IMG/VR virus record: IMGVR_UViG_3300022591_000038
Coordinates: 1-33,921 of that record
Reading direction: 5' to 3' (one strand)
DNA length: 33,921 nt
DNA from: a virus
Below, one piece after another: positions 1-33,921 of the stretch. The notes under the pieces are model-generated. The model had not been told where the DNA came from, did no database searches, and saw nothing but the letters and a program-made list of their open reading frames with translations. The position numbers and the translations under genes are program-made. The number at the start of each line of letters is the position of its first letter. The first letter of the stretch is position 1.

Positions 1-14
1 GACTAAATAGTAAT

Positions 15-635
15 ATGAATACATATTGCTTATACTGGATTCGCTATCCAGATCAATCCAACCCAGAAACAGAGGGGTACATCGGTATTACCTCTGACTT
101 CTCTAAACGTATTCAAACGCACTCTAAATACACCAAGTACGCTCATATTAAGAATCGTATAAACTCTGGTGCTATCGCTTCAATTCTCCACGAAAACTTA
201 ACTAAAGAACAAGCGGAGTCCTTAGAAGCTAAGTATCGCCCTGAAGAAAACATTGGGTGGAATTTAGCAAAAGGTGGTAATATTCCACCATCAAGAGTAG
301 GTAAAGTGTCCCCAAATACTCTTTTAACTGGAGACGACAGAACGGATAAACAAAAACTAGGGTCAAAGTCTAGGTCTAAAAAAATTTCAGGTAGACCTGC
401 TAATAATAGAACCCCAGTAACGCTGTTCGGTAAACAATATGAATCTAGAACAGCTGCTTTACTTGATTTAAAATGGTCTACATCGCACTACTATAAATAC
501 AAAGAGTTGGTTGCTTCTGGTATGTCATTCGATACACCTGAACAACTTAAAGAATATACATACAAATTGAGGAATGATAAGATATCCAAAACCCGCAAAG
601 AAAAAGGGTATCATTATAATCAGTATACAAAATGA
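15..635 (+). CDS. GIY-YIG homing endonuclease (free-standing)
   Basis: Predicted site-specific DNA endonuclease of the GIY-YIG family, probably a free-standing homing endonuclease of the Seg type. The N-terminal domain shows the LYWIRY strand (residues 6-11), YIG at 22-24, a following Arg (R32), a candidate catalytic Glu at 68 or 71, and the GWNLAKGG segment at 81-88 that closes such domains. The C-terminal part (about 133-160, VTLFGKQYESRTAAL) looks like a NUMOD1-type DNA-binding module, and the tail is rich in Lys/Arg. The ATG lies 14 nt into the window; no clear Shine-Dalgarno is visible, so an earlier start outside the window cannot be excluded. It overlaps uvsW by 4 nt (ATGA), which suggests insertion just upstream of uvsW. 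Family assignment is firm; its target site is unknown. Confidence 0.85.
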   Translation: MNTYCLYWIRYPDQSNPETEGYIGITSDFSKRIQTHSKYTKYAHIKNRINSGAIASILHENLTKEQAESLEAKYRPEENIGWNLAKGGNIPPSRVGKVSPNTLLTGDDRTDKQKLGSKSRSKKISGRPANNRTPVTLFGKQYESRTAALLDLKWSTSHYYKYKELVASGMSFDTPEQLKEYTYKLRNDKISKTRKEKGYHYNQYTK

Positions 636-2104
636 TAGTTAAAATTGAAAAACTCGATGAAGTATTTGTCCGTATATTTTCTGAACCAAGTATTGAGAAA
701 GAACTATCGGACTTCTTCACATATGAGTATCCAGGAGCAAGGTTTACTCCGCAGTTTAGAGCAAGACTTTGGGATGGAAAAGTAAGACTCTACGACGCAA
801 TTCGTAAAACACTCTATGTTGGTCTGGTGTCCTACGTAGAAGAATTCTGTGCTCGCAATGGGTACCAAATAGAATACCTAACACCAGTCTTAATCAAAAA
901 TGGAATCAACGCTACGCAAACAGAAGCGTATGTTAACTCGCTTGATCTTCCAGAAAAAATCGAAATCCGTGACTATCAAATTGATGCTATAACAACAGCA
1001 TTGGATAACGATAGAACATTGCTTCTATCACCAACGGCATCGGGTAAGTCCTTTATTATCTACTCAATAATGCGATACCATGTCGCAAATAAACGCAAGT
1101 GTATTATTGTTGTTCCAACAACATCTCTTGTTGAACAGTTATACGCTGACTTTAAAGATTACTCATGCGTGAACGAATGGGCAGTTGACAGACGTGTTCA
1201 GAAATTATACTCTGGTTTTACAAAAGACTTTACTTCCGATGTTCTAATTACAACATGGCAGTCAATCTATCTGCAACCACGCAATTGGTTCAAGCAGTTT
1301 GATGTTATCTTCGGTGACGAGGCGCATCAGTTTAAAGCCAAGTCCCTTACGACTGTAATGGAGAAGATGGATAATGTCAAATATAGAATCGGAACAACTG
1401 GAACACTTGATAATAAGAAAGTGCACAAGTTAGTTCTTGAAGGTATGTTTGGTCCAGTCCACAAAGTGACAACTACACGTGCCCTTATGGATTCGGGTAA
1501 ATTATCAAACCTAAATATTACGTGTGTGATTCTGAAGTATGATGAGGAAACTCGTAAGGCTAAAAAGAATATGACATATCAGGAAGAAATGGACTTCTTG
1601 GTATCGAATGAAGCACGAAACAAATTTATTCGCAACCTTGCGGTAAAATCATCTGGCAATACGCTAGTCTTATTTCAGTATGTTGAGAAACATGGCAAGA
1701 TTCTCTTTGATCTAATTAAACAAAAATCACATGACGAACGCAAGATTTTCTTTGTTTACGGTGGAACCGAAACAGCTGATCGTGAGAACATCCGTCACAT
1801 TACAGAACAAGAAAAAGATGCGATTATTGTTGCCAGTTTTGGAACTTTCTCAACTGGTATTAACATTCCCTCGATTGAGAATGTAATATTTGCATCACCG
1901 AGTAAGTCCAAGATTAGAAACCTACAAAGTATTGGACGTGGGTTGAGAAAGAAAGATGGTAAGTCGAGTTGTAATTTGTACGACCTTGCCGATGATTTAC
2001 ACTGGAAGTCATGGAAGAATCATACTTTAAATCATGCAGCTGAACGATACAAAACTTATGCTGAAGAGCAGTTTGAAATAAAAATAGTGGAGGTAAATTT
2101 ATGA
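632..2104 (+). CDS. uvsW: UvsW-like DNA/RNA helicase
   Basis: SF2 helicase of 490 aa, close to T4 UvsW. In T4 this enzyme unwinds R-loops and branched intermediates, shutting off origin-dependent replication and supporting recombination-dependent replication. An N-terminal region (1-105) precedes the helicase core. Walker A is SPTASGKS (133-140), the DEAH box is at 229-232 (FGDEAHQF), the TGT of motif III follows, and the motif VI segment QSIGRGLRK lies near residue 430. The start overlaps the upstream endonuclease by ATGA, and the stop overlaps the next gene the same way, so the three are probably translationally coupled. No promoter is visible immediately upstream. Recognition is by motifs and overall similarity. 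Confidence 0.93.
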   Translation: MIVKIEKLDEVFVRIFSEPSIEKELSDFFTYEYPGARFTPQFRARLWDGKVRLYDAIRKTLYVGLVSYVEEFCARNGYQIEYLTPVLIKNGINATQTEAYVNSLDLPEKIEIRDYQIDAITTALDNDRTLLLSPTASGKSFIIYSIMRYHVANKRKCIIVVPTTSLVEQLYADFKDYSCVNEWAVDRRVQKLYSGFTKDFTSDVLITTWQSIYLQPRNWFKQFDVIFGDEAHQFKAKSLTTVMEKMDNVKYRIGTTGTLDNKKVHKLVLEGMFGPVHKVTTTRALMDSGKLSNLNITCVILKYDEETRKAKKNMTYQEEMDFLVSNEARNKFIRNLAVKSSGNTLVLFQYVEKHGKILFDLIKQKSHDERKIFFVYGGTETADRENIRHITEQEKDAIIVASFGTFSTGINIPSIENVIFASPSKSKIRNLQSIGRGLRKKDGKSSCNLYDLADDLHWKSWKNHTLNHAAERYKTYAEEQFEIKIVEVNL

Positions 2105-2589
2105 ACGAACATTATGTTGTTGTTAAATTGACTTCTGGCGAGCAGGTAATGGCAATGCTGAACTCGGAAGACGAGTCACACATTGAACTTGCATATCCAA
2201 TGGTTATTCGCATGCTTCCAGTCTTGATAGACGGAAATGCTCATGAGCGAGTTGTCGCTGCTCCATTGTGTCAATTCTCCACAGATAAGTATTATCGTAT
2301 CCCACGTTCAAGTGTTATGTTCGTTAAAGAATTGCATGAGATTCTGATCCCACATTATACAAGATTGTTGAGCGACAGCGAAAGAAATGTTCTTGTCCAA
2401 AGAGACAAGGATGGTAACATTCGTAAGCGTGCAGAAGATCTTGATTGGGGAGATGAAGAGGAAGATCTAAACTCTCTCACCACAGAAGAGATTCAGAAAA
2501 GAATCGACATGCTAGAATCGATATACGGAAGTGAAGAGGAAGAGCAGGAAACAACATACTTCATCGAAGGTAATGAAACCTTACATTGA
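2101..2589 (+). CDS. Sm-like fold phage protein (hypothetical)
   Basis: Unknown 162 aa protein. The N-terminal 90 residues (VVKLTSGEQVMAML, then LAYPMVIRMLP, then a strand with SVMFVKELHE) resemble the small beta-barrel, Sm-like proteins common in T4-like phages of marine bacteria. The pattern is close to the shorter protein at 21163-21456 (VFKLINGEEIISQA). The C-terminal third is highly acidic and probably flexible (DWGDEEEDLNSLTTEE, GSEEEEQE). It overlaps uvsW by 4 nt. It ends in a 145-nt gap before gp55, so it is probably the last gene of the uvsW unit. The fold is an inference from the pattern of strands; no function is known to me. Confidence 0.7.
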   Translation: MNEHYVVVKLTSGEQVMAMLNSEDESHIELAYPMVIRMLPVLIDGNAHERVVAAPLCQFSTDKYYRIPRSSVMFVKELHEILIPHYTRLLSDSERNVLVQRDKDGNIRKRAEDLDWGDEEEDLNSLTTEEIQKRIDMLESIYGSEEEEQETTYFIEGNETLH

Positions 2590-2626
2590 TTCGTTTTCAA
2601 ACCCTACACCGTAACTTTACTCTTTC

Positions 2627-2682
2627 GTCAAATAAAAAGCAAATTTATTTTCTTGCATTAATTGCAATAATCTTTATTTGAC
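2627..2682. repeat. 10-bp perfect inverted repeat at the gp55 promoter
   Basis: In the 145-nt gap before gp55, gtcaaataaa (2627-2636) is repeated in exact inverted form as tttatttgac (2673-2682). The right arm contains most of the -35 hexamer. Between the arms sits a smaller palindrome, ttgca-ttaat-ttgcaa like, around 2653-2667. The structure could be an operator or an AT-rich terminator stem for the upstream unit; there is no classical G/C-rich terminator here. Confidence 0.5.
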
Positions 2683-2706
2683 AAATCATACCATTAGAGG
2701 TATACT
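2678..2706 (+). promoter_or_regulatory. sigma70-type promoter for gp55 unit
   Basis: TTGACA at 2678-2683, 17-bp spacer, TATACT at 2701-2706, preceded by AGG. The predicted transcript start is near 2713, 22 nt before the gp55 ATG. Confidence 0.85.
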
Positions 2707-2734
2707 TGAATTTATTATTAGTTGAGGGACAACA

Positions 2735-3265
2735 GTGGCTGAATATGTAAATAACAAAGATTTTCTTGCGGCGATCATAGCATACAAAGAAAAGATAAAA
2801 GAAGCAGAAGAACTAGGTAAACCTAAACCAGTTATTCCAAATTATCTTGGGGAGTGTATTCTTAAGATCGCAACACACTTGTCCTATAAACCGAACTTCA
2901 TTAATTACAGTTACAAAGATGACATGATCCTAGACGGGATCGAAAATTGTATTCATTACTTTGATAACTTTGATCCTTCAAAATCAAGCAACCCCTTTGC
3001 TTATTTCACTCAGATTATTTACTATGCATTCTTGCGAAGAATTTCCAAAGAAAAGAAACAGTCTTATGTAAAGAATAAGATGATTCAGAACATGTCATTT
3101 GATCAGTTCGACATTCAAGAACATGATGAAGATGGCCACTATCACAATGCTTACATAGATTTTATGCAGGCAAACAGTAATTTTGACGATTCGTTTATGG
3201 AGAAAAAGAAAGAGAAGAAAGTTAAGAAGCAATCTTCTCTAGATGATTTTATTGAAGGTGAGTGA
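2735..3265 (+). CDS. 55: late transcription sigma factor gp55
   Basis: Phage sigma factor that directs host RNA polymerase to late promoters and, in T4, links it to the sliding clamp. The protein is 176 aa (T4 gp55 is about 185). The centre (60-115) has the sigma region 2-like helices, with YFDNFDPSKSSNPFAYFTQI and YAFLRRISKEKKQ matching the conserved part of gp55 homologues. The last residues, SLDDFIEGE, resemble the clamp-binding tail known from T4 gp55. It has its own sigma70-type promoter (2678-2706), so the late factor is probably made early or in the middle phase. Its stop shares one base with the next start (TGATG). Confidence 0.92.
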   Translation: MAEYVNNKDFLAAIIAYKEKIKEAEELGKPKPVIPNYLGECILKIATHLSYKPNFINYSYKDDMILDGIENCIHYFDNFDPSKSSNPFAYFTQIIYYAFLRRISKEKKQSYVKNKMIQNMSFDQFDIQEHDEDGHYHNAYIDFMQANSNFDDSFMEKKKEKKVKKQSSLDDFIEGE

Positions 3266-4422
3266 TGTCAAACACAGTGAGAGATATTATAAGAAGTCTT
3301 GCTTCTGGCGATTACCGACCACGTGTTTCACGTGCAAGAAATCGTAAGGTTTCAAGAGGTTCTAAAAAAACCGTAAAAAGATTTACATGGGATGCTATGG
3401 ATAACATGGCAAATTTGAAAGATATTATGACTAGTACAGACAATAAAATTTTCCTTGGTGTTTCTGACTTTGATGATTTAATCACAACAGAAATTCTCAA
3501 GCGTCGCGTAGAAGCTGGCAAGCAAACTGTTCATCGCGAGACAACAGTGCTTTGCAACAGAGAGAAATGGGCATCATGGGCAGAAGAACACTTCATTGAT
3601 TGCCTATTGGTTCAGGGTAGCTCTTCATCTGGCTTCATTATTCAAGAAGAAACTGATAACTACATCACATACAATGTGAACAGTAACAGCACAACAATTC
3701 GTGCCTTCGGTGACATTGGTTTTGCCGAGGATATCCTTTGTGTAGTTGAAGATAAGTTTTCCGTTGTAACTTCATATATCGAATGGGTATACGGTAGCGA
3801 TGGTGGATCTGTGAATGTTCCATTGAATCGTGATCGTCTTCCAGTTGACGAGATGTATCCTTTCCTTAAAGGAGAAACTCTTGGTAGCTACTACGATCGA
3901 TATATGGAATCGTCAGCGAACATCCTTCTTTTGATTGGACCACCAGGAACTGGTAAGACTACATTCATTCGTGGTTTACTTGCACATACAAACTCATCGG
4001 CAATTGTTTCATACGATTCAGCTATCCTTGAGAAGGATGGTTTCTTTGCACGATTCATTGAAGATGATGCAAGCGTAATGGTTCTTGAAGATAGCGATGC
4101 TTTCCTCAAGTCACGTAGCGATGGTAATACAATGATGCATCGTTTCCTTAATGTTGGAGACGGACTTGTTACAACACGTGGTAAGAAGTTAATCTTCTCA
4201 ACTAACTTACCATCTATCCGTGATATTGATTCAGCTCTTGTTCGTCCAGGACGTTGTTTCGATATCGTTGAATTCAAACCACTTGGTTATGAAGATGCCA
4301 AGAAACTTGCCAGCAAACTTGGTGGCGAAGTTCCAGAAAATGGAACTGTATTTTCCGTTGCAGAAATCTTCAATAAAGCACAAGAAAATAAACCACAAGA
4401 AAGAAAGGTAGGATTTCTTTGA
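3265..4422 (+). CDS. AAA+ ATPase (BCS1/ClpA-like core)
   Basis: AAA+ ATPase of 385 aa with an unassigned N-terminal domain. The first 40 residues are basic (RVSRARNRKVSRGSKK) and could bind nucleic acid. The ATPase core has Walker A GPPGTGKTT (225-233), Walker B VMVLEDSD (271-278), sensor 1 FSTN (311-314) and an ALVRPGR arginine-finger segment (325-331), the arrangement typical of the BCS1/FtsH-like AAA clade. ATG 3265 is preferred over the in-frame GTG at 3262 because it forms a TGATG junction with gp55. It sits between the late sigma factor and the gp47/gp46 nuclease in one unit, which hints at a role in transcription or DNA metabolism. The substrate is unknown. I know this type as a common unannotated AAA protein of marine T4-like phages. 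Confidence 0.82.
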   Translation: MSNTVRDIIRSLASGDYRPRVSRARNRKVSRGSKKTVKRFTWDAMDNMANLKDIMTSTDNKIFLGVSDFDDLITTEILKRRVEAGKQTVHRETTVLCNREKWASWAEEHFIDCLLVQGSSSSGFIIQEETDNYITYNVNSNSTTIRAFGDIGFAEDILCVVEDKFSVVTSYIEWVYGSDGGSVNVPLNRDRLPVDEMYPFLKGETLGSYYDRYMESSANILLLIGPPGTGKTTFIRGLLAHTNSSAIVSYDSAILEKDGFFARFIEDDASVMVLEDSDAFLKSRSDGNTMMHRFLNVGDGLVTTRGKKLIFSTNLPSIRDIDSALVRPGRCFDIVEFKPLGYEDAKKLASKLGGEVPENGTVFSVAEIFNKAQENKPQERKVGFL

Positions 4423-4700
4423 TCTCAGTTAAATTTACGTTTGAGGACGACCATATTGCACATGGTGAGTTCGATGACTATGATGACTTCGCTGATTATA
4501 TCAGAGAGTATTTCCAAGACATGCGTAAGGTAAAGCTAATGGAGGTTCTGCTTGAAAATAATGGTAAAATCTATTATGGATGGCGCGAATTACAGGAGAC
4601 AACTGGTGTGACGAAACATTTATATAACAAATACTATCTTAATGGTATCGATCCAGAAAAACGAATTGGTGCTAATGGTCCAGCGAAAGGAACCCCATGA
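4419..4700 (+). CDS. hypothetical protein, TTG start
   Basis: Unknown 93 aa protein. The first half is acidic (FDDYDDFADYIREYF) and the second half carries a possible DNA-binding helix pair around YGWRELQETTGVTKHLYNKYY, where the E-T-T-G-V turn looks like a short helix-turn-helix. The start is taken as TTG 4419, overlapping the previous stop, because a good Shine-Dalgarno (GGTAGGA, 4407-4413) sits 5 nt upstream and no ATG is available until residue 35. It overlaps gp47 by ATGA, so it belongs to the gp55-gp46 unit. Function not recognised. Confidence 0.65.
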   Translation: MISVKFTFEDDHIAHGEFDDYDDFADYIREYFQDMRKVKLMEVLLENNGKIYYGWRELQETTGVTKHLYNKYYLNGIDPEKRIGANGPAKGTP

Positions 4701-5752
4701 AGGTTGCTATTATAACAGACATTCATTTCGGTGCTCGTAACGATAGCGTTACCTTCATAGACTTCTTTCAGAAATTTTATGACAATACTTTTTTTCCTGC
4801 TATCGATGCAAATGGCATTGACACTGTTCTTATTCTTGGTGATACTTTTGATAGACGAAAGTACGTTAACTTTTACTCGCTACAACGAGCAAAAGAAATG
4901 TTTTTCGCCAAACTGGAAGATCGTGGCATTACTGTTCATATGCTTGCTGGTAACCATGATACCTATTATAAAAATACTAATGATGTAAACTCGCCAGATT
5001 TATTGTTGCGAGAGTATGGTAATGTCAATGTTATTGATGAACCAACAACGATTGATCTTGATGGGTTCAAGGTTTGTATGATGCCATGGATTTGTCCAGA
5101 GAATTATGATGCAAGTATTAATGAGATGAAGACTACAGAGGCAGACATCTGTATGGGTCATTTTGAGATCGCTGGTTTTGCAATGTATAGAGGAATGGAA
5201 AGTCATGAAGGATTGGATAAATCTTTGTTCGAGAAGTTTGATATGGTTTTTTCTGGGCATTATCATCACCGTAGTAATGACGGACACATCTATTACCTCG
5301 GGAATCCATACGAACTTACATGGCAAGATTATAACGATCCCCGAGGATTTCACCTGTTCGACACAGATGAACGAAGACTCGACTTCATTGTCAATCCTTA
5401 TACTATGTTCGCAAGAGTCGAATACGACGACAAAGAAAACGAGCCGATCGAACTTGATGCGCTCGATTTAAAAGATAAGTTTGTAAAACTAATCGTAGTT
5501 AACAAAACTGATTATTATAAATTTGACAAATTCACTCAGAAGCTGTATAATAAAGGATGTGCCGAGATAAAAATTGTCGAAGACTTATCTGAGTTTGAAG
5601 ATGGAGAAGTTGGTGAAGATATTAACCTTGAAGATACTTTGAGTGTTCTTTCTCACTTTATTGATTCTGTTGAAACTGATGCAGATAAAGAAGCAGTCAA
5701 GACATATATGAAAACTTTATATACCGAGGCAATCAATATAGAGGTTGTATAA
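4697..5752 (+). CDS. 47: recombination endonuclease subunit gp47 (Mre11/SbcD-like)
   Basis: Metallophosphoesterase nuclease subunit of the gp46/gp47 complex, the phage counterpart of Mre11-Rad50, which resects DNA ends to start recombination-dependent replication. At 351 aa it is similar to T4 gp47 (339 aa). All metal-binding motifs are visible: TDIHFG (7-12), LGDTFDRR (about 47-54), AGNHDTYY (about 80-87), MGHFEIAG and SGHYHHRS. The gene overlaps the upstream small ORF by ATGA and the next by TAATG. A perfect sigma70-type promoter lies inside its 3' part (5523-5551) and could drive gp46 separately. Confidence 0.94.
   Translation: MKVAIITDIHFGARNDSVTFIDFFQKFYDNTFFPAIDANGIDTVLILGDTFDRRKYVNFYSLQRAKEMFFAKLEDRGITVHMLAGNHDTYYKNTNDVNSPDLLLREYGNVNVIDEPTTIDLDGFKVCMMPWICPENYDASINEMKTTEADICMGHFEIAGFAMYRGMESHEGLDKSLFEKFDMVFSGHYHHRSNDGHIYYLGNPYELTWQDYNDPRGFHLFDTDERRLDFIVNPYTMFARVEYDDKENEPIELDALDLKDKFVKLIVVNKTDYYKFDKFTQKLYNKGCAEIKIVEDLSEFEDGEVGEDINLEDTLSVLSHFIDSVETDADKEAVKTYMKTLYTEAINIEVV
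5523..5551 (+). promoter_or_regulatory. sigma70-type promoter inside gp47
   Basis: TTGACA at 5523-5528, 17-bp spacer, TATAAT at 5546-5551, both perfect consensus. It lies within the gp47 reading frame, about 200 nt before the gene at 5752 and 540 nt before gp46. Activity is inferred from the match alone. Confidence 0.65.
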
Positions 5753-6090
5753 TGTATCAACAAGAAATCCAGTTCTTCTGGCCACTGACTCAACAAAATA
5801 ATCTTGATCTAGACTTCACTCCATGTGAAGCATATGAAAAAGAGAAACGAGAAAAGCAGTGGGCGAACTCTGTTACATCTGGAATGGTTCTTACTGCAGG
5901 AAATGGATTGTCAACAGTAGCATGGGCGCAAATTGATCCAACATATAAGATGCTTCAGGTTCTACCAGATGGTGCTGTTGGCTCATGGGAACTTACACCA
6001 AATATGTCTGTTGGTCGTAAAACAAAACCGAAATTATTACATAGAATCTTCACCAAATTAATGCTCGGGTGGGAATGGAAAGATAAATGA
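5752..6090 (+). CDS. hypothetical protein between gp47 and gp46
   Basis: Unknown 112 aa protein. No membrane segment or signal is visible. It has an N-terminal aromatic stretch (IQFFWPLTQQNN), a charged segment (AYEKEKREKQWANSV), a Gly-rich centre and a basic C-terminus ending LGWEWKDK. It is joined to gp47 by TAATG and to gp46 by ATGA, so it is made together with the Mre11/Rad50-like pair. T4 also has small ORFs in this interval, but I see no clear similarity to them. Confidence 0.72.
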   Translation: MYQQEIQFFWPLTQQNNLDLDFTPCEAYEKEKREKQWANSVTSGMVLTAGNGLSTVAWAQIDPTYKMLQVLPDGAVGSWELTPNMSVGRKTKPKLLHRIFTKLMLGWEWKDK

Positions 6091-7799
6091 TCGTATTTAA
6101 AAGTGTAAGCTGGAAGAACTTCCTTTCGACTGGCAATTCACCAAACAAAGTTTTATTAGACAAATCACCAACAACATTGATCATCGGTAAGAATGGTGAG
6201 GGTAAAAGCACAATCCTAGATGCGTTGTGCTTTTCATTGTTTGGAAAACCATTCCGTAACATCAACAAGAGCCAACTAATAAACAGCATCAACGGTAAGG
6301 GATGTGTCGTTGAAGTTGAGTTTAGTATTTCCAACAAAGAATATAAAATCATTCGTGGTATCAAACCAAACATCTTCGAGATATGGATTGATGGAGAGAT
6401 GGTCAATCAAGATGCTGCATCAAGAGATTATCAAAAAGTTCTTGAGCAACAGATTTTACGTTTAAACTACAAGACATTCACACAGGTTGTTATTCTTGGT
6501 TCAGCGTCATTCGTTCCTTTTATGCAACTACCATCGCATCAGCGTAGAGAAGTAATTGAGGATATCCTTGACATTAAGATTTTCTCAACTATGAATCAAT
6601 TGTTAAAAGAAAAAGCGCAAGGAACTAAGAATGAGATTACTAAGATCGAAGCGGAGATCACCAACGCACGTACAAAGGTTGAGTCGCAAACTCAACTTAT
6701 TAAAACGATATCGGAAGCAAAAGTGGAATCGCTTCAGAAGATCCAAGATAAAATTGCCACGAATAATCAAACCATCGCAGAGACATCTTCGGAAATTACG
6801 ACCATTCTCACAGAGATTGGCAATCTTAAAAGCCAAATTACGTCTAAAGATAAAATTGAGGAAGATATTGACAAGGCGAAGTTACTGAAAGGTAGACTAT
6901 CCCAGAAGATTGAAACCTGCGAACATCACACAGAATTTTTCACAGAGAATGAAGTATGTCCAAGTTGTTCTCAGGGAATCCCCGATGAACATAAAAGTAA
7001 AATCCTTCAAGACTTAAACACAAAAATCGAAGATAACAATTCTAAGATTACTGAGTTGACAACTGTTCTTGGAACATTGACTTCTCAGCTGTCTTCAATC
7101 AATGCAATTATCGAACAGATTACAGATAAGAACATTGAGTTGTCGATGAAGAATTCCACAGTGACATTACTCAACAAACAGAATACTGAACTTGAGTCTG
7201 AACTGCACAATTCTAAAAACGATACAACGAACCTTGACGAAGAGAAGAAAATTCTAAAGGACTTGGCTCAGAATGCCATCGATAAAATCAATGGTAAAAA
7301 TACATTGCTTGAGAAGAGAAACCTTGAAGAAGTTGCTTCTGTTTTACTGAAGGACACTGGTATTAAAACTGCCATTATCCGTGAGTATCTTCCTGCAATG
7401 AACAAATTGATCAACAAGTATCTTAACGCAATGGATACATATATTCACTTTGAACTTGACGAAGCGTTCAATGAGATTATCAAGTCAAGACATCGCGATG
7501 AGTTTACATATGCAAGTTTCTCAGAAGGTGAGAAGATGCGTATCGATTTAGCAATCCTATTCACATGGCGACAAATTGCCAAGATGAAGAACTCTGTCAA
7601 CACGAACCTATTGTTGCTTGATGAGATTTTTGACTCATCACTGGACACAGCTGGAACGGATTACTTCCTGAACCTGATGAACCAGTTCGGTGATAACACA
7701 AATATCTTTGTTATCAGCCACAAAGGTGACCAGCTGTTTGACAAATTCCGCTCAGTTATCAAATTCGAGAAGCGAAACGACTTTTCCGTGATCGTATAA
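6087..7799 (+). CDS. 46: recombination endonuclease subunit gp46 (Rad50/SbcC-like)
   Basis: SMC-like ATPase subunit of the gp46/gp47 complex, 570 aa (T4 gp46 is 560). Walker A is GKNGEGKST (34-42), a Q-loop follows near FTQVVILGSASF, and long coiled-coil arms flank a zinc hook CPSC at 291-294. The ABC signature FSEGEKMR and the Walker B LLLLDEIFD are near the C-terminus, followed by the FVISHKG switch. All features of an intact Rad50-type ATPase are present. It overlaps the preceding gene by ATGA. Its stop codon lies in the left arm of a strong terminator, so it ends the gp55-gp46 transcription unit. Confidence 0.95.
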   Translation: MIVFKSVSWKNFLSTGNSPNKVLLDKSPTTLIIGKNGEGKSTILDALCFSLFGKPFRNINKSQLINSINGKGCVVEVEFSISNKEYKIIRGIKPNIFEIWIDGEMVNQDAASRDYQKVLEQQILRLNYKTFTQVVILGSASFVPFMQLPSHQRREVIEDILDIKIFSTMNQLLKEKAQGTKNEITKIEAEITNARTKVESQTQLIKTISEAKVESLQKIQDKIATNNQTIAETSSEITTILTEIGNLKSQITSKDKIEEDIDKAKLLKGRLSQKIETCEHHTEFFTENEVCPSCSQGIPDEHKSKILQDLNTKIEDNNSKITELTTVLGTLTSQLSSINAIIEQITDKNIELSMKNSTVTLLNKQNTELESELHNSKNDTTNLDEEKKILKDLAQNAIDKINGKNTLLEKRNLEEVASVLLKDTGIKTAIIREYLPAMNKLINKYLNAMDTYIHFELDEAFNEIIKSRHRDEFTYASFSEGEKMRIDLAILFTWRQIAKMKNSVNTNLLLLDEIFDSSLDTAGTDYFLNLMNQFGDNTNIFVISHKGDQLFDKFRSVIKFEKRNDFSVIV

Positions 7800-7826
7800 C
7801 CCTACGCTCTGTAGGGTTATTTTTTC
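7796..7826 (+). terminator. Rho-independent terminator after gp46
   Basis: A 10-bp perfect stem, ataaccctac (7796-7805) and gtagggttat (7811-7820), with a 5-nt loop and a following run of T. It overlaps the gp46 stop codon. Confidence 0.9.
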
Positions 7827-7855
7827 CATTTAAAATCAACGACTTACGTAGGGTA

Positions 7856-7884
7856 TTGACATTTAATCCCTATGGGAGTATACT
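7856..7884 (+). promoter_or_regulatory. sigma70-type promoter
   Basis: TTGACA at 7856-7861, 17-bp spacer, TATACT at 7879-7884. The expected transcript start is at about 7891, which falls on an in-frame ATG and so favours the downstream start at 7909 for the next gene. Confidence 0.87.
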
Positions 7885-7908
7885 TTAGGTATGAATAGGG
7901 GAAAAGAT

Positions 7909-8106
7909 ATGTGGAACGACTTTAGTGACTTTGAACTAGCCCAACTCGCTGGAACATACGGTTTACAGGACTATGTGGACTTTAACGACCAGCTGAGACT
8001 CTCAAACAGGGAGCATCTAGAAGCGATCCTGACTGAGTATGAGTATGCCCTTGCATGGGGTGTTCCAGAGGGTATTGACTTTAATTCAGAAGTAGCGTAT
8101 AATTAA
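7909..8106 (+). CDS. small hypothetical protein
   Basis: Unknown acidic 65 aa protein. ATG 7909 is chosen over the in-frame ATG 7891 because the latter coincides with the predicted transcript start, while 7909 has a purine-rich ribosome site (AGGGGAAAAG) just upstream. The segment ELAQL followed by YVDFNDQ and then Leu-rich helices resembles the N-terminal part of the protein at 22177-22512 (ELAGL, FVDFNDR), so the two may be related. It is the first gene of a new unit after the gp46 terminator; its 3' end carries the promoter of the next gene. Confidence 0.7.
   Translation: MWNDFSDFELAQLAGTYGLQDYVDFNDQLRLSNREHLEAILTEYEYALAWGVPEGIDFNSEVAYN
8075..8103 (+). promoter_or_regulatory. sigma70-type promoter for the HExxH/VWA gene
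   Basis: TTGACT at 8075-8080, 17-bp spacer, TATAAT at 8098-8103, inside the last codons of the small gene upstream. The predicted transcript start is near 8110, 20 nt before the ATG at 8131. Confidence 0.75.
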
Positions 8107-8130
8107 GTCTGAATTGAGGAAAACTATATT

Positions 8131-10311
8131 ATGACAATTGCAAAAGTAAACTCCGTTGACCTGTCGGCAAAACTGTTGGCTTCTGAGAACATCAGTGTTC
8201 GTCGTGCCCGTGCCCAGACAGCTTCTTTCGACATCACTACACGTGTCCTAACCCTGCCAATGTGGAAAGATCTTTCTCCAGTGGTAGAGGGTATGCTTGT
8301 TGGTCATGAGATTGGCCATGCCTTATACACATCAGAAGAATATCTTGCACCGATCCAAGAAGATCGCAAGATCATGTCATACCTAAACGTCCTTGAAGAC
8401 GTTCGCATCGAGAAGTTGGTCAAGCGTAAGTATCCTGGCATTCGTAAAACAATGACTGATGGTTACAAAGAACTCAACGACAAAGACTTCTTCGGTATCA
8501 AGAAAATTCCAGATATCAATACACTTAACCTTATCGATCGCATCAACCTTTACTTCAAAGCTGGTTTAAACTGTGGCGTCAAATTTACAGTTGAAGAAAA
8601 GCTGTTCGTTGCTCGTGCAGAAAAGACTGAAACAGTTGAAGAAGTCATCGCCCTTGCACGTGAAGTTTACACCTACTCAAAATCAACAATCAAACAACAA
8701 CTTATGAATGCTCTTGCAGAAGAGCCAGAGTTGGAAGAAGACTTCAACGACCCCGATGATAATCTCGAGGAAGATGAAGACTTCTCAAACGACTGGGATG
8801 ATTCTGAGATGCAGGATTCTGACGACACGGTAGATGATACCGAGGATGCTCAGAAAACTGAGGAAAAGAAACAGTCACGTGGTGCTGGCAGTGTCGATGA
8901 GAAAGTTGAAGAAGAACTTGAGTCACAAACAACCAAGAACTTCGATAAGAAACTTGAAGAGTTGGCTGACGACAAAACTGAATACAAATACTATACGATT
9001 GACGAAAAGGGTTTCACTGATCCGCTCGTTTCGTATAAGCGTATTATTCAAGAAACTACAAGTGTTGATGTTTATGAGAGCCAAGAAGAACAGTTGCGTG
9101 TTCAGGCTGAATTCAATAAATTCAAGACAGAGTCTTCACGTGTTGTGAATTATCTAATCAAAGAATTTGAGATGCGCAAGTCAGCAACCCTGTATAAGCG
9201 TGCTCAGACTTCTAAGATTGGTTCTTTGGACATGAAGAAAATCTGGTCATACACTTTGAATGAAGATTTGTTCAAGCGAGTTACAACTATGCCACAGGGT
9301 AAAAACCATGGTATGATTTTCTTGCTCGACTGGTCTGGTTCAATGCAGAATGTTATTAAGGACACTGTTCAACAGGTTGTTACTTTGGCAATGTTCTGTC
9401 ATCGTGCTCAAATTCCATATCAGGTTATGGCATTTGCTGACTACGATCTTGAAGAAGGTATGTCTTACGAGATGCGTGTAGCCATGGCAGACAAGCGTCG
9501 TGCTTACACTGAATCACTGCCTCAATCTATGTTGAATAACGGCACAAACAAATTTGCCCTTCTTGAATTGTTGTCTAGCAAAATGTCGAATGTCGAGTTC
9601 ACAACAATGACTCGTCGTTTGAATTCATTCTGGAGATTTCAAAATGTTCGCAACTATGGTTTGGGTGGAACACCATTGAACGAAGCAGTTGGTCATATGG
9701 TTTCTTACATTCCTAAGTTCATCAAAGCCAACAACATTGAGAAAATGTCTTTGATCACATTGACCGATGGTCAGGGTTCTTCTTTGTATCCTCATGAGAG
9801 ATGGGGTCTTGAAGAGTATCGCATTGAGTACGGTGATGGTTACGCAAGTCGTAAGCGTATCAATTTGAAGCATTTTATTCAAGACCCAGTGACCAAAAAG
9901 TCATACGAGATTACTCGTTGGGGTCAATCTCAAACAGAAGCAATTCTGCGAATGATTAAAGATCGTTACGATATCAACAGCGTTGGTTTCTACATCTGCC
10001 GCAACAGTCGTAACGAACTCAGTTCTGCAGTTGAGAACAATGTTCCTTCTTTGCGTGGTAGCGGTAGCCACTACAATTTGATTGAACAAATGCGTAGAGA
10101 CTTCCGTGATAAAGGTTTTTATTCTTTGAAGAACACTGGTCGTGATGACTTGTTTATCGTGCCACAAAACTCTTTGAAGATTGAAGACGCTGAGATGGAA
10201 GTGAACGAGAAGCATTCTGCCAAACAAATTGCCAAGAACTTCAGCAAGGTTTTGACTGGTAAGAAAACAAGTCGTGTCTTGTTGAACCAATTTATTGGAT
10301 ACGTAGCATGA
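8131..10311 (+). CDS. HExxH metallopeptidase-like protein with VWA domain (CobT-like)
   Basis: Large 726 aa protein. The N-terminus carries a zinc-peptidase-like HEIGH motif (59-63), with LNVLEDVRIE (85-94) supplying a possible third ligand. A long acidic linker (about 202-245, runs of D/E) is followed by a charged helical part. A C-terminal von Willebrand A domain has a full MIDAS: DWSGS (400-404), GGTPL and LTDG. VWA proteins with this layout resemble the CobT subunit of cobaltochelatase and usually work with a MoxR/CobS AAA ATPase, and such an ATPase is encoded at 11126-12268. Whether the peptidase centre is active cannot be told. It overlaps the next gene by ATGA. It has its own promoter. 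Cobalamin synthesis is unlikely, since no other pathway genes are present; a protein-remodelling or proteolytic role is more plausible. Confidence 0.85.
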   Translation: MTIAKVNSVDLSAKLLASENISVRRARAQTASFDITTRVLTLPMWKDLSPVVEGMLVGHEIGHALYTSEEYLAPIQEDRKIMSYLNVLEDVRIEKLVKRKYPGIRKTMTDGYKELNDKDFFGIKKIPDINTLNLIDRINLYFKAGLNCGVKFTVEEKLFVARAEKTETVEEVIALAREVYTYSKSTIKQQLMNALAEEPELEEDFNDPDDNLEEDEDFSNDWDDSEMQDSDDTVDDTEDAQKTEEKKQSRGAGSVDEKVEEELESQTTKNFDKKLEELADDKTEYKYYTIDEKGFTDPLVSYKRIIQETTSVDVYESQEEQLRVQAEFNKFKTESSRVVNYLIKEFEMRKSATLYKRAQTSKIGSLDMKKIWSYTLNEDLFKRVTTMPQGKNHGMIFLLDWSGSMQNVIKDTVQQVVTLAMFCHRAQIPYQVMAFADYDLEEGMSYEMRVAMADKRRAYTESLPQSMLNNGTNKFALLELLSSKMSNVEFTTMTRRLNSFWRFQNVRNYGLGGTPLNEAVGHMVSYIPKFIKANNIEKMSLITLTDGQGSSLYPHERWGLEEYRIEYGDGYASRKRINLKHFIQDPVTKKSYEITRWGQSQTEAILRMIKDRYDINSVGFYICRNSRNELSSAVENNVPSLRGSGSHYNLIEQMRRDFRDKGFYSLKNTGRDDLFIVPQNSLKIEDAEMEVNEKHSAKQIAKNFSKVLTGKKTSRVLLNQFIGYVA

Positions 10312-10742
10312 GTGTTATCGACTTCGTCAAAAACCGTGCGACATTCCATTCTCATATGCAGTATGATGAATCTCGCATGTGTTTTTTGATGGATGCGTAT
10401 CGTTCCATCGAAACAGGAATCTACTTCATCCTTGATGGTGATGACATTCTCAAAGTTGGAAAGGCAGAAGGTAAGAATGGTTTGAGCGGACGACTTGGTT
10501 CGTATCGCTCAAGTCAGGTTACTCGATATCCAAACGATAGAACAACTCAGCTGTTGTTCAAAACAATGACGACCACGCACAAAGACAAGATCTTGTCAAT
10601 GTACGTGTTTCCGATTCCAATGAGCGAAGTTCTTTTTGAAGGATACACAGTGAAGACATCTTTGGCTCGGTCTTTTGAGGAAACCCTGTCCAGACAGGCG
10701 AGGTTGGAAGGGCATTCCATGACCATGTCTGGGCAAGATTAA
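10308..10742 (+). CDS. GIY-YIG domain protein
   Basis: Protein of 144 aa with a GIY-YIG-like nuclease core: GIYFI (37-41), KVGKA (49-53), a conserved Arg in SGRLGSY (R62) and a candidate catalytic Glu at 124 (RSFEETL). The second motif is VGK rather than YIG, a common variant. There is no added DNA-binding module, unlike the homing endonuclease at the left edge, so this is probably not a mobile endonuclease. It is coupled to the VWA gene by ATGA and ends in a terminator. It may act on DNA or RNA; the substrate is unknown. Confidence 0.72.
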   Translation: MSVIDFVKNRATFHSHMQYDESRMCFLMDAYRSIETGIYFILDGDDILKVGKAEGKNGLSGRLGSYRSSQVTRYPNDRTTQLLFKTMTTTHKDKILSMYVFPIPMSEVLFEGYTVKTSLARSFEETLSRQARLEGHSMTMSGQD

Positions 10743-10769
10743 TAACCCTTCCAGTTGTAGGGTTATTTT
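10741..10769 (+). terminator. Rho-independent terminator
   Basis: A 9-bp perfect stem, aataaccct (10741-10749) and agggttatt (10759-10767), with a 9-nt loop and TTTT at the end. It overlaps the stop codon of the GIY-YIG gene. The stem sequence is nearly the same as in the terminators at 7796 and 21562. Confidence 0.85.
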
Positions 10770-10800
10770 GGATCCCGTGCAGTAAGGGTTTGCAAGGGTA

Positions 10801-10829
10801 TTGACATTAATTCAATATTCAGGTATACT
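10801..10829 (+). promoter_or_regulatory. sigma70-type promoter (copy 1 of a repeated leader)
   Basis: TTGACA at 10801-10806, 17-bp spacer, TATACT at 10824-10829. From 10807 to about 10852 the sequence is almost identical to 21606-21651 (spacer, -10 and 5' leader). Confidence 0.88.
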
Positions 10830-10858
10830 TATGGTATAGGATGAGAAAAGGAACTGAA

Positions 10859-11065
10859 ATGACTACAAAATTTGCTCGTGAACTTGACAAGCGTCGCCGT
10901 AGAAGCGAAGCCATCGATGTAGCAATCAAGGAATTTCGTGAAGCCAAACCCGAGTATGCTTATCAGGCTGGGTTTTTTGAGATGCAAGTAAGGTTGCTGG
11001 CTGCAGATTCTGAGGAATCAACTGCCGAACTACTTTCTGCACTACGACGTGCAAAAATGTATTGA
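10859..11065 (+). CDS. small basic hypothetical protein
   Basis: Unknown 68 aa protein, probably helical, with a basic N-terminus (ELDKRRRRSEA) and a C-terminal helix (STAELLSALRRAK). The start at 10859 is preferred to the in-frame ATG at 10841, because the latter is only a few bases after the predicted transcript start while GAAAAGGA (10844-10851) is well placed for 10859. The gene is alone between a promoter and the next promoter, whose -35 overlaps its stop codon. Function unknown. Confidence 0.65.
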   Translation: MTTKFARELDKRRRRSEAIDVAIKEFREAKPEYAYQAGFFEMQVRLLAADSEESTAELLSALRRAKMY

Positions 11066-11090
11066 CTTTAATTTGTAAATGCGGTATAAT
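11062..11090 (+). promoter_or_regulatory. sigma70-type promoter for the MoxR-like ATPase
   Basis: TTGACT at 11062-11067, 17-bp spacer, TATAAT at 11085-11090. The -35 overlaps the stop codon of the upstream small gene. Confidence 0.85.
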
Positions 11091-11125
11091 TTTATTATGA
11101 ATGATTTTTGTGAAGGAACTATGTG

Positions 11126-12268
11126 ATGAGTGATGCGAAATTTGTTGAGACCTTTGAGTCTAAGTTGTTTGAAACTTTCCCCGATGTTGTTGCAACTGGC
11201 ATTGTTTCTCGTGCGCAAATTATGGAAATTATGGATACCGTTGGTACCAAGAAATTTCCAAGTTGGTTGATGGTGAATAAAGCTGGTCGTGGATTGTATG
11301 CCATCGACGGAGCCAAGGCACCAGTTGTTGGTAATCTTGCAGTTAAACCCGAGGAATCTTTTGTGATTGATTATAGTAATGTTGAATCTTTGATCCCTAA
11401 GAAAGATTCCAATTTCGTGCCTTTCGGCAACTACCCAGAACTCGAACAGATCATCAAGTCTGGCATTTTCTACCCATCATATATCTCTGGTCCAACTGGT
11501 AACGGCAAGTCTACCATGGTTGAGCAGATCTGTGCGAAACACAAGAAACCTTTGATTCGTGTTAACCTTAACATGATGACAGACGAAGACCAACTGATTG
11601 GTTCCAAAACTTTGGCCAATGGTAATGTGGAAATTGTCGAAGGTCCAGTGCTAATCGCAATGCGCAATGGTACTACACTGTTGCTTGACGAAATTGACGC
11701 TGGCTCAGCTAACACGCTGTTGTGTCTCCAGCCAATTCTCGAAGGTAAACCATATTACTTCAAACTCAAGAATGAGATGATCACCCCAGCCAATGGATTC
11801 AATGTTATTGCAACTGCGAACACAAAGGGTAAGGGTAGCGATGATGGTCGATACATTGGTACCAATGTGTTGAACGAAGCATTCTTGGAGCGATTTGCTG
11901 TAACCTTTGAACAAGAGTATCCAGCTGCCAAGGTTGAAGTTAAGATTATCAAGAACCTGATGCAAACTTATGAATGCGTCAACGAAGAATTTGCTCAGAC
12001 TCTCGTAACATGGGCAGAAGCAATTCGTAAGGTTTTTGATGAAGGTGGTGTTGACGAAACAATTACAACTCGTCGTATGATCCACATCGTTCGTGCCTAT
12101 GCAATCTTCAAGAGTGAGAAGAAGGCAGTTGAACTTTGTTGCAATCGTTTTGATGTTGCAACAAAACTGGCGTTCCAAGACTTGTTTGAGAAAGTATCAA
12201 ACCCAGTCGTGACTCCAGTGGCTCAGCCAACCCCAGAGCCAGAGCCGATGCAAGAAGTTCCGTTTTAA
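11126..12268 (+). CDS. MoxR/CobS-like AAA+ ATPase
   Basis: AAA+ ATPase of 380 aa. Walker A is GPTGNGKST (122-130), Walker B TTLLLDEID (183-191), sensor 1 ATAN (229-232) and an arginine-finger segment ERF (255-257). The sequence is of the MoxR/CobS clade often labelled CobS in cyanophages. These ATPases normally remodel a VWA-domain partner, here probably the protein at 8131-10311. Residues about 15-60 form a separate small module with FPSWLMVNKAGRGLYAI, which recurs in the next gene. ATG 11126 is preferred over GTG 11123, with GAAGGAA at 11112-11118 as ribosome site. The C-terminus is Pro/Glu-rich. It has its own promoter. Confidence 0.88.
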   Translation: MSDAKFVETFESKLFETFPDVVATGIVSRAQIMEIMDTVGTKKFPSWLMVNKAGRGLYAIDGAKAPVVGNLAVKPEESFVIDYSNVESLIPKKDSNFVPFGNYPELEQIIKSGIFYPSYISGPTGNGKSTMVEQICAKHKKPLIRVNLNMMTDEDQLIGSKTLANGNVEIVEGPVLIAMRNGTTLLLDEIDAGSANTLLCLQPILEGKPYYFKLKNEMITPANGFNVIATANTKGKGSDDGRYIGTNVLNEAFLERFAVTFEQEYPAAKVEVKIIKNLMQTYECVNEEFAQTLVTWAEAIRKVFDEGGVDETITTRRMIHIVRAYAIFKSEKKAVELCCNRFDVATKLAFQDLFEKVSNPVVTPVAQPTPEPEPMQEVPF

Positions 12269-12270
12269 AC

Positions 12271-12299
12271 TTGACATTTATTCGGAAATCGGGTATAAT
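12271..12299 (+). promoter_or_regulatory. sigma70-type promoter
   Basis: TTGACA at 12271-12276, 17-bp spacer, TATAAT at 12294-12299, both perfect, starting 2 nt after the ATPase stop codon. Confidence 0.9.
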
Positions 12300-12331
12300 T
12301 ATTACTGAAACTTGAAAAGGAATTACATATT

Positions 12332-12778
12332 ATGTTGAAATTTGCAGATCTTACTAAGTCACAAAAGCAGTTTATCGTTCGTACTCTTGAGAAATTTCCT
12401 GAGTATAAAACTGAGAAAACCCTTGGTGCCAAACAGATTCATGCTGCGTACTACGCCATGAAAGATGAGCGTGGCGCAACTGCTGAGAAGTTGGGTTACC
12501 CTAACTGGTTACAAAGCAAGAATCGTGTAGGTCGTGGTACTTATCAGATGCCATGGCCAACTGATAGCGAATTGTCCAAATTCGCTCAGGGAGTAGCAAC
12601 TCCCAAGCAACCTAAAGCTGTTGCTGTCAAATCTGTTAAAACTTCTGTGAAGAAGGTTGAATCGGATTCTGATGTTGAAGTGTCTCGTCTTCAATCTATT
12701 ATTAACGACTCAGTCGAGTTTGACGAAGACGTTGAAGACTTCAATCAGGTTTTGCGTGAGAATGGTATAGAGGTATAA
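12332..12778 (+). CDS. hypothetical protein sharing the N-terminal module of the MoxR-like ATPase
   Basis: Protein of 148 aa. Residues 17-74 (LEKFPEYKTE, then KQIHAAYY, then YPNWLQSKNRVGRGTYQMP) match residues 15-60 of the ATPase upstream in order and spacing, apart from a short insertion. The shared P-x-W-L and G-R-G-x-Y positions suggest a common small domain, perhaps a winged-helix-like nucleic-acid or protein-binding fold. A Lys-rich linker (about 95-117) and an acidic tail follow. It has its own strong promoter and terminator, so it can be made in excess over the ATPase. It may compete with or bridge to the ATPase's partner; this is inference. Confidence 0.75.
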   Translation: MLKFADLTKSQKQFIVRTLEKFPEYKTEKTLGAKQIHAAYYAMKDERGATAEKLGYPNWLQSKNRVGRGTYQMPWPTDSELSKFAQGVATPKQPKAVAVKSVKTSVKKVESDSDVEVSRLQSIINDSVEFDEDVEDFNQVLRENGIEV

Positions 12779-12791
12779 TTCTCACACTTAA

Positions 12792-12830
12792 ATCGGATGG
12801 GGGACTGCCATCTCCTCATCCGATCTTTTT
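12792..12830 (+). terminator. Rho-independent terminator
   Basis: Stem beginning atcggatg (12792-12799) and ending catccgat (about 12817-12824), extended inward by G-U and G-C pairs, followed by a T run. It stands 14 nt after the stop of the preceding gene. Confidence 0.87.
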
Positions 12831-12855
12831 TATTGATGGTTATTATGGAGATAAT

Positions 12856-13122
12856 ATGTCGAAACAGGCTAAATTGCTAAACCACTTACAACGTGGTGCC
12901 GAAGTTACTGCTAAGCAAATCGCTGGTTCATTTGGATTGAAAAACCCACACGATGCGATTCATCAGTTGCGTAATCAAGGTTACTGCATCTATGCGAATG
13001 CTGCAAAATTGTCCGATGGTACTAAGACTACTAAGTATCGTATCGGTCAACCAAGCAAGCGTATCGTTGCGATTGCGAATGCTGTTGTAGGTGCTTCTGC
13101 TTTTACTGCTCAACGTGGTTAA
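12856..13122 (+). CDS. small winged helix-turn-helix protein
   Basis: Protein of 88 aa. Residues 5-46 (KLLNHLQRGAEVTAKQIAGS, then NPHDAIHQLRNQGYCIY) form a typical winged helix-turn-helix: a first helix, the VTAKQIAGSFG turn helix, a recognition helix and a beta wing with TTKYRIG. It is most likely a DNA-binding regulator. The Ala-rich tail (68-88) may mediate oligomers. The ribosome site is GGAGATA before ATG 12856. It lies between two terminators without a clear promoter of its own, so it may depend on read-through from the upstream gene. Confidence 0.75.
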   Translation: MSKQAKLLNHLQRGAEVTAKQIAGSFGLKNPHDAIHQLRNQGYCIYANAAKLSDGTKTTKYRIGQPSKRIVAIANAVVGASAFTAQRG

Positions 13123-13131
13123 TTGAGTGTT

Positions 13132-13168
13132 TGTGTCAGGGTATTTTCGAGTACTCTGACACATTTTT
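13132..13168 (+). terminator. Rho-independent terminator
   Basis: Inverted repeat tgtgtcag (13132-13139) and ctgacaca (about 13156-13163), with further pairing inward and TTTTT at 13164-13168. It lies 9 nt after the stop of the winged-helix gene. Confidence 0.85.
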
Positions 13169-13182
13169 ATCATGAGGATATA

Positions 13183-13518
13183 ATGGCAACTAAAGAAGAA
13201 GTTAAAAAGTCCCAAAATGCAACAACTGGTGGGCGAAAATTTGATGGTGGTAAACTTCAGTATGGTTTACTTCCTCCGCTGGCATTGAAAGCCACGGTAG
13301 AAATTCTGACATTTGGTGCGGAGAAATACGAACCAGATAATTGGAAAGTTGTTCCTGACTCAAAACGTAGATACTTTGACGCAATGCAAAGACATCTCTG
13401 GGCATGGAAAGAGGGTGAACAAAACGACCCCGAAACTGGTAAGAATCATTTGGCGCATGCAATGTGCTGTCTGATGTTTCTGTATGAGCATGATGTGAAA
13501 TATTCTAAGGAAAAATAA
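13183..13518 (+). CDS. dATP/dGTP diphosphohydrolase N-terminal domain-like protein (MazG-like)
   Basis: Protein of 111 aa that matches the phage family annotated as dATP/dGTP diphosphohydrolase, N-terminal (MazG-like fold, formerly DUF5664). Conserved features are RKFDGGKLQYGLLP (18-31), LTFGAEKYEPDNW (42-54), RRYFDAMQRHLWAW (62-75) and NHLAHAMCCLMFLYEHD (88-104), with the usual acidic and His residues of the metal-binding helices. It would hydrolyse a purine deoxynucleotide and so shape the dNTP pool. ATG 13183 is chosen because GAGGATA precedes it directly; an upstream TTG in the same frame lies before the terminator. It overlaps the SPFH gene by TAATG. Confidence 0.8.
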   Translation: MATKEEVKKSQNATTGGRKFDGGKLQYGLLPPLALKATVEILTFGAEKYEPDNWKVVPDSKRRYFDAMQRHLWAWKEGEQNDPETGKNHLAHAMCCLMFLYEHDVKYSKEK

Positions 13519-14369
13519 TGTTTACAATTTTTTTGTTTTTAATTCTTGCTGTCGGTGCCGCTGGTGCCATTGCTATCTTGCTTAATCAGAAAGCACTAGG
13601 TGCCATTGTTGGCGTTATCGTCTTTGTTGGTGGTATTCTCTTCAGTTCGTTCACGGTAATCTCGGCTGGTCATACTGGTGTGCAGGTTACGTTCGGTGAA
13701 GTTAATCCCATTGCTTTAACTGAAGGTGTGCACTTTGTCAATCCAATCAGTCGAGTTTATGATGTAGATGTACGTCTGCAGAAAGATCAGCTGGCAGGTG
13801 CCAATGCTTCAACTAAGGATTTACAGGTTGTTCACACTGACATTGTAGTTCAGTATCGTTTGAATGCTGCCAAGGTTCCGCAGATTTACAAAGAGTTCGG
13901 TCTTAATGTAGACGAAAAGGTTCTTGGTCCAGCTATTAATGAATCATTCAAAACTGTAACTGCTCACTATACAAGTGAGGAATTGATCACCAAACGACAA
14001 ATCGTCAGTGATGAAATTCAACAAATGTTAAAGAATAAAGTTGCTCCGTTCGATATCGATGTTTCTGGCATCAGTCTGGTTAACTTTGGATTCTCTTCGG
14101 ATTATCAGAAAGCGATTGAACAGAAAGTTATTGCTGTCCAACAAACAGCCAAAGCTGAACAAGACTTACGTCGTATTGAAGTAGAAGCCAAGAGTCGTAT
14201 TGCTCAGGCTGAAGGTGAAGCCAAAGCGATTAGTATTCAGGCGCAAGCTATCCAAAGTAATGGTGGACAAAATTATGTTCAACTGCAATGGATTGAAAAG
14301 TGGAATGGTCAACTACCAACTACAGTTCTTAATGGTAGCAACGGTATGATGCTTAACTTAGGAAAATAA
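13518..14369 (+). CDS. SPFH/band-7 (prohibitin-like) membrane protein
   Basis: Protein of 283 aa. Two hydrophobic segments (about 2-22 and 25-48) anchor it to the inner membrane. The SPFH/band-7 domain follows (50-230): GHTGVQVTFGEVNP, EGVHFVNPI, the VVHTDIVVQYRLN strand and the long Ala/Glu/Gln helix (about 195-250, KAEQDLRRIEVEAKSRI). This is the architecture of prohibitin and HflK/C-like scaffolds that form ring oligomers and control membrane proteases. In a phage it could protect or redirect host FtsH/HflKC. It starts a three-gene membrane cluster: the next two genes code for a secreted membrane protein and a single-pass protein. Confidence 0.9.
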   Translation: MFTIFLFLILAVGAAGAIAILLNQKALGAIVGVIVFVGGILFSSFTVISAGHTGVQVTFGEVNPIALTEGVHFVNPISRVYDVDVRLQKDQLAGANASTKDLQVVHTDIVVQYRLNAAKVPQIYKEFGLNVDEKVLGPAINESFKTVTAHYTSEELITKRQIVSDEIQQMLKNKVAPFDIDVSGISLVNFGFSSDYQKAIEQKVIAVQQTAKAEQDLRRIEVEAKSRIAQAEGEAKAISIQAQAIQSNGGQNYVQLQWIEKWNGQLPTTVLNGSNGMMLNLGK

Positions 14370-14370
14370 A

Positions 14371-15045
14371 ATGAAAAAGATTTTATATATTATGATGTTA
14401 TCGTTGGCTCTGGTTGCGACTGGAGTTGACGCTAAAGGTGGCAGTTCTTCTGGTGGTGGCGGACATTCTTCTTCAAGTGGTGGTCGTTCCAGCTCCAGCT
14501 TTTCTTCTGGCAGTTCTTCAAAGGGTGGGTTCTCTTCATCAAGCGTAAGTCGCCCATCTGCTGCACCAACAACTCGCACTACCACTACAACAACTACGAC
14601 TTATGCTCGTAGTTCGAATGGTAACTACTATCATTACAACTCTCCATATATTGGTGGTGGTATGATGTATGGTGGTTGGGGTATGGGTTATGGTTATTCA
14701 AATGGTCTGTTGACTGGAATGATTATTGCTAATATGATGCACCCAACTAATACAGTTATGTATGTTGGACCTGGACAGTATAGCAACAATGCTCTATTGT
14801 ATCCAGATGGTCGTGTTGTTAATCAACAGGGTTATCAGGTTGGCACGTATGTCAATGGTCAATTTACTCCAATGCAAAATGGTCCAATGGTTGCCCAACA
14901 GGTTCCTTCCGATGCTGGTGCTACACAAGTTCAGCCTCAACCAGTTGTAATCAACTCTGGTCCAAGTGCCACTGAGATTTTTGGTATGGTTATTCTTGGA
15001 ATGCTTGCCGTTGTTTTGTTTATTGTATTTTTGGGGATGTTATAA
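14371..15045 (+). CDS. Ser/Gly-rich secreted membrane protein
   Basis: Protein of 224 aa with a clear signal peptide (KKILYIMMLSLALVATG, cleavage near DA-KG at 22), a Ser/Gly low-complexity stretch (24-62), a poly-Thr tract (about 69-77), a Tyr/Gly/Met-rich part (about 84-115) and a C-terminal transmembrane helix (about 202-223). The middle (about 128-155: NNALLYPDGRVVNQQGYQVG) may be a small folded unit. Probably sits in the inner membrane with most of it in the periplasm. It lies 1 nt after the SPFH gene and joins the next gene by TAATG. No Cys lipobox is seen. Function unknown; membership of one membrane complex with the SPFH protein is inference. Confidence 0.72.
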   Translation: MKKILYIMMLSLALVATGVDAKGGSSSGGGGHSSSSGGRSSSSFSSGSSSKGGFSSSSVSRPSAAPTTRTTTTTTTTYARSSNGNYYHYNSPYIGGGMMYGGWGMGYGYSNGLLTGMIIANMMHPTNTVMYVGPGQYSNNALLYPDGRVVNQQGYQVGTYVNGQFTPMQNGPMVAQQVPSDAGATQVQPQPVVINSGPSATEIFGMVILGMLAVVLFIVFLGML

Positions 15046-15377
15046 TGGGTACTCTTTTAATTATCATCGGTGTTTTGCTCTGTCTTATTTTAATTGTTGC
15101 TATTGTAAGGAGTTCTATGTATCCGTTCGGTTATGATTATGATGACGAAGTTGTTACGCATACAACTGTCACAACAACTACGACCAATGAAGGTTCTGGT
15201 TACGCCCAACCAACTGGGTTGAATGTAAATGGTATTCCTGTCGTTGGCATTCTCGAACGTCAATGGGATGGTTCAACTCCATTCGTTATTGATCCAGTTG
15301 ATAACGATAAAATGTTTTTGAATACTAAAGACGATTTGTATGAAGATGGTGCTGGTAAGGTTTGGGGATTGAAGTAA
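15045..15377 (+). CDS. single-pass membrane protein
   Basis: Protein of 110 aa with one N-terminal transmembrane helix (3-22, LLIIIGVLLCLILIVAIV), an acidic stretch, a poly-Thr tract (about 40-48, TTVTTTTTNEG) like that of the preceding protein, and a small C-terminal domain (VNGIPVVGILERQWDGSTPF). The topology may be N-terminus in or out; no cleavage site is visible. It shares junctions of the TAATG type on both sides. Function unknown. Confidence 0.7.
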   Translation: MGTLLIIIGVLLCLILIVAIVRSSMYPFGYDYDDEVVTHTTVTTTTTNEGSGYAQPTGLNVNGIPVVGILERQWDGSTPFVIDPVDNDKMFLNTKDDLYEDGAGKVWGLK

Positions 15378-15751
15378 TGTTTAATGTCAATAATAAAATC
15401 AGAATCTCTGACTTAAAAGTTCAGATCGAAGATCTGAAAAAAGAAAACGAACGTCTGAAATATGCAAATGAAGCATACCAAAAACGTCTTGTCGGTGAAA
15501 TGGAAAATGCTTCATTCGCTATCGACTGGGATGCTATGAAAGTGTTCTCTGTCGAACGACTTTGGGAGAATGGTCTTCCAAAAACTGTTCTTGGTTATAT
15601 GCTATCTGAACCTGTGATTACTACAGAGGGTGAGAACGAACAGCGTGTTACATATAAAGACATTGTTCGTGAATGGACTTTCTATTGTTCTGCTGCAAAA
15701 CACGAAGAACTTGTGAAAGAGTTTAATGACTGGAAGAATGCAACGAAATAA
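15377..15751 (+). CDS. hypothetical coiled-coil protein
   Basis: Protein of 124 aa. The first 45 residues form an amphipathic coiled-coil (ISDLKVQIEDLKKENERLKY); the rest is a mixed fold with several Trp (WDAMKVFSVERLWENG; VREWTFYCSAA). The ATG at 15377 overlaps the previous stop by one base; a TTG 15 nt upstream is in frame but has no advantage. It ends 2 nt before the gp45 promoter, so it closes the membrane cluster unit. Function not recognised. Confidence 0.68.
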   Translation: MFNVNNKIRISDLKVQIEDLKKENERLKYANEAYQKRLVGEMENASFAIDWDAMKVFSVERLWENGLPKTVLGYMLSEPVITTEGENEQRVTYKDIVREWTFYCSAAKHEELVKEFNDWKNATK

Positions 15752-15753
15752 AT

Positions 15754-15782
15754 TTGACAAAAACCTACTTTCCAGGTATAAT
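15754..15782 (+). promoter_or_regulatory. sigma70-type promoter for gp45
   Basis: TTGACA at 15754-15759, 17-bp spacer, TATAAT at 15777-15782, both perfect. Confidence 0.92.
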
Positions 15783-15800
15783 CTATTATACATAGTAGGT
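15763..15800. repeat. inverted repeat around the gp45 promoter
   Basis: acctact (15763-15769) and agtaggt (15794-15800) are exact inverted copies flanking the -10 box and the likely transcript start (about 15789). It could be an operator. Confidence 0.35.
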
Positions 15801-15829
15801 GATCAATTAAAATGAAAAGGAAATGACAA

Positions 15830-16489
15830 ATGAAGTTAAGTAAAAACACTGTTGAGATTTTTAAGAATTTCTCTGGAATTAATATGAACCTACTCTTGAA
15901 GCAGGGTAATAAATTATCAACGATCTCTTCACAGAAGAATGTCATGGCAGATACAACTGTCGGTGAAACATTCCCAGCTGACTTTGGTATCTACGATCTT
16001 GGTGAGTTCTTGGGTGCATTGTCTGTGTTCGAAGATCCAGAGTTGGAGTTCTCAGATAAGTATGTTACCATCAAACAGGGTAATATGAGCATCAAGTATT
16101 TCGCAGCTGCTGCTGAAGCACTTACTGCTCCAACAAAGAGCATTACTTTCCCAGATGCAGAAATCAATTTTACATTGACAGCGAAGCAACTTGATATGGT
16201 TCGCAAAACTGCAAGCGTATTGAGCACTGATGACTTGGCCATTGTTGGTGATGGTTCACGTGTTCTTGCCGTTGTTGGTGACAAGAAGAATGCTTCTGGT
16301 AACTCTTTCAGCGAAGAAGTTGGAACAACTGATAAATCATTCAAGGTTAATCTGAAGGTAGAAAACCTGAAGATGCTTCCTGGTGATTATTCAGTGAGTA
16401 TCTCTTCAAAGAAAATCTCTCGTTTCCAGGGTGCTGGTGACTTGGTGTATTATGTTGCTGTTGAAGCGGATTCTACATTCGAAGGTTAA
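15830..16489 (+). CDS. 45: sliding clamp gp45
   Basis: DNA polymerase processivity clamp of 219 aa, near the size of T4 gp45 (228 aa), working as a ring-shaped trimer. It shows the expected two-domain PCNA-like pattern: MKLSKNTVEIFKNFSGIN at the N-terminus, YDLGEFLGALSVFEDPEL (54-71) and the domain linker followed by INFTLTAKQLDMVRKTASVL. In T4 it also activates late transcription by binding gp55 and gp33. It has a perfect promoter and a purine-rich ribosome site (AAAAGGAAATG). The next gene begins directly after the stop. Confidence 0.93.
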   Translation: MKLSKNTVEIFKNFSGINMNLLLKQGNKLSTISSQKNVMADTTVGETFPADFGIYDLGEFLGALSVFEDPELEFSDKYVTIKQGNMSIKYFAAAAEALTAPTKSITFPDAEINFTLTAKQLDMVRKTASVLSTDDLAIVGDGSRVLAVVGDKKNASGNSFSEEVGTTDKSFKVNLKVENLKMLPGDYSVSISSKKISRFQGAGDLVYYVAVEADSTFEG

Positions 16490-17065
16490 ATGATTGTCAC
16501 CTCGTCAGAAGAAATTGAAGATCTACTTCGAGTAATAGAACTTGGCGAACAGTTTAAAGAGAAGTGGGGCTACAACCCCACTGACAATTATGCATGGCGT
16601 GAAGTTTTAACATTTAATTATCTGCAACAATACTACCCAACCATAACTAAACTTGGTGGTAGATACGGTGCCGATGGTAAGTGTTCTGAGTTGGGTCTAT
16701 CATGGATAGAGCAGAAGTCTGTTAATGTTTCAAAACGTAAACGCACTTCTGCCTACAACTTTGATAAGATTTATTTTGAAGTTGACACATCTGAGAGTAG
16801 AATTAAGAAGTTAGATTCTGTTGACTCTTTTATCTTCTCGATGTTTGATGCAGAATCAGCTGACCATCCATATCCTATACATGTTCTATTCATTTATGAA
16901 CATGACAAGGTAAATGCGATGAAGCAGTTGATTCGAGATGAGATTGCCAGACAGGCTGGTAAGCGTAAAAGAGAAACAGTTGAAATGCGTTATGTTGTTT
17001 TTCAGCATCTTGCTGAGAAATTTGGTATTGAATCCCCTGCTAATTTTATGGAATTTTTATTATGA
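16490..17065 (+). CDS. hypothetical protein, possible PD-(D/E)xK nuclease
   Basis: Unknown 191 aa protein set between clamp and clamp-loader genes. The segment GADGKCSELG (60-69) followed by WIEQKSV (72-78) gives an Asp (D62) and an E-x-K (E74, K76), the arrangement of a PD-(D/E)xK nuclease active site; basic residues follow (SKRKRTSAYNFDK). The extreme C-terminus (NFMEFLL) is hydrophobic-acidic and could be a weak clamp-binding tail. The nuclease fold is a guess from one motif. It overlaps gp44 by ATGA, so it is translated with the replication genes. No homologue in T4 itself is known to me at this position. Confidence 0.72.
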   Translation: MIVTSSEEIEDLLRVIELGEQFKEKWGYNPTDNYAWREVLTFNYLQQYYPTITKLGGRYGADGKCSELGLSWIEQKSVNVSKRKRTSAYNFDKIYFEVDTSESRIKKLDSVDSFIFSMFDAESADHPYPIHVLFIYEHDKVNAMKQLIRDEIARQAGKRKRETVEMRYVVFQHLAEKFGIESPANFMEFLL

Positions 17066-18015
17066 TTGAATCACGTGAAGAACAGTTTCTCTGGGTTGAG
17101 AAGTATCGCCCACAAAAGATTGACGATTGTGTGTTGCCAGAAAGCATCAAGAAAACCTTTCGTCAGTATGTAGAACAGGGTGAACTTCCACACTTTCTGT
17201 TCACTGGCACTGCTGGTGTAGGTAAGACTACAGTTGCCAAGGCACTATGTAATGAGATTGGTGCAGAATACATTATGATTAACGGATCGGACGAAGGTCG
17301 TTCAATTGACACTCTCCGAACTACAATCAAAGGTTTTGCTTCCACAGTATCATTGACCGATGCCAAGAAAGTCATTATCATTGACGAAGCAGATTATATG
17401 AATGCTGATTCTATTCAACCAGCCCTGCGTTCGTTCATTGAAACCTTCTCTGGCAACTGCCGATTCATTTTCACATGTAACTACAAAAACCGTATCATTG
17501 AACCGCTGCATTCTCGTTGTTCCGTCATCGAGTTTAAGATCGACAACGCAGACAAGGCAGAAATCCAAGGAACATTCTTCAAGCGTGTAACTCAAATCCT
17601 TGCGCAAGAGAATGTTGACTACGACAAGAAGGTTGTTTCTGAACTTATCGTGAAACACTTTCCTGACTATCGTCGTATTCTAAATGAACTTCAACGATAT
17701 TCTGTTTCTGGTAAGATCGATGCTGGCATCCTAGTAAATGTCAACGAAGAATCTTACAAACTGTTGATTAAACAGTTGAAAGAAAAGAACTTCACCGAAG
17801 TCCGTAAGTGGGTTGCCAAGAACACTGAACTTGGTTCAGCTCCATTGTTCCGTGAACTATACGATACTGCCATCCAGTCTATGGATCCAGATAGTATTCC
17901 GCAACTTATCCTAATCCTTTCTGAGTATCAGTACAATTCTGCATTCGTTGCCGACCAAGAGATAAATATCATGGCAGCATTGACCATGATCATGGCTCAG
18001 TGCAAATTCAAGTGA
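17062..18015 (+). CDS. 44: clamp loader large subunit gp44
   Basis: AAA+ ATPase of 317 aa (T4 gp44 is 319), the ATPase subunit of the gp44/gp62 complex that loads the sliding clamp at primer ends. The N-terminal EKYRP motif of clamp loaders is at 13-17 (VEKYRPQKI). Walker A is GTAGVGKTT (49-57), Walker B VIIIDEAD (104-111), sensor 1 FTCN and the SRC arginine-finger motif (HSRCSVI) follow. The helical lid and collar domains fill the C-terminal part. It overlaps the preceding gene by ATGA. Confidence 0.95.
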   Translation: MIESREEQFLWVEKYRPQKIDDCVLPESIKKTFRQYVEQGELPHFLFTGTAGVGKTTVAKALCNEIGAEYIMINGSDEGRSIDTLRTTIKGFASTVSLTDAKKVIIIDEADYMNADSIQPALRSFIETFSGNCRFIFTCNYKNRIIEPLHSRCSVIEFKIDNADKAEIQGTFFKRVTQILAQENVDYDKKVVSELIVKHFPDYRRILNELQRYSVSGKIDAGILVNVNEESYKLLIKQLKEKNFTEVRKWVAKNTELGSAPLFRELYDTAIQSMDPDSIPQLILILSEYQYNSAFVADQEINIMAALTMIMAQCKFK

Positions 18016-18022
18016 GGATGAT

Positions 18023-18331
18023 ATGGACATTCTAATCTATATGGGAATTTTTGCAGTTGGATCACTCTATGGTTGGCATCTTCGTGAACGATATGCTCAG
18101 CGTAGAATCGATAAGATACTCAAAGAAGTGCATCAAGAAGTTGCTGCAGATTTGATTCCGATTCATATTGAACATACTGATAATATGTTTTATGTGTACC
18201 ACAAAGATGACCATAGTTTTATGGCACAGGGTGAAACACGCAGAACACTTGAAAACAATTTGGCGACACGTTACCCAGGAAAACGATTCGCTGCTCATGA
18301 TGATAATTTGAAAGAGGTAGGTTTTAAATGA
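18023..18331 (+). CDS. small membrane-anchored hypothetical protein
   Basis: Protein of 102 aa with a weak N-terminal membrane helix (ILIYMGIFAVGSLYGWHL, 3-20) then a charged helix (RERYAQRRIDKILKEVHQE) and a small soluble part (about 45-100) with HIEHTDNMFYVYHKDD and FMAQGETRRTLENNL. The C-terminal pattern resembles short phage proteins that follow gp44 in other T4-like phages of marine bacteria. Ribosome site GAGGATG precedes ATG 18023. Overlaps the next ORF by ATGA. Function unknown. Confidence 0.68.
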   Translation: MDILIYMGIFAVGSLYGWHLRERYAQRRIDKILKEVHQEVAADLIPIHIEHTDNMFYVYHKDDHSFMAQGETRRTLENNLATRYPGKRFAAHDDNLKEVGFK

Positions 18332-18516
18332 CACCGATACTTACAGAATTCCAAAACGGCACTCGTAATGCACGAGTTTACAAAACAGCCAATGGACAAT
18401 ATGGCGTATTAACATTTGAAGCTGAGTCCGATTACAATGGTTTTGAAGTATTCGAGTTTGAAGAACTCGCAGAAGATTATGCGGAGGACTGGGTAAATGG
18501 CACTTTCTCCATTTGA
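18328..18516 (+). CDS. small acidic hypothetical protein
   Basis: Protein of 62 aa, acidic in its second half (FEFEELAEDYAEDWVNG). It overlaps the preceding gene by ATGA and gp62 by 20 nt, which supports it as a real gene in the clamp-loader operon. No family is recognised. Confidence 0.6.
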   Translation: MTPILTEFQNGTRNARVYKTANGQYGVLTFEAESDYNGFEVFEFEELAEDYAEDWVNGTFSI

Positions 18517-18880
18517 CTTTCTAAACGCAATCAATTTAACAAAGGAGAACTTATTTACAGATCCACAGGCTAACAAAGATTATAGCCCATGGATGGTGAA
18601 CAAGGGTTTGTCTTATTTTCCAGACACCATCTTGCATGCCAATGAGATGAACGGTAACTATTCCATCCCCAAGGAATGGCAATTTTCATATTACCTAAAT
18701 ACTATACCAAAGAAGAAAAGGTTTAGTAAATGGGCAAAAGCCGATCCTAAGACCGCTTCTCTTAAACTCGTTATGGATTATTATGGATATTCCATCGAGA
18801 AGGCAAAACAAGCAGTTAATGTTCTGTCAGAACATCAGTTGAGTATGATAGAAGAACGACTATATAAAGGTGGAAAATAA
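18497..18880 (+). CDS. 62: clamp loader small subunit gp62
   Basis: Non-ATPase subunit of the phage clamp loader, 127 aa (T4 gp62 is 187, but shorter versions are usual in phages of marine bacteria). The N-terminal pattern LSPFDFLNAIN, YSPWMVNKGLSYFPDTI and the HANEMN segment are those of the short gp62 family, and the WQFSYYLNTIPKKKRFSKW segment is also conserved. The position after gp44 and before regA is the T4 order. The reading frame starts inside the preceding small gene and ends in a TAATG junction with regA. Confidence 0.88.
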   Translation: MALSPFDFLNAINLTKENLFTDPQANKDYSPWMVNKGLSYFPDTILHANEMNGNYSIPKEWQFSYYLNTIPKKKRFSKWAKADPKTASLKLVMDYYGYSIEKAKQAVNVLSEHQLSMIEERLYKGGK

Positions 18881-19299
18881 TGACTGTTGAAATGATTTAT
18901 TACGACTGGACGCCAGATTCCATGCTTGAGGTGACATTACCAGAACCAGATAACTTTCTGAAGGTTCGTGAAACACTGACTCGCATCGGCATCGCTTCCA
19001 GAAAAGAAAAGAAACTTTACCAATCCTGCCATATCTTACATAAGCAGGGTAGGTATTTCATCGTTCACTTTAAGGAACTGTTCGCATTGGATGGCAAAGA
19101 ATCGAACATTACTTCTGGTGACATTGAAAGACGAAATGCGATTGCGTCTCTCTTGGAAGACTGGGAACTATTAAAAATAATTGCCAGTGCCAAGTCTGAC
19201 CCAAAGGCATCTCTTTCTCAGATTAAGGTTGTATCTTATAAAGAGAAAGACGAATGGGAACTTGTTCCTAAATATAACATCGGTAAGAAAACTAAATAA
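18880..19299 (+). CDS. regA: RegA translational repressor
   Basis: RNA-binding protein that in T4 blocks translation of many early mRNAs, including its own and gp44/gp45 messages, by covering the initiation region. The protein is 139 aa (T4 RegA is 122), with the N-terminal part (VEMIYYDWTPDSMLEVTLPE, then FLKVRETLTRIGIAS) and the SCHILHKQGRYFIVHFKELF core expected for RegA. The last 20 residues extend beyond the T4 protein. It lies directly after gp62 as in T4. Likely targets are AT-rich start regions in this window, but none can be proven by reading. Confidence 0.88.
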   Translation: MTVEMIYYDWTPDSMLEVTLPEPDNFLKVRETLTRIGIASRKEKKLYQSCHILHKQGRYFIVHFKELFALDGKESNITSGDIERRNAIASLLEDWELLKIIASAKSDPKASLSQIKVVSYKEKDEWELVPKYNIGKKTK

Positions 19300-19316
19300 T
19301 TTTATAGGACTTAAAA

Positions 19317-19484
19317 ATGATTAAACTTGAATTGACAATTGACCAAGTAAACACTATTCTTGCTTCATTGGGCAAACAGCCATTCGAAGCAGTAGCTGGT
19401 GTTATCACTGAGATTCAAAAACAGGGTGGTCCACAAGCTGCAGCTCTGGAAGCAGAAGCTGCTAAAGCTGACAAAACTGCCTAA
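19317..19484 (+). CDS. short conserved phage protein
   Basis: Short gene of 55 aa. The N-terminus (KLELTIDQVNTILASLGKQP) followed by VAGVITEIQKQGG and a helical Ala/Glu tail is a pattern I know from many T4-like phages, where it is an unnamed conserved protein. It starts at ATG 19317 and ends at TAA 19482-19484. It lies between regA and the Hsp20 leader. Function unknown. Confidence 0.7.
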   Translation: MIKLELTIDQVNTILASLGKQPFEAVAGVITEIQKQGGPQAAALEAEAAKADKTA

Positions 19485-19633
19485 ATAGAATTGACTTCAC
19501 CTTAGGACCGCTAAGTACGAAGTGTTTTAAAGCTGGTGTGACATTACGACACCGCTGGATCCAGTAACCAGCACAATGTATGCCTTTGGGATACATAACT
19601 TTATAACTTAACTCGCTTAATAGGAGAAAACAA
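19485..19633 (+). promoter_or_regulatory. structured leader upstream of hsp20
   Basis: A 149-nt non-coding stretch with several hairpins: cttag/ctaag (19501-19505 with 19511-19515); ggtgt/acacc (19535-19539 with 19549-19553), which competes with gctggt/accagc (19532-19537 with 19567-19572); a ctggatccag palindrome at 19555-19564; and a small stem around gtat/atac (about 19578-19594). No good sigma70 promoter is seen: TTGACT at 19491 has no matching -10. The ribosome site AGGAG lies at about 19622. It may be an RNA thermometer or a processed leader, but no stem clearly hides the ribosome site. Confidence 0.4.
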
Positions 19634-20116
19634 ATGGTACATAAATTCATTCCAACTATTTTTGGTGAACACTTCAAAGACTTTGATAAAGTTTTTGTTG
19701 GATTCGATGAGCAATTCTCGAAGATGCAATCTCTGCATGACGAACTCACTAAGAATATCCCTAACTATCCTCCATTCAATGTTCGTAGAAACGGCAACAC
19801 ATACACGATTGAAATCGCTGTAGCTGGTTTCGCTGATTCTGAAATCGACATTACTATCGATGGTGGTAAGTTAATCGTTAAAGGAAACTCTGAGTCTGTA
19901 GAGCCAGAAGGTTCTGACTACTTGTTCAAAGGTATTGCCAATCGTGCGTTTACACGTGCATGGGCTATCGGCGATCAGTACGAAGTTAAAGACGCTGAGT
20001 TGTTCAATGGTGTATTGAAGATCGCTCTTGATCAATTGATCCCAGAAGAAAAGAAAGCAAAGAAAGTTCCAGTTAAGTCTGGTTCTGGAAAGCAGTTCTT
20101 AAGAGAAGGTGAATAA
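19634..20116 (+). CDS. hsp20: small heat-shock protein Hsp20
   Basis: ATP-independent chaperone of the alpha-crystallin/IbpA family, 160 aa. The alpha-crystallin domain covers about 45-138: PPFNVRRNGNTYTIEIAVAG, FADSEIDITIDGGKLIVKG, the FKGIANRAFTRAW segment and the closing beta strand with ELFNGVLKIAL (the Gly-Val-Leu-x-Ile motif). A short N-terminal arm and a Lys-rich C-terminal tail flank it. Hsp20 genes are a usual part of cyanophage and other marine T4-like genomes, where a role in virion or tail assembly has been suggested but is unproven. It has its own long leader and overlaps the next small ORF by TAATG. Confidence 0.93.
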   Translation: MVHKFIPTIFGEHFKDFDKVFVGFDEQFSKMQSLHDELTKNIPNYPPFNVRRNGNTYTIEIAVAGFADSEIDITIDGGKLIVKGNSESVEPEGSDYLFKGIANRAFTRAWAIGDQYEVKDAELFNGVLKIALDQLIPEEKKAKKVPVKSGSGKQFLREGE

Positions 20117-20220
20117 TGTCTATTCTAAAATCCATTAAGGGTTTTATTATGCACATTATTGATTGTTGGCAAGAAGCAAAAAGATTACAAGCAAAGGAGT
20201 ATACAAAATGGCACTCCTAA
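20116..20220 (+). CDS. very short ORF after hsp20
   Basis: ORF of 34 aa with a hydrophobic-amphipathic start (ILKSIKGFIMHIIDCW) and a basic helix (QEAKRLQAKEYTKW). It overlaps the hsp20 stop by TAATG and the next ORF by 13 nt, which is the junction style of real genes here. Being so short, it may instead be a leader for the next ORF. Confidence 0.45.
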   Translation: MSILKSIKGFIMHIIDCWQEAKRLQAKEYTKWHS

Positions 20221-20351
20221 AGTTTTTATCTAAAGTCTTCAAACCAACTAACCCACTAGAAGAATACATTATTAGTAAATACCCGCAACATACTGGTGAT
20301 GTTGAGCACTGGACTCGTAGATATTACGAAGGAGAGGCTAGAGGGTTTTAA
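20208..20351 (+). CDS. very short hypothetical protein
   Basis: ORF of 47 aa starting at ATG 20208 with AAAGGAG seven to twelve bases upstream. The protein has a basic, hydrophobic N-terminus (ALLKFLSKVFK) and the segment NPLEEYIISKYPQHTGDVEH with a WTRRYYEG element, typical of small phage proteins of unknown role. It ends just before a stable hairpin. Confidence 0.6.
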   Translation: MALLKFLSKVFKPTNPLEEYIISKYPQHTGDVEHWTRRYYEGEARGF

Positions 20352-20356
20352 AAACA

Positions 20357-20376
20357 GGGGACGCAAGTCCCCTTCT
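20357..20376 (+). terminator. GNRA-loop hairpin, possible terminator or processing site
   Basis: ggggac (20357-20362) and gtcccc (20367-20372) pair perfectly around a GCAA tetraloop; ttctt follows. The T run is poor, so it may act as an RNA stability or processing element between the small ORF and the acetyltransferase rather than a full terminator. Confidence 0.6.
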
Positions 20377-20381
20377 TACGT

Positions 20382-20948
20382 ATGATACCAAGAAAATTAA
20401 AAGCACGAGATGTCAAAGTTATTGTTGAACATTTGACTAGTCTTGAAGGTGAAGACCGTCGCCTACGATTTGGTGGTGTAGTTACCAATGACTACATTAC
20501 AGATTATGTTGAGAAGTCATTTATCGATGGCGACTCACAGTGGTTCGGCATTGATCATATCGATGGTCACATTGTTGCCGCATGCCATGCATCAATCTTA
20601 GATGGACAGGCTGAACTTGGTTGTTCAGTTAATCCTGATTATCGTAACAATGGATTTGCTCAGTTAATGTTTGATAGAGCAGTGACATGGTTGCGAACAA
20701 AGAATATTAGAGAAGTCTATATGCACTGTCTTTCTGAAAATGGTGCAATGAAACATATTGCTCGTAAGAACGATATGACTGTTGTTAGCGAGTCTGGCGA
20801 AACTGATGCGAACGTAGAAGTGAAACCAGGAACTCCATTTACTGCCATGACCGATGCGTACTTGGATAGAATTGCTTTATACGATATGATCTATAAATCA
20901 AACATCAAAGTATTCAATACATTAATCGGAGATGCTGCCAGTAACTAA
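20382..20948 (+). CDS. GNAT-family N-acetyltransferase
   Basis: Protein of 188 aa with the GNAT acetyl-CoA binding pattern: the beta-4/alpha-3 region AELGCSVNPDYRNNGFAQLM (about 86-105, with the R-x-x-G-x-A variant of the pyrophosphate loop) and the later HCLSENGAMKHIARKNDM segment. It should transfer an acetyl group to an unknown amine. The start at 20382 follows a stable hairpin and has no obvious Shine-Dalgarno, so translation may be controlled by that structure. The C-terminal 40 residues are helical and extend past the GNAT core. Confidence 0.82.
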   Translation: MIPRKLKARDVKVIVEHLTSLEGEDRRLRFGGVVTNDYITDYVEKSFIDGDSQWFGIDHIDGHIVAACHASILDGQAELGCSVNPDYRNNGFAQLMFDRAVTWLRTKNIREVYMHCLSENGAMKHIARKNDMTVVSESGETDANVEVKPGTPFTAMTDAYLDRIALYDMIYKSNIKVFNTLIGDAASN

Positions 20949-21019
20949 ATACTGGTATGAGAGCAAAAGTTTCCAAAGACCTTATTTCCTTCGTCACGAT
21001 ACGACGAGGGAATTGGATC

Positions 21020-21166
21020 ATGAAGATTTCTGTTTATCGTACCAAAGAAGTGTTAGTGATTGCACAAAACTATTATGAACCAGAGAGAGTTTTGATTCGC
21101 CAGTTTAACAACCAAGAACTTGCGGCAAATTTTCTCGACTACTTAGCGAATGAGGATTCAATATGA
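21020..21166 (+). CDS. short hypothetical protein
   Basis: ORF of 48 aa from ATG 21020, with GAGGG at 21006-21010 as ribosome site. An upstream in-frame ATG at 20957 would give 69 aa but lacks a ribosome site. The peptide (MKISVYRTKEVLVIAQNYYE and FNNQELAANFLDYL) looks like a small beta-alpha fold. It overlaps the next gene by ATGA. Function unknown. Confidence 0.6.
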   Translation: MKISVYRTKEVLVIAQNYYEPERVLIRQFNNQELAANFLDYLANEDSI

Positions 21167-21456
21167 GCGTGAAGGTATTTAAACTTATCAATGGTGAGGA
21201 AATTATCTCACAAGCAAAAGAGAACGCATCTGACTGGGAACTGGACACTCCAGCATCCATTATGATGCAACAGACCGAAAAGGGTGTGGGTGTGGGTATT
21301 GCTCCATACATGCCTTATGCAGCTGGACTGGTCACTCTCTATAAGACTGGTGTAACCAGCGTAGCTGACCCAGATCCAAAGATGGAAAACGAGTACAACA
21401 GGGTTTTTGGATCGGGCATCCAAGTTGTCCCAGCCAGTGCCCTTGCTGGACTGTAA
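21163..21456 (+). CDS. Sm-like fold phage protein
   Basis: Protein of 97 aa with the small beta-barrel pattern (VFKLINGEEIISQA, then LDTPASIMMQQ, then PYMPYAAGLVTLYKTGVTSV). It resembles the N-terminal part of the protein after uvsW (2101-2589) and the uncharacterised Sm-like proteins found widely in T4-like phages of marine bacteria. The second half has PDPKMENEYNRVFGSGIQVV, typical of this group. It ends the unit and is followed by two terminators. Function is unknown; RNA binding is only a possibility from the fold. Confidence 0.75.
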   Translation: MSVKVFKLINGEEIISQAKENASDWELDTPASIMMQQTEKGVGVGIAPYMPYAAGLVTLYKTGVTSVADPDPKMENEYNRVFGSGIQVVPASALAGL

Positions 21457-21496
21457 ACCCTCCAAAGTCCTCCAAAATCGTCCCAAAAAGACTCCG

Positions 21497-21522
21497 AGAC
21501 CCACTCCAGTAGTGGGTCTTTT
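21497..21522 (+). terminator. Rho-independent terminator
   Basis: Perfect 9-bp stem, agacccact (21497-21505) and agtgggtct (21511-21519), with a 5-nt loop and TTTT following. Confidence 0.87.
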
Positions 21523-21561
21523 CACATTCCAAGACCCTACCAGTAAGACTTCCAGACCCAA

Positions 21562-21588
21562 AATAACCCTACCACCAGAAGGGTTATT
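21562..21588 (+). terminator. second terminator-like hairpin
   Basis: aataaccct (21562-21570) and agggttatt (21580-21588) form the same 9-bp stem as the terminator at 10741, with a 9-nt loop; no T run follows. It stands just before the promoter at 21600, as the 10741 terminator stands before the promoter at 10801. Confidence 0.7.
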
Positions 21589-21599
21589 GAAAATAGTGC

Positions 21600-21628
21600 T
21601 TTACTTTAATTCAATATTCAGGTATACT
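21600..21628 (+). promoter_or_regulatory. sigma70-type promoter (copy 2 of a repeated leader)
   Basis: TTTACT at 21600-21605 (weaker -35), 17-bp spacer, TATACT at 21623-21628. Spacer, -10 and leader to about 21651 repeat 10807-10852 nearly exactly. Confidence 0.8.
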
Positions 21629-21659
21629 TAATGTATAGGATGAGAAAAGGAAAGTGAAA

Positions 21660-21947
21660 ATGTTAAAAAATGCTCGGTTGGCTTCTGTTGGTGATGTGAT
21701 TCGTGGCTATGATTTTAAACCTATGGCTGGTCGTGAAGACTGCTATGTTGAAGGTAAGGTTCTCTCCGCTGGTTACCAAAAAGCTGCTGGTTACGATGCG
21801 TTTGAAATTCTGTGTACTCGCGATGTGTATGCTGGCGAGCGTCAGTATGAAGGTGTGAAAGGTTCCCGTGTTGGTAAAATTGTTTATGTTCCGTTCGAAG
21901 TCAGCTTCATGGAATATGATGGTCGTGTTTTGAACTTGTCCAAATAA
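21660..21947 (+). CDS. hypothetical protein
   Basis: Protein of 95 aa, probably mostly beta strand: LASVGDVIRGYDFKPMAGRE, DCYVEGKVLSAG, AFEILCTRDVYAG and GKIVYVPFEVSFMEYDGRV. The pattern suggests a small OB- or SH3-like barrel, as in other short T4-like phage proteins. ATG 21660 is preferred over GTG 21654 because AAAAGGAA (21644-21651) is better spaced to it. It is the first gene of the unit started by the repeated promoter. Function unknown. Confidence 0.68.
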   Translation: MLKNARLASVGDVIRGYDFKPMAGREDCYVEGKVLSAGYQKAAGYDAFEILCTRDVYAGERQYEGVKGSRVGKIVYVPFEVSFMEYDGRVLNLSK

Positions 21948-21962
21948 TTGAGGAGTTATATT

Positions 21963-22166
21963 ATGAATGTTATCTACAAATCCAAATCTCAAGTCCGCAA
22001 CGAAACAGCCGATGCTGTTGCAAAATTCCTAAAGTCTGGTGGTACCATTGAGGTTGTTAAGGCACGAAAAGCACCGAAGCAACTTATGCGTGGTAAGACA
22101 ACTCGTGTTGCTTCCACTGGTACTTCTGGTTTCGCTGTTGGCTATCCACGTAAATCTGGCATCTAA
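21963..22166 (+). CDS. small basic hypothetical protein
   Basis: Protein of 67 aa, strongly basic (about a fifth Lys/Arg), with a Thr/Gly/Ser-rich C-terminal half (RGKTTRVASTGTSGFAVG). The N-terminal helix DAVAKFLKSGGTIEVVKARK resembles a short family of phage proteins with an SGGTI-E-V signature, which I know only as hypothetical. ATG 21963 follows a good ribosome site (TTGAGGAG). Could bind nucleic acid; unproven. Confidence 0.65.
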   Translation: MNVIYKSKSQVRNETADAVAKFLKSGGTIEVVKARKAPKQLMRGKTTRVASTGTSGFAVGYPRKSGI

Positions 22167-22176
22167 GGAGAGTTGA

Positions 22177-22512
22177 ATGAACTACGGTAAAATGAGTACT
22201 GATGAATTGGCTGGTTTGTTTTCTGATTATTACAAAGACACCCATGGTAGTCGTCCTCGTTTCGTAGACTTCAACGATCGCGATGAACTCATCCGTCAGT
22301 TAGAGTTGCTCAATAGTTACCACGACAAAATGCAGGAAACCTTTGAGGGTCGTGAGGAACTCCGTGAGTCTGGTTGGATTATTCAAGAAACTGATCCAGA
22401 GATGCAGAAGATGGCATATTTCCTTGCCAAGGAACGTGACCAGTGGAAATTGGAAAACTGGGGTGAATCTTTCAATGAAGCAAGACACTATGAGTTAAAG
22501 GTAGCAGCATGA
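22177..22512 (+). CDS. hypothetical protein with VDFND motif
   Basis: Protein of 111 aa. The N-terminal part (STDELAGLFSDYY, then FVDFNDRDELIRQLELL) resembles the small protein at 7909-8106. The rest is helical and charged (REELRESGWIIQETDPEMQ, then AYFLAKERDQWKLENWG). Ribosome site AGGAGAG stands before ATG 22177. Overlaps the next ORF by ATGA. No known function. Confidence 0.68.
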   Translation: MNYGKMSTDELAGLFSDYYKDTHGSRPRFVDFNDRDELIRQLELLNSYHDKMQETFEGREELRESGWIIQETDPEMQKMAYFLAKERDQWKLENWGESFNEARHYELKVAA

Positions 22513-22694
22513 GAGTCTTTCAAGAAACAACTAAGTGGAAGGACAATGTTCCGAACCACATCTACTATCTTACTGACAACAAAGAAAAGATGGTTGCGTT
22601 TTATAATGTGACCACTGGTAAGGTAAAGAAGTTTATTAAACCAATACAGTTTAATATGCGTTATAGAACTTTTAAGGAATTGAAACACAAATGA
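22509..22694 (+). CDS. small basic hypothetical protein
   Basis: Protein of 61 aa, basic and aromatic (ETTKWKDNVPNHIYYLTDNK, VKKFIKPIQFNMRYRTF). It overlaps both neighbours by ATGA, fixing it in the operon that leads to DNA ligase. No family recognised. Confidence 0.62.
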   Translation: MRVFQETTKWKDNVPNHIYYLTDNKEKMVAFYNVTTGKVKKFIKPIQFNMRYRTFKELKHK

Positions 22695-24007
22695 ATATTA
22701 ACACTTTCCTAGAGAGCCTAGCGGCAAATAATTCTCGTAACTTCAAGATCGAGCAACTAAATGCAAATAGCGATAACGAAGTGCTACGTGATGTAGTCCG
22801 CTTGGCTCTCGACCCATTCACTCAGTTTTACATTCGTAAGATTCCTGAGTATGAATTTGTGGGCGAGGGTTCTGAGCATCAAACAAGTTTGGAGATGGCA
22901 CTACAGAATCTGTATTTTCTGTCTAGCCGTGAAGTCACTGGCAATGCAGCGATTGCTCATCTGAGAGCAATTCTTTCTGGGCTAACTCCAGATGACGCAA
23001 AGGTAATTGAGCGTGTCATTAAGAAAGATCTGAAGTGTGGCGTATCAGTGTCAACTGCCAATGATGTTTGGATGGGGTTGATCAAAGAATATCCAGTTAT
23101 GTTGTGTTCTGGTTATGAGCAGAAGCTGGTTGATAAAATTAAATTCCCTGCTTATGCACAACTGAAGATGGATGGTATGCGTTTCAATGCAATCGTTCGT
23201 GATGGTAAATGTGAATTTAGGAGCCGAAATGGAAAAGAAATACTATTACTGGGTAACCTTGAGCAAGAATTTATTTCTCTTGCTGGTGATATTGATTGCG
23301 TGTTCGATGGTGAACTTCTGGTTATGTTTCCTGGTGATCATCAGTTTGCTGATCGGCAGACTGGCAATGGAATCCTTAACAAAGCCAACAAAGGAACAAT
23401 CTCGCAAGTAGAAGCTGCCATGGTGCATGCAACTGTATGGGATGTCATACCTTATGCATATTTCACTGATGGGTATTGCCCAACACCATACGCAACTCGG
23501 TTCGCATCATTGGAAGTAATGACCAAGAAGCAACCAAGTAAAGATAAAAAAATTTGGCTGGTTACAAGCGACATTGTAGAAACTCTTGAGCAGGCTACAG
23601 AGATTTTCAATGGTTATCTGACTCAGGGTCTTGAGGGAATTATCCTTAAGGATGGCTCTGGCGTATGGGAAGATAAACGTGCAAAGCACCAGATTAAATT
23701 CAAGGGTGAACTTGAGTGCGATCTTAAGATTGTTGCAGTTGTAGAGGGTGAAGGTAAAGCTGCAGGAATGTTAGGTGCAATTATCTGTGAGTCTGCCGAT
23801 GGTGTTGTGAAAGTTAATGTCGGTTCTGGTTTTAAAGATTCGCAACGAAAACAATACTGGGCTGAAAATTTAGTTGACAAAATTGTCGCAGTCAAGTATA
23901 ATGTTAGAATACAGAATAAACAGGGTGAAGACTCTCTCTTCCTTCCTGTCTTTGTAGAAATTCGTGAAGATAAAGATGTTGCAGATTCTAGTAAGGATAT
24001 TAAATGA
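22691..24007 (+). CDS. 30: ATP-dependent DNA ligase
   Basis: NAD-independent DNA ligase of 438 aa (T4 gp30 is 487) that seals nicks in Okazaki fragments and recombination products. The nucleotidyltransferase motif I is KMDG (159-162, K159 the AMP acceptor), followed by SRNGKE (motif Ia/II region), the DGELLV motif III, EGIILKDG (motif IV) and QIKFK (motif V). The first 150 residues form the helical N-terminal domain of T4-like ligases; the C-terminal part is the OB fold. A perfect sigma70-type promoter lies inside the 3' end. ATGA junctions on both sides. Confidence 0.94.
   Translation: MNINTFLESLAANNSRNFKIEQLNANSDNEVLRDVVRLALDPFTQFYIRKIPEYEFVGEGSEHQTSLEMALQNLYFLSSREVTGNAAIAHLRAILSGLTPDDAKVIERVIKKDLKCGVSVSTANDVWMGLIKEYPVMLCSGYEQKLVDKIKFPAYAQLKMDGMRFNAIVRDGKCEFRSRNGKEILLLGNLEQEFISLAGDIDCVFDGELLVMFPGDHQFADRQTGNGILNKANKGTISQVEAAMVHATVWDVIPYAYFTDGYCPTPYATRFASLEVMTKKQPSKDKKIWLVTSDIVETLEQATEIFNGYLTQGLEGIILKDGSGVWEDKRAKHQIKFKGELECDLKIVAVVEGEGKAAGMLGAIICESADGVVKVNVGSGFKDSQRKQYWAENLVDKIVAVKYNVRIQNKQGEDSLFLPVFVEIREDKDVADSSKDIK
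23874..23902 (+). promoter_or_regulatory. sigma70-type promoter inside the ligase gene
   Basis: TTGACA at 23874-23879, 17-bp spacer, TATAAT at 23897-23902, both perfect, within the ligase reading frame about 100 nt before the next gene. Likely drives the small genes at 24004-25261. Confidence 0.7.
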
Positions 24008-24222
24008 TTCTTGATATGCTGATAAAGCCAAAGCGTTTATTCGATGTAAACGACAAGAAAGATGTTCAGGTATACACAAACTTTTTAAAAACTGGAGCAT
24101 GGGGTAGAAATACCTGTCCATTTATTTTAGAGTTTCCATATTTGACTATTCCCGATATGATCAAAGATAAGTTGATTCATAATTTTTTGAAAGTTAAAAA
24201 GTCAGATTGGAAGGACTGGTAA
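24004..24222 (+). CDS. small hypothetical protein
   Basis: Protein of 72 aa. It contains PKRLFDVNDKKDVQVYTNFL and a WGRNTCPFILEFPYLTIPDM segment, a pattern I have seen in short uncharacterised T4-like phage proteins. Starts in an ATGA overlap with ligase; the next gene starts on its stop codon. Function unknown. Confidence 0.65.
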   Translation: MILDMLIKPKRLFDVNDKKDVQVYTNFLKTGAWGRNTCPFILEFPYLTIPDMIKDKLIHNFLKVKKSDWKDW

Positions 24223-24584
24223 TGAAAGTTGCTATTAATCGTTGTTGGGGTGGGTTCGGTATCTCTGATGCTGCATTCGAGAAGTTGCTAACTCGTAAGG
24301 GTATTGAGTTTGACTCTGTACCAGCAGATAGTCATTTGATCGGCAACTCGTATTACCTCAAGGGACATGTTGGTGACGATGAACATTATCTCTCTGAGTA
24401 TGTCATAACTTCGAATCGTGCCGATCCAGATTTGATTGCTGTTCTTGAAGAGATGGGTAAAGAAGCATGGGGTTGGGCAGCTGAGATTGTCATTGTGAAT
24501 ATTCCTGACGATGTTAAATGGCACATCGATGATTATGATGGAATGGAACATGTAGCTGAAGATCATAGGACATGGTATGAATGA
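24222..24584 (+). CDS. conserved hypothetical phage protein
   Basis: Protein of 120 aa. The N-terminus KVAINRCWGGFGISDAAFE, then SNRADPDLIAVLEEMG and the C-terminal IVNIPDDVKWHIDDYDGMEH are hallmarks of a family that is widespread in phages and some bacteria but has no known function. ATG 24222 shares a base with the previous stop (TAATG) and is better than an in-frame TTG/GTG upstream. It overlaps the following gene by 8 nt. Confidence 0.75.
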   Translation: MKVAINRCWGGFGISDAAFEKLLTRKGIEFDSVPADSHLIGNSYYLKGHVGDDEHYLSEYVITSNRADPDLIAVLEEMGKEAWGWAAEIVIVNIPDDVKWHIDDYDGMEHVAEDHRTWYE

Positions 24585-24972
24585 AGAACACGTAAATTAT
24601 TTGAAGAAGGTTTACCCAGAACTATACGACAACGATACAAAGTATGGTGGGTTTGCGATTGGGGATGGTTGGTTCAACATCATCAATCAACTATCACAAA
24701 ACATTCAACATCATCTGAAATGGAAGAACAAAGATACTGAGGTTGTTCCTCCAGTTATCATTGAACAGATCAAAGAAAAGTTTGGTTCACTTCGTTTCTA
24801 CTATCAGGGTGGTGACGACTACATATCTGGTCTAGTTTCAATGGCTGAGTCAATGGCTGGTGTTACCTGCGAAACCTGTGGTGATGTCGGTGAGAGTCGT
24901 AATGGTGGATGGATTCGTGTTCTGTGTGACCACCATGAAGAATTATATCAATCAAGGAAAAACAATGGATAA
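24577..24972 (+). CDS. conserved hypothetical phage protein with a Cys pair
   Basis: Protein of 131 aa. GGFAIGDGWFNIINQLSQNI, then IEQIKEKFGSLRFYYQGGDD and a C-terminal CETCG (about 108-112) with a later CDHH make up a family seen in many phages. The Cys/His set suggests a small zinc-binding end. It is encoded with the preceding family in a row, as often happens in phage genomes. Function unknown. Confidence 0.75.
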   Translation: MNEEHVNYLKKVYPELYDNDTKYGGFAIGDGWFNIINQLSQNIQHHLKWKNKDTEVVPPVIIEQIKEKFGSLRFYYQGGDDYISGLVSMAESMAGVTCETCGDVGESRNGGWIRVLCDHHEELYQSRKNNG

Positions 24973-25261
24973 ACAAACTAATGTATGGGTAATGGTTGAC
25001 ACAGTGCTCACATATCGTATGCGATATTGTGTTCAGGCACCATCGTCACATCCTGAGTATGCCCTTGATGATGTATCAATGGAAACTGCCAAAGAGTTTT
25101 CTCAGTTATACATCGGTGAACAAATTATGTCATACCGAACCGTCAGCGAAGAAGAAGCACTGGCTCAGTGTGACATTGATAACGACTACTGTAAAAAGTG
25201 GGACAATGAACATAAAATTAAAACCTTCTTTACAAAAGAAGGCGAACATAGGGAACTATAA
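24965..25261 (+). CDS. hypothetical protein
   Basis: Protein of 98 aa. The segment VWVMVDTVLTYRMRYCVQAP followed by ALDDVSMETAKEFSQLYIGE resembles short phage proteins of unknown role. ATG 24965 overlaps the end of the preceding gene and follows AAGGAAAAA as ribosome site; the frame is open further upstream but there it overlaps its neighbour without reason. It shares TAATG with the next gene. Confidence 0.68.
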   Translation: MDKQTNVWVMVDTVLTYRMRYCVQAPSSHPEYALDDVSMETAKEFSQLYIGEQIMSYRTVSEEEALAQCDIDNDYCKKWDNEHKIKTFFTKEGEHREL

Positions 25262-25827
25262 TGTTTGTATTTGACGTGGAAACTTTAGGGGTAGAATCAA
25301 CGAGCGTGATTCTATCAGCAGCACTTGTATATTTCAATCCAGAAGATAAGCCATCTTATCAAGATCTGTTGGATAATGCACTGTTCGTTAAACTGAAATC
25401 GAAGGATCAAGTTGAACGATTGAAACGAACTGTTGATATTGGAACGATTGAGTGGTGGCAGAATCAGCATGAGTATGTTCGTTCTGTTTCTCTTGAACCG
25501 AAGTCCGATGATATGCTTGCAGAAGATGCTATCACTGCATTGCATAACTATATGAACAAGTACCCAAATGCAAGAAGCCAAACTATGTGGACACGTGGTT
25601 CACTTGATCAGATGGCCATTGATTCATTGTGTAAGAAAGTTGACATGCAACTGCTTACAGGGTATAATGTATACCGTGATGTGAGAACTGCCGTTGACAT
25701 TCTCACTGGTTCTGAAAATGGTTATTGCAATGTAGACTATCCTGGATTCGAGCGTGCCTCTGTTATTAAACACCACCCAGTCCATGACTGTGCACTTGAC
25801 GCAATGATGCTTATGTATGGAAAATAA
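25261..25827 (+). CDS. DEDDh 3'-5' exonuclease (DexA/Rv2179c-like)
   Basis: RNase T/DnaQ-superfamily 3'-5' exonuclease of 188 aa. Exo I is FDVET (D5, E7), a middle motif WTRGSLDQ carries the second Asp region, and the C-terminal HDCALDAM supplies H175 and D180 (H-x4-D), i.e. a DEDDh active site. The sequence is closest to the Rv2179c-like exoribonuclease group, which also resembles T4 DexA. It could degrade RNA or single-stranded DNA in host breakdown. It stands directly before the DNA polymerase and carries the polymerase's likely promoter within its frame. Confidence 0.82.
   Translation: MFVFDVETLGVESTSVILSAALVYFNPEDKPSYQDLLDNALFVKLKSKDQVERLKRTVDIGTIEWWQNQHEYVRSVSLEPKSDDMLAEDAITALHNYMNKYPNARSQTMWTRGSLDQMAIDSLCKKVDMQLLTGYNVYRDVRTAVDILTGSENGYCNVDYPGFERASVIKHHPVHDCALDAMMLMYGK
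25640..25668 (+). promoter_or_regulatory. sigma70-type promoter for DNA polymerase, inside the exonuclease gene
   Basis: TTGACA at 25640-25645, 17-bp spacer, TATAAT at 25663-25668, both perfect. It lies in the exonuclease frame 163 nt before the polymerase ATG. Confidence 0.72.
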
Positions 25828-25830
25828 TTA

Positions 25831-28326
25831 ATGCGATTTTATACCAATGTGTTTCCCTTCGGTAACGAAATGCGTGTCCGAGGATACGAAGATGGTAAAC
25901 CCTTTAGTGAAAAAATAGAATTCTTTCCAACCCTGTATGTGCCATCCAAGAAGTCAGATTCTAGATGGCGCACACTTGATGGTCAGATTGTAGATGAAGT
26001 TCGTCCAGGAACTGTCAAGGAAACACGTGAGTTCGTGAAAACCTATGACGATGTTTCTGGATTCAGCATTTATGGGAATACCAATTACGTTTATCAATTT
26101 ATCAGCGATATGTGGGAAAGCGACATTCGTTTTGACCCAGAACATGTTCGCACGTTTTACATTGATATTGAAACATCAACCGAGAATGGTTTCCCAGATA
26201 TTAAATCTGCCAATGAAGAAATCCTTCTTATCACTGTAAAAGACAGTAAGACTAAACAGATTATTACATTTGGTTCACGTCCATTCTATGGAAACACACG
26301 TGACGATGTTCAGTACATTCAATCAACAAACGAACTGCAACTTCTGAAGGACTTCCTGTCTTTCTGGTCAAAGAACTATCCCGATATCGTCACTGGTTGG
26401 AACACCGAGTTCTTCGATATACCTTATCTCATTCGCAGAATAGAAAGAGAACTTGGCGAGCAATATTCTAAGAAACTTTCGCCATGGGGTTTTATCAATG
26501 AACGTAAAACATTCATCAAGGGTAACGAAGAAATTCACTACGATATCCATGGTATCTCTCATCTAGATTATCTTGCTCTCTACAAGAAATTCACTTATCA
26601 GAAACAAGAGTCATATCGTCTTGACTACATTGCCGAACAAGAACTCGGCGATAAAAAGAAAGTCAATCCTGGCGATGACTTCAAAGCATTTTACACACAT
26701 CACTGGGAAGACTTCGTTCTCTATAACATTCATGACGTAGAGTTGGTTGAGAAGTTGGAAGATAAGATGCGTCTTATCGAGTTGAACCTAACCATGGCGT
26801 ATAACGCAAAGATTAACTATGAGGATGTTTTCTCACAGGTAAGAATGTGGGATGCGATTATCTACAATCACTTGCGTAAAAAGCATGTTGTTATTCCAAC
26901 CAAATCCTATGGTGCTGGCAAGGATACACAATTTGAAGGTGCTTACGTTAAAGATCCACTGATTGGTATGCATAAATGGGTTGCGTCATTTGACTTGAAC
27001 AGTCTATATCCGCACTTGATTATGCAATACAACATCAGTCCAGAAACATTGACACTTGAAAAGATTCCATGTTCAGTTGAGAAGTTGTTGAACCAAGAGG
27101 TTGACACTTCCTATGCAAAACAAAGGGATCTGACCATGACTGCGAACGGATGGTGTTATCGCAGGGATGTTAAAGGTTTCATGCCAGAGTTGATGGAAAA
27201 GATGTATTCCGACCGAAGCAAATTCAAGAAACAAATGCTCCGTGTTCAACAGGACTACGAACATGATAAATCCAACAAGAGTTTGGTCAAGGAAATCTCT
27301 CGACTGAATAACCTGCAGATGGCAATGAAGATTGCGTTGAACTCTGCTTATGGTGCCATGGGTAATCAGTATTTCCGTTACTTCGATATTCGTATGGCTG
27401 AAGGTATTACCACTTCTGGTCAGTTGTCTATTCGTTGGATGGCAAACGAGTTTAATCGTTATATGAATAAGATTATGAAGTCAACAGATAAAGACTACGT
27501 AATCGCAATTGATACTGACTCAATCTATCTGACACTTGAAGATCTTGTTGAACATGTTTGCGCAGGTAAAACTGACGAGCAGAAAATCAAGTATATGGAT
27601 AAGATCTGCGAAGATATGTTCCAACCATTCATTGATTCGACATATCAAAAGTTGGCTGACTATATGAATGCGTATAGTCAAAAGATGATTATGAAACGAG
27701 AGGTGCTTGCCGACAAGGCAATCTGGACTGCAAAGAAGAGATACATATTGAATGTACACAACTCAGAGGGTGTTCAGTTTGCCAAACCCAAGCTAAAAGT
27801 CATGGGTCTTGAGATGGTCAAGTCGTCAACTCCAATGGTTATCCGTGACAAGTTGAAAGACTCCATTGAGGTTATCCTTGATGGTGACGAACGTAAGTTG
27901 CATACATATATCAATAACTTCCATCAGGAGTTTAAGAAGATGCCAGTTGAGGATATCTCTTTCCCACGTGGCGTCAATGGTATGAAAACTTATTCTGGTT
28001 CGTCAATCTATTCGAAAGGCACACCTATCCATGTTCGTGGTTCTCTCTTGTTCAATCACTACATAAAGAAGATGGGTCTTGACAAGAAGTATCAACCTAT
28101 CAAAGATGGTGACAAGATTCGTTTCGTTTATGTCAAAAAGCCAAACCCATTCAACGAAGATGTCATTGCATTCCCAAGTGAACTTCCAAAAGAGTTTGGT
28201 TTGCATGACTTTATCGATTATGATCTGCAGTTTGAAAAGACTTTCCTTGATGCAATGCAAACTGTAATCCAACCACTTGGATGGAACACTGAAGAAAAAA
28301 CAAATCTGGAGGACTTCTTTGGATAA
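25831..28326 (+). CDS. 43: family B DNA polymerase gp43
   Basis: Replicative DNA polymerase of 831 aa, shorter than T4 gp43 (898). The proofreading exonuclease starts with YIDIETST (about 111-118). The polymerase motifs are DLNSLYPHL (motif A, Asp near 388), ALNSAYGAMGNQYFRY (motif B) and DTDSIYL (motif C, D561 and D563). The palm and thumb follow as usual. The last residues, TNLEDFFG, form a short hydrophobic-acidic tail like the clamp-binding tail of RB69 and T4 gp43. It overlaps the next gene by 8 nt. The only nearby promoter is that inside the exonuclease gene; RegA control, as in T4, is possible. Confidence 0.96.
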   Translation: MRFYTNVFPFGNEMRVRGYEDGKPFSEKIEFFPTLYVPSKKSDSRWRTLDGQIVDEVRPGTVKETREFVKTYDDVSGFSIYGNTNYVYQFISDMWESDIRFDPEHVRTFYIDIETSTENGFPDIKSANEEILLITVKDSKTKQIITFGSRPFYGNTRDDVQYIQSTNELQLLKDFLSFWSKNYPDIVTGWNTEFFDIPYLIRRIERELGEQYSKKLSPWGFINERKTFIKGNEEIHYDIHGISHLDYLALYKKFTYQKQESYRLDYIAEQELGDKKKVNPGDDFKAFYTHHWEDFVLYNIHDVELVEKLEDKMRLIELNLTMAYNAKINYEDVFSQVRMWDAIIYNHLRKKHVVIPTKSYGAGKDTQFEGAYVKDPLIGMHKWVASFDLNSLYPHLIMQYNISPETLTLEKIPCSVEKLLNQEVDTSYAKQRDLTMTANGWCYRRDVKGFMPELMEKMYSDRSKFKKQMLRVQQDYEHDKSNKSLVKEISRLNNLQMAMKIALNSAYGAMGNQYFRYFDIRMAEGITTSGQLSIRWMANEFNRYMNKIMKSTDKDYVIAIDTDSIYLTLEDLVEHVCAGKTDEQKIKYMDKICEDMFQPFIDSTYQKLADYMNAYSQKMIMKREVLADKAIWTAKKRYILNVHNSEGVQFAKPKLKVMGLEMVKSSTPMVIRDKLKDSIEVILDGDERKLHTYINNFHQEFKKMPVEDISFPRGVNGMKTYSGSSIYSKGTPIHVRGSLLFNHYIKKMGLDKKYQPIKDGDKIRFVYVKKPNPFNEDVIAFPSELPKEFGLHDFIDYDLQFEKTFLDAMQTVIQPLGWNTEEKTNLEDFFG

Positions 28327-28867
28327 TATTAGAATCATTAAGACTGGCATAAATGTCAGTCGCATTCTCTACGAACTGGAACAGTATCCAGAAGATTGGG
28401 GTCATCAACGCAATGTTAAAGATACAGAGTCTTTGCTTGATAGAGGATACAAAGATGTCGAGGCTGATGTTCTGCAGTTAATCATGGGTGGTGTTGAGAA
28501 GTCAGAAGACTTTGTTGGTGATAGTGAACTTTGCATTATTACACCAGCATACCACAAACACAAATACATTGTAAACTTTTTGAAGCGACACTTCAAGAAT
28601 GTCAGTCGTTGTGGTTTTCTTAAGTTACCAGTTGGTGGCACAGTAGGACTACATATTGACGAGGGAACCTACTATCATACACGTGATAGATACCATCTTT
28701 CAATACAGGGCAGATATCGTTACTTTGTTGGTGACGAATATGTAGATGTAGAGCCAGGAACTCTGTTGTGGTTTAACAATAAACTACCTCATGGCACTGA
28801 AAACATTGGAGATGTCCCTAGGATTACTTTTGTATTTGATGTTCCTCATAGCAAGAATAATCCATAA
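28319..28867 (+). CDS. aspartyl/asparaginyl beta-hydroxylase-like 2OG-Fe(II) oxygenase
   Basis: Protein of 182 aa in the cupin fold. The iron and 2-oxoglutarate sites are complete: H112-x-D114 (GLHIDEG), a distal H158 (LPHGTEN) and R168 (PRITFVF), with the RYHLSIQGRYRYFVG strand between them. This is the pattern of the aspartyl/asparaginyl beta-hydroxylase group, which hydroxylates protein side chains or small molecules. The start is TTG 28319: GGAGGA (28308-28313) sits 5-6 nt before it and no ATG is near. It overlaps the polymerase by 8 nt and is thus translationally coupled to it. Its substrate is unknown; a replication protein or the thioredoxin system next door is possible but speculative. 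Confidence 0.82.
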   Translation: MDNIRIIKTGINVSRILYELEQYPEDWGHQRNVKDTESLLDRGYKDVEADVLQLIMGGVEKSEDFVGDSELCIITPAYHKHKYIVNFLKRHFKNVSRCGFLKLPVGGTVGLHIDEGTYYHTRDRYHLSIQGRYRYFVGDEYVDVEPGTLLWFNNKLPHGTENIGDVPRITFVFDVPHSKNNP

Positions 28868-28896
28868 TTGACATACAAAGAAATAAAGGGTATAAT
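28868..28896 (+). promoter_or_regulatory. sigma70-type promoter for thioredoxin-uvsX unit
   Basis: TTGACA at 28868-28873, 17-bp spacer, TATAAT at 28891-28896, both perfect, beginning right after the oxygenase stop. Confidence 0.92.
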
Positions 28897-28931
28897 ATGA
28901 GTATAGAGTTGATATTAAAATTGGAGGATAA

Positions 28932-29183
28932 ATGAAAGCATTGAAATTTTCAGCATCATGGTGTGGTCCATGTCAGGGATTGAAGACAGTTGTTGCTGGC
29001 GCAGAAGGCAAGCATAATGTCGAGATCGTAGATTATGACATTGACACATGCGGATCTATTACATCCCAATATCACATTCGTGGTGTTCCTACAATGATTC
29101 TTCTCAATGACAAAGGTGGCGAAGTCAAACGCCATGTTGGTATGATGGATGAGAAGACGTTACTTGAATTTTTAAAGGGGTAA
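28932..29183 (+). CDS. thioredoxin/glutaredoxin-like protein
   Basis: Small thioredoxin-fold protein of 83 aa, similar in size to T4 NrdC (87). The active site is CGPC (11-14, WCGPCQ), the cis-Pro loop is RGVPTM, and the C-terminal helix (TLLEFLKG) closes the fold. It could reduce ribonucleotide reductase or other phage enzymes. The ribosome site TTGGAGGATA is strong. It is separated by 2 nt from uvsX, so both should be made together. Confidence 0.9.
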   Translation: MKALKFSASWCGPCQGLKTVVAGAEGKHNVEIVDYDIDTCGSITSQYHIRGVPTMILLNDKGGEVKRHVGMMDEKTLLEFLKG

Positions 29184-29185
29184 AC

Positions 29186-30256
29186 ATGGGTCTTTTAGAC
29201 AAACTAAAAAGTAATTCATTGGTCAAGGATGCTTCTGTCCTTAGCCAATCTAAATTCTTCACTAAGAAGGATATGATTCAAACGCAGATTCCTGCATTGA
29301 ATGTGGCACTCTCTGGTGAACTGGATGGTGGTTTCGTTCCTGGACTTACACTTTGGTGTGGTCCGAGTAAGCATTTTAAATCTATGTTCTCTTTGCTAAT
29401 GGCAAAGGCATATATGGACAAGTACCCAGAAGCAGTTATGATTTTCTACGACTGTGAGTTTGGTACACCACAGGCATATTTTGAATCACTTGGTATTGAC
29501 CAAGATCGTATTCTTCACGTGCCGATTATGAACATGGAAGAATTTAAGTTTGACTGTTTGAAGCAGTTGGAAAACTTGGATCGTGGTGATCGTGTTATCT
29601 TTGTTATCGATTCACTTGGTAACATGGCATCTAAGAAAGAAATGGAAGATGCACTTGAAGGTAAGTCTGTTGCCGACATGTCCCGTGCAAAACAAATGAA
29701 GTCGATCTTCCGTATGATCACTCCATATTTGAATCGTCTTGACATTCCAATGGTTGCTGTTAATCACATCTATATGGAACAGGGTTTATATCCAAAGGCA
29801 ATCGTATCTGGTGGAACTGGTATCTACCTTTCTGCAGATAACATCTACATCATTGGTCGTCAACAAGAGAAAGAAGGAACTGAGGTTATCGGTTACAACT
29901 TCATTATCAATGTTGAGAAATCTCGCCATGTCCGTGAGAAGTCAAAGATTCCAGTTTGCGTTAAGCATGAGGGTGGTCTTTCTCGTTGGTCTGGTTTGCT
30001 TGAGATGGCACTTGAATCTGGTCATGTTATTAAACCAAGCAATGGTTGGTATTCTAAAGTCGATCGTGAGTCTGGTGAAGTTGAAGAAAAGAAATATCGT
30101 ATCAAAGATACAGATACAAAAGACTTCTGGCTTCCAATTTTGACTTCACCATCTTTCCGTGCATGGGTAAAAGAAAATTACCATGTATCAAATGGTGACA
30201 TGATTAAGGACGAAGACATTGAAGCTGAACTTGCTGCAATGATGGAAGACGAATAA
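29186..30256 (+). CDS. uvsX: UvsX RecA-like recombinase
   Basis: Strand-exchange ATPase of 356 aa (T4 UvsX is 391). Walker A is GPSKHFKS (59-66), matching the odd GPSK-x-FKS form of the UvsX family; Walker B is VIFVIDSLGN. The MAW-like DNA-binding loops follow (VNHIYMEQGLYPKAIVSGG). The C-terminus is acidic (DEDIEAELAAMMEDE). It acts with UvsY and gp32 in recombination-dependent replication; those two are not in this window. Two bases separate it from the thioredoxin gene. Confidence 0.95.
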   Translation: MGLLDKLKSNSLVKDASVLSQSKFFTKKDMIQTQIPALNVALSGELDGGFVPGLTLWCGPSKHFKSMFSLLMAKAYMDKYPEAVMIFYDCEFGTPQAYFESLGIDQDRILHVPIMNMEEFKFDCLKQLENLDRGDRVIFVIDSLGNMASKKEMEDALEGKSVADMSRAKQMKSIFRMITPYLNRLDIPMVAVNHIYMEQGLYPKAIVSGGTGIYLSADNIYIIGRQQEKEGTEVIGYNFIINVEKSRHVREKSKIPVCVKHEGGLSRWSGLLEMALESGHVIKPSNGWYSKVDRESGEVEEKKYRIKDTDTKDFWLPILTSPSFRAWVKENYHVSNGDMIKDEDIEAELAAMMEDE

Positions 30257-30257
30257 T

Positions 30258-30584
30258 ATGCAAAAGATGCGTGGTCACGTTGTGATGGAAAACAAACACA
30301 ATGGTAATCGTGCGATAAAGTTGACAGACAAACCGTATGAGGGTATAATTTTCTCATACGGTGCTGTTTCCTTTGAAGAAGTTGATGACCATTTAAAGAT
30401 TAAGTTTGATTATGATATTCATAATGATGCTGGATACGATCTAGTCAAAGAAGAATTTGAACAATATCTTGGCGACTTCCTTCAGGAACTTATCCGTTAC
30501 GGTCTAGAAAATAATGAACTAATTTACACAGGTGGAATTGATGAGAATAGAACAGGCGATCCTATCGAACCTGATACACAATGA
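30258..30584 (+). CDS. conserved hypothetical protein between uvsX and gp41
   Basis: Protein of 108 aa with strands RAIKLTDKPYEGIIFSYG and LKIKFDYDIHN, then a helix (YDLVKEEFEQYLGDFLQEL). Short proteins of this kind stand between uvsX and gp41 in other T4-like phages, so a role in recombination or primosome work is possible but unproven. It carries a perfect promoter in its first third. The gp41 start lies 44 nt before its stop codon. Confidence 0.72.
   Translation: MQKMRGHVVMENKHNGNRAIKLTDKPYEGIIFSYGAVSFEEVDDHLKIKFDYDIHNDAGYDLVKEEFEQYLGDFLQELIRYGLENNELIYTGGIDENRTGDPIEPDTQ
30321..30349 (+). promoter_or_regulatory. sigma70-type promoter for gp41, inside the preceding gene
   Basis: TTGACA at 30321-30326, 17-bp spacer, TATAAT at 30344-30349, both perfect. 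It lies 190 nt before the gp41 ATG, in the coding sequence. Confidence 0.72.
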
Positions 30585-31938
30585 AGAATATTGCCGTAAG
30601 GTAGTTCCACATTTGAAGCGTGAGTATTTTGCAGATAGAAAAGAAGCAGCAATTGCTTCTTTGTTACTTTCGTTTTTTGAGCAGTATAATAAACCAGCTA
30701 GTCCTGAGATTTTGTCCATTGAAATTGGCAATCTCAAGGGATACACTGACAAAGAAATTCCTGAGTTACAGGAATATGTTAAACAACTAACTCATGAAGA
30801 ATCGAATCAAGAATGGTTGATTCAACAAAGTGAGAAGTTCTGTAAAGACAGGGCAGTTTATAATGCTATTCTTGGATCTATTAAAATCATCGAGGGAAAC
30901 GATAAGAATCACACGCAAGATGCCATCCCCTCTATTTTGTCTGAAGCACTTGCTGTTTGCTTCGATAACCATGTCGGTCATGACTATCTTCAGGATGCTG
31001 AATCTCGCTATGATTTTTATCATAGGGTGGAAGAGAAAGTTCCATTCGATCTTGACATGTTCAATAAAATCACTAAGGGTGGTTTGTCAAAGAAAACCCT
31101 TAACATCGCACTTGCTGGTACTGGTGTCGGTAAGTCTTTGTTTATGTGCCATGTTGGTGCTTCTGTTTTAATGCAGGGTAGAAATGTTCTTTACATCACA
31201 ATGGAGATGGCTGAAGAACGTATCGCCGAACGTATTGATGCAAACTTATTGAATCTTACGATGGATGAGTTGAAGGTAGTTGATCGCGATATCTTTGAGA
31301 ATCGTCTTGGTAAAATCTCTGACAAAACTAAGGGTAAACTTATTGTCAAAGAATATCCAACTGCCTCTGCCCATGCTGGTCACTTCCGTGCTCTACTTGA
31401 AGAGTTGAAGTTGAAGCGTGAGTTTAGTCCAGATATTATCTTCATTGACTATCTGAACATTTGTGCAAGTCAGCGTATGAAGATGGGTGCTTCTGTGAAC
31501 TCTTATACATATATTAAGTCAATCGCAGAAGAACTTCGTGGTTTGGCAGTTGAGTATAATGTTCCGATTGTTTCTGCAACACAAACAACTCGATCTGGTT
31601 ATACGAACTCTGACCCAGGACTTGAAGATACTTCTGAATCTTTTGGCTTGCCAGCGACAGCCGACTTTATGTTTGCGTTGGTGTCGAATGAAGAGTTGGA
31701 AGCATTGAATCAAATTATTGTTAAGCAGTTGAAGAATCGTTATAATGACCCAGGATATTATAAGCGATTTGTGATTGGTATTGATCGAGCGAAGATGAAA
31801 CTGTATGATGTTGAAGCATCTGCTCAAGAAGGTTTAAGTGATAGTGGTTCCAAAGATGACGACAAACCTTTATTCGATAAAAGTGATTTTGGTAGACGAA
31901 TACATAATGAGTCGGGATTTAAAGGGTTCAAGTTTTAG
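30541..31938 (+). CDS. 41: replicative DNA helicase gp41
   Basis: DnaB-family hexameric helicase of the phage primosome, 465 aa (T4 gp41 is 475). The N-terminal collar covers about 1-130. The RecA-like core has Walker A AGTGVGKS (193-200), the H1a segment LYITMEMAEERIAERI, Walker B IIFIDYLN and the SATQTTR motif of H3. ATG 30541 is preferred to GTG 30532 because AGGTGG precedes it by 5-10 nt; GTG would itself sit in that site. It overlaps the preceding gene by 44 nt. The partner primase gp61 is not in this window. Confidence 0.94.
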   Translation: MRIEQAILSNLIHNEEYCRKVVPHLKREYFADRKEAAIASLLLSFFEQYNKPASPEILSIEIGNLKGYTDKEIPELQEYVKQLTHEESNQEWLIQQSEKFCKDRAVYNAILGSIKIIEGNDKNHTQDAIPSILSEALAVCFDNHVGHDYLQDAESRYDFYHRVEEKVPFDLDMFNKITKGGLSKKTLNIALAGTGVGKSLFMCHVGASVLMQGRNVLYITMEMAEERIAERIDANLLNLTMDELKVVDRDIFENRLGKISDKTKGKLIVKEYPTASAHAGHFRALLEELKLKREFSPDIIFIDYLNICASQRMKMGASVNSYTYIKSIAEELRGLAVEYNVPIVSATQTTRSGYTNSDPGLEDTSESFGLPATADFMFALVSNEELEALNQIIVKQLKNRYNDPGYYKRFVIGIDRAKMKLYDVEASAQEGLSDSGSKDDDKPLFDKSDFGRRIHNESGFKGFKF

Positions 31939-31947
31939 GAGAAAAAT

Positions 31948-33300
31948 ATGGTAAAGGTAATTGTAGCAGATAGAAAACACGATTGTTCCCATCTGGTTGG
32001 GCAATTCTTAGATGAGTCACACTACGACATTCTTATTGAAGAAGACTGTGATGTGTATATGCCAGCAACCTGCGATATCGGAACACAATCAGCATGTGAA
32101 TTAAATCGCGATTGTGCCGCATGCGATAAGGGCACTGATGAGCAACGCATTGCGTTTAAGTTCCGCAAGAACTTCTTCACGAAAGAACAACAAGATGCAG
32201 CATATGCTGGTCTGCGTGAAGCTGCAACCGAAACTCAAAACCGTGGAGCTGCAGCTGGACCACGTGGTGAGAAGTTGGGTAATCGTGAGTGGGTTCGTGA
32301 ATATGAATACGACATCGTTGAGTATTTTATGAATCCAGTTGACAATCTTTTCGGCGAAGATCCGATTGAAGAAATCAAGAAGAAGCATGCTGGTAAGCGT
32401 GAGGCTATCTCCAATCGTAACAATGTTTGGTCAATCGAACGTACAAAAGAAATCAACTTCAACTTTGAAGAGTGGGTTGAAAAGACACGCAAGTTGCCAA
32501 AAGAAGAACAGATCAAAGAAGGAAACTTCGTTGCTGATAAGTTAATCTGCGCAACTACCTATGCCAACTCTGTGTTCTCTGGTATCGCTGGTTGGTTCGA
32601 TCGTTATCCTCGTATTCCTTATGGTCGTGCAACTGCATATACCGCAAAGAATCCAGAGAAGTTTGCCCTTGCGTTTCCATTCCTACAAACTTTGGCAAAA
32701 GGTTTCAAGGATTTGATGCCATGGCGATATAACAATCAGATGGAAGCGATTAAGAAAATTGATCCAGCATTCATTGTTCCAGGAACTCCGTTCACAACTA
32801 TTACTGTGAACAAAACATTCCGCACTGCTGCTCACTATGACGCTGGTGATTTTTGGCCAGGACTTTCAAACCTGTTGGTTCTGTCAAACAATGGTAACTA
32901 CACTGGTGGATATTTGATTGCACCTGAGTATCGTGTTGCAGTTAATGTGCGTCCTGGCGATCTGTTATTGATTAACAATCACGAAGTTCTGCATGGCAAT
33001 ACACCTATCGTTCTTGGTGACGATGAAGCTGAACGAATCTCTTTGGTATGTTATCTTCGTGATGGTATGCTTCAACTTGGTTCAAAAGACTATGAAGACT
33101 GCCGTTATCAGTATGTCGAAGATCGTAAAAACAATAAGGAACATCCACTGCAACGTAAGTTGTGGAATGGTGTGTCTGAAGGTATGTGGGCACAGGATGA
33201 ATGGTATGACTATCTGAGAAATAAACTTGGTCAAGAAGTTCTTGAGAAGTATCACCCAGAGTCTATCAAATCAAATTCACTTGATGAGTTCTTCGGATGA
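31948..33300 (+). CDS. TET/JBP-like 2OG-Fe(II) DNA base oxygenase
   Basis: Protein of 450 aa with a C-terminal oxygenase core of the TET/JBP group. The site is complete: H296-x-D298 (AAHYDAGD), the GGYLIAPEYRVAV strand, GDLLLINNHEVLHGN with H349, and R363 (ERISLVCYLRD). TET/JBP enzymes hydroxylate 5-methylcytosine or thymine in DNA. The N-terminal 60 residues hold several Cys (C13, C34, C42, C50, C56, C59) that may bind metal; a basic helical part follows. The last residues are SNSLDEFFG, like the clamp-binding tails of gp43 and gp55 here. It follows gp41 closely with ribosome site AGGAGAAAA and overlaps the nucleotidyltransferase gene by ATGA. Substrate base unknown: no cytosine methyltransferase or hydroxymethylase is in this window. 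Confidence 0.85.
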   Translation: MVKVIVADRKHDCSHLVGQFLDESHYDILIEEDCDVYMPATCDIGTQSACELNRDCAACDKGTDEQRIAFKFRKNFFTKEQQDAAYAGLREAATETQNRGAAAGPRGEKLGNREWVREYEYDIVEYFMNPVDNLFGEDPIEEIKKKHAGKREAISNRNNVWSIERTKEINFNFEEWVEKTRKLPKEEQIKEGNFVADKLICATTYANSVFSGIAGWFDRYPRIPYGRATAYTAKNPEKFALAFPFLQTLAKGFKDLMPWRYNNQMEAIKKIDPAFIVPGTPFTTITVNKTFRTAAHYDAGDFWPGLSNLLVLSNNGNYTGGYLIAPEYRVAVNVRPGDLLLINNHEVLHGNTPIVLGDDEAERISLVCYLRDGMLQLGSKDYEDCRYQYVEDRKNNKEHPLQRKLWNGVSEGMWAQDEWYDYLRNKLGQEVLEKYHPESIKSNSLDEFFG

Positions 33301-33707
33301 GAAGCGGATTTACCTGCTCCACATTTGACCTGCTGCATGCTGGTCACATACTAATGCTTAAAGAAGCACGGGAACAGTGTGACTTTTTGGTAGTGGGATT
33401 GCAAACTGATCCCACTATCGATCGTCCAGATACAAAGAACAAACCAGTTCAAAGTGTAGTTGAACGCTGGATTCAACTAGACGCTGTTAAATATGTTGAT
33501 CAGATTATTGTATATCAAACTGAGAAAGATCTTGAAGACTTGCTGAAGATTCTTGACATTGATGTAAGAATCCTCGGTGATGAGTATGCAGAAAAACCTT
33601 TCACTGGCAAAGAAATTTGCCTTGCAAGGGGAATTGAGCTATACTTTAATAAACGGGAACATTCTTTCTCCACAACTGAATTGAGACAAAGGGTTAAACA
33701 ATTATGA
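33297..33707 (+). CDS. TagD/GCT-like nucleotidyltransferase
   Basis: Cytidylyltransferase-family protein of 136 aa, the normal size for glycerol-3-phosphate cytidylyltransferase (TagD). The nucleotide-binding HxGH is HAGH (14-17, FDLLHAGHILML), followed by VVGLQTDPT, an ERWIQLDAVKYVDQI segment (the conserved Arg of the family), GDEYAEKPFTGKE and the C-terminal STTELRQR signature. It would join CTP (or another NTP) to a phosphorylated small molecule such as glycerol-3-phosphate or a sugar phosphate. Overlaps by ATGA on both sides tie it to the oxygenase and the glycosyltransferase. Exact substrate cannot be read from the sequence. Confidence 0.85.
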   Translation: MRSGFTCSTFDLLHAGHILMLKEAREQCDFLVVGLQTDPTIDRPDTKNKPVQSVVERWIQLDAVKYVDQIIVYQTEKDLEDLLKILDIDVRILGDEYAEKPFTGKEICLARGIELYFNKREHSFSTTELRQRVKQL

Positions 33708-33921
33708 AAATTATGATGGTAATGCATACCTTCAATAACTTCGGTGGTATTATTAACCACTGTGAGCATTTAATGGCTGGTTTAAAAGAATTGGGTCACG
33801 AAGTTACCTTTGCTTATCTCAAGGGTAACAAAACTGTTAAGCCAGTTGAAATCCCACAACAATTGAGTGAAGGATGGGAGATTGGTATTGGTTCTGGTTA
33901 TCCAGTGCATCAGGGTGATGG
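33704..33921 (+). CDS. glycosyltransferase, N-terminal part (cut by window end)
   Basis: The first 72 residues of a larger gene. The start MHTFNNFGGIINHCEHL, then LMAGLKELGHEVTFAYL, is the N-terminal Rossmann fold of GT-B glycosyltransferases (GT4-like): a first strand ending in a Gly-Gly loop, a helix and the GHEVT second strand. It overlaps the nucleotidyltransferase by ATGA. In this context it may transfer a sugar or other group to an oxidised base in phage DNA; an enzyme that acts on cell-envelope sugars is the alternative. The catalytic C-terminal half lies outside the window. Confidence 0.78.
   Translation, partial: MKIMMVMHTFNNFGGIINHCEHLMAGLKELGHEVTFAYLKGNKTVKPVEIPQQLSEGWEIGIGSGYPVHQGD

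Follow-up and report, generated by a model that had tools for sequence, protein, structure and literature searches.

A phage MoxR-type ATPase and its zincin-like VWA partner lie among replication genes and have relatives in recombination modules of mobile elements

The window, i.e., the whole 33,921-nucleotide stretch of viral DNA that was analysed (IMG/VR record IMGVR_UViG_3300022591_000038), harbors a gene (8131..10311, + strand) for a 726-aa zincin-VWA protein, recognized as an ORF with a profile match to PHROG 459 ('peptidase'; E = 3.5e-183) and also labeled CobT-like. The protein begins with a zincin-like domain (residues 8-197; 8152..8721, +), delimited by an AF2 model and its zincin structural neighbors. 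This domain contains the motif HEIGH (residues 59-63; 8305..8319, +), invariant in 38 sequences, in which H59 and H63 are the proposed zinc ligands and E60 the proposed catalytic residue, as well as the stretch NVLEDVRIE (residues 86-94; 8386..8412, +), in which E89 (or D90) is the putative third zinc ligand. It is followed by an acidic linker (about residues 198-262; 8722..8916, +), which is modeled with low confidence at about residues 198-253 (pLDDT about 31-35 for residues 200-250) and hence predicted to be largely disordered, and by a VWA domain (9298..10308, +) identified by structural match and conservation. The VWA fold carries the DxSxS, T, and D metal-site residues of a MIDAS, namely, D400, S402, S404, T514, and D546, located in DWSGSM (400-405), GGTPL (T514), and LTDG (D546), and these are conserved in relatives. 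The complete MIDAS, the HEIGH motif, and the acidic linker pointed out in the preliminary description were borne out by coordinates, motifs, model, and conservation.

The second gene (11123..12268, +) encodes a MoxR/CobS-type AAA+ ATPase of 381 aa according to profile matches and motifs, with the ATG at 11126 as the likelier start. The profile matches include AAA_5 (E = 4.5e-18), CbbQ_C (E = 3e-5, above the cut-off), and PHROG 249 (E = 6e-103). The full set of AAA+ motifs noticed earlier was found to be present and conserved in relatives, i.e., Walker A (GPTGNGKS), Walker B (LLLDEID), sensor 1 (TANT), the arginine finger (NEAFLERF), and sensor 2 (RR). The AAA_5/CbbQ-type core together with the VWA gene partner places the protein among the MoxR-type ATPases. 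An SSB-tail-like C-terminus of the ATPase (MQEVPF; ADEDVPF in L031) was dropped as it is not conserved, and a relationship of the ATPase to the ORF at 12332-12778 through an N-domain was rejected as it rests on 18 residues. The stop codon of the VWA gene is overlapped by a GIY-YIG-like ORF (10308..10742, +) with a weak match to PHROG 1111 (E = 0.0019) and no Pfam match. This ORF was found in only one other independent record, L001, whose compared proteins show 99-100% identity, so that it is probably the same virus as the window. Of the translational coupling suggested earlier for a GIY-YIG protein and the VWA gene, the overlap is real, whereas the assignment is weak and not conserved and a functional meaning is unsupported.

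Sigma-70-type promoter-like sites (TTGACT-N17-TATAAT) precede both genes, at 8075..8103 (+) upstream of the VWA gene, with a similar site in L002, and at 11062..11090 (+) upstream of the ATPase gene, with similar sites in L002, L003, L005, and L006. The window contains nine sites of this type, where 0.11 would be expected by chance. T4 late promoters are not in excess. Judging from the promoter sites, the genes would undergo early or middle transcription from host sigma-70-type promoters.

Nine residues of the VWA protein (H59, E60, H63, N86, E89, D90, R92, E94, and G103) are invariant among the 38 aligned phage and cellular relatives; ICP2 has V at the position of E89. The HExxH motif is invariant in 37/37 aligned viral sequences that cover it and in 38/38 phage and cellular sequences, a conservation far above chance. 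The earlier suggestion that the pair could remodel or cleave a host protein had hinged on HEIGH being conserved in homologues, and all those covering the motif retain it. HExxH and the third-ligand region constitute a zincin signature, in which E89 would serve as a zinc ligand. As the full-length model matched VWA structures only, the N-terminal domain was modeled alone (AF2; pLDDT 93, pTM 0.88). Its best structural matches were ZMPSTE24, ArdC, abylysin, selecase, IrrE/PprI, and BlaR1, which are metallopeptidases or relatives thereof. Every zincin-domain match had a VIA Z < 8 (top 6.8 or less) and no Foldseek E-value was < 0.1, owing to which the fold assignment rests on the agreement among the matches and on the invariant residues. 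The best structural matches of the VWA part, with VIA Z values of 16.2 and 15.6, were the NorD VWA domain (in complex with NorQ) and the MDN1 MIDAS, respectively.

The ATPase and VWA genes occur together in 30/30 related viral loci with enough sequence; their independent occurrence in relatives, named in the preliminary description as evidence against its reading of the pair, was not seen. In most of these 30 loci, the pair is located between gp46 and gp45. The window has the SbcC-like gp46 upstream (6087..7799, +; profile match and related loci) and the gp45 sliding clamp downstream (15830..16489, +; related loci) as conserved neighbors, and the neighborhood as a whole comprises gp46/gp47, gp55, gp45, and gp44/62. 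The same neighborhood had been proposed as something to look for in other T4-like phages, and the pair was found beside gp46/gp45 there too. In other phage lineages, the pair also lies beside replication genes, an arrangement that is new here: it adjoins UvsX/helicase in DLP6 and primase/helicase/polymerase in ICP2, and its neighbors in SSU5 and RHph_X66 are DNA ligase/Pol III alpha. An Hsp20 gene (19634-20116) is also present near the pair in the window.

Also new here is the location of cellular and conjugative-element relatives in SSB-RecT-YqaJ recombination modules. A hand count in 21 genomes with relatives placed 16/18 RecT genes and 17/23 YqaJ genes no more than 8 kb away from a zincin-VWA gene; RecT/YqaJ are absent nearby in some relatives (L073, L077, L084, and L097). 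In ICE pR997 and in chromosomal loci, the module is organized as SSB-RecT(Bet)-YqaJ(Exo)-ATPase-DUF3150-zincin-VWA-RadC-primase, and an IncC plasmid has a Bet/Exo set closely similar to it. R997 and IncC, both of which were tested, encode a zincin-VWA protein with HExxH/NxxED and a CobS-like ATPase, and members of the zincin-VWA family are present in 161 plasmid records from E. coli. In SXT, deletion of three genes in the ATPase-DUF3150-VWA part lowered transfer 10-fold or less (PMC2791158), and hence the system may be dispensable there. The SXT genes s067, s068, and s070 are candidates for the ATPase or VWA gene. The neighborhoods point to DNA replication/recombination, and the target may be a phage or a host protein. 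Gene context does not by itself establish function, however: the modules on mobile elements have a common origin, and much of a phage genome consists of replication genes.

The reading favored here, held with about even confidence, is an early ATP-driven zincin-VWA machine that would act on, and presumably cleave, a DNA-associated protein. Both genes would contribute to a single ATP-driven machine. By analogy with CobS, NorQ, and CbbQ, the MoxR-type AAA+ protein would assemble into a ring motor; the VWA/MIDAS domain would bind the ring and the substrate, and the gluzincin-type metallopeptidase domain (HEIGH and NxxED), with its putative zinc, would be carried on the flexible acidic linker. Working in the phage DNA replication/recombination module, the machine would pull apart, and probably cut, a DNA-bound or DNA-processing protein. 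CobT would be a relative that lost the peptidase site, and the pair would not be a cobaltochelatase. A broader proposal, put forward tentatively, is that of a widespread AAA+-driven metalloprotease system in phages, ICEs, and conjugative plasmids for DNA-bound proteins in recombination, with CobT as its domesticated, protease-dead descendant. Such a system may act at replication forks or at the ends of DNA, stripping or cutting proteins there in a design like that of SPRTN/Wss1 with p97, or it may remove host end-attacking nucleases as a substitute for Gam.

The pair has already been described as CobST (Liu et al., 2021), where viral CobST would join host CobN for cobalamin, and in cyanophage surveys the ATPase goes by the name 'cobS' as one of the core auxiliary metabolic genes for vitamin B12. 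A phmmer comparison with solved CobS (E = 9e-23) shows that the two ATPases are homologous, and the VWA protein is a distant relative of CobT; direct hhalign comparison of the phage N-terminus with the CobT profile gave nothing, and this link needs cellular intermediates (E 7e-20 to phages and 1.5e-9 to CobT). However, the ATPase scored 83.3 bits with the CobS model TIGR01650 against a curated cut-off of 558.55, and the VWA protein had no match to the CobT model TIGR01651 at E 0.1. No CobN was found in the whole 33.9-kb record. The doubt raised earlier about a CobS name in a locus without cobalamin genes is supported. Among the 21 genomes with relatives, 12 had no CobN match and 16 had none over the cut-off, and E. 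coli, one of the control genomes, has no CobN, yet its plasmids carry the family in the records counted above. True CobT has A/S, F/M/V, and R at the counterparts of H59, E60, and H63; the peptidase site lost there is invariant in the phage and related proteins. The 'CobS/CobT, vitamin B12' naming fails as CobT lacks H/E/H and CobN is often absent, and a cobalamin role is very improbable. A protease role of the pair in DNA metabolism, if borne out, would make the B12 ecological reading wrong.

A virion role has likewise been proposed for the pair, as an assembly chaperone and processing peptidase that folds and trims structural proteins in jumbo phages (Iyer et al., 2021); the authors state such a role for the MoxR and metallopeptidase-vWA pair and cite a MoxR-vWA pair that one archaeal virus requires for its tails (PMC7824862). 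The nearby Hsp20 gene would fit this proposal, but it appears distinctly unlikely, as the pair accompanies replication/recombination genes in the lineages examined, the conjugative plasmid and ICE relatives have no virion, and sigma-70-type sites rather than T4 late promoters precede both genes. The cyanophage core proteins named as new in S-SM1 virions (PMC3037559) are T4-GC15 and T4-GC190, not T4-GC146/150. A host-takeover or anti-defence protease, a counterpart of lambda Gam beside Bet/Exo, would destroy a host protein attacking incoming or replicating DNA, e.g., an end-processing nuclease or a restriction enzyme. It would agree with the occurrence of the family alongside two-gene Bet/Exo recombination in elements for which a lack of gam has been noted (PMC2786100), the resemblance of the N-terminal model to the antirestriction protein ArdC, the sigma-70-type promoter sites, and the presence of the family in lytic and conjugative elements alike. 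However, no PADLOC match was obtained and no defence genes adjoin the pair in the loci read, leaving this as a minor possibility. The pair could also be a non-catalytic chaperone whose HExxH domain binds metal for structure or substrate recognition only, since CobT functions without the peptidase site; NorQD and CbbQO are MoxR-VWA machines that insert or remodel without proteolysis. This is unlikely, as the putative catalytic E60 and both histidines are strictly invariant across phages, ICEs, plasmids, and bacteria, which is hard to explain without catalysis.

Among known systems, CobS-CobT (PDB 9uka-9ukh) has a homologous AAA+ partner and the same order of N-domain, acidic linker, and VWA, whereas H59, E60, H63, and D90 have no equivalents in true CobT; the family suggests an evolutionary origin for CobT. 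NorQ-NorD (9qh6) and Midasin MIDAS (8ql1) similarly combine a MoxR-type or Midasin AAA+ protein with a MIDAS VWA but function in nitric-oxide-reductase activation and ribosome assembly. ArdC, IrrE/PprI, selecase, and Wss1 share HExxH and the predicted zincin-like fold and are among the nearest structural neighbors (Z 3.5-6.4). To our knowledge, these four have neither a VWA domain nor a MoxR-type partner, and no zincin signature is known in NorQ-NorD or Midasin. The group 2.2 jumbo-phage pair of Iyer et al. (2021), compared by description, has the same architecture and pairing according to the text and probably belongs to the same family; virion assembly was proposed there, whereas the context here favors DNA replication/recombination. 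SXT/R391 ICEs, IncC plasmids, and pCAR1 (PMC2791158, PMC2642839) resemble the phage locus in having a zincin-VWA protein and a CobS-like ATPase (R997 and IncC) and differ from it in having DUF3150 and RecT/YqaJ neighbors instead of gp46/gp45. In SXT/R391 ICEs and IncC plasmids, the zincin-VWA family occupies a conserved, unexplained part next to Bet/Exo.

The genome organization of the VWA protein and the ATPase was analyzed along with their sequence relatives. The VWA gene (8131–10311, plus strand) codes for a protein in which HEIGH (residues 59–63) is followed by a disordered acidic linker and a VWA domain with a MIDAS, and the ATPase gene (11123–12268, plus strand) codes for a MoxR/CobS-type AAA+ protein; sequence and profile checks bore out the preliminary description of both. 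The pair is placed in a T4-like replication region, listed as UvsW, late sigma gp55, an AAA protein, gp47, gp46, the pair, gp45, gp44, gp62, RegA, Hsp20, DNA ligase and DNA polymerase. A GIY-YIG endonuclease (15–635; Pfam E 3.4e-6) lies immediately upstream of UvsW, and a second GIY-YIG-like ORF is present at 10308–10742. The further AAA ATPase between the gp55 and gp47 genes (3262–4422; 386 aa) belongs to PHROG 14322 (unknown function), and 13518–15045 encodes an SPFH/Band_7 protein and, after it, a protein rich in serine and glycine whose ends are hydrophobic. The protein at 12332–12778 contains YPNWLQSKNRVGRGTYQM, resembling the ATPase N-terminus FPSWLMVNKAGRGLYAI, and may be a separately encoded copy of this domain. 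The ATPase C-terminus, MQEVPF, and that of its counterpart in the IMG/VR locus L031, ADEDVPF, are both similar to the SSB tail DDDIPF, a likeness not kept in other relatives.

Motif search revealed nine TTGAC-N16–19-TATAAT sites in the window against 0.11 expected, the near-perfect sigma-70 sites (TTGAC-N17-TATAAT) being at 5523, 8075, 11062, 12271, 15754, 23874, 25640, 28868 and 30321 on the plus strand. One is located immediately upstream of each gene of the pair, both starting TTGACTTTAATT, and close relatives have similar sites there. The T4 late motif TATAAATA was not enriched in the window. This pattern suggests early or middle transcription of the pair by the host polymerase.

The proposed co-occurrence of the two genes held among viruses, as the ATPase was also encoded in all 30 testable loci of 35 related IMG/VR loci; in the other five, contigs stop inside the VWA gene or ≤ about 300 bases from it. 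The ATPase gene was divergent in L031. The neighborhood likewise recurs, with gp46–VWA–ATPase–gp45 found in S-PM2, P-SSM2, HTVC008M and Ochrobactrum phage OC, with additional genes interspersed in some. Isolate phage records matched both proteins in equal numbers (365 Synechococcus, 61 ‘Cyanophage’, and 24 Prochlorococcus). The ATPase additionally matched distant AAA_5 ATPases from Staphylococcus phages; in one such phage, HExxH was absent from both flanking proteins examined. A 188,235-base contig of T4-like phage size (L053) in the isolate genome of Nonlabens xiamenensis encodes the VWA protein, and this genome showed no CobN match.

The predicted conservation of HExxH was confirmed, the motif being invariant in 37/37 viral sequences spanning the site and kept in the relatives from DLP6, ICP2, SSU5, RHph_X66 and a Gordonia phage, among which ICP2 alone has V at the E89 position. 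A bacterial genome scan retrieved relatives with HExxH, NxxEDxRIE and MIDAS. H59, E60, H63, N86, E89, D90, R92, E94 and G103 were invariant in 38 aligned phage and cellular sequences, and profile comparison linked phage with cellular N-domains (E 7e-20). Modeled alone, the N-domain (pLDDT 93, pTM 0.88) places HEIGH within helix 50–66 and NVLEDVRIE within helix 79–100. The closest solved structures were ZMPSTE24 (Z 6.8), ArdC (6.4), abylysin (5.9), selecase (5.7), IrrE (5.5) and BlaR1 (5.3); individually modest, these matches together with the invariant residues support a zincin. In the full-length model (pLDDT 74), the VWA part matched the VWA of NorD in complex with NorQ (Z 16.2) and the MDN1 MIDAS (Z 15.6). 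Protease-like chemistry of the pair is well supported by sequence.

The cellular N-domain also matched true CobT (E 1.5e-9). In true CobT (n = 4), A/S, F/M/V and R stand opposite H59, E60 and H63, respectively, while E89, R92 and E94 are retained. A FastTree phylogeny of 40 sequences clustered CobT with the proteins of ICP2, SSU5 and RHph_X66 (support 0.91); with long branches as a caveat, this grouping fits site loss within the family. Given these residues and this placement, the statement that phage cobT was ‘mistakenly annotated as a peptidase’ (PMC8651126) seems to be reversed. A limited literature search found no paper showing CobT as an inactivated zincin, an absence that is not proof.

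A cobaltochelatase role was considered for the pair and judged very unlikely. Neither protein reached the model cut-offs for CobS or CobT. CobN had no match in 12 of the 21 relatives’ genomes and none above cut-off in 16, some of these genomes being incomplete MAGs; true CobT occurred in three, located elsewhere than the zincin-VWA relative. E. coli, a control genome, lacked a CobN match, yet the zincin-VWA protein is encoded in 161 E. coli plasmid records, among 1,243 plasmid records. The Caulobacter vibrioides control genome had true CobT above cut-off and no CobN match; chromosomal CobST, too, may therefore serve a different purpose.

A DNA-processing role is the best reading of the context. 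In bacterial loci, the pair is present within modules containing SSB, RecT, YqaJ exonuclease, DUF3150, RadC and primase; this gene order is shared by the Proteus ICE pR997. Genes for ssb, bet, exo, DUF3150 and VWA are also present on an IncC plasmid, where an ATPase gene lies upstream. Whole-genome search of the 21 genomes, counted by hand, placed 16/18 RecT and 17/23 YqaJ genes ≤8 kb from a zincin-VWA gene; together, 28 such genes ± 8 kb account for roughly 0.5% of about 92 Mb. In DLP6, ICP2, SSU5, RHph_X66 and the Gordonia phage, which are of different lineages, the pair adjoins or lies close to genes for UvsX, helicase, primase, polymerase or ligase. The limited search found no paper tying the family to RecT/YqaJ modules, which again is not proof.

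Deletions affecting bet, exo, s067, s068 and s070 of SXT reduced transfer by at most 10-fold (PMC2791158); its place in the gene order makes s067 the probable ATPase gene. The plasmid/ICE gene pair was noted in the pCAR1 study without mention of the protease motif. Viral cobST was described with a proposed CobN hijack (Liu et al., 2021), and a jumbo-phage MoxR plus metallopeptidase-vWA pair was proposed to act in virion assembly (Iyer et al., 2021; PMC7824862). The window pair is a divergent member of an already described family, with a putative function.

Follow-up and report, generated by a model that had tools for sequence, protein, structure and literature searches.

TET-based modification of phage DNA, and the order in which a TET gene is followed by a glycosyltransferase gene, are already known, and Iyer et al. 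are said to have predicted in 2013 that TET products are starting points for further modification. Phage TETs that occur with a C5-methyltransferase and glycosyltransferases have been published (Burke et al. 2021, cited in PMC12730594), and in the cytosine systems of that work, as far as they are outlined in the citing article, a phage TET is followed by a glycosyltransferase and a hydroxymethyl group is the handle. In Nonlabens phage P12024L and Synechococcus phage S-CBWM1, the gene directly after TET encodes a TET-associated glycosyltransferase (TAGT, PF20691; 4e-21 and 3.5e-10, respectively). A further point of comparison is the amino acid:DNA transferase (ADDT), which in characterised phages acts in the hypermodification of thymidine from 5hmdU (PMC6449724 for the pathway, and the Pfam name of the family) and whose Pfam family also matches ViI-like Ackermannviridae. 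In the kinetoplastid base J pathway (JBP1/2 and JGT), T is oxidised in DNA by a TET/JBP enzyme and then glycosylated, while phage T4 glucosylates hmC, adding a sugar to a DNA hydroxymethyl with its alpha- and beta-glucosyltransferases.

The locus that we describe here lies at the end of a window of 33,921 nucleotides (the whole stretch of DNA that was analysed), which is probably a 33.9-kb fragment of a T4-like genome of 160-170 kb. Its features, to which functions were assigned by homology and context, are as follows.

30532-31938, + strand: DnaB-like (gp41-type) replicative helicase (phrog_19, 1e-127); context, outside the cassette
31937-31941, + strand: AGGAG, likely ribosome-binding site for TET, overlapping the helicase stop (from reading the sequence)
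31948-33300, + strand: predicted TET/JBP-type 2OG-Fe(II) DNA dioxygenase, 450 aa, phrog_24024 (Tet_JBP 2e-25, model, fold)
32833-32841, + strand: HxD iron-binding motif H296-Y-D298, invariant in 81 relatives and 12 divergent phage TETs
32848-32850, + strand: D301 (HxD+3), aligned with CMD1 D350, NgTET1 D234 and TET2 N1387
32992-32994, + strand: H349, third iron ligand, invariant
33034-33060, + strand: R363 (2OG binding), Y369 (base stacking position) and R371 (position of CMD1 R418), by analogy
33297-33707, + strand: TagD-like nucleotidyltransferase, 136 aa (CTP_transf_like 5.5e-14)
33336-33347, + strand: HAGH, nucleotidyltransferase motif
33669-33683, + strand: STTEL, nucleotidyltransferase motif
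33704-33921, + strand: GT4-type GT-B glycosyltransferase, 5' end, cut by the window end (full protein in L003)

The initial annotation had proposed a DNA hypermodification operon of three genes with an ATGA overlap at both junctions, and most of what it read from the letters was borne out. The three open frames and both overlaps are present, H296, D298, H349 and R363 lie at the positions that it gave, HAGH and STTEL occur in a protein that matches CTP_transf_like, and its statement that neither a C5-methyltransferase (PF00145) nor a thymidylate-synthase family gene (PF00303) lies within the window was confirmed by search. The genes beyond position 33921 could be read in a near-identical record, L003, which shares 99.8% identity with the window across 11,974 bases and extends past its end. 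There, the gene after the glycosyltransferase encodes c8, a conserved phage protein of 229 aa, and more phage genes come next, with no polysaccharide, lipopolysaccharide or teichoic-acid cluster, the finding that the annotation had named as one that would count against its reading. Upstream, the helicase is the constant neighbour of TET in nearly all loci of the main backbone, and the locus is surrounded by a T4-like replication module with polymerase, UvsX, clamp and clamp loader, as well as a gp46/47-like nuclease, a ligase and a late sigma factor.

The window differs from what is known in three respects, namely the glycosyltransferase family, the lack of a detected source of 5mC and the exchangeable nature of the cassette. 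With respect to the systems of Burke et al. 2021, as outlined in the citing article, no C5-methyltransferase was found in the window or in its long main-backbone relatives, and the glycosyltransferase is GT4-like rather than a TAGT (PF20691). The TAGT loci likewise have their glycosyltransferase directly after TET, but that of the window comes from another family (PF00534-type, GT-B). The likeness to ViI-like Ackermannviridae lies in relatives of the locus, in which TET is followed by PF18724 and a P-loop kinase; they have TET in place of the thymidylate-synthase homologue, their kinase is of the Ploopntkinase3 family and not HMUDK/HMUD2, and the window itself has a glycosyltransferase in place of ADDT. 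If the oxidised base were T, the locus would resemble the base J pathway, albeit with phage enzymes and a different glycosyltransferase. In contrast to T4, whose hydroxymethyl is made on the nucleotide before replication by a PF00303 enzyme (dCMP hydroxymethylase), such a gene is absent here.

Several lines of evidence place the predicted oxygenase of the window in the TET/JBP clade. It matches Pfam Tet_JBP (PF12851) at 2e-25, with 89.4 bits against a cut-off of 34.9, and PHROG 24024 over its full length at 2e-166. None of H296, D298, H349 and R363 varies among 81 full-length relatives, to which the Cr30 and DLP6 proteins belong at 48% identity, and these four and Y369 are also unchanged in 12 highly divergent phage TETs. 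In addition, a family profile recovers human TET2 from the PDB at 8e-4, with the HxD segment and the H...R segment both contributing to the match, and the best 26 fold matches of the AlphaFold model (pLDDT 82.5) are all CcTET, TET2, NgTET1 or CMD1, with other 2OG enzymes appearing from 3e-5 on and FTO next in rank. A fold outside the clade, which had been named beforehand as grounds for giving up the proposal, is thus not what Pfam, the PDB profile and the fold indicate. The roles of R363, Y369 and R371 are assigned by analogy with the enzymes described in PMC7854593. A pattern search of limited sensitivity over 84,980 prokaryote genomes yielded no confirmed TET relative.

Only 72 residues of the glycosyltransferase fall within the window, and this stub gives a match that is suggestive only (Glyco_transf_4, 0.005), so that our description is taken from the L003 copy. 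The complete protein of 447 aa (L003:11757-13100) matches Glycos_transf_1 (PF00534) at 2e-9 and gives no match to PF20691, in agreement with the GT-B-like start noted earlier. Its model (pLDDT 77.8) resembles BshA (9e-14) and PimA (6e-13), also MshA and PglA, and T4 DNA alpha-glucosyltransferase is among the fold matches at 5e-11. Judging from profile and model, it is a two-domain GT-B enzyme of the GT4 type.

That its acceptor would be DNA is suggested by linkage. A search with the glycosyltransferase alone recovered 53 loci, and in 44 of the 46 with sufficient upstream sequence (the window included) TET is within two genes upstream, in many cases with an overlap of 4 bases; the other two are distant relatives, at 29% identity. 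Moreover, this linkage spans two unrelated phage backbones.

The genes behind TET are far less constant than TET itself. We compared 134 loci, near-duplicates included, between TET and c8, and found 50 with the glycosyltransferase (GT), 47 with ADDT, 10 with a 335-aa protein (c24), 18 contigs in which the only gene seen is a GATase gene of the kind that elsewhere accompanies ADDT, and 9 that were left unassigned; 38, 31 and 6 loci of the first three classes, respectively, are complete to c8. These three cassettes are mutually exclusive, with no co-occurrence in any of the 134 loci. The ADDT class matches PF18724 (amino acid:DNA transferase) at 4e-21, and at 1e-52 in Cr30, and usually also has a P-loop kinase, together with genes for tailoring enzymes, for instance a class II glutamine amidotransferase and a GNAT. 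L003 lacks PF18724, which ADDT-type relatives with a TET of this family do have. Full kinases that retain Walker A occur in 33 loci, all of the ADDT class, while two GT loci (L099 and L131) have 114-aa kinase remnants without Walker A that read as traces of a replaced pathway. The kinases of the ADDT-type relatives match Ploopntkinase3; they gave no match to the 5hmdU DNA kinase families PF18747/PF18748 (HMUDK/HMUD2), and a profile comparison with HMUD2 was weak. As for the 335-aa protein, it has no convincing Pfam or PHROG family match, and a profile comparison that considered it as a relative of the glycosyltransferase came back empty.

Given that near-identical metagenomic contigs are included, these counts do not represent independent events, and the better evidence for swapping is provided by the TET tree and the junction comparison. 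On the tree, at least 7 changes among the three cassette states are needed. The TET of the window groups with ADDT- and c24-type TETs, outside the main GT clade (with moderate support for the fork), and its glycosyltransferase shares 79-86% identity with those found in another TET clade. In the second backbone, identity between the TET DNA of L119 and that of L157 is mostly 95-100% as far as the stop codon and drops to 20-33%, the background level, beyond it; what follows is a glycosyltransferase in L119 and a 261-aa protein in L157. In close relatives of the latter (L158-L160), the 261-aa protein is followed by ADDT and the kinase. We considered this protein of L157-L160 as a candidate C5-methyltransferase and set it aside, having found no Pfam or PDB match and seen no Pro-Cys motif. 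TET is thus the constant gene of a replication-module locus in which the downstream genes are swapped as alternatives, and a fixed front-end enzyme with exchanged modifying enzymes is what one would expect if all of them act on the TET product.

We consider it very likely that this locus serves to hypermodify a base of the phage's own DNA, through oxidation by TET and subsequent addition of a sugar by the glycosyltransferase. The modification would take place after or during replication. TET would oxidise the C5-methyl group of a DNA pyrimidine to a hydroxymethyl, and the glycosyltransferase would move a sugar from a nucleotide-sugar onto this hydroxyl, with retention of configuration if its fold is a guide. 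The nucleotidyltransferase would be an accessory enzyme, perhaps one that activates a phosphorylated sugar or polyol. Since relatives carry ADDT, a kinase and tailoring enzymes at the position of the glycosyltransferase, the hydroxymethyl could be a common handle for different decorations, with TET as the fixed front end.

Which base would be oxidised is a separate question, for which we favour thymine, oxidised to 5hmU in a JBP-like manner, by a modest margin of confidence; 5-methylcytosine comes second and seems to us possible at best. The argument for thymine draws on ADDT. In the two ViI-like Ackermannviridae ADDT phages tested, CBA120 and Vibrio 1.255.O, a PF00303 gene is present and TET is missing, whereas the TET-ADDT relatives have a TET but no PF00303 gene, except for a canonical thymidylate synthase (ThyA-like) in Cr30. 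A search of the window and its long relatives, among them the main-backbone TET records of 127-174 kb, gave no PF00303 hit either, with the same exception. The more specific proposal that follows is a phage counterpart of base J, in which TET would convert T to 5-hydroxymethyluracil for glycosylation by the GT4-type enzyme, and the TET of sister phages would feed ADDT, replacing the dUMP hydroxymethylase; TET would then be a post-replicative plug-in entry to thymidine hypermodification, with the decoration exchanged at the TET stop codon. We regard this proposal as evenly balanced between being right and wrong.

The cytosine route, in which a C5-methyltransferase of the phage (encoded outside the window) or of the host would produce 5mC for TET to convert to 5hmC before the sugar is added, has the published phage TET precedent behind it (Burke et al. 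2021, in the outline given by PMC12730594). In Methylophilales phage Melnitz-3, moreover, a C5-methyltransferase gene overlaps TET, and a second-backbone TET-ADDT record (G027) contains an intact C5-methyltransferase gene tens of kilobases from TET. The catalytic pocket offers no more than a hint in this direction. We set D301 and R371 against CMD1, NgTET1 and TET2 and against phage TETs that do or do not occur with a C5-methyltransferase, and both match CMD1, a 5mC enzyme; in the alignment, D301 is an Asp where CMD1, NgTET1 and TET2 carry the Asp or Asn that reads N4 of 5mC, a residue that contacts C4/N4 of 5mC in those enzymes (PMC7854593), so D301 does not favour T. Against the cytosine route, PF00145 was found neither in the window nor in the main-backbone TET records of 127-174 kb, which are not certified complete, nor in Cr30, DLP6, C48C1 or S-CBWM1. 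The search was able to detect C5-methyltransferases, since the Melnitz-3 gene, which served as a positive control, was found; because no long metagenomic record is certified complete, the absence is suggestive only. In addition, most TET-ADDT relatives have no 5mC source, and ADDT is so far a thymidine-modification family. We see the cytosine route as a tentative second choice. We had also considered the kinase of the ADDT class as proof of T and dropped it, because a weak relative of the Ploopntkinase3 family adjoins the C5-methyltransferase and TET of Melnitz-3, which makes the kinase unspecific for T.

A second alternative concerns the sugar donor rather than the base. The initial annotation took the TagD-like gene as a sign of a CDP-linked donor, and this is the part of its operon proposal that gained little support, while the part concerning TET and the glycosyltransferase is supported by the conserved linkage and the swapped downstream cassettes. 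The nucleotidyltransferase has HxGH and STT motifs within full-length homology to glycerol-3-phosphate cytidylyltransferases (2b7l, 2e-14; 1coz, 3e-13), as expected of a TagD-like cytidylyltransferase; the solved structures nearest to it are those of glycerol-3-phosphate and ethanolamine-phosphate cytidylyltransferases, and the PHROG label of its family is heptose adenylyltransferase-like. These relatives, and its place in one operon with the glycosyltransferase in the window, L097 and L103, would fit an enzyme that makes a specific activated (CDP-linked) donor for this glycosyltransferase. Near TET, though, only GT-type loci have it, and among these just three lineages do: the window with its near-identical records, L097 and L103. 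A search of the rest of nine larger GT-type records did not find it either. The idea is weakened further because most of these glycosyltransferases occur without it, including some 79-86% identical to that of the window that have no adjacent nucleotidyltransferase gene. Moreover, GT4 folds use nucleotide sugars as donors, and the known CDP-glycerol transferases belong to a different family. We therefore find a dedicated CDP donor doubtful, somewhat more so than the cytosine route.

In other phages, the nucleotidyltransferase is scattered over unrelated genomes, away from any TET, which would suit a reading in which it and the glycosyltransferase are surface-polysaccharide, teichoic-acid or virion-glycosylation genes placed beside TET by chance. 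Cell-envelope pathways often use enzymes of both families, BshA, PimA and PglA are among the closest folds of the glycosyltransferase, and an enzyme of the general GT4 type could in principle glycosylate something other than DNA. Nevertheless, the linkage to TET in 44 of 46 loci on two unrelated backbones and the L003 downstream genes, none of them envelope-related, led us to reject an envelope-polysaccharide role, and the alternation with ADDT, known members of which act on DNA, makes any version of this reading highly improbable. Just as improbable is a TET whose substrate is RNA, tRNA or a free nucleotide, an idea that can appeal to nearby 2OG oxygenase families that act on RNA (FTO and ALKBH are weaker fold matches) and to one weak PHROG relative labelled queuine tRNA-ribosyltransferase, but which must contend with 26 best fold matches that are all DNA-base TET enzymes well above FTO, with a replication module in which polymerase, UvsX and helicase are the neighbours of the gene, and with cassettes that alternate with an amino acid:DNA transferase.

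Returning to a hypermodified base in phage DNA, its purpose may be protection from host nucleases, and the decoration is probably swapped so that the DNA escapes recognition by bacterial defences. What the comparison adds is one oxidase that is paired, in one genomic slot, with no fewer than three decoration modules that exclude one another; among them is ADDT, linked so far to 5hmdU made by a hydroxymethylase. Should the base be thymine, its oxidation in the DNA itself would open another way into thymidine hypermodification and would parallel base J in a virus. We found no published nucleoside analysis of any relative; for DLP6, the account in PMC5349666 mentions that 18 restriction enzymes were tried on its DNA. 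Caulobacter phage Cr30, whose host is a laboratory strain, also carries the version of the locus with TET and ADDT.

The composition of the cassettes around the TET/JBP-type oxygenase gene (TET) varies among the related phage loci (L-numbers). The following genes were noted in or away from these cassettes.

L082 (phage Cr30) 25293-26474; L064:5020-6297; also L065: myo-inositol-1-phosphate synthase gene, inside a cassette of TET, amino acid:DNA transferase (ADDT) and kinase
L085 (phage C48C1) 17375-18385: gene for a UDP-galactopyranose mutase (GLF, 6e-52), two genes downstream of TET
L055:11889-12896, plus nine further loci: c24, encoding a protein of 335 aa, behind TET
L158:9359-10144; L159:6062-6847; L157 and L160 as well: protein of 261 aa, with TET on one side and ADDT on the other
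L173 (record G027) 934-2256: intact C5-cytosine methyltransferase, tens of kilobases from the TET-ADDT-kinase cassette, same contig

Given that the inositol phosphate synthase gene sits within the cassette itself, an inositol-derived decoration is suggested for the Cr30, L064 and L065 variants. In C48C1 a galactofuranose donor is possible. c24, which is accompanied in some loci by a 151-aa partner, makes up a third cassette type behind TET; its product has no convincing family in Pfam or PHROG. For the 261-aa protein of the second phage backbone, Pfam and PDB matching gave nothing; it carries a GGAG motif reminiscent of Rossmann methyltransferases and is possibly an uncharacterised tailoring enzyme.

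The G027 C5-cytosine methyltransferase is the only one found within the window's TET family. In Microbacterium phage Terij (L170, 1-2155), ParB-like, TET and Ploopntkinase3 genes overlap at the genome end in a cluster without a C5-methyltransferase, and here the TET product may be phosphorylated by the kinase alone.

The Terij kinase gene (Ploopntkinase3, 3.5e-19) is annotated as a HicA-like toxin. TET proteins of the window's family are labelled "SNF2 DNA repair protein" in the public phage records KF301602, KU682439, MG450654 and MN698246, the PHROG matched by cassette kinases is named "terminase small subunit", and one TET PHROG is named "queuine tRNA-ribosyltransferase"; all three labels look like misannotations.

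Further oxygenase-like genes were also seen. Judging by sequence appearance, a 197-aa gene directly downstream of TET in L025, L028, L055 and L057 is 2OG oxygenase-like. The window holds, besides TET, a further gene for a possible 2OG-Fe(II)/cupin oxygenase immediately 3′ of the DNA polymerase gene (28277-28867), its product matching Asp_Arg_Hydrox (1e-5) and phrog_32420 (2e-77).
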